From contig JAADDJ010000017.1 of assembly GCA_013153965.1 (NCBI GenBank), positions 70,242-107,245 on the forward strand: a stretch of DNA of 37,004 nt, written 5' to 3'. This document shows, one piece after another, positions 1 through 37,004 of the stretch; positions within the stretch are counted from its first letter, which is position 1, and the number at the start of each line of letters is the position of its first letter. This DNA comes from Thermotogae bacterium. Lineage in GTDB: Bacteria > Hydrothermota > Hydrothermia > LBFQ01. The translations under genes and the position numbers were made by a program. The notes beneath the pieces are model-generated. The model saw only the letters and a list, made by a program, of their open reading frames with translations. It ran no database searches and had not been told where the DNA came from.

Positions 1-58
1 TGACGTCCCCAAAATCCACCACGTACCAACCCCCCACCGCCAAAAAACTCAGGAGCAT
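1..58 (-). CDS. Start of an exported protein, cut by the window edge
   Basis: An ATG at 58-56 on the minus strand opens a frame that stays open to the window edge and encodes 19 residues beginning MLLSFLAVGGWYVVD. A TAAAAT box lies 5 bases before the ATG, the same promoter-to-start arrangement as most first genes here, which is the main reason to believe the start. The N-terminus is hydrophobic with no basic residue, like several other exported proteins in this window. The product cannot be identified from so little. It lies 25 bases downstream of fhs and has its own promoter. Confidence 0.45.
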   Translation of the reverse strand, partial: MLLSFLAVGGWYVVDFGDV

Positions 59-63
59 ACGCT

Positions 64-69
64 ATTTTA
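64..69 (-). promoter_or_regulatory. -10 box TAAAAT for the left-edge gene
   Basis: TAAAAT on the minus strand is followed after 5 bases by the ATG at 58. Transcription would start at about the first base of the ATG. No convincing -35 element was seen. Confidence 0.45.
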
Positions 70-83
70 AGGGCAGTCGCCGG

Positions 84-1745
84 TCAGAACAGGCCGTAGA
101 TGCGCCCTTGATCGTCTATATCCACCTTTACGGCGGCCGGCGTCTTGGGCAGCCCCGGCATCGTCATGATATCGCCGGTTATGGGTACTATGAAGCCGGC
201 GCCGGCCAGAATCCTCACCTCCCTGACGGTGATCTTGAAACCGGTGGGTCTGCCGAGTTTCTTCGGGTCGTCCGACAGGGAGTACTGGGTCTTGGCCATG
301 CATATAGGTAGGCCCCCGTATCCGAGCTTCTCGTACCGCCTTATGGCCCTCTCGGCTTCCGGATAGTATAGGACGCCATCCGCCCCGTAGATTTCCCGGG
401 CGATTATCTCAATCTTCTCCTTTATGGGAAGGCTCCAGTCGTAGAGGGGGCGGTAGTTGGAGGGCCTCTTGAGAGCTTCCAGAACGGTGTCGGCGAGAGC
501 CAGCCCTCCCTCGGAGCCCTTGGCCCAAACCTCGGTCAGGGCGTGGGCCACCCCCTCGGCCTCCAGCAGGCGCGAGAGGGTTGAGAGCTCCTCCTCGGTG
601 TCCGTCGGGAAGCGGTTGATGGCGACGACGACGGGCAGACCGTACTTACGCATATTCTCTATGTGCTTCTGGAGATTGGGGAAGCCCCTCTCCAGAGCGG
701 CCGGGTCGGGTCTGGAGACCTCCTTCTTCGGCACCCCGCCGTGATACTTGAGGGCCCTCACGGTCGCGACTATCACCACGGCCGAGGGCGAAAATCCTCC
801 CATGGGTGAGACGAGATCCAAGAACTTCTCCGCCCCAAGGTCCGCGCCGAAACCGGCCTCAACCACGGCCACGTCCGAGTAGGCCATGGCCATCCTCGTA
901 CTGACTATGGAGTTGGTCCCGTGGGCTATGTTGGCGAAGGGGCCGGTGTGGATGAGGGCTGGAGTGTTCTCTATGGTCTGGACGAGGTTGGGTTTGAGGG
1001 CATCCCGCAGCAGGGCGGCCATCGCACCCTGCGCCTTCAGGTCCTTGGCATATACGGGCTCCCTGCCGTAGGTGAATCCTACCAGCACGTTCCCCAAGCG
1101 ACGCTTCAGGTCGGAGTAGGATGTGGCCAGACCTAAAATGGCCATCACCTCCGAGGCGGGGGTTATCACGAAGCCATCCTCCCGAGGGAAGCCGTTGGAC
1201 CTCCCTCCAAGACCCACCACCAGCTGGCGGAGGGCCCTGTCGTTCATATCCACGGTGCGGGGCCACGTTATCCGGCGCAGGTCTATCCCGAGGTCGTTGC
1301 CGTGATGTACGTGGTTGTCCAGCATGGCCGAGAGGAGGTTGTGGGCGGAGGATACCGCGTGGAAGTCCCCCGTGAAGTGGAGGTTTATGTCCTCCATGGG
1401 CAGGACCTGCGAGTAGCCACCTCCCGTCGCACCGCCCTTAACTCCGAAGACCGGCCCCAGAGAGGGCTCCCGCAGGGCGACCACCGACTTGACCCCTCTC
1501 CTGTTCAGAGCCATGGATAGGCCTATGGATACGGTCGTCTTCCCCTCGCCGAGAGGGGTGGGATTCATGGCGGTTATCAGGACCAGCTTGCCCTTGGGCT
1601 CGCCTATTAGGTCCAAGGGGAGCTTCGCCTTATAGTGGCCGTACTTCTCTATCCTTGATGGGGGGACCCCCATCCTCTCTGCTATCTCCTCTATGGGGAG
1701 CAGCCGAGCCTTCTGCGCTATCTCCAAATCCGAAGGGACGTTCAT
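84..1745 (-). CDS. fhs: Formate-tetrahydrofolate ligase
   Basis: This 553-residue protein matches the full usual length of formate-tetrahydrofolate ligase, the cytoplasmic enzyme that uses ATP to join formate to tetrahydrofolate and so feeds 10-formyl-THF into one-carbon metabolism. The N-terminus has the family's typical opening (SDLEIAQ, then IAERMGV) and the ATP-binding loop TPLGEGKTT at about residue 63. The conserved GGGYSQVLPMEDINLHFTGD region follows at about 109-128. The start is fixed by a TAGAAT box 7 bases upstream, giving a leaderless mRNA. It is the first gene of its unit and is divergent from the leader-ORF/membrane-protein operon. No other one-carbon genes are adjacent. Identification is secure; whether it serves acetogenic carbon flow or only biosynthesis cannot be judged here. 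Confidence 0.97.
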   Translation of the reverse strand: MNVPSDLEIAQKARLLPIEEIAERMGVPPSRIEKYGHYKAKLPLDLIGEPKGKLVLITAMNPTPLGEGKTTVSIGLSMALNRRGVKSVVALREPSLGPVFGVKGGATGGGYSQVLPMEDINLHFTGDFHAVSSAHNLLSAMLDNHVHHGNDLGIDLRRITWPRTVDMNDRALRQLVVGLGGRSNGFPREDGFVITPASEVMAILGLATSYSDLKRRLGNVLVGFTYGREPVYAKDLKAQGAMAALLRDALKPNLVQTIENTPALIHTGPFANIAHGTNSIVSTRMAMAYSDVAVVEAGFGADLGAEKFLDLVSPMGGFSPSAVVIVATVRALKYHGGVPKKEVSRPDPAALERGFPNLQKHIENMRKYGLPVVVAINRFPTDTEEELSTLSRLLEAEGVAHALTEVWAKGSEGGLALADTVLEALKRPSNYRPLYDWSLPIKEKIEIIAREIYGADGVLYYPEAERAIRRYEKLGYGGLPICMAKTQYSLSDDPKKLGRPTGFKITVREVRILAGAGFIVPITGDIMTMPGLPKTPAAVKVDIDDQGRIYGLF

Positions 1746-1752
1746 AGTGCCT

Positions 1753-1758
1753 ATTCTA
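1753..1758 (-). promoter_or_regulatory. -10 box TAGAAT of fhs
   Basis: TAGAAT ends 7 bases before the fhs ATG. With the usual -10 to start distance the mRNA would begin one base before the start codon, so fhs should be leaderless. Confidence 0.7.
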
Positions 1759-1803
1759 TCGGGGGAGATGGCGATGCATCCGAACTTTGGTGCGTCTCGG
1801 CCT

Positions 1804-1809
1804 TAGAAT
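1804..1809 (+). promoter_or_regulatory. -10 box TAGAAT of the leader ORF / membrane protein operon
   Basis: TAGAAT lies 8 bases before an ATG at 1818 that opens a 19-codon ORF. Spacing matches the leaderless promoters elsewhere in the window. The expected transcript start is near 1816, just ahead of a 14-bp palindrome. Confidence 0.55.
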
Positions 1810-1817
1810 GCTTTGTT

Positions 1818-1877
1818 ATGCAAAGTACTTTGCGACTACGGGTAATATCGTCGGCACAGAAGGAGGTAAGAGTATGA
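1818..1877 (+). CDS. Possible 19-codon leaderless leader peptide
   Basis: A short frame runs from ATG 1818 for 19 codons (MQSTLRLRVISSAQKEVRV) to a TGA at 1875-1877. That TGA overlaps the ATG of the next gene as ATGA, a typical translational-coupling arrangement. The ATG sits 8 bases after a TAGAAT box, the same geometry as proven-length genes here. The AGGAGGT ribosome site of the downstream gene lies inside this ORF. It may be a leader peptide controlling entry to the membrane-protein/regulator pair, or a chance frame. Its composition is basic and I recognise no family. Confidence 0.4.
   Translation: MQSTLRLRVISSAQKEVRV
1820..1833. promoter_or_regulatory. 14-bp perfect palindrome, possible operator
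   Basis: GCAAAGTACTTTGC is a perfect palindrome, with an extra half-like GCTTTG at 1810-1815. It begins about 4 bases after the predicted transcript start and covers the beginning of the leader ORF. The operon encodes a winged-helix regulator, so this is a reasonable site for autoregulation. That role is inferred from position only. Confidence 0.45.
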
Positions 1878-2581
1878 AGGGAAAGCGTGAATCCCTAAGG
1901 AAGCTCGTGGAGGAGGTGGATATCCTCCTCTTCTTGGCGGAGAAGGGGAGGCAGGAGAGGCGGATGTTCGCGTGGCAGATGTTCGTGTGGGGTGCGTACG
2001 CGTTCGTCGGTCTATCGGCGGAACTGCTCTTCGGATGGAATCTCCAGTGGGTGATAGGTCTCGCCGTGGCGTTCTTCCTATCAACGTTGCCGTACGCGGG
2101 TCCTCTGCGCTCGCTCGTGTGGTTCCTCCCTTCGGTGGCTGCTCTGTTAGTTCTTCTCGCAGGTGGGGGCACTCTCCTCACGGTGGCCACGCTGATAGTG
2201 GGGTACGCGGTGGCCTCGGTGGTGGTCTATGGTTTCCTCACTAAGGGCGAGTACCGGAGAGTTTCCACCCTCGCCTATCTGGGTATGACGTGGGGCACCC
2301 TGTTCGCCGCCTTCTGGTGGGTGGTGCTCCTCTTCGGTCTCGTTAGGGAGGGCCGTATCTTCAACCTCTGGATAACCTACGTCTTCGGCTCCGGTCTATT
2401 CCTGAGCGGCCTATTCCACCGTATCTTCGTACCGTTGGGTCTCGCCGCCCTCTTCATCCTGCCCCTACTCTACAGGCTAAAGGGAGCGTTGTGGCTCGGG
2501 TGGGGGTACGCGACCATCGCCCTCGTTATGGGAGTGGCAGGCCTGATAATATACGTACGGGAACATGATAGGGGACCTTGA
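1874..2581 (+). CDS. Multi-pass membrane protein of unknown function, partner of a winged-helix regulator
   Basis: This 235-residue protein begins MKGKRESLRKLVEEVD. A charged, helical N-terminal segment of about 45 residues is followed by roughly six hydrophobic segments (near residues 32-50, 56-68, 74-100, 108-122, 135-160 and 165-235), with short polar loops. The start at 1874 is chosen because AGGAGGT lies 7 bases upstream. A longer in-frame start at 1787 would run through the promoter region. The gene overlaps the next one by 17 bases, so the two proteins are probably made together. Pairing of such a membrane protein with a small winged-helix repressor is common, and the pair may respond to a membrane-related signal. 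I do not recognise the family and assign no activity. Confidence 0.8.
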   Translation: MKGKRESLRKLVEEVDILLFLAEKGRQERRMFAWQMFVWGAYAFVGLSAELLFGWNLQWVIGLAVAFFLSTLPYAGPLRSLVWFLPSVAALLVLLAGGGTLLTVATLIVGYAVASVVVYGFLTKGEYRRVSTLAYLGMTWGTLFAAFWWVVLLFGLVREGRIFNLWITYVFGSGLFLSGLFHRIFVPLGLAALFILPLLYRLKGALWLGWGYATIALVMGVAGLIIYVREHDRGP

Positions 2582-2873
2582 TCCCACCATCCACAATCGC
2601 GTTCGGCTCGGCATACTCACCCTCCTCCTCAAGAATGGCAGGATGGACTTTGGAAGTCTGCGGGACACTCTGGAGATAACCGACGGGAACTTGGCGTCGC
2701 ATCTGAGGACGTTGGAGAGGGAGGGGTTGGTGCGCTACGAGAAGACTTTCATCGGGAGGAGACCCAGAACGTACTACACCCTGACGCCGGAAGGTCGTAG
2801 AAGGCTCCGAAGGTATCTGAAGGCCCTGCGCTCCCTGCTGGAGGAGATTGAGGGGGAGGACCCAAAATTATAA
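2565..2873 (+). CDS. Winged-helix transcriptional regulator (HTH_34/ArsR-like)
   Basis: This 102-residue protein is essentially a single winged-helix DNA-binding domain. Helices around residues 10-35 lead into a recognition helix near GNLASHLRTLEREGLV (about 46-61), and the wing RRPRTYYTLTPEG follows (about 69-81). The C-terminus is a charged helix suited to dimerisation. The sequence resembles the small HTH_34 regulators that sit beside membrane proteins. It overlaps the preceding membrane protein gene by 17 bases, indicating coupling. The likely target is its own operon, perhaps the palindrome at 1820-1833. Its ligand or signal is unknown. Confidence 0.88.
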   Translation: MIGDLDPTIHNRVRLGILTLLLKNGRMDFGSLRDTLEITDGNLASHLRTLEREGLVRYEKTFIGRRPRTYYTLTPEGRRRLRRYLKALRSLLEEIEGEDPKL

Positions 2874-2890
2874 AGCCGGACTTGCGAATT

Positions 2891-3859
2891 TTAAAACTCG
2901 GGCTCCCTCCATCGGGCCTTCCATATCTGGGAGTTTCCTGTGCGGGTGGATGTCCAGAGGATGTACCGTCCGTCCCATGAGAAGGTGGGTAGGAGGTCCG
3001 AGCCCTCCCGCGTGTCGGTTATCCTCACCAGGTGCTTGCCCGACGTGTCCATCACGAAGAGGTGGAATCGGCGTCCCATCTTCCCAGTCTTCGGGTCGTA
3101 GTTGGAGGAGAAGATGAAGTATCTCCCGGATGGGTGGAAGTACGGGGCCCACGATAGGGCCTTCAGGTGGGTCATCTGTCGCTCCTCGCCCGTCTTCAGG
3201 TCGTATATGTATATCTCCGCGACCCTCGGATTCTTGGGATCCCGGAAACTGCGGTAGATTATCTTGCTGCAATCGGGGGAGAAGAAGGGACCTCCGTCGT
3301 ATCCGGGTGAGTGGGTTATCTGCCGCTCCTCGCCGGTCTTGAGGTTCTTGACCCATATCTCCAAATCTCCGGTCCTCTGCGACGTCCAGACCATCAGGTT
3401 GGGGTCCGATGGGCAGAAACTCCCCTCCGCGTCGTATCCGGGATGGGAGATGAGTTTCTCAACTATACGTCCGGTGGTGTCGGCCAGATAGATGTCCATG
3501 CCATGGTCAAAGGACCACGCGTATCCGTGCCCCTTCTTTGGCTCCTCCCTCCACGTGCTGGTATCCTCGTGGGTGGAGGCATACATCAGGTAGGGCACTT
3601 TGGGGAAGTCCGGATGGAAGAAGGCGCACGTGGTCTTGCCTTTACCCGGCGATATTCTCTTCCTGTCGCTGCCGTCGGACCTCATGATGTATATGCGGTA
3701 GTGATACTTCCCGGGTGGGATGCCCTGAAAGGCTATGTAGTTGCCGTCGGGTGAGAAGTACGCCTCGCCGTTCTCTCCCTCGTGGGTCAGTTGAACGGGA
3801 TTCTGCAAGTACTTCCTCTCCAACTCGCTGAAGCTCACGCTCAAGAGGACCAAGAGCAT
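2891..3859 (-). CDS. PD40/TolB-like beta-propeller protein, exported
   Basis: The 322-residue protein contains repeated PD40 (WD40-like) blades of the type found in TolB and surface proteins. Examples are FSPDGNYIAFQG, FFSPDCSKIIYRS, FHPSGRYFIFSS and FSWDGRYILWTS, each alternating with 'IYIMRSDGSD'-type strands. The blade count is about six. It should act in the periplasm or at the cell surface as a binding scaffold rather than an enzyme. The N-terminus is MLLVLLSVSFSELERKY, a very short hydrophobic stretch with no basic residue, and no alternative start codon was found upstream in frame. TAGAAT lies 7 bases before the ATG. Neighbours on the same strand are two beta-rich exported paralogues. 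Confidence 0.85.
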   Translation of the reverse strand: MLLVLLSVSFSELERKYLQNPVQLTHEGENGEAYFSPDGNYIAFQGIPPGKYHYRIYIMRSDGSDRKRISPGKGKTTCAFFHPDFPKVPYLMYASTHEDTSTWREEPKKGHGYAWSFDHGMDIYLADTTGRIVEKLISHPGYDAEGSFCPSDPNLMVWTSQRTGDLEIWVKNLKTGEERQITHSPGYDGGPFFSPDCSKIIYRSFRDPKNPRVAEIYIYDLKTGEERQMTHLKALSWAPYFHPSGRYFIFSSNYDPKTGKMGRRFHLFVMDTSGKHLVRITDTREGSDLLPTFSWDGRYILWTSTRTGNSQIWKARWREPEF

Positions 3860-3866
3860 AGAGCCT

Positions 3867-3872
3867 ATTCTA
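3867..3872 (-). promoter_or_regulatory. -10 box TAGAAT of the PD40 gene
   Basis: TAGAAT is 7 bases before the ATG at 3859, predicting a transcript start one base before the start codon. It lies in the 37-base gap after the upstream gene. Confidence 0.65.
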
Positions 3873-3896
3873 CCGCCGATGGCCCTTGCGGGAACC

Positions 3897-4568
3897 CTAC
3901 TCCTCCTCGTCGCTCCAATCGTCTCCCACGTCCTCGTCGCCTCCTCCGAAGCCTATCCATCCGCCTCCGAAGTTCAAGCTCAGGTAGAAGACCGGATAGT
4001 CATCCGTGGGGTAGCCGGTGGTGGCGTTTCCGTTGACCGTCCAGTTGTACGGCTTAACGTACCCCATGCCCGCGGTCAGGCCGACCAGAAGGAGGCCGTA
4101 CCTGTAGAGCAGGGTGATGTCCCCCTTGAGGAATAGACCCTCACCGACGGCGTGAATGTATATGGGGGGATCCCGGAGGATGTCGTTGAAGTTCCCGGCC
4201 TTCGCCTCCTGAACCTTCACCCCGACGCTCCCACCTCCCAATCCCACCGACGGGAAGACGAATATGTCCCCCTTGGCGAAGGCTACGTATCCGACCGATA
4301 GATAGTTGGCCCTCGCCTCCGCGGAGGAGTTGTAATCCGGCGACGTACTCTTGAAGAATTTGAGCGTGAATCCACCTCCACCTATTACGAATCTGCCGAC
4401 TATCCCGTAGCCCTCGGCCCTTGAGAGGTACCCGCCACCGAAGGGTACAGGGTAGTTGGCCTCCTTGAGTGAGGATGCGAGACTGCCGAGGGGCACGTGC
4501 CCGTACCCCGGACTCCAATAGCCAAAACCTCCAAAGAAGCTTCCGATGGAGCCAACGAGCAATATCAT
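3897..4568 (-). CDS. Beta-rich exported protein, paralogue 2 of a tandem pair
   Basis: This 223-residue protein is clearly homologous to its upstream neighbour (4619-5251). Shared blocks, in order, include GGFGYW, PLG, YPVP, YLS, EGY, IGGGGF, TS-DYN, PS-G-GGG, GN--D-L-DPP-Y, YRY, KP--W and TGYP-DDY. Alternating glycine-aromatic strands suggest a small outer-membrane beta-barrel. The start is fixed by GGGAGGT 7 bases upstream and by an in-frame TAG two codons before the ATG. The N-terminal hydrophobic stretch (MILLVGSIGSFFGG) has no basic residue. It differs from its paralogue in an acidic tail, DEDVGDDWSDEEE, in place of an aromatic barrel terminus. The family is not one I can name. Confidence 0.82.
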   Translation of the reverse strand: MILLVGSIGSFFGGFGYWSPGYGHVPLGSLASSLKEANYPVPFGGGYLSRAEGYGIVGRFVIGGGGFTLKFFKSTSPDYNSSAEARANYLSVGYVAFAKGDIFVFPSVGLGGGSVGVKVQEAKAGNFNDILRDPPIYIHAVGEGLFLKGDITLLYRYGLLLVGLTAGMGYVKPYNWTVNGNATTGYPTDDYPVFYLSLNFGGGWIGFGGGDEDVGDDWSDEEE

Positions 4569-4618
4569 ATCCTATACCTCCCTTTCGTGTAAGAAGTCTA
4601 AGGGCGAAGTGGCGATTA

Positions 4619-5251
4619 TCAATCGCTTCGGCGCCCGCGGTACGACCACCATCCCCCACCGACGGTGAATCCCGCCCAGAGTAGGAGATAGTCATCACTC
4701 GGGTAGCCCGTAATCGGATTATCGTTCAGCTTCCACGAGACGGGCTTCAGGTACGCGGCGCCGAGGGAGAATCCGACGATTAGGGAGAGGTACCTATAGA
4801 CGAAGGTCAGGCCCCCCTTGATGAGCGGCCCGCCGACGGAGATCTCGGCGTACAGCGGAGGGTCCTTAAGGACGTCGGCGAGGTTTCCCGACTTGGTACC
4901 CTTGACCTTTATCTTGAGATTTCCGCCACCCACTCCGAGGCTGGGATACAGCATATAGTTGGCCCTGTGGAGGAGAGCGTACCCCAGAGAGAAGTACCCT
5001 CCATCCACCTCGGCGAATGTGTTGTAATCGGCGGAAGTTGAGGCGAAAGCCTGCAGACCGAAGCCACCACCACCTATCAGAGCCCTCCCCATCACCGCGT
5101 ACCCCTCGCCTCCGGACAGATAACTAGCCTCGTCCGGTACCGGGTATCCGGCCTCCTGCAGGAGGGTCCTCAACTCGCCCAGAGGCAGACGGGCGTACCC
5201 GCCCATCCAGTAGCCGAAGCCTCCGAATGCCACCGTGAGGATGCTCAGCAT
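4619..5251 (-). CDS. Beta-rich exported protein, paralogue 1 of a tandem pair
   Basis: This 210-residue protein is the first gene of the tandem pair and shares its whole length with the 223-residue downstream paralogue, as listed there. Strands rich in glycine and aromatic residues (GGGGFGLQAF, FVYRYLSLIVGF, LLLWAGFTVGGGWW) fit a small beta-barrel in the outer membrane. An in-frame TAA two codons upstream and the absence of other start codons fix the N-terminus. It is therefore MLSILTVAFGGFGYW, with only about nine hydrophobic residues and no positive charge. A weaker -10 box (TAAAGT) lies 8 bases before the ATG. Function unknown; a conserved role in envelope structure is plausible but not shown. 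Confidence 0.82.
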   Translation of the reverse strand: MLSILTVAFGGFGYWMGGYARLPLGELRTLLQEAGYPVPDEASYLSGGEGYAVMGRALIGGGGFGLQAFASTSADYNTFAEVDGGYFSLGYALLHRANYMLYPSLGVGGGNLKIKVKGTKSGNLADVLKDPPLYAEISVGGPLIKGGLTFVYRYLSLIVGFSLGAAYLKPVSWKLNDNPITGYPSDDYLLLWAGFTVGGGWWSYRGRRSD

Positions 5252-5259
5252 AATTTACA

Positions 5260-5265
5260 ACTTTA
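5260..5265 (-). promoter_or_regulatory. -10-like box TAAAGT of the tandem paralogue operon
   Basis: TAAAGT ends 8 bases before the ATG at 5251. It departs from the TANAAT consensus at the fifth position, so the call is weaker than others. It is divergent from the rlmB promoter about 32 bp away. Confidence 0.4.
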
Positions 5266-5297
5266 AGGGCGAACGGCTCGGGGATTCGGCCCGGGGG

Positions 5298-5303
5298 TAG
5301 AAT
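5298..5303 (+). promoter_or_regulatory. -10 box TAGAAT of rlmB-folE
   Basis: TAGAAT is followed by 7 bases and the rlmB ATG at 5311, predicting an mRNA that begins one base before the start codon. Confidence 0.7.
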
Positions 5304-5310
5304 TACCACC

Positions 5311-6015
5311 ATGATCATATACGGAAGACGACCGGTGTATGAGTTCTTGAGGGCCGGCGGGAGACCCAAGATGATATACATCCAGAAGGGAAGTCGGTTG
5401 GATGATGACCTTCTGGAGCTGATAGCAGGCCACCGCTCCACCCTCGTATCGTCCAAGGAGTTGAACAGGCTGACGAGCGTGAGGGATCACCAGGGGGTGG
5501 CCGCCGACATAGGTGAGTTCAAGACTTACGACCGCAAGAGGATAATGAACGTGTCTCTAAAGACGGGACGTCCGGTTCTGGTCATAGACCGCATTCAGGA
5601 CGTCAGGAATCTGGGGGCGCTAATAAGGAGCGCGGAGGCGTTCGGATTCGCCGGCGTGATCGTGCCTCCGAGGAGAAGTGCCCCCATAACCCCCGCCGTC
5701 GTGAAGACCTCCGCAGGTGCCATATTCCACATCCCCATAAGCATATACAACGCGGCCAAATTCATAAACGAGTACAAGAGGGCGGGAGGGGTGGCCGTCG
5801 GTCTGGATATGGCCGGAAAGGACATAACCACCGTCAAGATTCCCTCGCCGGTGGCCCTCGTCGTCGGGAGCGAGGGTAAGGGACTCTCGGATCTCGTCAA
5901 GCGGAGTGTCAATTACCTGGTCAAGATCCCGATGTTCGGCCGGGTCCAATCTCTCAACGCCTCCGTCGCCGGGGGTATAGGGATGTGTTGGATCAGACTT
6001 TTCGCCGGGAGGTGA
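5311..6015 (+). CDS. rlmB: TrmH/SpoU-family rRNA 2'-O-methyltransferase (RlmB-like)
   Basis: The 234-residue protein has the SpoU/TrmH architecture. A small N-terminal substrate-binding domain (MIIYGRRPVYEFLRAG) precedes the knotted SAM-binding domain from about residue 90. The three family motifs are visible: RNLGALIRSAEAFG (about 98-111), VVGSEGKGLSDLV (about 186-198) and SLNASVAGGI (about 214-223). RlmB methylates the ribose of a guanosine in the peptidyl-transferase region of 23S rRNA using SAM. The length and N-terminal domain favour RlmB over the tRNA enzyme TrmH, but substrate choice within this family is hard to tell from sequence. It is leaderless, with folE three bases downstream. 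Confidence 0.9.
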   Translation: MIIYGRRPVYEFLRAGGRPKMIYIQKGSRLDDDLLELIAGHRSTLVSSKELNRLTSVRDHQGVAADIGEFKTYDRKRIMNVSLKTGRPVLVIDRIQDVRNLGALIRSAEAFGFAGVIVPPRRSAPITPAVVKTSAGAIFHIPISIYNAAKFINEYKRAGGVAVGLDMAGKDITTVKIPSPVALVVGSEGKGLSDLVKRSVNYLVKIPMFGRVQSLNASVAGGIGMCWIRLFAGR

Positions 6016-6018
6016 GCC

Positions 6019-6588
6019 TTGAACAGGGAGAGGATAGCCCATCTGATAAGGGAGATACTCAAGGAGATAGGGGAGGACCCCGACAGGGAGGGGTTGCGCG
6101 AAACCCCCGAGAGGATAGCGAGGATGTACGAGGAGATATTCGCGGGCTACAGGCAGGATCCGGAGGAGGTCCTCAACGGTGCCATCTTCCACGAGAGGTA
6201 CGACGAGATGGTGGTGGTTAAGGACATAGACTTCTACTCCATGTGCGAGCACCACATGCTCCCCTTCTTCGGCGTGGCCCACGTCGCCTACATACCCCGC
6301 GATAAGGTCATCGGCCTATCCAAGATCCCCCGCATAGTGGATATATACGCCCGGCGGCTGCAGATTCAGGAGAAGATGACCGTCCAGATAGCCGAGACGT
6401 TGCAGCGACTCCTCAACCCTCTGGGTGTCGCCGTCGTCGTTGAGGCCACGCACCTATGCTCCGTAATGAGGGGGGTGAAGAAACCCCGCAACAGGATGAT
6501 CACGAGCGCCATGCTCGGCATATTCCGGAGGGACCTGCGAACGAGGAACGAATTTTTGCAAATAATCGGCAAAAGTACGACTATTTAA
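6019..6588 (+). CDS. folE: GTP cyclohydrolase I
   Basis: This 189-residue protein is a standard-length GTP cyclohydrolase I, which converts GTP to 7,8-dihydroneopterin triphosphate, the first step of folate or pterin synthesis. Zinc ligands are visible in MCEHHMLPF (about residues 75-83) and in the later Cys of HLCSVMRGV. The conserved [20 protein letters not shown] block lies between them. The start is a TTG at 6019 preceded by GGGAGGTGA, which also holds the stop codon of rlmB, so translation is coupled. With fhs elsewhere in the window it belongs to folate-dependent one-carbon metabolism, though the two are not in one operon. Confidence 0.96.
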
Positions 6589-6650
6589 CGGAAAAGTCCC
6601 CTCAATTACAATACAACTTCACCGATGGGGATGATTTTTGGATTTTACCG

Positions 6651-6680
6651 TTGCAGGGAGCCAGCCCCATCCCGTAAAAT
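6651..6680 (+). promoter_or_regulatory. Complete promoter (TTGCAG, 18 bp, TAAAAT) of the lipoprotein gene
   Basis: TTGCAG at 6651-6656 is separated by 18 bp from TAAAAT at 6675-6680. This is the clearest -35/-10 pair in the window. The predicted transcript start is near 6687, three bases before the ATG, so it supports the leaderless reading of the other -10 boxes. Confidence 0.7.
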
Positions 6681-6689
6681 TTCGGCCTC

Positions 6690-7493
6690 ATGAGAAGGAA
6701 TCTTTTCTTCCTCGGTGTTATGTCCGTGGGCCTCATCGCCTTCGGATGCAAAAAGGCGGCTCCTACCGCCTTCATGCGCGGCCTGAGTATGTACTACGCT
6801 ACCCCCGAAGGCACATACACCTGGCACTCCTTGGGAATTGAGGCCGTGAGTCCCAACTACACACCCCAGGTGAATATAAACGGCTACGTGGTGCCCAAGG
6901 AGAACATAAGCGAAGGCTTCGCGAACTATTCCATAGACGACACCCTCCCCAAGGTTTCGCCCAACACGGACCTGCAGGTGAAGGTCACCTACTACGACCT
7001 CAACGACTCTAAGAAGGAGGCCTCCGCCAATATAAAGCTCGCCCCCGAGCCCGCGGGCTTTAGCCTGAGCATAACGAGCGGTCAGGTCAACGTGGCTTGG
7101 GCGCAGGTGGACCCCAAGGCCGTATCCTTCATCGGTGTTTTCGTAGATGCGAGTTGCTTGGACGCCGACTACAACTACCAGTACGCCCAGTGGGATACGA
7201 TACTGACCGACGTTCAGGAGGCCACATCCATCAGTCTCACCCTCGGGACACTCTGCGACGAGATAGGGGACCCCGTGGCCGCCCGCGTTGAGGCCGCGGT
7301 CATGAACGGCGTGGGCCCTTGGAGCGGGGCCAAGGACAACCTGAAGGGTATAGTGGGTCAGTACTACGGAGGTACCATCCGCTCCGATACCGCCTCGTGG
7401 GTGGCGAGCACCACCTACACCCTGCCCGAGTATCCCAACCTTGACATAAACTCCCTCCTTCGGAGGGTTAAGGGACTCCTCGGCGAGTGGTAG
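6690..7493 (+). CDS. Putative lipoprotein of unknown function
   Basis: The 267-residue protein starts MRRNLFFLGVMSVGLIAFGC: two arginines, a hydrophobic core and a cysteine at position 20 preceded by AFG. This is a slightly atypical lipobox, so lipidation is likely but not certain. The mature part is rich in beta-strand-like segments (LQVKVTYYDLND, GFSLSITSGQVNVAWAQVD) resembling one or two Ig/fibronectin-like domains, with no catalytic motif. It probably sits on an envelope membrane facing the periplasm or the outside. It is a single-gene unit with its own promoter and a strong hairpin just after the stop codon. I do not recognise the family. Confidence 0.82.
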   Translation: MRRNLFFLGVMSVGLIAFGCKKAAPTAFMRGLSMYYATPEGTYTWHSLGIEAVSPNYTPQVNINGYVVPKENISEGFANYSIDDTLPKVSPNTDLQVKVTYYDLNDSKKEASANIKLAPEPAGFSLSITSGQVNVAWAQVDPKAVSFIGVFVDASCLDADYNYQYAQWDTILTDVQEATSISLTLGTLCDEIGDPVAARVEAAVMNGVGPWSGAKDNLKGIVGQYYGGTIRSDTASWVASTTYTLPEYPNLDINSLLRRVKGLLGEW

Positions 7494-7500
7494 TAAGCGC

Positions 7501-7522
7501 GGAGGGGGCAGGTGCCCCCTCC
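7501..7522 (+). terminator. Hairpin terminator after the lipoprotein gene
   Basis: GGAGGGGGC (7501-7509) pairs perfectly with GCCCCCTCC (7514-7522) around an AGGT loop. The sequence after it is only moderately T-rich. It lies 7 bases after the lipoprotein stop and ends 15 bases before the acuC start, so it probably limits read-through into acuC. Confidence 0.65.
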
Positions 7523-7537
7523 CCTTTCCCTTTGGGC

Positions 7538-8650
7538 ATGAGAGTGGCATTCATTGACACGTCTCCCTTTTGGAGGTTCTCCTACGGACCCGCCCATCCC
7601 TTCAAGCTCCACCGTCTGCTCCTGACCCAAAGGATGCAGGGGCTGAAGGGTTTGCTTGATCATAGCGACGTACTTCCCCCCGAGCCCATAGACGAGGGCA
7701 AGCTTTTGCGCTTCCATACGCCCGACTATCTGCGAATCCTCCGGGAGGCCAACTCGGGAGTATTTAGGGATTACATGGCCCTCTACGGCCTCGGATACGG
7801 CGACAATCCGGTCTTTCCCGGTCTCTACGACTACTCAAGGCTCGTCGCGGGCGCATCCGCCTTGGCCGCCCGCAAGGTGGCGAGTGAAGGATACCTCAGG
7901 GCCTTCAACATGGCCGGGGGATTGCACCACGCCATGCCCGACCGCGCCTACGGATTCTGCTACCTGAATGACCCGGTGATGGCGATATACGAACTTTTGG
8001 AGAGGTACGAGAGGGTGCTCTATCTGGATGTAGATGCCCATCACGGCGACGGGGTTCAGCTGGCCTTCTACCATAACCCGCGCGTTCTGACGATCAGCAC
8101 CCATGAGAGCGGCAAGTACCTGTTCCCGGGAACGGGCCACGAGTACGAGATGGGGGAGGGTAGCGGATACGGGTACGCCCTCAACGTGCCCTTCCCGCCC
8201 ATGGCGGGGGACGACGTATATACCTTCGCCTTGGAGGAGGTGGTATTTCCCGCCGTTGAGCGATTCAACCCGCAGGTGGTGGTGAGCCAACTCGGGGCGG
8301 ATGCCCTCGCGGGGGATCCCCTGACCCACTGGAACCTGTCGTTGAACTCCTTCCTCCGGGTCCTCAAATTCTTGGACGGACTCAACTTGCCTTGGGTGGC
8401 CTTAGGTGGAGGTGGCTACAACATCCCCAACGTCGTGAGGGCTTGGACGCACGCCCTTGCCGTCCTCACGGGTGCGGGGATGACCTACGATGTTCCCGAG
8501 GAGTGGGCGGCGTTGGCCGAGGGGTACGGCGTGAGGTTGGAGTCCTTGGAGCCGGGCGATGAGACCGTATCCTCCGACGAGGTTTGGAGGGCGGTTAGGG
8601 ATGTGGTGCATTTCCTAAAGGGTCGCCATCCGCTCCTCGTGCATCCTTAA
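7538..8650 (+). CDS. acuC: AcuC-type histone deacetylase family protein
   Basis: The 370-residue protein is a class I/II-like zinc deacetylase of the AcuC branch. Metal and catalytic motifs are present: GGLHHAM (about 126-132), the metal-binding LDVDAHHGDGV (about 163-173), GADALAGDPLTHW (about 253-265) and the catalytic-tyrosine motif GGGGY (about 289-293). AcuC enzymes deacetylate protein lysines, classically acetyl-CoA synthetase. The start at ATG 7538 matches the family opening (MRVAFIDTSPF...YGPAHPFKLHRL); the longer GTG start at 7487 would add residues spanning the terminator hairpin. Unusually, I see neither a -10 box nor a Shine-Dalgarno site at this start. No acetyltransferase or acsA is adjacent. 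Confidence 0.93.
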   Translation: MRVAFIDTSPFWRFSYGPAHPFKLHRLLLTQRMQGLKGLLDHSDVLPPEPIDEGKLLRFHTPDYLRILREANSGVFRDYMALYGLGYGDNPVFPGLYDYSRLVAGASALAARKVASEGYLRAFNMAGGLHHAMPDRAYGFCYLNDPVMAIYELLERYERVLYLDVDAHHGDGVQLAFYHNPRVLTISTHESGKYLFPGTGHEYEMGEGSGYGYALNVPFPPMAGDDVYTFALEEVVFPAVERFNPQVVVSQLGADALAGDPLTHWNLSLNSFLRVLKFLDGLNLPWVALGGGGYNIPNVVRAWTHALAVLTGAGMTYDVPEEWAALAEGYGVRLESLEPGDETVSSDEVWRAVRDVVHFLKGRHPLLVHP

Positions 8651-8653
8651 AAT
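8648..8653 (+). promoter_or_regulatory. -10 box TAAAAT of the CsgG-like gene, containing the acuC stop codon
   Basis: TAAAAT begins with the TAA stop codon of acuC and lies 7 bases before the GTG at 8661. The predicted transcript start is base 8660, giving a leaderless mRNA with a GTG start. Confidence 0.65.
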
Positions 8654-8660
8654 CGGCGCG

Positions 8661-9248
8661 GTGGTGAGGTACGCGCCTTTGGTCCTCGCTCTGCTGGTTG
8701 GATGTGCCACGACGGAGGATCTTGAGAGGGGATACGTGGAGTATGCCACGTCCCCCCAGTTCAAGTTGAATCGCATAATCACGTTGGCCATCGTCCCGGG
8801 CGTGGAGATAGTGGATACCGCCGATTCGTCGCTCATGGACCTGCGAGAGGAGATATCCCGCAAGGCCTACGACTTCCTTCTGCGGGAGCTCATGAAGGTC
8901 CCGACGTTTGACATAGTGGAGCGCAGGGACCTTGACAAGGTCATGGAGGAGCTGGAGCTGTCCAACTCGCCCGTAGCCCTGCGGGAGGAGGCCCCCCGAT
9001 TGGGGAAACTCTTGGGAGCCCAAGCCGTCGCGTACTTCACCCTCTTGGAGGCCGACAGGATAGTGTATCCCTTCGGCGACGACGAGATAGGCTGGTTCTA
9101 CCGATTGACGGGGACCTTGAAGATTCTAGACGTTGAGACCGGAAGGCTCCTCTATCAGGCCACGGCCACGGCCGAAGGGTCGGACCTGAGCGGGACCCTT
9201 GAGAAGCTCATACGCAAGTGCGTATCTCCCCTAAGGCTCAGAAGGTAG
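8661..9248 (+). CDS. CsgG/LpoB-like lipoprotein
   Basis: This 195-residue protein begins MVRYAPLVLALLVGCATT, a compact lipoprotein signal with a good lipobox (LVGC). The mature part follows the CsgG/LpoB pattern: a strand IITLAIVPG, the helix EEISRKAYDFLLRELMKV, then FDIVERRDLDKVMEELEL and GKLLGAQAVAYFTLLEA. A final strand pair follows with DVETGRLLYQATATAEG. CsgG proteins form outer-membrane export pores, while LpoB-type relatives activate peptidoglycan synthases. With no curli genes nearby, a general envelope role is all that can be said. Two adjacent GTG codons are possible starts; promoter spacing allows either. The 3' end overlaps the convergent bamA by 11 bases. Confidence 0.8.
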   Translation: MVRYAPLVLALLVGCATTEDLERGYVEYATSPQFKLNRIITLAIVPGVEIVDTADSSLMDLREEISRKAYDFLLRELMKVPTFDIVERRDLDKVMEELELSNSPVALREEAPRLGKLLGAQAVAYFTLLEADRIVYPFGDDEIGWFYRLTGTLKILDVETGRLLYQATATAEGSDLSGTLEKLIRKCVSPLRLRR

Positions 9249-11565
9249 CTCCTATCTGGAAGTGGGGTATCCAACGGTGTGATGGGTCGTCAAACCCGTA
9301 TCCGAGGTCCAATCCCATTATCCCCAACATGGGTATCTGGGCGCGAAAGCCTATGCCCGCCGAGCGCTTCAGCTCCCGCAGGTCAACCGTACGGGGCTCC
9401 CACCAGGCGTTTCCCGCCTCGGCGAATGCCAGAAGGTAAAAATTCTCGCTCGGCCTTATCCGGAACTCGTAGGTGAAGACGGCAAAGACCTTTCCCCCTA
9501 TGACGTTGGGACCCACCTTCGTCCCAACGCTCCGGAGGGAGTAGCCCCGCAGTCCGTAGAATCCCACATCTCCGAGGAGGAAGTACTCAAAGAAGGGTAT
9601 CTCCTTGTCGGACGTCAGGCCGGTCAGAAGTCCTCCTCTGACCCTGAAGGCGTTTATCAGCTTGTCTCCGCCGAAGAGGGGTAGGGGCTTGAAGAGTTGG
9701 ATCTCGGGGAAGTGGCGGGTGAAGTTCGCGTCGCCGCCGAGAGGTCCTCCGACCAGGTCCAGCTCGTATGAGACCCGGTATCCGTTCATGGCGTTGAATA
9801 TGCGGTCGCGGGAGTCGTAATACACGGTCCCCGATAGGGTGCTCATGTACAGACCCCTGTCCTTATCCTTCCAGTACTCGTAGAAGGGCTGGCCCGCGTA
9901 CTTGGGGTTTATGTCGTAGAGGCGGATACGCTCAAACTTGTAAAAGCCGTTTATCCCCCAGTAGGTTCCGAATATACGCCTTCCGGCATTGACCTGAAAT
10001 CCCACGTTGTTCTGCCAGTAGTCAAAGTAGTAGCTGGTCAGGTAATACACGGAGGCTCCCACGCTCGTCGGCGTGCCGCCGAACCAAGGCTCGGTGAATG
10101 AGAATCTGAAATTCTTTCTCCAAGAGCCGTACTCAACGACGACGGCTATGGACTGCCCCCTCCCGAGGAAGTTGGGTTGCTGGAAGGAGAGGTTCCCGAA
10201 TACTCCCTCCAGCTGGCTGTAGCTGATGCCGGCGCTTATCTGACCGGTGGGCCTCTCGCTCACGCGCACGTTGAGGTCTATCCATAGGGAATCGTCGGGG
10301 ACCGGGGAGAAGTCCGGCTGGACCGACTCAAAGTAGTTGAGGAAGTATAGGTTCCGCACGCTCCTCATGAGCTTGGAGCGGGAGAAGTACTCGCCGGGGA
10401 AGAGCCAGAATTCCCTCCTTATGACCCTGTCGTACGTGCGGGTGTTCCCGTAGATATTCACCAGCCTCACCTTAACGCGCCAGTTCTCGGTAATGTTGAA
10501 GTGTATGTCTATGAGACTGTCGCGACGGGTCTCCTCATCCTGTACGTGGGCGTATATGTATCCGGAGTCGGCGTAGAGCCCCAGTATCTCCTGCTTCATC
10601 TCCGAGTGTTTCCTGCGGGAGTACAGCTTGGGATCAAGGGCCTGGGGAGCTCTGTACCAAAGGCGGTACTTCACCCAGTCAAGGGGATTGCTCTTTTTTT
10701 TTACCCTCTCCGCCACCTCCAAAAGGACCGTATCGCTGAAGACCTCGTTTCCCTCAAAGGATAGATTCCCGAACTCGTACTTCCTCCCCTCGCTCAAGAA
10801 GACCACCAACCCCATGAATCCCTTCTCCAGCTTAACCGTCCTGAACGAATCAACCCTCGCGTCCGGATAGCCGTGGTCGTGGTAGAACTCCTCTATGCGA
10901 CGTAGGTCCTTCTCCCACCTGTCCTCGTCAAATATGTACCAGCTGGTAAATCTCATCCACCATCTGTAGGGTTTGGTGTGGATGACTCGGCTCAGGGTCA
11001 GGTCCGAATAGGCCTCGTTCCCCTTGAAGTCTATGAAGCCCACCTTGAACTTCTCCCCCTCCTTCACCTTGAACTTGACCTCCACCTCTCCCTTCTTGTC
11101 GGGTTTGCTCACCTCGTACTCCACCTTGGCCTGCAGGTAGCCCTTCTGGTGGTATATCTTCTCTATTATCCGCTTCATCTTGAAGAGATTCCTCTCGGTG
11201 GCGGCCTTATTCTTGAACACCTTGTTCAGGGTGTCGGTGAAGGTCTTGGCCTTGACTTTGCGGGCACCCTCCACCTTTATCTTCTTTATCCGGGGAGCCT
11301 CCTTGAGGTCAAACAGGAGGTCCAAGGTATCCCCATGGACCATCCCGAGGACTTTCACATCGTCAAAGATTCCGAGATTCCACAGCCTGTTGAGGACGTC
11401 CTTGAAGTCCATCCCCGTTATCTTTTGACCTTTCTCCAACTTTAGGGCGTTGTACAGAACCTGATGGTTCGTCCATTTGACCCCCATGAACTGTACCTGC
11501 CCGATGTACAGGGCTCTGGGACGATGTAAGGTGTCCGACATCTGCGCGAGGAAAAGCACGAACAT
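9238..11565 (-). CDS. bamA: Outer-membrane assembly factor BamA
   Basis: The 775-residue protein inserts beta-barrel proteins into the outer membrane. Five POTRA domains occupy roughly residues 20-390 (IGQVQFMGVKWTNHQVLYNAL is the first; KVRLVNIYGNTRTYDRVIRREF the last). A C-terminal 16-strand barrel (bacterial surface antigen domain) follows and ends in the aromatic terminus FQIGATF. The start at 11565 is supported by TAGAAT 7 bases upstream. An open frame continues further upstream but through the promoter. The resulting N-terminus, MFVLFLAQMSDTLHRPRAL, leaves an export signal of only seven or eight residues with no basic residue, which is remarkable for BamA. It is divergent from the EF-G-like gene and convergent with the CsgG-like gene. 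Confidence 0.95.
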   Translation of the reverse strand: MFVLFLAQMSDTLHRPRALYIGQVQFMGVKWTNHQVLYNALKLEKGQKITGMDFKDVLNRLWNLGIFDDVKVLGMVHGDTLDLLFDLKEAPRIKKIKVEGARKVKAKTFTDTLNKVFKNKAATERNLFKMKRIIEKIYHQKGYLQAKVEYEVSKPDKKGEVEVKFKVKEGEKFKVGFIDFKGNEAYSDLTLSRVIHTKPYRWWMRFTSWYIFDEDRWEKDLRRIEEFYHDHGYPDARVDSFRTVKLEKGFMGLVVFLSEGRKYEFGNLSFEGNEVFSDTVLLEVAERVKKKSNPLDWVKYRLWYRAPQALDPKLYSRRKHSEMKQEILGLYADSGYIYAHVQDEETRRDSLIDIHFNITENWRVKVRLVNIYGNTRTYDRVIRREFWLFPGEYFSRSKLMRSVRNLYFLNYFESVQPDFSPVPDDSLWIDLNVRVSERPTGQISAGISYSQLEGVFGNLSFQQPNFLGRGQSIAVVVEYGSWRKNFRFSFTEPWFGGTPTSVGASVYYLTSYYFDYWQNNVGFQVNAGRRIFGTYWGINGFYKFERIRLYDINPKYAGQPFYEYWKDKDRGLYMSTLSGTVYYDSRDRIFNAMNGYRVSYELDLVGGPLGGDANFTRHFPEIQLFKPLPLFGGDKLINAFRVRGGLLTGLTSDKEIPFFEYFLLGDVGFYGLRGYSLRSVGTKVGPNVIGGKVFAVFTYEFRIRPSENFYLLAFAEAGNAWWEPRTVDLRELKRSAGIGFRAQIPMLGIMGLDLGYGFDDPSHRWIPHFQIGATF

Positions 11566-11572
11566 GGACACT

Positions 11573-11578
11573 ATTCTA
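11573..11578 (-). promoter_or_regulatory. -10 box TAGAAT of bamA
   Basis: TAGAAT lies 7 bases before the bamA ATG. It shares a 75-bp divergent region with the EF-G-like gene's promoter, which has the same hexamer and the same 7-base spacing. Confidence 0.7.
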
Positions 11579-11627
11579 CCCCCGAACCCCTTCCTTCGTG
11601 GAAACCCCCCTCGGCATCCGACGAGTG

Positions 11628-11633
11628 TAGAAT
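11628..11633 (+). promoter_or_regulatory. -10 box TAGAAT of the EF-G-like gene
   Basis: TAGAAT is followed by 7 bases and the ATG at 11641; the transcript should start one base before the ATG. Confidence 0.7.
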
Positions 11634-11640
11634 ACCGCCT

Positions 11641-13515
11641 ATGAAAGGCAAGGCCGTAGCTTTCGCGGGGCAACCCCTATCCGGAAAGACTTACACTTTG
11701 GCCCACATATTGGCACATCTGAAGAAGATACCCAAAGCGGATACCAAGTATCTGGATTACGAGCCGGACGAGCAGGAGAGGGGTTCAACGACCACCCTTA
11801 AGGTCTTCTCGGTGATTGAGCCGGACGCTCGCGTCCATTTCTTGGACACTCCCGGTTTCATAGAGTTCTTCTATCAGAGTGATCTGGGGATCCGCATGGC
11901 GGATACGGCCTTCATATTCCTGAAGGCCGGCAGCGAGGTTGATGCCAGCGTTGAGCACGCCTACCTGACGGCCAAGCGCTTCTCCATCCCCTCAACCTTC
12001 GTCATAACCCAGTACTCTTCGGGAGAGTGGCAGAAGACTTTGGATTCAATAAGGGAACTCACGGGAGGCAAGGCTCAGATATTCTCCGAGCCCGGCACCC
12101 CTCCCACCTTGGAGAACATGAGCGATGATCTGAAGGAGGAGGTCATATCCTTTGACGACGAGCTTCTGGAGAAGTTCTTGGAGGAGGGGGAGGTCGGAGA
12201 TGATGAGATAAGGGCGGTTCTGGAGAGGGCCCTTCGCTCGCCCGATATCCATCCCGTCCTCTTCATAGACGGTGGGGATGACGCCGCACAGCTTTACGAG
12301 TACATAAAGCGTTTCGTGCCCGGTTTCTCCCACGAGGAGGTCCCCGCGGTCGTCATATTCAAGGCCTCCTTTGACCCCTCCATGGGCGAGCAGTTCTACG
12401 GTAGGGCCTTCGGCAAGATAACGAAGGGGATGGAGCTTCGCAATCGTCGCACGGGTACGGTTGAGAAACTCTCGCACATATACGTGCCTCTGGGGAAGAA
12501 TCGGGAGGAGGTGGATGAGATACTGGCCGGCGACTTCGTCGTACTGCCCAAGCTGAAGGACGCGGAGGTGGGCGACGTTCTGACGGCCGGCGATGTGGAG
12601 TTCTCCTACGACTTCCTGGAGGAGCCCTTCAAGCCCTACGTGGTGGCCATAAGCCCCCGCGGCCGCTCCTCCGAAGAGAAGATATCCGACGCCATGCACC
12701 GCCTCAGCAGGGAGGACAGGTCCTTCTCCTACGAGTACAACGCCGAGCTCCATCAGCACCTGCTCAAGGCGCAGGGTGCCACCCACGTAAATGCCATAGT
12801 CTCACGCCTCAAGGGTAAGTTCGGCGTGGAGGTGGACCTGACGAGGCCCAAGATCCCCTATCGCGAGACCATACGCAAGAAGGCGGAGGCGGAGGGTAAG
12901 ATAAAGAAGCAGACGGGAGGTCGTGGTCAGTACGCCATAGCCAACATACGGATAGAGCCCCTACCTCGGGAGAAGGATTACGAGTTCATAAACTCCATAT
13001 TCGGCGGAGCCATACCCAAGGAGTACATACCCTCCGTGGAGACGGGGATAAAGAAGGCGATGGCCGAGGGTGTCGTGGCGGGCTATCCGGTGGTCAATGT
13101 GAAGATTGAGCTGTACGACGGCAAGCACCACCCGGTGGATTCGTCCAACTTCGCCTTTGAGATGGCCGGCAAACTCGCCTTCAAGAACGCCGCCGAGAAG
13201 GCGGACCCTTACATCTTGGAGCCCTTCTACGAGGTGGAGATCCTCGTCCCCGAGGAGCATCTGGGGGATGTGATGGGCGAGATCAACTCCCGGCGCGGTA
13301 GGGTGATGGGATTTGAGCCCGCCGAGAGGAAGGGCTACCAGCGGATAAAGGCCTTGGTACCCCTTGAGAACGTCTATGACCTGATAGTGCCTCTACGCTC
13401 CATAACCAAGGGGAGGACGGAGCTCATATACAGGTTCTCCCACTACGAGGAGGCACCCAAGAACGTTCAGGACAGGGTCATAGCCGAGTACCAGCAGGCC
13501 CAGAGTCAGGGGTAG
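11641..13515 (+). CDS. EF-G-like translation factor paralogue with damaged GTPase motifs
   Basis: This 624-residue protein has the EF-G layout: a G domain (about 1-220), a barrel domain (about 235-325), then domains III-V (about 330-610, including RGQYAIANIRIEP and GEINSRRGRVMGFE). It resembles the EF-G-2/EF-G-like branch rather than canonical FusA. The P-loop GQPLSGKT (10-17) and the DTPG of G3 (69-72) are intact. However, the residue after DTPG, a catalytic His in canonical EF-G, is Phe73. The NKxD motif that selects guanine reads TQYS (123-126). It may bind nucleotide weakly or not hydrolyse GTP. A canonical fusA is presumably elsewhere. It is leaderless, and its 3' end overlaps the convergent gene by 38 bases. 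Its role is unknown; ribosome-associated regulation is a guess. Confidence 0.88.
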   Translation: MKGKAVAFAGQPLSGKTYTLAHILAHLKKIPKADTKYLDYEPDEQERGSTTTLKVFSVIEPDARVHFLDTPGFIEFFYQSDLGIRMADTAFIFLKAGSEVDASVEHAYLTAKRFSIPSTFVITQYSSGEWQKTLDSIRELTGGKAQIFSEPGTPPTLENMSDDLKEEVISFDDELLEKFLEEGEVGDDEIRAVLERALRSPDIHPVLFIDGGDDAAQLYEYIKRFVPGFSHEEVPAVVIFKASFDPSMGEQFYGRAFGKITKGMELRNRRTGTVEKLSHIYVPLGKNREEVDEILAGDFVVLPKLKDAEVGDVLTAGDVEFSYDFLEEPFKPYVVAISPRGRSSEEKISDAMHRLSREDRSFSYEYNAELHQHLLKAQGATHVNAIVSRLKGKFGVEVDLTRPKIPYRETIRKKAEAEGKIKKQTGGRGQYAIANIRIEPLPREKDYEFINSIFGGAIPKEYIPSVETGIKKAMAEGVVAGYPVVNVKIELYDGKHHPVDSSNFAFEMAGKLAFKNAAEKADPYILEPFYEVEILVPEEHLGDVMGEINSRRGRVMGFEPAERKGYQRIKALVPLENVYDLIVPLRSITKGRTELIYRFSHYEEAPKNVQDRVIAEYQQAQSQG

Positions 13516-13936
13516 GGGAGGATATCCTACCCACCGGTATGGCGTACTCCCGTATGACGATACCGAGGGTGTCGTCCAATATCAGGGGGCGTGTCCTGCA
13601 CATGTACGCGAAGGGGTCGGGAGAGAGATGGCGGGCCCGCACGAACCTCTCATGGACCTTCCTCGGCTTGAGTCGCACGCTCACCGGCAGACCCTCCTCA
13701 TCCACCACGATGAAATTCACGCCCCTCTCCTCCTCAAAGAGCACCTCCGTGCTCCCGTCCCTCATAACTCTCAGGACCTCCGTCCTGTAGAATACGCACG
13801 GCACCTTCGCGTAGCGTGAGCGCAAGGGCTCATCCAAGGGAACTATCCTGTACCTCTCGCGCCGAAAGGTCTTTCCAAGAAGCAGGAGAAGGACCAGAGC
13901 GGCGAAGAGAGCGACCGCGCCCCACAGCACGAGCAC
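13478..13936 (-). CDS. Small membrane-anchored protein, possibly GIDE-domain-like
   Basis: The 152-residue protein starts with one hydrophobic helix (MLVLWGAVALFAALVLLLLLG) followed by a soluble domain. The core, PCVFYRTEV then GVNFIVVDEEGLPVSVRL, recalls the GIDE-type domain found in membrane proteins next to LemA, but the match is by eye and uncertain. It starts at a GTG 5 bases after TATAAT; the next in-frame GTG, two codons on, is an alternative. The last 12 codons are antisense to the end of the EF-G-like gene. It lies directly behind PAP2 but has its own promoter overlapping the PAP2 stop codon. No function assigned. Confidence 0.75.
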   Translation of the reverse strand: MLVLWGAVALFAALVLLLLLGKTFRRERYRIVPLDEPLRSRYAKVPCVFYRTEVLRVMRDGSTEVLFEEERGVNFIVVDEEGLPVSVRLKPRKVHERFVRARHLSPDPFAYMCRTRPLILDDTLGIVIREYAIPVGRISSPTPDSGPAGTRL

Positions 13937-13941
13937 GTCCT

Positions 13942-13947
13942 ATTATA
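13942..13947 (-). promoter_or_regulatory. -10 box TATAAT of the small anchored gene, containing the PAP2 stop codon
   Basis: A consensus TATAAT whose internal TAA is the stop codon of the PAP2 gene. It lies 5 bases before the GTG at 13936. Confidence 0.65.
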
Positions 13948-14539
13948 AGGCGGCGTCTTGGCTCTCCCTCCACCTGCCTATGAGGTAGCCCACGGAGAAT
14001 CCGATACCCGCCCCCATAATGACGTCGGAGAGCCAATGTCTGTCAAAGTATATGCGTGCCGCCCCCACCCCGGAGGCCAAGAGGAGTCCCGACCACCTGA
14101 CCCAAGCGTTGGACGTCCTCGCGAAGACGTAGCCGGCGGCCGAGAAGGCCACCGACGTGTGCCCCGACGGGAGGGAGTGGAAGTCGTCGTCAAGGTTGAG
14201 GGGATGGAAGGCCGTAGGCCCCAAGCCGACGCTGGGCCGAGCTCTTCCAAAGAGGGCCTTGAGCGCGACCGTAGCGGTCCCGGTGATGAGGAAGGAGACC
14301 TCCCCCCATCCTCCGAAATCCCTCATCCCTTCGTCCTTGAGAACATATCCCAAGAGTGCGAGACTTCCCCAACCGACCAGATGGACCTTCCCATCCCCGA
14401 GGGTGTTTATGCCGCCGAAGAGCAGGTCGGCCCTCCGAGAGCGGTGGGTTTGCGCCCACTCCCTTATGGGCTCGTCCAAGAGGAGTATGGACGTGGGCGT
14501 CAGGAGTAGGGACGTTGAGAGGACTAAACCTTCAACCAT
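13943..14539 (-). CDS. PAP2-family phosphatase, membrane-bound
   Basis: This 198-residue integral membrane protein carries the three PAP2 phosphatase motifs in order: KALFGRARP (Kx6RP), PSGHTS, and ARIYFDRHWLSD (SRx5Hx3D-like, with the Ser replaced by Ala). Four to five hydrophobic segments surround them. PAP2 enzymes remove phosphate from lipid phosphates such as undecaprenyl pyrophosphate or phosphatidic acid, with the active site on the periplasmic side. The start ATG at 14539 overlaps the end of the upstream permease gene by 16 bases, so it belongs to the transaldolase-MCE-permease operon. With MCE and permease genes it may serve envelope lipid handling; the substrate is unknown. Confidence 0.9.
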   Translation of the reverse strand: MVEGLVLSTSLLLTPTSILLLDEPIREWAQTHRSRRADLLFGGINTLGDGKVHLVGWGSLALLGYVLKDEGMRDFGGWGEVSFLITGTATVALKALFGRARPSVGLGPTAFHPLNLDDDFHSLPSGHTSVAFSAAGYVFARTSNAWVRWSGLLLASGVGAARIYFDRHWLSDVIMGAGIGFSVGYLIGRWRESQDAAL

Positions 14540-15306
14540 ACCTCCCTCCTTACGAGCCACACGAGGACGAATACGAGGAAGGCCAAGGATGTGGTGGTGG
14601 CCCCATAGGGAAGGTCAAAGGTGTAGGAGACGGCGTATCCACCCAAGGTCATGAGGACGGCCAGCACCCCGCTCATGAGGAGCGATAAGGTAAATCCCCG
14701 AAAGAGCATGAAGGACAGGAGGGCGGGGACGACCAGAAGGGAGGATGTGAGGATGGAGCCGAATATCCGCAGGACCAGAATTATCACGAGGGTTTGAAAG
14801 AGGATTAGGATGCCCGTGTATAGGTTTATGGGGACCTTCTCCGCGGCCGCAATCTCCTCGCTGAACATATAGACCTTGAGGCGATCATAGCGTACCCCCA
14901 CGAGTGCTGATCCGACCGCGAGCAGGATGAGAGCGGCGAAGACGTCCGACCAGGTCGCCAGGGTGATGTTGCCGAACATGTAGGACCAGAGGAGGTTGGC
15001 GTACCCCCTGTAGAACCTCAGGGCTATGGCCCCCACGCTCATGAGGAAGGAGAAGGTCAGACCTATGACCGCATCCTGCGGCAGCCTCCTGCCGAACAGG
15101 AACATACCCAAGCCCATGAGCAGACCGAAGGCCATGCCACCTATCTGGGGGTTCATACCCGCGACGACGGCCAAGGCTATGCCGCCGAACATGGCGTGGG
15201 CCACCCCCGTGGTGGCGAAGGCCATATTCTTTGAGACCACGAAGAAGGACGCCAGTCCCAGAAGGAGACCACCCACGAGGGCCGTAATTACGTGGAGAGT
15301 TATCAT
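14524..15306 (-). CDS. ABC-3 family metal-type ABC transporter permease
   Basis: The 260-residue protein has the hydrophobic pattern of ABC-3 permeases (ZnuB/MntB type), with seven to eight membrane helices. The family block GVAHAMFGGIALA is at about residues 35-47, and LTSSLLVVPAL at about 183-193 holds another conserved permease motif. Such permeases import zinc, manganese or iron together with an ATPase and a substrate-binding protein. Neither partner is encoded nearby, so they must be elsewhere if the protein works as a classical transporter. It starts at an ATG that overlaps the MCE gene's stop codon as TGATG. Metal specificity cannot be read from sequence. Confidence 0.9.
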   Translation of the reverse strand: MITLHVITALVGGLLLGLASFFVVSKNMAFATTGVAHAMFGGIALAVVAGMNPQIGGMAFGLLMGLGMFLFGRRLPQDAVIGLTFSFLMSVGAIALRFYRGYANLLWSYMFGNITLATWSDVFAALILLAVGSALVGVRYDRLKVYMFSEEIAAAEKVPINLYTGILILFQTLVIILVLRIFGSILTSSLLVVPALLSFMLFRGFTLSLLMSGVLAVLMTLGGYAVSYTFDLPYGATTTSLAFLVFVLVWLVRREVWLKV

Positions 15307-16094
15307 CAGAAGACCTTGATACGAAGATTTATGTAGCGCTCGGGGTGGCTCTTTATATCCTCAATCAGGGCCCGCAACTCCTTCACGGTGAGACTGACCT
15401 CGTTGTAGAGTGAATCCTCGGTCATCAGACGTTGCACCGTGCCATCGGCACGTATGAAGGAATCCACGACGGAGGCCGTCTCATCCAGACGATTCGTTAT
15501 CTGGAGCAGCTGGTAGGAGAGGGCATCTACCTTGGCGTTGGCGTTGTCGGCGAGGTCTCGGGTTGAGGCTATGAGCTCTTTAAGGTCCCTGCTGATTGAG
15601 GCGAGCTCCCTCTGGGTTTGCACGAGGAGGATGTTGGCGCTGGTTAGGGCCGTATCCGTCTTGGCGGAGATCCTCTGAAAGCTCTGGAGGATGCGATCTA
15701 TCAGGAATATGAAGTCGGTGAAGGTGGGCGTCTCCTCCCCCTTTATGACGCTACCTTCGGGCAGGAATTTGCCCTTCCCCTGATAGACGGCCAGCTTCCG
15801 GTTTCCCACCACGCCCTCGTTCTCTATGCGGGCGTAGGCTCCCTCACGCAGCCTTATACCCTCAAGGTAGAACCTTATGATCACGCTGTCGGTGTATATC
15901 TCTATGCGCTCAATCCTACCCACATTCACGCCTTGAAGGCTCACGGGGTCGCCGTTTCCCAAGAATCCCGCCGTTCTGAAGGAGGCACCGTAGCGGTACC
16001 TCTTCTTTAGAGAGAAATTCTTGAGCCAAAGGAGGCCGGCCACTCCCATACCCAACGCCAAGAGCAGGAAGAGAGCGGCCTTAAGCCTCTCCAT
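15306..16094 (-). CDS. MCE/MlaD-family lipid-binding protein
   Basis: This 262-residue protein has an N-terminal anchor helix (about 7-25) and then an MCE domain. The domain begins at YGASFRTAGFLGNGDPVSLQGVNVGRIERI (about 37-66, a classic MCE pattern) and runs to about 120. A long alpha-helical, probably coiled-coil tail (about 130-235) follows, as in MlaD/PqiB relatives that form tubes across the periplasm for lipid movement. The ATG at 16094 overlaps the transaldolase stop as TGATG; a GTG one codon upstream is an alternative. The usual partners MlaE (permease) and MlaF (ATPase) are not adjacent; an ABC-3 permease follows instead. Confidence 0.88.
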   Translation of the reverse strand: MERLKAALFLLLALGMGVAGLLWLKNFSLKKRYRYGASFRTAGFLGNGDPVSLQGVNVGRIERIEIYTDSVIIRFYLEGIRLREGAYARIENEGVVGNRKLAVYQGKGKFLPEGSVIKGEETPTFTDFIFLIDRILQSFQRISAKTDTALTSANILLVQTQRELASISRDLKELIASTRDLADNANAKVDALSYQLLQITNRLDETASVVDSFIRADGTVQRLMTEDSLYNEVSLTVKELRALIEDIKSHPERYINLRIKVF

Positions 16095-16747
16095 CACTTC
16101 CCTTTGGATTCTTGAAGTTTTCGCCAGTCCTCCAGAAACCTCCGGAGGCCTATGTCGGTGAGGGGGTGCTTCAGCAGCTTCCAGATGACCGCGGGGGGAA
16201 CCGTACCGATGTGGGCGCCCGATAGGGCGGCCTCTATGAAGTGGGCCGGATGCCTTATGCTGGCGGCGATTATCTGGGTGGATATGTCATGAAGGGTGAA
16301 TATCTTGGCCGTCTGCCTTATGACATCAACCCCCGAGTAGCCGATATCGTCTATGCGACCGATGAAGGGGGAGACAAAATCCGCCCCCACGCGCGCCGCT
16401 ATCAGCGCCTGGGCGGCCGAGAATATGAGGGTCACGTTAACGCGCACGCCATCCGCCTTCAACCTCCGTACGGCCTTGAGCCCCTCGGGAGTGAAGGGGA
16501 TTTTGACGACGATGTTGGGATGGATTGAGGAGAGCTCCCGGCCCTCACGGTACATTCCATCGGCATCCTCGGCCACCACCTCGGCCGATACGTGCTCCAG
16601 CATGTTGGCCAGCTGGGCGTATATCTCCCCCGGCTCCCCTCCGGCCTTGGCTATGAGGGTGGGATTCGTGGTCGCCCCGGAGATGAAACCCAAGTCTGCC
16701 AGTTTCTTTATTTCCTCTACATCGGCGGAGTCGGCAAATATCCTCAT
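16094..16747 (-). CDS. tal: Transaldolase / fructose-6-phosphate aldolase, small type
   Basis: The 217-residue protein is a short-type transaldolase (TalC/FSA family), a cytoplasmic TIM-barrel Schiff-base enzyme of the pentose phosphate pathway. It opens with the diagnostic MRIFADSADVEEI and GATTNPTLIAKAG. The catalytic lysine is in NIVVKIPFTPEGLKA (about residue 81), and NVTLIFSAAQALIA and SPFIGRIDDIG follow. Whether it is a transaldolase or a fructose-6-phosphate aldolase cannot be decided by eye. A TACAAT box lies 11 bases upstream, leaving a leader of about five bases. It heads an operon with MCE, permease and PAP2 genes, an odd metabolic-envelope combination. A transketolase half lies at 28.8-29.6 kb. 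Confidence 0.94.
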   Translation of the reverse strand: MRIFADSADVEEIKKLADLGFISGATTNPTLIAKAGGEPGEIYAQLANMLEHVSAEVVAEDADGMYREGRELSSIHPNIVVKIPFTPEGLKAVRRLKADGVRVNVTLIFSAAQALIAARVGADFVSPFIGRIDDIGYSGVDVIRQTAKIFTLHDISTQIIAASIRHPAHFIEAALSGAHIGTVPPAVIWKLLKHPLTDIGLRRFLEDWRKLQESKGK

Positions 16748-16758
16748 ATCAACCGGCT

Positions 16759-16764
16759 ATTGTA
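16759..16764 (-). promoter_or_regulatory. -10 box TACAAT of the transaldolase operon
   Basis: TACAAT lies 11 bases before the ATG at 16747, the longest gap of the set. The expected leader is about five bases with no Shine-Dalgarno site. Confidence 0.5.
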
Positions 16765-16798
16765 CGCCCGAAATTTGGGGGTAAGCGGTTTTCGGCCC

Positions 16799-17242
16799 TC
16801 AGAGGGTGTAATCCAGTATCCTCTCCGCCCGCTCTATGGTCTCCACGCTGGGACGTCTCCCGCCCTCAAGACCCAGCTCCTTCATCACATGGCCGACGAT
16901 GACGAAGAGGGTACCCGCGAGGACGGGCATATTCTCCGCCACCTCCTCGTCGTACCCAAGGTTGGTCTTGGCCTTCACCGCCTGCAGAACCGGCTCCACA
17001 TCCACCTCCTCCTTCAGCTCAAGGAACTTGTCCATGGAGAGGCGGAGTCCCTTGGTTATGGGGAAATCCTCCATGATGAGGAAGTTCCTATCGTTCCTCA
17101 GGGCGTTGTGCTCCGCCACCTCCACCATATCGTTGAACTTCTTCTCCACTATCTGGAGGATGCGCTTCGCCTTGTTCTTGTCCAGATCTATACCGCAGCA
17201 CCGGCGGAACAGGATCTCCATCTTCTTGTAGCTTATCAACAT
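16799..17242 (-). CDS. DUF1931 histone-fold protein
   Basis: This 147-residue protein matches the DUF1931 family, known from Aquifex and Thermus, whose solved structures show two histone folds in one chain, a pseudo-dimer like archaeal histones. The first half runs FRRCCGIDLDKNKAKRIL...FNDMVEVAEHNALRNDR. The second contains MEDFPITKGLRLSMDKF and ends with RRPSVETIERAERILDYTL. There is no tail or other domain. It may bind DNA or act as a structural protein; DNA binding is not established for the family. It is a single leaderless gene (TATAAT 8 bases before the ATG), divergent from der. The family call is fairly secure from length and sequence pattern. Confidence 0.85.
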   Translation of the reverse strand: MLISYKKMEILFRRCCGIDLDKNKAKRILQIVEKKFNDMVEVAEHNALRNDRNFLIMEDFPITKGLRLSMDKFLELKEEVDVEPVLQAVKAKTNLGYDEEVAENMPVLAGTLFVIVGHVMKELGLEGGRRPSVETIERAERILDYTL

Positions 17243-17250
17243 GGGAGCGT

Positions 17251-17256
17251 ATTATA
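17251..17256 (-). promoter_or_regulatory. -10 box TATAAT of the DUF1931 gene
   Basis: A consensus TATAAT lies 8 bases before the ATG at 17242. This is one of the strongest -10 matches in the window, suggesting high expression. Confidence 0.7.
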
Positions 17257-17296
17257 AGCGTGCGATGTATCCTGCGGAGAGAAGCCCCGGCGGGTG

Positions 17297-17302
17297 TAAA
17301 AT
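17297..17302 (+). promoter_or_regulatory. -10 box TAAAAT of der
   Basis: TAAAAT lies 8 bases before the ATG at 17311. It supports that start over an upstream in-frame codon at 17260, which precedes the promoter. Confidence 0.65.
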
Positions 17303-17310
17303 TGCCGGAT

Positions 17311-18606
17311 ATGGCCGAGGACACCAAGCCGAAGCCGAAATTTGCCAAGGAGCCCAAGAAGGTTCTTCTGGTCGGGCGAACGAACGTGGGAAAATCCACC
17401 CTCTTCAACCGTCTGATAGGCAAACCTTTGGCTATAACGTCGGATATACCGGGGACCACCCGGGACATAATATACAAACCCGTTGAGTGGGCCGGCAGGG
17501 CCTTTCTGTTGGCCGACAGCGGAGGAGCCGGAGCGGGGGATAAACTGGCAAACTACGTTTGGGAGAGGTTGCGGGATGCCATAAGGGAGGCCGACCTCAT
17601 CCTCCTGATGGTTGATGTGAAGAGCGGACTCCTGCCCTTGGACGAGGAGCTGGCGAGGATGATAAAGAGGGCGGGAAAGAGAGCGTTCGTCGTCGTCAAT
17701 AAGATTGATGCCACCAGTAAGGCCGTGAGCAGCCCGGAGGAGTTTTACAGACTCGGATTTGAGGAGATATTCCCCATATCCGCCACCCACGGTTGGGGGA
17801 TAGGGGACCTCCTTGACGCCATAGTTGAGGATATACCTCCAGAGTCCGTCAGAAGGATAAAGAAGGATAAGGTGAGGGTAGCCATACTGGGCCGTCCCAA
17901 CGCCGGTAAATCCTCAATCCTCAACTACTTCGCCGGCAAACCCGTGGCTATAGTCTCGCCTACGGCGGGCACCACGCGGGACGCCGTTGATATTGAGCTG
18001 GACGATATGATCATAGTGGATACGGCCGGCATCACCCGGAAGTTCAAGGATGACCTCGCGTACTACGCCCACCTGAGGTCCAAGAGATCCCTCCGCTTCG
18101 CCGAAGTCGGCCTGGTGGTCATAGATGCGGAGGTGGGGGTCCATCGCTTGGACAAGAGGATAATTAACATGGTGATAGACGAAGGGAGGGGGCTCGTCAT
18201 AGCCCTCAACAAGATTGACGTTCTGAACAAGAAGGAGCGCAAGGAGTTCTTCGCCCACGTGGAGGAGGAGTTGAAATCCGTCTGGTGGGCCCCGAAGGTG
18301 CCCGTCTCGGCGCTTACGGGCGAGGGCATGGATTACCTGCGCAGCGTCCTGAAGGGGGCCCGAAGTGGGATATTCAAACGCATATCCAAGAGGGATGCCC
18401 GCCAGCTGATAGAGGAGCTAACCCGCCGCAATCTACCACCCGCCAAGATATACGACTTCTACCAGATAAAGAATCTTCCCCCCACATTCCTGATAAAGGC
18501 CAAGGGTAAGATACCCGACTTCTATCTCCGGTACATAGAGAATGCTCTGCGGGAGAGGTGGGGCTTCTTCGCCGCCCCCATCAAATTCGTCGTGGAGGTA
18601 GAATGA
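17311..18606 (+). CDS. der: Ribosome assembly GTPase Der (EngA)
   Basis: The 431-residue protein has two consecutive GTPase domains and a C-terminal KH-like domain, the arrangement unique to Der, which assists assembly of the 50S ribosomal subunit. Domain 1 has GRTNVGKST (about 23-31), DSGG and VNKID. Domain 2 has GRPNAGKSS (about 194-202), DTAG and LNKID. The KH-like tail includes NLPPTFLIKAKGKIPDFYLRYIENALRERWGF. An N-terminal extension rich in lysine and proline precedes the first domain. The start at 17311 follows a -10 box by 8 bases. The stop overlaps the start of the permease gene as ATGA, so the two are coupled. Confidence 0.96.
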   Translation: MAEDTKPKPKFAKEPKKVLLVGRTNVGKSTLFNRLIGKPLAITSDIPGTTRDIIYKPVEWAGRAFLLADSGGAGAGDKLANYVWERLRDAIREADLILLMVDVKSGLLPLDEELARMIKRAGKRAFVVVNKIDATSKAVSSPEEFYRLGFEEIFPISATHGWGIGDLLDAIVEDIPPESVRRIKKDKVRVAILGRPNAGKSSILNYFAGKPVAIVSPTAGTTRDAVDIELDDMIIVDTAGITRKFKDDLAYYAHLRSKRSLRFAEVGLVVIDAEVGVHRLDKRIINMVIDEGRGLVIALNKIDVLNKKERKEFFAHVEEELKSVWWAPKVPVSALTGEGMDYLRSVLKGARSGIFKRISKRDARQLIEELTRRNLPPAKIYDFYQIKNLPPTFLIKAKGKIPDFYLRYIENALRERWGFFAAPIKFVVEVE

Positions 18607-20195
18607 AACGGGAGCGCAAGCTGGGACTTTGGGAGGCCGTGGCCATAGGGATAGGTGGCATGGTTGGGGGAGGGATATTCGCCGTTCTGGGTCTCACGTT
18701 GAGCCTCGCGGGAGGGGGTGCCCCCCTATCCTTCCTCATAGCGGGAGTGGTGGCCCTCCTCACGGCCCACTCCTACGCCAAGCTGTCCGTCCGATACCCG
18801 AGCGAGGGGGGAACGGTTGAATTCTTGGTTCGGGCCTTCGGCAACAACCTCCTAACCTCGTACCTCAATACGCTCCTGCTGGCCTCGTACGTGATAATGC
18901 TCGCCCTGTACTCCTACGCCTTCGGCGCCTACGCCTCCGCCCTGATAGCGGGTACGGACAACCCTGTGCTGATGAAGATCCTCATCGTGGCCGTCCTCGC
19001 GGCCTTCGGGATAATAAACGCTCTGGGAGCTTACCTGAGCGGGAAGGTTGAGGACGTGATGGTGGCCCTCAAGGTGGGGATACTCCTCTTCTTCTCCATC
19101 GTCGGATTGCTCTCGGGAGACTTCTCAAGGCTCTCGCCCGAGCAGTGGAAGGGCCTGGTTGAAATAATGACGGGCGGCCTCATAATCTTTCTGGCCTACG
19201 AGGGATTTGAGCTCATAGCAAACACGTCGCAGGACGTGCGCCACCCGGAGGAAACCCTGCCCAAGGCGTACTACATATCGGTATCCTTCGTCATATTCCT
19301 CTACGTCCTCGTGGCCATAACGGCCGTGATAAATCTGACGCCGGAGGAGGTGATGAAGTATAGGGATTACGCCCTCGCGGTGGCTGCCCGACCGGCCCTC
19401 GGTGAGGCGGGATTCATCCTCATAGGTATAGCCGCGGTTCTCTCCACGGCGTCGGCCATAAACGCCACCCTCTACGGAAGCAGCCGCATATCCTACCTCA
19501 TAGCCAAGTTCGGAGCCCTCCCGAGGACCCTCAGCCGGCGGGTCTGGAAGGATGCGACCGAGGGTCTCGTGGCCATAGTCGTGATCTCGGCCCTCTTCGC
19601 CACCCTGTCGGATCTCAGCAACATCTCCGTGGCGGGGAGCATGGGCTTTCTGGTCATATTCACCGCCGTCAATTTAGCCCACTTCCGGCTGCGGCGAGAG
19701 ACGGGCTCGGGACCCGTACTGCCCCTCGTATCCACCTTGGCATCGGCGAGCGCCACGGTGGTGCTTCTCCTGTACAACCTTCAACATTCCCCGCAGTCGC
19801 TCCGGAACGCCGCCATAGTCTTCGGGGCCACCTTCGTATTTGAGGTTCTGTATCGCAGCATCACGGGCTTGAAGCTCAAACCCTTCGTGGATTGGAAACT
19901 TCAGGAGATTGAGGAGTTCCGCAGGAGACCCGAGAGGCACCTGAGGGAGGTCGTCAGAAGGTTGAAGGAGATGTTCCCGGACGCCGAGATATACGTCGTA
20001 GGGCGCGGGCCCAAGGACGGTTGGCGCACATCACCCCACATCAACCTGCTGGTTCTGACGGATAGTCCGCCGGATGATGAGGAGGAGGCGGAGAGGGAGC
20101 TGAAGAGGTCCATCAATCTGCGCAGACACCACCCCCTCCATATCAAGTTCAGACGCAAGGAGGGTGCCAAGCCGGAGGGCGAGAGGCTGGCGTGA
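18603..20195 (+). CDS. APC-family amino acid permease with nucleotidyltransferase-like C-terminal tail
   Basis: The first 420 or so of 530 residues form an APC permease with about twelve membrane helices. The substrate-site loop AVAIGIGGMVGGGIFAVLG (about 10-28) and the conserved FLAYEGFELIANTSQDV region (about 197-213) are visible. The last 108 residues (19869 onward) form a soluble cytoplasmic domain. In it, FPDAEIYVVG and SPHINLLVL align with the nucleotidyltransferase pattern 'G-S-x15-DxD' without gaps, but GS is GR (467-468) and DID is HIN (479-481). Catalysis is therefore unlikely and a regulatory role plausible. The start overlaps the der stop (ATGA) behind GGAGGT. The substrate is probably an amino acid or amine, not identified. 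Confidence 0.9.
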   Translation: MKRERKLGLWEAVAIGIGGMVGGGIFAVLGLTLSLAGGGAPLSFLIAGVVALLTAHSYAKLSVRYPSEGGTVEFLVRAFGNNLLTSYLNTLLLASYVIMLALYSYAFGAYASALIAGTDNPVLMKILIVAVLAAFGIINALGAYLSGKVEDVMVALKVGILLFFSIVGLLSGDFSRLSPEQWKGLVEIMTGGLIIFLAYEGFELIANTSQDVRHPEETLPKAYYISVSFVIFLYVLVAITAVINLTPEEVMKYRDYALAVAARPALGEAGFILIGIAAVLSTASAINATLYGSSRISYLIAKFGALPRTLSRRVWKDATEGLVAIVVISALFATLSDLSNISVAGSMGFLVIFTAVNLAHFRLRRETGSGPVLPLVSTLASASATVVLLLYNLQHSPQSLRNAAIVFGATFVFEVLYRSITGLKLKPFVDWKLQEIEEFRRRPERHLREVVRRLKEMFPDAEIYVVGRGPKDGWRTSPHINLLVLTDSPPDDEEEAERELKRSINLRRHHPLHIKFRRKEGAKPEGERLA

Positions 20196-20198
20196 TCA
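20193..20198. other. Abutting stop codons of convergent genes (TGATCA)
   Basis: The permease stop TGA (20193-20195) is followed immediately by the complement of the TGA stop of the leftward beta-barrel gene (20196-20198). No base separates the genes, so no terminator can lie between them. Confidence 0.9.
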
Positions 20199-21002
20199 CC
20201 TGTAGAGGAGCGAGAGGGTGAGTACCGCATGGAGGGCGTCGGTCCCTCCTACGAGGTCCCGGAATCTTCCAAATGTGAGATCCAGACCGTACCTCACCCT
20301 GCCGATGCTATACCCCGCGCCCATGAAGACCTCCCCGCTGTACAGGTCCGCGAAGTTATACACGACGAAGCCGTAATTCCACACGGCAAACATCCTCTGA
20401 CCTATCCACCCGCTCACGTAGGCATCGTAGGGGTATCGGTAGTAGGCCAACCCTCCGCCGAAGGATGTCATATTCGTCGGGAGGTCCGTCAGGTTGGACG
20501 TATTCTCAACCAGCCTTATGTGGAGCATGTTCAGGGAGAGCCACAGGTCGCCTACGAGCCTTTCGGAGGCCGACAGCAGTATCTGGAAGACCCGAAAGTT
20601 GGGATAGAGCGATAGGGCCGCCCCCGCCTCCAGAGAGTGATCGCTCCTGTAGAGCCCGTAGCCTCCGAATAGGGCGAGAGCACCGGCCGATAGGGTATCC
20701 TCCGTCAGCACGTAGTGCCCTCCGGCGGAGAAGATGCCCGCGGAGGTTCTGAAGAGGTAGGAGAATGTGGCGTCAAACTGGGACATGAAGCCGGGAACGG
20801 CCGTCCCACCGGATCCACCGAATCTGGGCATGAGGGTCGTCGTTATGGGTGTGTAGCGGAAGGTTGTGAAGGCCAGACCGCCCCTAAAGTTGCTCCCACC
20901 CACGTAGGCCGACAGGGAGGTGCCCACACCCCTCTCCGCCGCTCCGAACCTGTTGAAGAGGGAAAAGTATCCCCCAAAAGCTCCCGCCAAGATGGCCCAC
21001 AT
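20196..21002 (-). CDS. Outer-membrane beta-barrel-like protein
   Basis: This 268-residue protein consists of alternating polar/hydrophobic strands rich in glycine, tyrosine and phenylalanine (GGLAFTTFRYTPI, GIFSAGGHYVLTEDTL, GWIGQRMFAVWNYGFVVYNF). A final segment, HAVLTLSLLYR, also fits a beta-strand. The pattern resembles PorV/PorQ-type or other 12-14 stranded barrels of diderm bacteria, but no specific family is recognised. An in-frame TAG four codons upstream (the TPR gene's stop) fixes the start, so the N-terminus MWAILAGAFGGYFSLFNRFG has no early basic residue. It lies 9 bases after the TPR gene, with a GGGGGCG ribosome site, so the two form an operon. Confidence 0.82.
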   Translation of the reverse strand: MWAILAGAFGGYFSLFNRFGAAERGVGTSLSAYVGGSNFRGGLAFTTFRYTPITTTLMPRFGGSGGTAVPGFMSQFDATFSYLFRTSAGIFSAGGHYVLTEDTLSAGALALFGGYGLYRSDHSLEAGAALSLYPNFRVFQILLSASERLVGDLWLSLNMLHIRLVENTSNLTDLPTNMTSFGGGLAYYRYPYDAYVSGWIGQRMFAVWNYGFVVYNFADLYSGEVFMGAGYSIGRVRYGLDLTFGRFRDLVGGTDALHAVLTLSLLYR

Positions 21003-21011
21003 GTTCGCCCC

Positions 21012-21584
21012 CTACTTGAGGAAGGATCTGGCTGTGGCGTTGTCGGGATCAAGGATCAGGACGTCGGCGAATATGGCCAAGGCATCGTTCTTCTTCCCCT
21101 GATAGTACAGGGCGAGGGCCAGCTCGTTCAGGAAGGAGACGTCCGTAGGGTACAGCGTCAGCATCTTCCTCGCCACCTTCTCCGCCTGCGAGTACTTCTT
21201 CTGATGGCGTAGAGCGTAGCACAGGCGGAGGTTCGCGTAGTAGTTGTAATAGTCCGTCTTCAGGATCTCACCCGTGGTTCCTTCAACCCTCTTCCACCTA
21301 CCCTGCGCCATGTAGGGCAGCGTGAGGCCCAACTTGGCCTCAACCGAGTAGGGGGCGGCCTTTATGGCCTTCTTGTAGTGGTACTCGGAGTTCGCGTACT
21401 TCTTGGCCAGATAGTACAGCCAGCCGAGCCGAAGGTTGGGCGTGTATGCATCCGGGTACGCCTCATAGACGACCATCATCGCCTTTATGGCATCCTCATA
21501 TCGCCCTTTGGCCTCGTAGGTGTAGGACTTGTGGTACGCCTCCTTTATGGTGGCGTAGTCCAGCGACAGAAGCAGCCAGAGCAT
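21012..21584 (-). CDS. TPR-repeat protein, probably periplasmic
   Basis: The 190-residue protein is made of about five tetratricopeptide repeats. Examples are YHKSYTYEAKGRYEDAIKAM, LGWLYYLAKKYANSEYHYKKAI, LCYALRHQKKYSQAEKVARKML and LALALYYQGKKNDALAIFADVL. TPR proteins act as protein-protein scaffolds. The first residues, MLWLLLSLDYATIKEAY, are a very short hydrophobic stretch. The ATG is fixed by an in-frame TAA four codons upstream that is part of the TAAAAT promoter box. Being in an operon with a beta-barrel gene, it may help assemble or anchor that barrel from the periplasm. The partner is not known. Confidence 0.85.
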   Translation of the reverse strand: MLWLLLSLDYATIKEAYHKSYTYEAKGRYEDAIKAMMVVYEAYPDAYTPNLRLGWLYYLAKKYANSEYHYKKAIKAAPYSVEAKLGLTLPYMAQGRWKRVEGTTGEILKTDYYNYYANLRLCYALRHQKKYSQAEKVARKMLTLYPTDVSFLNELALALYYQGKKNDALAIFADVLILDPDNATARSFLK

Positions 21585-21590
21585 CTCAGT

Positions 21591-21596
21591 ATTTTA
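21591..21596 (-). promoter_or_regulatory. -10 box TAAAAT of the TPR operon
   Basis: TAAAAT lies 6 bases before the ATG at 21584, placing the transcript start on the A of the ATG. It faces the dnaJ -10 box across 17 bp. Confidence 0.7.
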
Positions 21597-21613
21597 AGGA
21601 GGATGGTCTCCTT

Positions 21614-21619
21614 TAAAAT
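21614..21619 (+). promoter_or_regulatory. -10 box TAAAAT of dnaJ
   Basis: TAAAAT lies 8 bases before the GTG at 21628, giving a leaderless GTG mRNA. No CIRCE-like heat-shock operator was seen in this 43-bp divergent gap. Confidence 0.65.
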
Positions 21620-21627
21620 CCGCACCC

Positions 21628-22731
21628 GTGAGGGGGACGAAGAAGGATTACTACGAGATTCTCGGTGTTCCGAGGGATGCGACCAAGGAGCAGATAGACG
21701 CGGCCTTCGCCAAGCTGGCCATGAGGTGGCACCCCGACAGGGTTCCCCCCGAGCAGAAGGAGGAGGCGGAGAGGAGATTCAAGGAGATAAGTGAGGCCTA
21801 CTCCATACTGTCGGATCCGGAGAAGCGGCGCCTATACGACATGGGGGTGGACCCCGAGGGTGGAATACCTCACGCTGGGGCCTACGACTTCATGGGTATG
21901 GGCTTGGATGAGATATTTGAGAGGATATTCGGAGGGGGCTTCGGGGACATCTTCGGGGATATATTCGGTGGAGGTGCCCGGACGAGGACGAGAGTTGAGA
22001 GCGAGGAGGACCTTGATGTGCATGTGGAGGTTCCCATGTCGCTCTCCGAAATTCTGACCGGAGCGGAGAAGCGGGTGCGCTACAGGAGGAGGGCCCCCTG
22101 TCCCACGTGCGGGGGCGAGGGGGTCTTGAATCCCAGAACCTGCCACGTGTGCGGAGGGAGGGGACGGGTGAGGGAGCATAGACGCTCCTTCTTCGGGACT
22201 TTCGTCGTGGAGAGGCCCTGCCCCAACTGCCGCGGTGCGGGCGTTGAGGGGGAGAGGTGCGGGACGTGCGGCGGTAAGGGCTTCGTGGTGGAGGAGGTGG
22301 ATAGGAGTTTCCACATTCCCGCGGGTGTTCTGGACGGCCAGAAGGTCATATACAGGGGGATGGGGCACAGGGGGCGTAGGGGGGTGGGGAGGCTGGTGAT
22401 ACACATCAGGGAGATGTCGGACCCCAAGTACGAGCGCATGGGCCGGAATATCGTCTATACGATGGATATAACTCCACCCCGCGCCGTTCTCGGTGGGGAG
22501 GTGGCTTTCAGAGGGCCCACGGGTGAGAGGCTTAAGGTGAGGGTGCCGGAGGGAGTACAGGAGGGCGAGATATTCGCCAAAGTTGAGGGTAAGGGGATAC
22601 CCGACCCGAAGGGAGGCAGACCGGGGGACCTCCTCGTCAGGGCCCACATAAAGGTTCCCACCAAACTCTCAAGGTTGGAGAGGGACCTCTACCGTCAGCT
22701 GCTGGAGTTGGAGGAGAAGAGGCTGCCGTAG
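21628..22731 (+). CDS. dnaJ: Chaperone DnaJ (Hsp40)
   Basis: This 367-residue protein is a full type-I DnaJ, the co-chaperone that delivers unfolded proteins to DnaK and stimulates its ATPase. A J domain with the HPD signature (WHPDRVPP, about 34-41) leads into a Gly/Phe-rich linker (GGGFGDIFGDIFGGG). Four CxxCxGxG zinc repeats follow between about residues 157 and 220 (CPTCGGEG, CHVCGGRG, CPNCRGAG, CGTCGGKG). The C-terminal substrate-binding domains come last. The start is a GTG. DnaK and GrpE are not nearby, and no heat-shock operator is visible. The stop codon TAG lies inside the next promoter. Confidence 0.96.
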   Translation: MRGTKKDYYEILGVPRDATKEQIDAAFAKLAMRWHPDRVPPEQKEEAERRFKEISEAYSILSDPEKRRLYDMGVDPEGGIPHAGAYDFMGMGLDEIFERIFGGGFGDIFGDIFGGGARTRTRVESEEDLDVHVEVPMSLSEILTGAEKRVRYRRRAPCPTCGGEGVLNPRTCHVCGGRGRVREHRRSFFGTFVVERPCPNCRGAGVEGERCGTCGGKGFVVEEVDRSFHIPAGVLDGQKVIYRGMGHRGRRGVGRLVIHIREMSDPKYERMGRNIVYTMDITPPRAVLGGEVAFRGPTGERLKVRVPEGVQEGEIFAKVEGKGIPDPKGGRPGDLLVRAHIKVPTKLSRLERDLYRQLLELEEKRLP

Positions 22732-22734
22732 AAT
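22729..22734 (+). promoter_or_regulatory. -10 box TAGAAT of the small anchored gene, containing the dnaJ stop codon
   Basis: TAGAAT begins with the TAG stop codon of dnaJ and lies 7 bases before the ATG at 22742. Confidence 0.65.
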
Positions 22735-22741
22735 TCACACT

Positions 22742-23038
22742 ATGAACATATTTGTAGCCATTCTGATGGTTTCCGCCTCAATATCGCTCTTGGCCATAGC
22801 GGGAGCCGTCTGGTATCTGGTAATACGCATATCATCCACCTTGGACCGGATGACCCTATCCATGGAGAGGATAGCGGACGAGGCCGAGGACACATTCAAG
22901 AAGATAAACCACCTGGCCGAGAGGATTGACAGCACCCTCACTCCCATAGAGCGGATGGTTCAAAGCCTGACCCTTCTGGGTATGATGCCAAAGTTGGCGG
23001 GGTTTCTCATAGGTCGCATAGGAAGGCGGAAACGTTAA
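22742..23038 (+). CDS. Small membrane-anchored helical protein (DUF948-like)
   Basis: The 98-residue protein has an N-terminal membrane helix (about residues 3-28). An amphipathic, probably coiled-coil helix of about 50 residues follows (TLDRMTLSMERIADEAEDTF, then INHLAERIDSTLTPIERMV), and the tail is basic (GRIGRRKR). This layout resembles small DUF948-type envelope or stress proteins, but the family is not certain. It sits between dnaJ and recJ with its own -10 box; recJ follows 14 bases after its stop without an obvious promoter and may be co-transcribed. No function can be assigned. Confidence 0.75.
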   Translation: MNIFVAILMVSASISLLAIAGAVWYLVIRISSTLDRMTLSMERIADEAEDTFKKINHLAERIDSTLTPIERMVQSLTLLGMMPKLAGFLIGRIGRRKR

Positions 23039-23052
23039 GAAGACGGTTAGGT

Positions 23053-24675
23053 ATGGCTCTCCGGTACAGGATATTGCCTCCCGACGTCGGCGAGGAGGGC
23101 GAAGCCCGCTCCCGGGCCTTCAGGCAGCTTCTCTACAATCGGAAAGTTCGGAGGGGATTGGACCTGTCCCGCCTGAATCTGTCCAAAGTGCATGACCCCT
23201 TTCTGATGGCGGGGATGGCGGAGGCCACCGAGCGGGTAAAGCGGGCGATAGAGCGGGGGGAGAGGATCCTGATCCACGGCGATTACGACGCGGATGGCAT
23301 AACGGCTTTGACCCTCCTCGTCTATGCTCTTAGGTGGCTGGGGGCCGACGTGATACCCTTCGTCCCGGACCGATTCAGGGACGGCTACGGCCTGTCCAGA
23401 CGGGGGGTTGAATTTGCCCGTAAGAGGGGGGCCAAGCTGATAATTACGGCCGACTGCGGGGTATCGTCGCATGCGGAGGTGGGGATGGCCAAAGAGTACG
23501 AGATAGACGTCATAATCACGGACCACCACCAACTTCCGGAGAGCTTGCCGAATGGTGCCATCGTGGTGCATCCCGCCGTCGGAGGTAGGTATCCGGATAC
23601 GGACCTTACGGGCGTGGGTGTGGCCTTCAAATTCGCCCTCGCCCTCTACGAGAGGATGGGGAAGGATAAGAGCGTTCTGTACTTCCTTCTGGATCTGGTG
23701 GCCGTGGGTACGGTGGCGGACGTGGGGTTGATGCTGGGGGAGAACCGCCTCTTGGTTAAGCACGGCCTCCGTCTCATGAGGCTCGGCCGCCACGTGAAGT
23801 TGGGCCTGCAGGCCCTGATAAGGCAGGCGCGCGTTCATCCGCCGATAGGGACTTGGAACATCGCGTGGCAGATAGCACCGCGCATAAACGCGGCCGGCAG
23901 GATGGGTAATAGCGACCTGGCGATGAATCTGTTGATATCCAACTCCGAGAGGGAGGTGGAGAATCTGGCCCGCAGGTTGAACGACCTGAACAATCTGCGG
24001 CGCAGGAGACAGGAGGAGCTCCTGAGGGTGCTTATGGAGGAGGCCAGTACGGACTCCCCCATCGTATTCGTCGTCAGGGAGGATGTAGATGAGGGCATAG
24101 CCGGGATCTTGGCCGGCAAGCTCCTGCATCACTTCTCAAAGCCGGCCGTGGTCGTATCCGTCTCCGGCGGCGTGGCCAAGGGCTCCCTGCGCTCCCTTGA
24201 GCCGTTCAACGTGTATGAGGCTCTCAGGGGTGCCGCCTCCCTTTTCGGCGAGGGGGATAACTTCGGGGGACATCCGCTCGCGGGAGGCTTCAGGTTGGGA
24301 GTTGATAGGCTTGAGGCTCTGCGGCGACGCCTTGAGGACTACGCCCGGAGGGTCCTGCCCGAGGGTCGTCTCGTGAAGGTCCTGTACGTAGATGCGGAGG
24401 TAGAGCCGGGGGAGCTGGATGCCGCGTTCTGGGAGGACTACGGCAACTTCCGCCCGTACGGTCAGGGATTCCCCCGTCCGGTGCTGGCCATAAAGTTCCC
24501 GACGGGACCCACGTACGCGACCGACAGGTACGTGGAGTACGTCGGCGGGGGCAAGGTATTCCGATTTCGGTTGCCCGAAGGGGTGGCTCCCCCATCGTCC
24601 GGGATTCTGGTAGTTGAGGATATCAGGTGGAGGGAGGGCCGGATAGAGGGGGATATCGTCGGCTTTCTCCCGTAA
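23053..24675 (+). CDS. recJ: Single-stranded-DNA-specific 5'-3' exonuclease RecJ
   Basis: This 540-residue protein is RecJ, a DHH-superfamily exonuclease that degrades single-stranded DNA from the 5' end in recombinational and mismatch repair. The metal-binding motifs are intact: HGDYDADGI (about 76-84), TADCGVSSH (about 135-143) and the DHH motif in ITDHHQLP (about 155-162). INAAGRMG (about 279-286) and the DHHA1-domain GGHPLAGGF (about 407-415) follow. An OB-like C-terminal domain ends the protein. No clear Shine-Dalgarno or -10 box precedes ATG 23053, so it may be read from the preceding promoter. Its stop codon lies inside the dapA promoter. Confidence 0.95.
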   Translation: MALRYRILPPDVGEEGEARSRAFRQLLYNRKVRRGLDLSRLNLSKVHDPFLMAGMAEATERVKRAIERGERILIHGDYDADGITALTLLVYALRWLGADVIPFVPDRFRDGYGLSRRGVEFARKRGAKLIITADCGVSSHAEVGMAKEYEIDVIITDHHQLPESLPNGAIVVHPAVGGRYPDTDLTGVGVAFKFALALYERMGKDKSVLYFLLDLVAVGTVADVGLMLGENRLLVKHGLRLMRLGRHVKLGLQALIRQARVHPPIGTWNIAWQIAPRINAAGRMGNSDLAMNLLISNSEREVENLARRLNDLNNLRRRRQEELLRVLMEEASTDSPIVFVVREDVDEGIAGILAGKLLHHFSKPAVVVSVSGGVAKGSLRSLEPFNVYEALRGAASLFGEGDNFGGHPLAGGFRLGVDRLEALRRRLEDYARRVLPEGRLVKVLYVDAEVEPGELDAAFWEDYGNFRPYGQGFPRPVLAIKFPTGPTYATDRYVEYVGGGKVFRFRLPEGVAPPSSGILVVEDIRWREGRIEGDIVGFLP

Positions 24676-24678
24676 ATT
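24673..24678 (+). promoter_or_regulatory. -10 box TAAATT of dapA, containing the recJ stop codon
   Basis: TAAATT starts with the TAA stop of recJ and lies 7 bases before the dapA ATG. It misses the TANAAT consensus at the fifth position. Confidence 0.5.
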
Positions 24679-24685
24679 TCCCCCT

Positions 24686-25543
24686 ATGGTTTGGACCGCC
24701 CTGATAACACCCTACAGAGAGGATGGAAGTGTAAATTACGACGAGTATGCCAGACTCCTTGAGGAGCAGTTCAAAGCGGGGGTGGATGGCGTTCTCGTAC
24801 TGGGGACGACGGGAGAGGCCCCATCCCTCAGCGACGAGGAGAAGCTCGTTCTCTACGAGTTCGCCGTAAGGAACGCTCCCAAGGGTCTGAAGTTGATGGC
24901 TGGGAGCGGTACGAACAATCTCCAGAAGACCATCCGATGGACATCCAAGGTGATGGATTTGGGCTACGACTACGCTCTTGTCGTCGTCCCATACTATCTG
25001 AAGACCTCGCAGGAGGGTCTATACCGCTACTTCAGGCGCGTGGCGGAGGAGACCGGGGCCCCCATAATACTCTACAACGTCCCCGGTCGGACCGGCACCA
25101 ACATGCTCCCCGGTACCATCGTGCGTTTGGCGGAGGTGGAGAATATCGTCGGCGTTAAGGAGGCCTCCGGCAGCGACGACGCCATATCGGAGATACTCAT
25201 AGGCGTTCCCGACGACTTCCTCGTCCTATCCGGGGACGATTCCAAGACCCTCCCCTTCCTGTCGCTCGGGGCCCACGGGGTCATATCGGTGGCCAGCAAC
25301 CTCTTTCCCGCTCAAGTATCCGAGATGGTGCGAAGGCGGGATGTGCGCGTGCATCGGGCCCTCTTCCCCCTCTTCAAGGCCCTCTTCGTAGAGCCCAACC
25401 CGATACCGGTCAGGTATTTCATGGGGTTGATGGGCTACGACGTCGGTCCGTACCGTCTCCCCCTGGTTGAGCCTTCGCAGGAGACCAAGGCTCTTCTAAG
25501 GAAGGTCTTGGCGGAGGTGCAGGAGCGACTCAGGAGCCTCTGA
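24686..25543 (+). CDS. dapA: 4-hydroxy-tetrahydrodipicolinate synthase
   Basis: The 285-residue protein is the usual length for DapA, the TIM-barrel Schiff-base enzyme that condenses pyruvate with aspartate semialdehyde in lysine and diaminopimelate (cell-wall) synthesis. Motifs include TALITPY, GTTGEAPSL (about 40-48), YNVPGRTGTNM (about 130-140, with the catalytic tyrosine) and VGVKEASG (about 153-160, with the Schiff-base lysine). N-acetylneuraminate lyases and related aldolases share this fold, but the GTTGE and YNVPGRT patterns favour DapA. No other lysine-pathway genes are adjacent. Its last 14 bases overlap the convergent BatA-like gene. Confidence 0.94.
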   Translation: MVWTALITPYREDGSVNYDEYARLLEEQFKAGVDGVLVLGTTGEAPSLSDEEKLVLYEFAVRNAPKGLKLMAGSGTNNLQKTIRWTSKVMDLGYDYALVVVPYYLKTSQEGLYRYFRRVAEETGAPIILYNVPGRTGTNMLPGTIVRLAEVENIVGVKEASGSDDAISEILIGVPDDFLVLSGDDSKTLPFLSLGAHGVISVASNLFPAQVSEMVRRRDVRVHRALFPLFKALFVEPNPIPVRYFMGLMGYDVGPYRLPLVEPSQETKALLRKVLAEVQERLRSL

Positions 25544-26855
25544 AGGCGAATACCAGAAGCATCTCAAAGGCCAGAAGGGAGAGGAAGATGAAGAGGAGAT
25601 AGGGCCAGAGGGGCTTGGGGGGGTCCGGTATCTTCACGGACGTGCGCACATTCGCCACGACGATGGCCCGCAGATTCCCATCCCGATATATCCGGTATAT
25701 CCCCGGAGCCGAGGGGACGAAGGTCTCGGGGCAGCACATCCTCGTTGGTCCCCGTATCTCAACCGGCTCGGCGAATCTGACCGTATCTCCCACACCAACG
25801 TATATCTTGGAGGCACTCTCCGAGAGTAGGGGGATGAATCGCAGAAAATCCGGCGTGAAGGCCCAGCCGGTACCCGTGGGATGGAAACCGAAGAAGTACC
25901 TGCCATCGTGATACGCCCCGACCACCTTACCCTCGGCGTCAAGAAGGACGGGCCTTTCGGACAGGATGACGCATCCGCTGTCCTTGAGGACGAAGACCAC
26001 CTCGGCGGGCTGCGCCTTCAGACCAGATTCGGAGAGGAGCCCACAGTCGGTCGTGAAGTTGAGGGAGCCGGCCTCCTTCAGGATGGTGTCAACCCCGACC
26101 TTGAGATCCAATCCGAGCGTTTTCAGGAGCGCCTCCCAAACCTCCCTCTCCAACCCTTTGGCGACCACCAGCCCCCCACCCTTACCCTCAAGGATGTAGT
26201 CGTGGAGGACCCGGCCGTCTATCCTGAGGCTCACCTCCCCCTTGAGGGGTATGGCCACCTCGTACGTGCGCTCTTGTCCGGAGGGAACGAAGAGGCTATC
26301 GCTGAGGAGGACTCCATCATCCCCCTGCAGGAGTATCTTGAACCACCGGTCCTTTCCCGTGTTGAGTATCTTCAGCTTCAAACCTTCGGGGGTGGCCTCA
26401 AAATCCCTTATCTCCCAGTCGGATGCCATGGACCAGATCTCGTACTCCGTGGAGGGCAGCGCCGACCACGCCCCCACGAGGGCCACCTTCCCGGAGGGAG
26501 CATCCGTAGGGCTGAAGCGGATTCTGGCGAACTCCCCCCACCTCTCCCTTATCTCCCGCAGGAGATTCGGGGGGACATCCTTCACCCATATCTCGGCGGG
26601 GGGCTTTCCCCTGTAGAGGAACGGACGGGCCGGGTAGAGCAGGACCACGAACACCATGAGGGCCCGCAGGAGAACCACGAGTATATCCCTCAACCTCAAG
26701 AGCAGGAAACCGCCCGTTCTGCCGGACTTCAGTATATCCACCCAAGAGAATCTCACCTTCGGGGCCAGCCGGCTGGCGACGGTGTGCAGCACCACCGTGA
26801 ATATGCCGCCCCCCACGGCCGCCCACAGCCACCACGGATTCACTACCCAGAACAA
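25530..26855 (-). CDS. BatA-like membrane protein with degenerate vWA region
   Basis: This 441-residue protein starts with the aerotolerance-regulator (BatA) N-terminal module. VNPWWLWA and a first membrane helix are followed by VRFSWVDIL and RLRDILVVLLRALMVFVVLLYPARP (about 54-78), which reads almost as in BatA relatives. A von Willebrand A domain normally follows, but the metal-site motif DxSxS is replaced by DVPPN at 93-97. The remaining domain looks beta-rich, and a final membrane helix (LLFIFLSLLAFEMLLVFAF) ends the protein. The start is a TTG that coincides with the predicted transcript start after a TACAAT box; a GTG four codons later is an alternative. MoxR-type ATPases, usual partners, are absent here. 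Confidence 0.85.
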   Translation of the reverse strand: MFWVVNPWWLWAAVGGGIFTVVLHTVASRLAPKVRFSWVDILKSGRTGGFLLLRLRDILVVLLRALMVFVVLLYPARPFLYRGKPPAEIWVKDVPPNLLREIRERWGEFARIRFSPTDAPSGKVALVGAWSALPSTEYEIWSMASDWEIRDFEATPEGLKLKILNTGKDRWFKILLQGDDGVLLSDSLFVPSGQERTYEVAIPLKGEVSLRIDGRVLHDYILEGKGGGLVVAKGLEREVWEALLKTLGLDLKVGVDTILKEAGSLNFTTDCGLLSESGLKAQPAEVVFVLKDSGCVILSERPVLLDAEGKVVGAYHDGRYFFGFHPTGTGWAFTPDFLRFIPLLSESASKIYVGVGDTVRFAEPVEIRGPTRMCCPETFVPSAPGIYRIYRDGNLRAIVVANVRTSVKIPDPPKPLWPYLLFIFLSLLAFEMLLVFAFRGS

Positions 26856-26861
26856 CGGAAG

Positions 26862-26867
26862 ATTGTA
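26862..26867 (-). promoter_or_regulatory. -10 box TACAAT of the BatA-like gene
   Basis: TACAAT lies 6 bases before a TTG at 26855, so the mRNA would begin exactly on the TTG codon. Confidence 0.55.
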
Positions 26868-26876
26868 CGGGAGTAT

Positions 26877-27929
26877 CTACACCCAGACCCCCGGGATCCT
26901 CTCCCCGCACCTGTGGCACACACCCCTCTCCTCCCATAGCTCCTGAACCCGGTATCCCTCCCGCCTTATGAGGAGTGTCCCACACTTGGGACAGTAGGTG
27001 GATGAGTGCTCGGGGTCATACACGTTCCCCACATACACGAACTTGAGGCCCTCCTCCTTGCCTATCTCGTAGGCTCGCAGGAGGGTAGTGTAGGGGGTGG
27101 GACGTATGTGGAGCATCTTGTAGGCCGGATGGGCGGCCGTTATGTGCCAAGGCATGTTGGGATTTACGGATGCGAGGAAGCGGGCTATGGACCTTATCTC
27201 CTCCTCCGAATCGTTGTATCCGTCTATCAGGAGCGTTGTTATCTCAACCCATATCTTCGGCCAGATCTCGCCGCCCAGATACTCAATATTCTCCAGAACC
27301 GGCTTCAGGCGGCCCCCCGTTATCTTCCTGTAGAACTCGTCGGAGAAGGATTTTAGGTCAATGTTGGCCGCGTGCAGAAGGCCGTCCATGTACTTCCAAG
27401 CGTGATGGGTCTCAAATCCCGAGGATACGAATACGTTGCGCATCTCCCTCTCAACCCCCAGAGCGGCTATGTCGTGGGCGTACTCTATCCACACGACGGG
27501 CTCGTTGTAGGTGTAGGCTAAGAGCCTGACCCCGTAGTACTCCGCCGTCGCCACCACCCTCTCCGGGGGCCAGTCGTATCCTATGAATACGTCGGTCTCC
27601 CCGGTTTTGGGGTCAAACTTGAAGTCCTTCAGCTGGCTTATCTCCCAGTTTTGGCAGAATTTGCACTCAAAGTTGCAGCCCACCGTTCCCACCGACAGTA
27701 TGCCCTCCCCCGGCAGGAAGTGGTATAGGGGCTTCTTCTCAACCGGGTCTATATGAACGGCGGCCGCCTTCCCGTAAGTGACCAAATACAGCTTGCCGTC
27801 GTAATTCCTGCGAACTCCGCACTTCCCAGAGCCTTCGGGTTTGACGGCGCACCAGTGATGGCATGCTATGCACTGCACGACCCCCTTCTTCAGGGGCCTC
27901 TGAAGGTCGCACTCTCTCAAGGGTGGCAT
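26877..27929 (-). CDS. amrS: AmmeMemoRadiSam system radical SAM enzyme AmrS
   Basis: The 350-residue protein matches the radical SAM member of the AmmeMemoRadiSam trio. The iron-sulfur motif CxxxCxxC reads CNFECKFC at 85-92. An N-terminal cysteine-rich segment (CIACHHWC, GKCGVRRN) precedes it, and PLYHFLPGEGILSVGTVG is typical of the family. A C-terminal zinc-ribbon-like CPKCG...CHRCG lies at about 320-345. The reaction is not firmly known from sequence; the family is thought to carry out radical chemistry with the partners AMMECR1 and Memo, neither of which is in this window. It is leaderless, and its -10 box contains the stop codon of the upstream prenyltransferase. Confidence 0.93.
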   Translation of the reverse strand: MPPLRECDLQRPLKKGVVQCIACHHWCAVKPEGSGKCGVRRNYDGKLYLVTYGKAAAVHIDPVEKKPLYHFLPGEGILSVGTVGCNFECKFCQNWEISQLKDFKFDPKTGETDVFIGYDWPPERVVATAEYYGVRLLAYTYNEPVVWIEYAHDIAALGVEREMRNVFVSSGFETHHAWKYMDGLLHAANIDLKSFSDEFYRKITGGRLKPVLENIEYLGGEIWPKIWVEITTLLIDGYNDSEEEIRSIARFLASVNPNMPWHITAAHPAYKMLHIRPTPYTTLLRAYEIGKEEGLKFVYVGNVYDPEHSSTYCPKCGTLLIRREGYRVQELWEERGVCHRCGERIPGVWV

Positions 27930-27935
27930 CGGAGC

Positions 27936-27941
27936 ATTTTA
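27936..27941 (-). promoter_or_regulatory. -10 box TAAAAT of amrS, containing the ubiA-family stop codon
   Basis: TAAAAT begins with the TAA stop codon of the prenyltransferase gene and lies 6 bases before the amrS ATG, so the transcript would start on the ATG itself. Confidence 0.65.
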
Positions 27942-28796
27942 AAGTCGTCGGAGGAGGAAGGTTGAGAGAACCAGGAGGCCGTAGAGGGCGGCGCTCGCCA
28001 GTATGAAGGGGTCGCTCAGGAGGTCGTCGGATGGCTCCCCCTTCTGGAGGTTGTGGGTTATGTGGTAGTAGCGGAAGAGCCCGAACACGACCACGGGGAC
28101 CGTTAGCACCAGCATGGGGTGGGAACCCTCAAGGGTGTAAAGGGTATAGACAACGAGCGTTAGGGTGGCGGAGATGTTCATTATCTGGTCCAGATAATAG
28201 ACCGAGTAGTGCCTGAGGGAGCTGCGATGGTTGGAGCCCTCATCCCCCAGAAGTAGGACCTCGTACCTGCGCTTTCCTATGGCCAGAAAGAGGGCGAGGA
28301 AGAATACGGTCAGGAATAGGTAGGTTGATACCGGCACGTCTATGGCTTGGGCGCCCGCGAACACCCGGAGGACGAATCCGAAGGCTATGGAGAAGATGTC
28401 CAACAGTTGCCAGTTTTTGAGCACCAACGAGTAGAGGAGATTGTTCAGGGCGTAGAGCGCGAGAACGGCGAGGAAGGTCGGACCTAACCGGAGGCCCAGA
28501 AGGAGGGAGCCAACGGCGGAGAGGAGGCCCAATACGATGGCTCCAACGACGGAAACCTGTCCCGAGGGTAGGGGACGTTTCCTCTTGACGGGATGTAGTT
28601 TATCCCTCTCAAGGTCGTGAATATCGTTGAAGACATAGACGGCGGATGCCAAGAGGGAGAACGATACGAAGGCTATCACCACTCTGGGAAGGTTGGCGAC
28701 AAGCCACTCAAGCGAGGGGGCGGCGAATACGAGGGGAACGAAGAGTAGCAGATTCTTGACCCACTGCTTGGGGCGAAGTATCTTCAGATAGGCCAC
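27939..28796 (-). CDS. UbiA-family prenyltransferase, decaprenyl-phosphate phosphoribosyltransferase-like
   Basis: This 285-residue protein has about eight to nine membrane helices and the two Asp-rich motifs of UbiA enzymes. The first, NDIHDLERDKLHPVKRKRPL (57-76), is in the form typical of decaprenyl-phosphate phosphoribosyltransferases, which attach PRPP ribose phosphate to a polyprenyl phosphate for arabinose-type cell-envelope sugars. The opening LRPKQWVKNLLLFVPLVF also fits that subfamily. Other UbiA activities (quinone or lipid prenylation) remain possible. It starts at a GTG 9 bases after a TAAACT box that contains the transketolase stop. Placement after a transketolase half is suggestive of pentose use but not proof. 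Confidence 0.88.
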   Translation of the reverse strand: MAYLKILRPKQWVKNLLLFVPLVFAAPSLEWLVANLPRVVIAFVSFSLLASAVYVFNDIHDLERDKLHPVKRKRPLPSGQVSVVGAIVLGLLSAVGSLLLGLRLGPTFLAVLALYALNNLLYSLVLKNWQLLDIFSIAFGFVLRVFAGAQAIDVPVSTYLFLTVFFLALFLAIGKRRYEVLLLGDEGSNHRSSLRHYSVYYLDQIMNISATLTLVVYTLYTLEGSHPMLVLTVPVVVFGLFRYYHITHNLQKGEPSDDLLSDPFILASAALYGLLVLSTFLLRRL

Positions 28797-28805
28797 GGAG
28801 CGTGA

Positions 28806-28811
28806 AGTTTA
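28806..28811 (-). promoter_or_regulatory. -10-like box TAAACT of the prenyltransferase, containing the transketolase stop codon
   Basis: TAAACT begins with the TAA stop of the transketolase gene and lies 9 bases before the GTG at 28796. It is a weaker match than others; the gene might instead be read through from upstream. Confidence 0.4.
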
Positions 28812-29642
28812 AAGCGGCGTGGAGTTCAACTCTTCCATCGCCTTCCTGTAGAGCTCCTCGGTCAGCACCTTACTGTGCCACTCGGGACGGTTCTCCATAA
28901 AGGATATACCCTTACCCTTGACGGTGCGGGCTATTATCAGTTGGGGAGCATCCTCAACTCCCTTGGCCCAATTGAAGGCCTCGTAAAGGAGGTTCAGGTC
29001 GTGCCCGTCCTCCACCACCTTCACCGCCCACTTGAAATCCCTGAACTTCCTCTCTATCGGCGTGGGGTCGTTTATACGATGCACGTCTCCCTCTATCTGG
29101 AGACCGTTGTAATCCAATACGAATGTCAAGTTGGAGAGGGAGCGGTTCCCCGCCAGCATCACCGCCTCCCAAGTTTGACCCTCCTGAAGCTCCGCGTCGC
29201 TTATCAGGGCATAGACGCGAGAGGGCCTGCCGTCCATGCGCAACCCCAAGGCCATACCCACGGCCACGGACGTCCCTTGGGAGAGGGATCCCGTGGATGT
29301 CTCCGCGAGCGGAGTTTTACGCCTTGATGGATGCCCCTGGAGGATCCCATCCGCCCTGCGAAATCTCCATAGGTCCTCCCGCTCTATCCATCCGAGGAGG
29401 GACCATAGCGAGTAAAGGGTGGCGCAGGCGTGCCCCTTGGACAGGACGAATCTGTCCCTCCCCTCCCACAGGGGCTCCTCCCTGCGGAGATTCATCACCT
29501 TGAAGAAGAGGAGTACGCCTATCTCAACCCACGAGAGGGCCCCACCCTGATGGCCCGACTGGGCCCTGTAGGTCATCTCCACTATGTCCTTGCGAACCTG
29601 AAGTGCCTTCCGTTTCAAGTCCAATACCTCTTCGGGATTCAT
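28809..29642 (-). CDS. tktN: Transketolase, N-terminal subunit
   Basis: The 277-residue protein is the thiamine-diphosphate-binding half of a split transketolase, which moves two-carbon units between sugar phosphates in the pentose phosphate pathway. It has SGHQGGALSWVEIGVLLFF (about 29-47), the SKGHA motif (about 69-73) and STGSLSQGTSVAVGMALG (about 116-133). The cofactor motif is in the form SDAELQEG, keeping the metal-binding Asp and Glu of GDGE. The C-terminal half, normally the next gene, is absent; the next gene is a prenyltransferase. The partner must be elsewhere. It is leaderless with TAGAAT 6 bases upstream. Confidence 0.93.
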   Translation of the reverse strand: MNPEEVLDLKRKALQVRKDIVEMTYRAQSGHQGGALSWVEIGVLLFFKVMNLRREEPLWEGRDRFVLSKGHACATLYSLWSLLGWIEREDLWRFRRADGILQGHPSRRKTPLAETSTGSLSQGTSVAVGMALGLRMDGRPSRVYALISDAELQEGQTWEAVMLAGNRSLSNLTFVLDYNGLQIEGDVHRINDPTPIERKFRDFKWAVKVVEDGHDLNLLYEAFNWAKGVEDAPQLIIARTVKGKGISFMENRPEWHSKVLTEELYRKAMEELNSTPL

Positions 29643-29667
29643 CCGAGCATTCTAAGGGATGCTCGGA
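29642..29667. repeat. 9-bp inverted repeat over the transketolase promoter
   Basis: TCCGAGCAT (29642-29650) and ATGCTCGGA (29659-29667) are perfect inverted copies separated by 8 bp. The repeat spans the tktN start codon edge and its -10 box, and lies between divergent tktN and mrp. It could be an operator or an mRNA-end hairpin; no regulator is evident. Confidence 0.5.
29649..29654 (-). promoter_or_regulatory. -10 box TAGAAT of tktN
   Basis: TAGAAT lies 6 bases before the ATG at 29642, placing the transcript start on the ATG. It sits inside the 9-bp inverted repeat. Confidence 0.65.
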
Positions 29668-29697
29668 GCCCGCGGGGAGGCCTGCGAAGGTAAGCCG

Positions 29698-29703
29698 TAT
29701 AAT
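29698..29703 (+). promoter_or_regulatory. -10 box TATAAT of mrp
   Basis: A consensus TATAAT lies 9 bases before the ATG at 29713, leaving about three leader bases. It argues against an earlier in-frame ATG at 29659. Confidence 0.7.
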
Positions 29704-29712
29704 GCCCGCCTC

Positions 29713-30756
29713 ATGAGCGCCAAGCGAGCCCTTGACATCCTCAAGACCATAACCGTCGGAGATAAGGATATCGTCAGCGCCGGCTACCTTGGAAGTCTCT
29801 CCGTTGAGGGGGATAGGGCCGAGGTCGTACTCCTGCTTCCATCCTCCCTGAAGGAGCAGGCGGAGGCGATAAAGACGGCCGTGGAGAAACGCCTCACGGA
29901 GGCCGGTTTCAAGGCGGACGTCCGATACCGCGTGAGGGAGAGAAAGCCCTCCCTGAAGGTGAATGTGGGCCCGGTGGGGAAGAAGCGCATACCCGGGGTT
30001 AAGAAGGTTCTGGCCGTCGCCAGCGGGAAGGGGGGCGTCGGTAAATCCACCGTGGCCGTGAATCTCGCCGTGGCCCTCGCCAAACTTGGGCTTAAGGTCG
30101 GTCTGTTTGATGCGGATGTGTATGGTCCCTCGGTTTCCGTCCTCATGGGGCTGGAGGGCGAGAGGGTCTTCGTCACGCCTGACAGGCGCTTCAAACCCAT
30201 AGAGAAGTACGGGGTGCATGTGATCACCTTCGGCGTCCTCGTCAAGGAGGATACCCCCATCCTGTGGAGAGGGGCCATGCTCCACAAAGCCTACGAGGAG
30301 TTGCTCATGCAGACGGCGTGGGAGGACTTGGATATACTCGTTATGGACCTTCCACCCGGTACGGGCGATTCCCATCTCTCTCTGGCGCAGGGCTACACCG
30401 TGGATGGGGCGGTGGTCGTCACCACTCCCCAGATGGTCGCCGTCGCCGACGTTCTAAGGGCGGTGAAGGGATTTGAGAAGTTGGAGATACCGGTGCTGGG
30501 GATAGTGGAGAACATGGCGTACTTCCCCTGCCCGGAGAATGGCAAGAGGTACTACATCTTCGGCAGGGGCGGAGCCGACAGGCTCTCCGAGATGACCGGC
30601 TATCCGGTGCTCGCCCGCGTACCGATAGACGAGTACGTATCCTCATCCGGCGATGCGGGAGTGCCGGTGGTTCATGCCTATCCGGACGTCCCCAGCTCTC
30701 GCGCCCTTATGGACCTTGCCGGCCACGTTCGCCAAGATTTGCTTTCCGGTCTATAA
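29713..30756 (+). CDS. mrp: Mrp/NBP35-family iron-sulfur cluster carrier ATPase
   Basis: The 347-residue protein has an N-terminal DUF59/MIP18-like domain (about 1-85: ALDILKTITVGDKDIVSAG) followed by a ParA/MinD-type ATPase. The ATPase has the deviant Walker A ASGKGGVGKST (about 105-115), FDADVYGPSV, the switch MDLPPGTGDSHLSL and VENMAYFPCPENG. Mrp proteins carry and deliver Fe-S clusters in the cytoplasm. The motif FPCPENG carries a single cysteine rather than the CxxC pair of many Mrp proteins, so cluster ligation may differ. It is leaderless. The downstream ferredoxin, an Fe-S client, begins 28 bases later from a promoter holding the mrp stop codon. Confidence 0.93.
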   Translation: MSAKRALDILKTITVGDKDIVSAGYLGSLSVEGDRAEVVLLLPSSLKEQAEAIKTAVEKRLTEAGFKADVRYRVRERKPSLKVNVGPVGKKRIPGVKKVLAVASGKGGVGKSTVAVNLAVALAKLGLKVGLFDADVYGPSVSVLMGLEGERVFVTPDRRFKPIEKYGVHVITFGVLVKEDTPILWRGAMLHKAYEELLMQTAWEDLDILVMDLPPGTGDSHLSLAQGYTVDGAVVVTTPQMVAVADVLRAVKGFEKLEIPVLGIVENMAYFPCPENGKRYYIFGRGGADRLSEMTGYPVLARVPIDEYVSSSGDAGVPVVHAYPDVPSSRALMDLAGHVRQDLLSGL

Positions 30757-30757
30757 T
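30752..30757 (+). promoter_or_regulatory. -10 box TATAAT of the ferredoxin gene, containing the mrp stop codon
   Basis: TATAAT contains the TAA stop of mrp. Unlike most others here it is 27 bases before the ATG, leaving a leader of about 21 bases with a strong GGAGGT site (30771-30776), which suits high expression. Confidence 0.6.
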
Positions 30758-30784
30758 ACCGGCCGTAAAAGGAGGTGGATAACC

Positions 30785-31042
30785 ATGACGTACGTTATAA
30801 CGGAACCCTGCAAAGGCGTTAAGTCTGCGGAGTGCGTCAACGTATGTCCCGTTGACGCGATACACCCTCGCCCCGACGAGCCCGACTTTGAGAAGGTGGA
30901 TATGCTCTACATCAACCCCGACGAGTGCATAGAGTGCGGAGCCTGCGCCTCCGTGTGTCCGGTGGATGCCATCTTCCACGAGGCCGACCTTCCCGAGGAG
31001 TACCAAGAGTACATAGAGATAAACGCTAAGTACTTCCAGTAG
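30785..31042 (+). CDS. fdx: Seven-iron ferredoxin
   Basis: This 85-residue protein closely follows Thermus-type 7Fe ferredoxins carrying one [3Fe-4S] and one [4Fe-4S] cluster. Cysteines are spaced C-x7-C-x3-C near the N-terminus (C9, C17, C21). The second set is CIECGAC followed by CPVDAIF, with the usual acidic tail (FHEADLPEEYQEYIE). It is a soluble low-potential electron carrier. The start at 30785 is fixed by GGAGGT with 8-base spacing; in-frame codons upstream fall within mrp. A strong terminator follows. A natural client would be radical SAM or oxidoreductase enzymes; amrS is in the window but not linked. Confidence 0.95.
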   Translation: MTYVITEPCKGVKSAECVNVCPVDAIHPRPDEPDFEKVDMLYINPDECIECGACASVCPVDAIFHEADLPEEYQEYIEINAKYFQ

Positions 31043-31049
31043 CAACGTT

Positions 31050-31072
31050 GGGGGAGGGCATCGCCCTCCCCC
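31050..31072 (+). terminator. Strong hairpin terminator after ferredoxin
   Basis: GGGGGAGGGC (31050-31059) pairs with GCCCTCCCCC (31063-31072) around a three-base ATC loop, followed by TTTAGTAT. It ends the ferredoxin unit just before the FIST operon promoter. Confidence 0.8.
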
Positions 31073-31074
31073 TT

Positions 31075-31080
31075 TAGTAT
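31075..31080 (+). promoter_or_regulatory. -10-like box TAGTAT of the FIST/MglA operon
   Basis: TAGTAT lies 8 bases before ATG 31089; an overlapping TATAGA at 31078-31083 is an alternative. It lies in the tail of the ferredoxin terminator. The match is weaker than most. Confidence 0.4.
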
Positions 31081-31088
31081 AGAGACCG

Positions 31089-32372
31089 ATGTTTGCAGAA
31101 GGAAAGTTCTTTGAGCGCACGGATAGGGGGCGGAAGGAGGAGAAGGAGCGGAAGGGTGGAAGGGTGGAGAGGCCCAAGTATCGCTTCGCCGTGGGCGTGG
31201 CCGTGGATGAGCCCCCGGGAGCCGTAGGCTTTAGCGCCGTAAACAGGGCCGTTGAATCCTTGGGAGGGAAACCTTCCTTCGCCTTCGTGGCCATCTCCAA
31301 GGAGTACGAGAGCAATCGCAAGGCCATCCTGGAGGGGGTGATGAGGGTGTTGGAGGATACCCCCCTTCTGGGTGCCATCGTCCTTGACCCCATAATGACG
31401 TGGAGAGGTCCCCAACGTAAGGGGGTGGCCGTGGCCCTCTGGACGGCCGACGAGGATATGCTCATAGACACCCACCTGCTCAAACTCCACAACAGGGAGG
31501 ACGAGGAGATAAAGGATGAGCTGCTCCGCATATTCCAAGGGGGAGAGAGCAAAAGATATCTCAACCTCGTGGGCGTTCTCCCCTACTACTCGGAGGGGGT
31601 GGGGGAGAGGCTGGAGAGGATCCTCCTATCTTTAAGCGAGTATATTGACCTGGCGGTCATAGGGGTCGTGGGAGCGGTGAATCCGGGGCCGTGGTCAATA
31701 ATCCACAACGGCGACTTCTACTCCAGCCACATGGCCTTGGCCACCCTGAGGACCGACATACCGTTGGGCGTCTTCTTCGCCCACGGCTTCCATCCTCTCG
31801 TACCCATGGAGGTGACGGAGGCGCACGATAGATTCATCGTTGAGCTGGACAACTCCCCCGCCTACGAGGTCATAACCGACATCCTCATGGGCAGGGGTGT
31901 GGGCGGAGAGGACATAAAGGACAGGGGTAGGCTCCGCAAGGTGCTCTCTAAATTCCAGATGGCCATATCCGACCCCGCCGCCGCCGGGAAGTTCAAGACG
32001 GCGGTAATTAGGGATATAGGACCTCGGGGCGTAGAGGTAAATATAAGCATCTCCGTGGGCGACACCGTGTGGCTCATGGAGGCCAATCCGGACGAGATCG
32101 TAAAGAGTACGATGAAGTCCCTGACCCGCGCCCTATCAACCCTCAAGGATGTGAGCCCGGCTGGATACCTCTTCTTTGAGAATCATCTGCGGATATCCGC
32201 GCTGGGCGAGCGTCTCGGCTACGACGTCAAGGGTCTGAAGCAGGCATCCCCCCTGCCCTTCTTGGGAGTCCCATCCTCGCAGGAGCTGGTGATACACCAC
32301 TCGGTATATTCCGGACTCCACAGCGGAGCCGTGGCCGGGGTCCTCTTTACAAACTCCACAAAACGCCCTTAA
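31089..32372 (+). CDS. FIST-domain sensory protein
   Basis: The 427-residue protein has the FIST_N/FIST_C layout. After a highly charged N-terminal segment (about 5-28), FIST_N runs to about 225 (SFAFVAISKEYESNRKAILEGV, then DLAVIGVVGAVNPGPWSIIHNG). FIST_C runs from about 230 to 420 (GVFFAHGFHPLVPMEVTEAHD, SPAYEVITDIL, and a final GAVAGVLF). FIST proteins are predicted small-ligand sensors, possibly for amino acids, usually tied to kinases or diguanylate enzymes. No signal peptide or membrane helix is seen, so it is cytoplasmic. Here it heads an operon with Roadblock, MglA-like GTPase and PAS-kinase genes, making it the probable input component. Confidence 0.88.
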   Translation: MFAEGKFFERTDRGRKEEKERKGGRVERPKYRFAVGVAVDEPPGAVGFSAVNRAVESLGGKPSFAFVAISKEYESNRKAILEGVMRVLEDTPLLGAIVLDPIMTWRGPQRKGVAVALWTADEDMLIDTHLLKLHNREDEEIKDELLRIFQGGESKRYLNLVGVLPYYSEGVGERLERILLSLSEYIDLAVIGVVGAVNPGPWSIIHNGDFYSSHMALATLRTDIPLGVFFAHGFHPLVPMEVTEAHDRFIVELDNSPAYEVITDILMGRGVGGEDIKDRGRLRKVLSKFQMAISDPAAAGKFKTAVIRDIGPRGVEVNISISVGDTVWLMEANPDEIVKSTMKSLTRALSTLKDVSPAGYLFFENHLRISALGERLGYDVKGLKQASPLPFLGVPSSQELVIHHSVYSGLHSGAVAGVLFTNSTKRP

Positions 32373-32375
32373 AAT
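32370..32375 (+). promoter_or_regulatory. Possible internal -10 box TAAAAT before the Roadblock gene, containing the FIST stop codon
   Basis: TAAAAT begins with the FIST stop codon. The Roadblock ATG is 21 bases further on behind GTGGAGGT, so this would give a leader of about 15 bases. It could allow Roadblock-MglA-kinase expression apart from FIST. Confidence 0.4.
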
Positions 32376-32396
32376 ACTAAAACGTGGAGGTAGAAT

Positions 32397-32846
32397 ATGA
32401 ACCGTCAAGTTGAGAATCTGCTCAAGCAGCTGGTTAAGAGGAATCCCCAGATAAAGGCCGTCGCCGTGGTGAATTTTGAGGGGATCCTCATATCCTCCCT
32501 CTCGCTGCAGGGTGCCAACGAGTCGTCCTTCGGAGCCATGTCCGCCGCCCTCCTCGGTCTCGGAGAGCACGCCCTTAGGGAGATTCAGGGTGGCGAGCTG
32601 CGGGAGATATACGTGCGCGGCGAGGAGATGATGCTCGTCATAGTTGGCATAGGGGACGTGGGGGTGATAGCCATAACCGTGGATGCGGATGCTCCCCTCG
32701 GCGTCATCCTGATGGAGGTGCGCCGCACGGCCAACGCCCTGAACAAGGTACTCTCCCAGAAGCAGGACCTGTCCGACATCCTCGGCTCCGACCTATCCAT
32801 ACTGGAGGAGTTCTCCTTCAAGGACATAATAGGCGAAGAAGAGTAG
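32397..32846 (+). CDS. Roadblock/LC7-domain protein (MglB-like)
   Basis: This 149-residue protein has the Roadblock/LC7 fold pattern: an opening helix (NRQVENLLKQLVKRNP), the strand AVAVVNFEGILISS (about 21-34), and a helix around GAMSAALLGLGEHALRE. The strands REIYVRGEEMMLVIVGIGDVGVIAITV (about 64-90) follow, then a last long helix. A 40-residue acidic tail extends beyond it. Roadblock proteins of this kind (MglB) act as GAP or partner of MglA-type GTPases, and the GTPase gene follows 3 bases later. The start is set by GGAGGT 5 bases before the ATG. Confidence 0.9.
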   Translation: MNRQVENLLKQLVKRNPQIKAVAVVNFEGILISSLSLQGANESSFGAMSAALLGLGEHALREIQGGELREIYVRGEEMMLVIVGIGDVGVIAITVDADAPLGVILMEVRRTANALNKVLSQKQDLSDILGSDLSILEEFSFKDIIGEEE

Positions 32847-32849
32847 GCG

Positions 32850-33440
32850 ATGGTAATAGACGTTCATAAGAGGGAGATAAACGTTAAGATAGTGTATTAC
32901 GGTCCCGCGGTAAGCGGAAAGACCACAAATCTCCTCGTCATCCACCGTCGCCTCAAGCCGGCCCACCGCGGAGAGCTGGTCTCCATAGACACGAAGGGCG
33001 AGAGGACCCTCTTCTTTGACTTCCTACCGGTTGAGGTGAAGATAGGTGGTGGATTCAAGGTCAGATTCCACCTATACACCGTACCCGGGCAGTACTTCTA
33101 CAAGACCTCCCGCAAGCTCGTTCTAAGGGGAGCCGATGGGATCGTCTTCGTGGCCGACTCCCAGAGGAACAGGGCCAAGGATAACCGGGTCATCTGGGAC
33201 GAGATGAAGGATTTCCTAAAGAGTCAGGGAGTGTCCCTCGCGAGCGTCCCCATAGTCCTCCAGTACAACAAGAGGGACCTTCAGGACATAATGAGCGTGG
33301 AGGAGCTCCACGCCCTGTTTGATGGGGGGAGGTACCCTTACTTTGAGGCCATAGCCGTTCAGGGGAAGGGCGTGTTTGAGACACTTGATGCCATATCCAA
33401 GGCCGTCCTCAGGAGCGTCCTTCAGAAGGCCCGTGTATGA
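32850..33440 (+). CDS. MglA-like small Ras-family GTPase
   Basis: The 196-residue protein is a bacterial small GTPase of the MglA type. The P-loop GPAVSGKTTN lies at 18-27. The switch II region reads TVPGQ (77-81) where Ras has DTAGQ, the MglA hallmark, followed by FYKTSRKLVLRGADGIVFVADS. The specificity motif NKRD is in VLQYNKRDL. MglA sets cell polarity and drives gliding or pili reversal in Myxococcus; similar proteins occur in non-gliding bacteria with unknown roles. It lies between its probable regulator (Roadblock) and a PAS-histidine kinase whose ATG overlaps its stop (ATGA). This arrangement suggests a four-protein signalling unit. Confidence 0.93.
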   Translation: MVIDVHKREINVKIVYYGPAVSGKTTNLLVIHRRLKPAHRGELVSIDTKGERTLFFDFLPVEVKIGGGFKVRFHLYTVPGQYFYKTSRKLVLRGADGIVFVADSQRNRAKDNRVIWDEMKDFLKSQGVSLASVPIVLQYNKRDLQDIMSVEELHALFDGGRYPYFEAIAVQGKGVFETLDAISKAVLRSVLQKARV

Positions 33441-34669
33441 ACTTCAAAGAGATACTGGACGTCTTCAAGGAGCCCGCCTTTCTGATAGATAGGGAGCGCA
33501 AGATAATCGCGTGCGGTCAGGGGGTGGGCGAGATGGGGTACAGACCCGAATCTCTGGTGGGCTCCTCCTTGGAGAGTCTCATGAGCCCGCCCTTCAGGGG
33601 GACGGCCGAGGCCGTGATAGAGACGGCCTTCAAGGTGGGGAGGCCCACGTCCGTCAAGGTGGAGGTCTTGAACGCCTTCAGCGAGACCGTCCCCGCCGAG
33701 CTCAGGGTCGTAGCCCTTGAGGAGAAGGGACAGGCCCGATTCCTGTCATCCATATACCCTCAGAGCGCCATAAATTACTCTCTCTTGGAGGAGGTCAATC
33801 TACCCATATGGGTCATGGACCTGCGGGGGAATGTGATATTCAAGAACGATGCCGCCAAACCCGTCCTGCGAAGGCTGGGCAACATCCTTCCGAGGGACGG
33901 GGAGGAGATAAAGCTGAAGGACCTCTCGTACATTACCAAGGTCCGGGAGGTGGCGGATAGGTTCCAGAGGGTCAGGGTCGTCATACTCCTGAACACCCAG
34001 AGCCTCTTGGCCGATAAGCTGAACAGATTCGTCGTCGCCGGAGTTCTCGCCTCCCTCGTCGCCCACGACGTGAAGAACGCGATCTCCTCAACCATCCTCC
34101 TGACGGATCTCATTGACGACCCGAGTTTGAGAAAGCGGATATACAACGGCGTGATGCGGATATACCGCATACACCAGCGAATACTCAACCTCGCCCGGGG
34201 GAAGGTGGAGGCTCAGGAGGTGAGGCTTGATGAGGTGGTGAATGAGGTCTTGGATGATCTCAAGCACAAGCTCCTAAGAAAGAGCATAAAGGTGCGTAGA
34301 GAGTATCCGAAGGACTTCACCCTGAAGACCGATAGGAACGCCCTGTACGAGATCCTCCTGAATCTCATATCCAACGCCATAGACGCCTCAATCCCAGGCG
34401 GGGAGGTGGTGGTGGCGGCGGGCGTATCCCACAACGTATCCTCGGGTAAGATGGAGAAGTTCATCAGCATAAGGGACTCCGGGCCGGGAATACCGCCCGA
34501 CAGGTTGGACAAGATATTCGCCCCCCTATTCACATCCAAGAAGAATGGTATGGGTTTGGGGCTCTTTATAGTCAAACTTCTCTCAAGCAGCGTGGGGGCC
34601 CACGTGAAGGTTAAGAGCGAGCCGGGTAAGGGGGCGGAATTCATGGTCCTATTCCCCGCCGAATCCTGA
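33437..34669 (+). CDS. Soluble PAS-domain sensor histidine kinase
   Basis: This 410-residue protein has two PAS-like domains (about 1-110 and 113-190) and then a histidine kinase core. The phospho-acceptor H210 is in LVAHDVKNAISS. The N box NLISNAIDAS, G1 DSGPGIP, the F box FAPLFTSK and G2 GMGLGLFI are all intact, so it should be active. There is no membrane helix, so it senses an internal signal or a protein partner. No response regulator is encoded next to it. Its ATG overlaps the MglA stop and its stop overlaps the prmC start (TGATG), showing tight coupling. The GTPase or Roadblock protein may control it, or it them. Confidence 0.93.
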   Translation: MNFKEILDVFKEPAFLIDRERKIIACGQGVGEMGYRPESLVGSSLESLMSPPFRGTAEAVIETAFKVGRPTSVKVEVLNAFSETVPAELRVVALEEKGQARFLSSIYPQSAINYSLLEEVNLPIWVMDLRGNVIFKNDAAKPVLRRLGNILPRDGEEIKLKDLSYITKVREVADRFQRVRVVILLNTQSLLADKLNRFVVAGVLASLVAHDVKNAISSTILLTDLIDDPSLRKRIYNGVMRIYRIHQRILNLARGKVEAQEVRLDEVVNEVLDDLKHKLLRKSIKVRREYPKDFTLKTDRNALYEILLNLISNAIDASIPGGEVVVAAGVSHNVSSGKMEKFISIRDSGPGIPPDRLDKIFAPLFTSKKNGMGLGLFIVKLLSSSVGAHVKVKSEPGKGAEFMVLFPAES

Positions 34670-35424
34670 TGCGGCTGGGAGACCTCTCAAGATGCCTCGC
34701 TCAGGAGACGGAGGAGCTCCTTGAGTTGGCCGAGGGGATCTTGGGAATATCCCGCGCTCGCCTCCTCGTTGAGGGTGTGGATTTGGGCGGGGCGAGGGCA
34801 CTTCTGGAAACCCTCCTCGGGTATCCCAAGGGTTATCCCGTACCCTACATCCTCGGGAGGGTCCCCTTCTACGGTAAGGTTTTCCTCGTGGATGAGAGGG
34901 TCCTCATCCCCAGAAGTGAAACGGAGGGTCTGATAGACATAGTCCTCTCTCTGGGCATATCTCCGAAGAGGATAGTAGATGTGGGTACGGGGAGCGGCGT
35001 GCTGGGCATAACCCTCAAGCTCCTCTTTCCCGACGCGCTGGTCATCCTCACGGACCTGTCGCCCGACGCCTTGAAGGTCGCCAAGAGGAATGCCCTCAGG
35101 CTCGGGGCCGAGGTTCGCATGGTGGCCACCGACCTGCTCGCCGGTCTGCGCGGCGAGTATGATCTCATAGTGAGCAACCCACCCTACGTGGCCGAAGGGG
35201 AGGTGGGGATTTACGACCCGCGCGTGAGGTTTGAGCCCGAGATGGCCCTACGGGGGGGAAGGACCGGATACGAGATAACCGAGAGACTCGTACGGGAGGC
35301 GATGGGTATGCTCTCACCGGGTGGATACCTGATATTTGAGAGCGACCCCAAACACTTCCATCGGCTCCCCGCGGGAGCCGAAATCCGGGGCCGCTTCGTC
35401 ATATTAAAAAGAGGGGGGGCCTGA
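34669..35424 (+). CDS. prmC: Release factor glutamine methyltransferase PrmC
   Basis: The 251-residue protein is PrmC (HemK), which methylates the glutamine of the GGQ motif in release factors RF1 and RF2. It has an N-terminal helical release-factor-binding domain (about 1-75) with VPYILGRVPFYG. The SAM-binding motif VDVGTGSGVLGITL (about 103-116) and the catalytic SNPPYV (about 168-173) follow. It is the last gene of the FIST operon by TGATG overlap, and its stop codon lies in the loop of the terminator hairpin. Its presence in a signalling operon is probably only a shared transcript; prfA is not adjacent. Confidence 0.95.
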   Translation: MRLGDLSRCLAQETEELLELAEGILGISRARLLVEGVDLGGARALLETLLGYPKGYPVPYILGRVPFYGKVFLVDERVLIPRSETEGLIDIVLSLGISPKRIVDVGTGSGVLGITLKLLFPDALVILTDLSPDALKVAKRNALRLGAEVRMVATDLLAGLRGEYDLIVSNPPYVAEGEVGIYDPRVRFEPEMALRGGRTGYEITERLVREAMGMLSPGGYLIFESDPKHFHRLPAGAEIRGRFVILKRGGA

Positions 35425-35432
35425 GCCCCCCC
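35407..35432 (-). terminator. Hairpin terminator of citrate synthase, shared with prmC
   Basis: GGGGGGGC (35413-35420) pairs with GCCCCCCC (35425-35432) around CTGA. On the minus strand it is followed by TC and TTTTT, a proper intrinsic terminator for citrate synthase. On the plus strand no T-run follows, so it would stop prmC transcripts less well. Confidence 0.75.
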
Positions 35433-35453
35433 TTCGCAGGTTCCTCTCGGACC

Positions 35454-36584
35454 TTACCTCTCGTCTATGGGGATGTACTTCTTGTCTATCTCGCCCTTGT
35501 ATATGGCGCGAGGCCTGAAGATGCGGTTGTCCTCCAGATACTCCAAGACGTGGGCGGTCCATCCGGCGACGCGGGCTATGGCGAAGATGGGGGTGAAGAG
35601 GTCGGTGTCTATGCCGAGGGCGTTATACACGAGACCGGAGTAGAAATCTACGTTGGGGAAGATGCCCTTCGCGCCCTTCTCGCGGATCATGATCTCCTCA
35701 ACCTTGACGGCGGTCTGATAGAACTCGCTCCTCTTGGTCAGCTCCTCGGCGAACTTCTTGAGGATGCGGGCCCGCGGGTCGTAGGCCTTATAGACGCGAT
35801 GGCCGAAGCCCATTATCCTCTCCTTCTTGGCGAGCTTGTCAAGGATGTACTTCTCGGCATTCTCGGGCGAGCCGATCTCCTTGAGCATCTTCAGGACCCT
35901 CTCGTTGGCTCCGCCGTGGAGGGGCCCCTTGAGGGCGGCGACACCGCCGGTTATGGCCGAGTACATGTCGGAGAGGGTGGAGGCTATGACCATGGCCGTG
36001 AAGGTGGAGGCGTTCATCCCGTGGTCGGCGTGGAGGATGAGGGCGATATCCATGACCCTCGCCTCGTAGTCGCTGGGCCTCTCACCCTTGAGCATGTAGA
36101 GGAAGTTGGCCGCGTGGCCGAGGGTGGGATCGGGAGGTATCAGCTCCAGCCCCTTGCGGGCGCGGTCAAAGTAGGCCACGATGGTGGGGAACTTGGCTAT
36201 CAGGCGCACGGAGATGCGGAACTTGGCCTCAAGGTCCTCCAGCTTGGCGTCGTAGTCGTAGGCCTCAAGCAGGGATACCACGGTACGGAGAGCCGCCATC
36301 GGATGGGTGTCGGGAGGGAGGTCAAGGATGAAGTCTATGACCTCGGGGGGCAGCTCCCGCGCGGAGCGCAGGGCCGCGTTGAACATCTTCATCTCGTCCT
36401 TCTTGGGAAGACGACGGAGCAGGAGGGCTAAGGCGACCTCCTCAAACGTGGAATGCTCGGCCCACTCCTCTATGGGGATGCCCAGGTAGTAGAGCTTCCC
36501 CTCTTGGCCGTTGATAAAGCTCAGGACGGTTTCAGCCGCTGGGACTCCTGCAAGCCCTTTGGAAAACGGATACTTCTCTGTCAT
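35454..36584 (-). CDS. gltA: Citrate synthase
   Basis: The 376-residue protein is a short, type-I-like citrate synthase of the kind found in thermophiles and archaea, joining acetyl-CoA to oxaloacetate at the entry of the citric acid cycle. Catalytic residues are visible: His in GPLHGGANE (about 222-230), His in MGFGHRVYKAYDPRA (about 257-271) and Asp in FPNVDFYSG (about 311-319). The family region HADHGMNASTF (about 184-194) is also present. Methylcitrate synthases look alike, so 2-methylcitrate synthesis is possible. It is a single-gene unit with TAGAAT 9 bases before the ATG and its own terminator. Confidence 0.94.
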   Translation of the reverse strand: MTEKYPFSKGLAGVPAAETVLSFINGQEGKLYYLGIPIEEWAEHSTFEEVALALLLRRLPKKDEMKMFNAALRSARELPPEVIDFILDLPPDTHPMAALRTVVSLLEAYDYDAKLEDLEAKFRISVRLIAKFPTIVAYFDRARKGLELIPPDPTLGHAANFLYMLKGERPSDYEARVMDIALILHADHGMNASTFTAMVIASTLSDMYSAITGGVAALKGPLHGGANERVLKMLKEIGSPENAEKYILDKLAKKERIMGFGHRVYKAYDPRARILKKFAEELTKRSEFYQTAVKVEEIMIREKGAKGIFPNVDFYSGLVYNALGIDTDLFTPIFAIARVAGWTAHVLEYLEDNRIFRPRAIYKGEIDKKYIPIDER

Positions 36585-36593
36585 GGCGATAGA

Positions 36594-36599
36594 ATTCTA
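36594..36599 (-). promoter_or_regulatory. -10 box TAGAAT of gltA
   Basis: TAGAAT lies 9 bases before the ATG at 36584, leaving about three leader bases. It is divergent from the secA promoter across about 60 bp. Confidence 0.65.
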
Positions 36600-36659
36600 C
36601 GGTTGGCCGTCTCCAACCCATGGGGGCGAAATGATAAAATTTACGACCCGCTTCAGGAC

Positions 36660-36665
36660 TATAAT
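36660..36665 (+). promoter_or_regulatory. -10 box TATAAT of secA
   Basis: A consensus TATAAT is followed by 8 bases and a GTG at 36674, predicting a leaderless GTG start. Confidence 0.65.
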
Positions 36666-36673
36666 TGCAACCT

Positions 36674-37004
36674 GTGTTAGGCATAGTAGAGAAGATCAGC
36701 AACTATCTGACGGCGAGCAGGAACCAGAGGGAGGTGCGTAAGCGCTGGAAGATCGTTGAGAAGATAAACGAAATCTACTCCAAGCTCAACCTCACTCCGG
36801 AGGAGATCCTCAAACGCACGGAGTACTTTGAGAGGGCCCTTAGGGAGGGTGCGAAGCCCAAGGAGCTCCTTCCGGAAGCCTTCGCCGTGGCCAAGTACGC
36901 CACTAAGCTCCTCACGGAGAAGGGCTACGAGTACGAGGTGCGGGGCATAAAGACCCGGTGGGAGATGATATACTACGACGTCCAGCTCATCGGGGGTATA
37001 GTCC
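36674..37004 (+). CDS. secA: Preprotein translocase ATPase SecA, N-terminal part, cut by window end
   Basis: About 110 residues are present. They begin (GTG start) LGIVEKISNYLTASRNQREV and contain typical SecA N-terminal features: VEKINEIYSKLNLTPEEI, LLPEAFAVAKYATK (about 66-79) and YYDVQLIGGIV at the end, just ahead of the first nucleotide-binding motif. SecA drives export of unfolded proteins through SecYEG, so it is the motor that would handle the short-signal proteins noted in this window. The GTG at 36674 is chosen because it lies 8 bases after TATAAT; a TTG at 36665 overlaps the promoter. The insertion TEKGYEYEVRGIKTRWEMI before DVQLIGG is longer than usual. Confidence 0.92.
   Translation, partial: MLGIVEKISNYLTASRNQREVRKRWKIVEKINEIYSKLNLTPEEILKRTEYFERALREGAKPKELLPEAFAVAKYATKLLTEKGYEYEVRGIKTRWEMIYYDVQLIGGIV

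Follow-up and report, generated by a model that had tools for sequence, protein, structure and literature searches.

A conserved operon encoding a FIST protein, a PAS histidine kinase and an MglA-type GTPase: a putative two-component route to a Ras-like switch

The window analyzed here, a stretch of 37,004 nucleotides, carries four collinear genes whose products, on the reading that we favor with some reserve, form a FIST-gated two-component pathway with a Ras-like GTPase at its end. The FIST protein would bind a cytosolic ligand and control autophosphorylation of a soluble histidine kinase on H210, the kinase would pass the phosphate to the D52 receiver of a REC-PATAN regulator encoded at another locus (L192:7240-8319), and this regulator, together with the Roadblock protein of the operon, would determine whether the MglA-type GTPase carries GTP or GDP, through a presumed GAP or GEF action, making the GTPase the output switch on a putative target. 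We infer the function of the unit from gene content, conserved gene clustering, orthology of the regulator to those inside the operons of relatives, its predicted MglB-like fold and the inventory of two kinases and two regulators. Two-component signaling to bacterial Ras-like GTPases is poorly understood, and the kinase-to-GTPase step of the conservons is still unclear.

The operon and its conservation

Four intact ORFs follow one another on the + strand in the order FIST, Roadblock, MglA-type GTPase and soluble PAS histidine kinase, with intergenic distances of 24 bases (FIST/Roadblock) and 3 bases (Roadblock/GTPase) and an ATGA overlap between the GTPase and kinase genes, exactly as a first-pass annotation of this DNA had described them. 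The features of the locus are listed below.

31050..31072, + strand: terminator-like hairpin of 10 pairs, 9 of them G-C, then TTTAGTATAG; ferredoxin gene upstream, FIST gene downstream
31089..32372, + strand: FIST-domain protein, 427 aa, putative cytosolic sensor
32397..32846, + strand: Roadblock/LC7 protein, 149 aa, of the MglB-like fold family and outside the MglB equivalog
32850..33440, + strand: MglA-type small GTPase, 196 aa, with P-loop, TVPGQ, NKxD and conserved R52 and Q81
33437..34669, + strand: soluble PAS histidine kinase, 410 aa, with H210 as phospho-acceptor
34669..35424, + strand: PrmC/HemK-type methyltransferase gene (prmC), with a one-base overlap with the kinase stop

The hairpin probably marks the upstream edge of the operon, although it speaks for this edge only weakly, shuffled versions of the region giving 3.3 terminator-like sites where the real one has 7. 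At the other end, prmC is probably a co-transcribed passenger outside the signaling unit; a gene of ~250 aa lies 3′ of the kinase across the genus and is absent from that place in other families. The host is a thermophilic, uncultured member of the candidate phylum WOR-3. Its genome comprises 1.53 Mb in 63 contigs and is an estimated 90% complete, and the nearest named contigs are assigned to 'candidate division WOR-3', with one Candidatus Caldipriscus and one labeled Thermotogota, whose GTPase is 91% identical and whose label is therefore probably wrong.

Domain assignments differ in firmness among the four proteins. The FIST protein matched the Pfam FIST N family above cut-off (3.6e-13) and FIST_C just below it (1.1e-5, 26.0 bits versus a cut-off of 28.5), and no solved-structure relative was found by sequence. 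The small-ligand sensor of the first-pass annotation is suggested at family level. The Roadblock protein matched Robl_LC7 (1.8e-12), and its closest solved relatives are Roadblock proteins. It scored 24 bits with the MglB equivalog NF052242 against a curated cut-off of 200 and belongs to Robl_LC7 only. The GTPase matched Arf/Ras in Pfam above cut-off, with Thermus MglA as its best PDB match (1.9e-62) and MglA of Thermus and Myxococcus as its closest solved relatives. Its motifs GPAVSGKT, GERTLFF, TVPGQ and YNKRD are intact, and the protein has the features expected of the MglA family: besides the P-loop, NKxD and the TVPGQ G3 motif, it resembles MglA proteins of known structure, and its gene is paired with an MglB-like Roadblock gene. 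Its arginine finger R52 and catalytic glutamine Q81 are invariant in 16 operon GTPases and align to Thermus MglA, at a spacing equal to that of R53 and Q82 in M. xanthus. The kinase matched HATPase_c (2.4e-23), and PAS and HisKA weakly, below cut-off. Its motifs (H210 in AHDVKN, the N-box, DSGPGI and GMGLGL) are intact, the H, N and G boxes are invariant across aligned homologues, and the protein ends directly after the ATPase domain, with no C-terminal LPxR-bearing extension. Motif inspection therefore bears out the earlier statement that GTPase and kinase have intact motifs. In agreement with its description as soluble, the kinase has no transmembrane-like stretch (maximum KD19 1.48). Two identifications were tried and rejected: NosP for the FIST protein, which no NCBIfam model matched, and anti-phage defence, since PADLOC matched none of the four.

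To describe conservation we label families f1, f2 and so on, where f1 is the window's own (8 genomes) and f2 the second family of its order (4 genomes). The order FIST-Roadblock-GTPase-kinase is found in all eight f1 genomes as far as the contigs extend (that of G004 ends after the GTPase gene and that of G007 breaks inside it) and is retained in f2 although the FIST protein there is 27-29% identical, giving the same four-gene order in 12/12 genomes of the two families within the limits of contig ends. The f2 operon runs on into a REC-PATAN response regulator, typed by Pfam, except in G011, whose contig ends in the kinase; in two f2 genomes (G008 and G009) the operon is followed by a Roadblock-like gene, a PP2C phosphatase and a Ser/Thr kinase. 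Further families hold the set in other orders: f4, f8 and f10 have FIST-kinase-REC-PATAN-GTPase, f5 has FIST-kinase-REC-PATAN together with GTPases on other contigs, and f6 has kinase-REC-PATAN-Roadblock-GTPase without an adjacent FIST gene. Among 40 genomes of the class, 25 encode an operon-type FIST protein (E below 1e-110), and these 25 belong to f1, f2, f4, f5, f8 and f10. Within the family the GTPase is 79-91% identical and keeps all its motifs, and across the class its mean column identity is 64%; in a tree the cluster GTPases are set apart from conventional MglA proteins by a 94/85 branch. A FIST profile that does detect distant FIST proteins found none near MglA in other phyla at 73 MglA loci (0/73; 1.19 Mb, nearly all non-WOR-3, nearest MglA relatives only). 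The gene clustering is not chance, since two families (12 genomes) share the order and its parts are found together once more in other families, and the first-pass view of one signaling unit gains support from this conservation in relatives.

A response regulator at a second locus

The kinase had been annotated as lacking a response regulator, which holds within the window but not beyond it. The relatives in f2, f4, f5, f6, f8 and f10 encode in their operons a regulator composed of a receiver (REC) and a DUF4388/PATAN domain (Pfam), and the genome of the window encodes an unlinked orthologue with receiver and DUF4388 on contig C7, an orphan regulator of the kind that the first-pass annotation had suggested looking for. 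An orthologue lies outside the operon in 7/8 f1 genomes; none was seen in G003 (85% complete). In the regulator tree the f1 copies outside the operon form the sister group of those inside f2 operons (97/91), and the operon-type regulators as a whole fall into one group (82/91); the regulator appears to have moved out of the operon in the window's family. Its receiver residues D8, D9, D52 and K102 are invariant.

The C-terminal part of this regulator offers a possible connection to the GTPase. In f4, f6, f8 and f10 it is Roadblock-like, with a profile-profile probability of 95.5% (E 1.4e-8) versus the operon Roadblock protein and PDB matches to MglB and CvnB5, and sequence profiles gave no link between the f1 C-terminal domain and Roadblock (probability 9.9%). 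A fold search with a model of the whole regulator returned mainly receiver-domain structures, and for this reason we modeled the C-terminal domain alone. The last 104 residues of the window-genome regulator, modeled with six orthologues, gave a pLDDT of 91.5, and the top Foldseek matches were MglB chains (TM 0.60-0.73, E from 5.7e-5), including those from MglA-MglB complexes. On the strength of these matches, the regulator of the window's genome is predicted to be a receiver joined to an MglB-like C-terminal domain. A receiver and a Roadblock domain in one protein would provide a direct, testable physical link.

Only two receiver proteins are encoded in the window's genome, PorX on contig C4 (above the curated cut-off) and the REC-PATAN protein on C7. 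Its four HATPase proteins comprise the operon kinase, a membrane kinase on C59, a GyrB-sized protein of 636 residues and one of 170 residues, which leaves two sensor kinases. The same two kinases are present in 6/6 genomes of the genus, each with at most two regulators, and G009 in f2 has as its two regulators the in-operon protein and one of 500 residues, the size of PorX. In this set of two kinases and two regulators, one of the regulators being PorX, the operon kinase has the REC-PATAN protein as its best candidate and likely partner. The pairing rests on orthology and on elimination in a 90% complete genome in which the regulator is unlinked, and the operon kinase could also serve PorX. 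So small an inventory makes the wiring in this genome unusually simple to test.

Direction of signaling and possible outputs

Precedent connects FIST proteins to kinases: NosP binds the kinase NosK and controls its autophosphorylation (PMC12570481), and in a Roadblock/GTPase system the separate cytosolic sensor CvnF8 stimulates CvnA8, a kinase without a sensory domain (PMC13343842). The FIST protein is not indispensable here, because f6 retains the cluster without an adjacent FIST gene, and it may not be the main input, because the kinase carries its own PAS-like domain. Downstream of the kinase, we weighed a conservon-like arrangement in which FIST controls the kinase, the kinase contacts the Roadblock protein and the GTPase directly, the GTPase is the output and the REC-PATAN protein serves something else. 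Both the position of the regulator outside the operon in the window's family and the ability of conservons to function without a response regulator (PMC4316618, PMC13343842) would suit such direct contact; we nevertheless judge it unlikely, given that the regulators inside the operons of other families are orthologous to the unlinked copy, that the genome has only two regulators, and that neither a DUF742 protein nor the conservon gene order is present.

The first-pass annotation had run the signal the other way, with FIST setting the GTPase via Roadblock and the GTPase then controlling the kinase. Gene order permits this, as the GTPase gene sits between FIST/Roadblock and the kinase in f1 and f2, but the FIST gene lies directly beside the kinase gene and the GTPase gene comes last in f4, f8 and f10, the known FIST partners are kinases (PMC12570481, PMC4398556), and the Roadblock domain of the regulator places control of the GTPase after phosphotransfer. 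Because the kinase of relatives precedes a regulator with a Roadblock C-terminus, a position after the kinase suits the GTPase better, and we regard the reverse order as improbable.

As to the output of the two-component pathway that we favor, the earlier remark that no motility or pilus genes are nearby is supported. Among the 12 genomes of f1 and f2 we found no convincing match to PilB/PilT/GspE-type ATPases (T2SSE), the sole match above the Pfam cut-off being a partial one of 26.6 bits in G001; PilB/PilT-type ATPases are present in f3-f8, and in f4 the operon adjoins a pilT-like gene. The order seems to have lost type IV pili, and since it is without PilB/PilT-type ATPases, the type IV pilus motor is an unlikely target of the GTPase in this order. 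That the unit is a leftover of type IV pilus control, now decaying or idle, would agree with the absence of these ATPases from f1 and f2 and with the f4 neighborhood but is very improbable, because decay would not preserve the GTPase, kinase and receiver motifs, and the GTPase is conserved as described above while the catalytic residues of kinase and receiver are invariant. A unit that persists without PilB/PilT-type motors can reveal roles of MglA-type switches beyond pilus and gliding polarity.

One neighborhood hints at where the pathway might lead. The T9SS translocon protein SprA was found in 21/21 genomes tested (below the curated cut-off in G009), and a PorV-family gene, identified by NCBIfam in two genomes and elsewhere by its position and the start of its sequence, lies directly 5′ of the regulator gene in seven f1 genomes. 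A search for the T9SS motor protein GldL gave no match in 13 genomes, and its control gave no match anywhere either. Judged by this gene neighborhood only, the pathway may have a T9SS-related role. The more specific proposal, that a FIST-gated regulator with an MglB-type output domain delivers a phospho-signal to the GTPase and that the switch in this order now serves, in place of type IV pili, another envelope machine, possibly T9SS, we hold to be doubtful.

Comparison with known systems

NosP/NosK/NosR and VpsV/VpsS (PMC12570481; VpsV, PMC4398556) share with the present operon a stand-alone FIST protein encoded beside a kinase without transmembrane segments and a response regulator; FIST and histidine kinase genes occupy one operon in f1 and f2 and are directly adjacent in f4, f5, f8 and f10. 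The output of those systems is c-di-GMP turnover or a quorum-sensing phosphorelay, and they are without GTPase or Roadblock protein, whereas the regulator here comprises REC, DUF4388 and a Roadblock-like fold.

The conservons, or actinobacterial G protein systems (AGPS; CvnA-D, with CvnE/CvnF as accessory sensors), likewise combine a histidine kinase, a Roadblock protein and an MglA-type GTPase in one operon, and use accessory cytosolic sensors where the kinase is without a sensory domain (PMC13343842). They differ in gene order and phylum, in a sensor that is GAF or P450 rather than FIST, in the DUF742 protein CvnC, which has no match among the operon proteins here, and in the C-terminal LPxR extension, which is missing from this kinase. 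They are also without a response regulator, which the operon includes in f2, f4, f5, f6, f8 and f10.

MglA/MglB with RomR or PATAN (Myxococcus; Group 1 and 5 neighborhoods) resembles the present unit in its GTPase, Roadblock protein and response regulator input, and PATAN proteins had already been observed close to MglA in 2014 (PMC4316618). The MglA/RomR systems have no FIST protein and no dedicated kinase in the operon, both of which are present here; unlike them, this unit has receiver, PATAN and predicted Roadblock-like domains in one protein and no PilB/PilT-type motor left. Group 1 Rup loci also encode a small GTPase with a signaling output such as a histidine kinase (PMC4316618), but Rup GTPases are uncoupled from MglB-like proteins, whereas the MglA-type GTPase here has an adjacent Roadblock gene.

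The first-pass annotation knew of no described system of this composition, and we found none in the literature searched; its claim needs qualifying by the partial precedents of NosP/NosK, VpsV/VpsS, the conservons and PATAN near MglA. The full combination is apparently undescribed, its parts and most pairwise links are known elsewhere, and the operon combines the logic of NosP/NosK, the conservons and RomR/MglA.

Further copies and operon surroundings

Genes of the operon's types recur at other loci, and in two families (f2, the second family of the order, and f4, a further family of the class) additional genes adjoin the operon itself:

L193:11913-12308, further Roadblock gene, window's genome
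L165:4099-5352 and L166:10238-11485, second FIST gene in family f10, opposite strand, a few kb from the operon
L178:363-2427, second MglA/Roadblock pair in one genus member (G002, contig C141), 3' of a thiamine-pyrophosphate oxidoreductase subunit gene
L150:5675-8069 and L151:12795-15009, f2 operon continuation: second Roadblock-like gene, PP2C phosphatase, Ser/Thr protein kinase
L155:6660-8185 and L158:6973-8499, f4 pilT-like gene and 122-aa gene, both convergent toward the operon GTPase gene

The further Roadblock gene of the window's genome also displays weak similarity to the MAPKK1-interacting (MP1) family, and no GTPase of the operon type lies next to it at that locus. The pair at L178 may represent contamination (7%). 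The three genes that extend the f2 operon could possibly constitute a second phospho-input, and the f4 122-aa product, which lacks a Pfam match, is possibly Roadblock-like.

A related record and another gene of the window

Public contig JAADCS010000161.1, labelled Thermotogota, carries a match to the WOR-3 operon (GTPase 91%) and is probably a mislabelled MAG. Within the window, positions 7487-8650 encode a histone-deacetylase-family protein (Pfam, 1.2e-81).

Type IX secretion and PorV-family genes

The window's genome holds:

L192:6139-7236, PorV-family outer-membrane protein gene, directly 5' of the REC-PATAN response regulator gene
C59:24563-28207, SprA, type IX secretion translocon

The PorV-family gene directly precedes the regulator gene in this genome and six relatives (L192, L228-L233), the name having been tested with NCBIfam in two genomes and assigned elsewhere by position and sequence start. 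PorX is present alongside SprA in the window's genome, and SprA, also detected in 20 relatives (below the curated cut-off in G009), occurs across this WOR-3 class, outside Bacteroidota.
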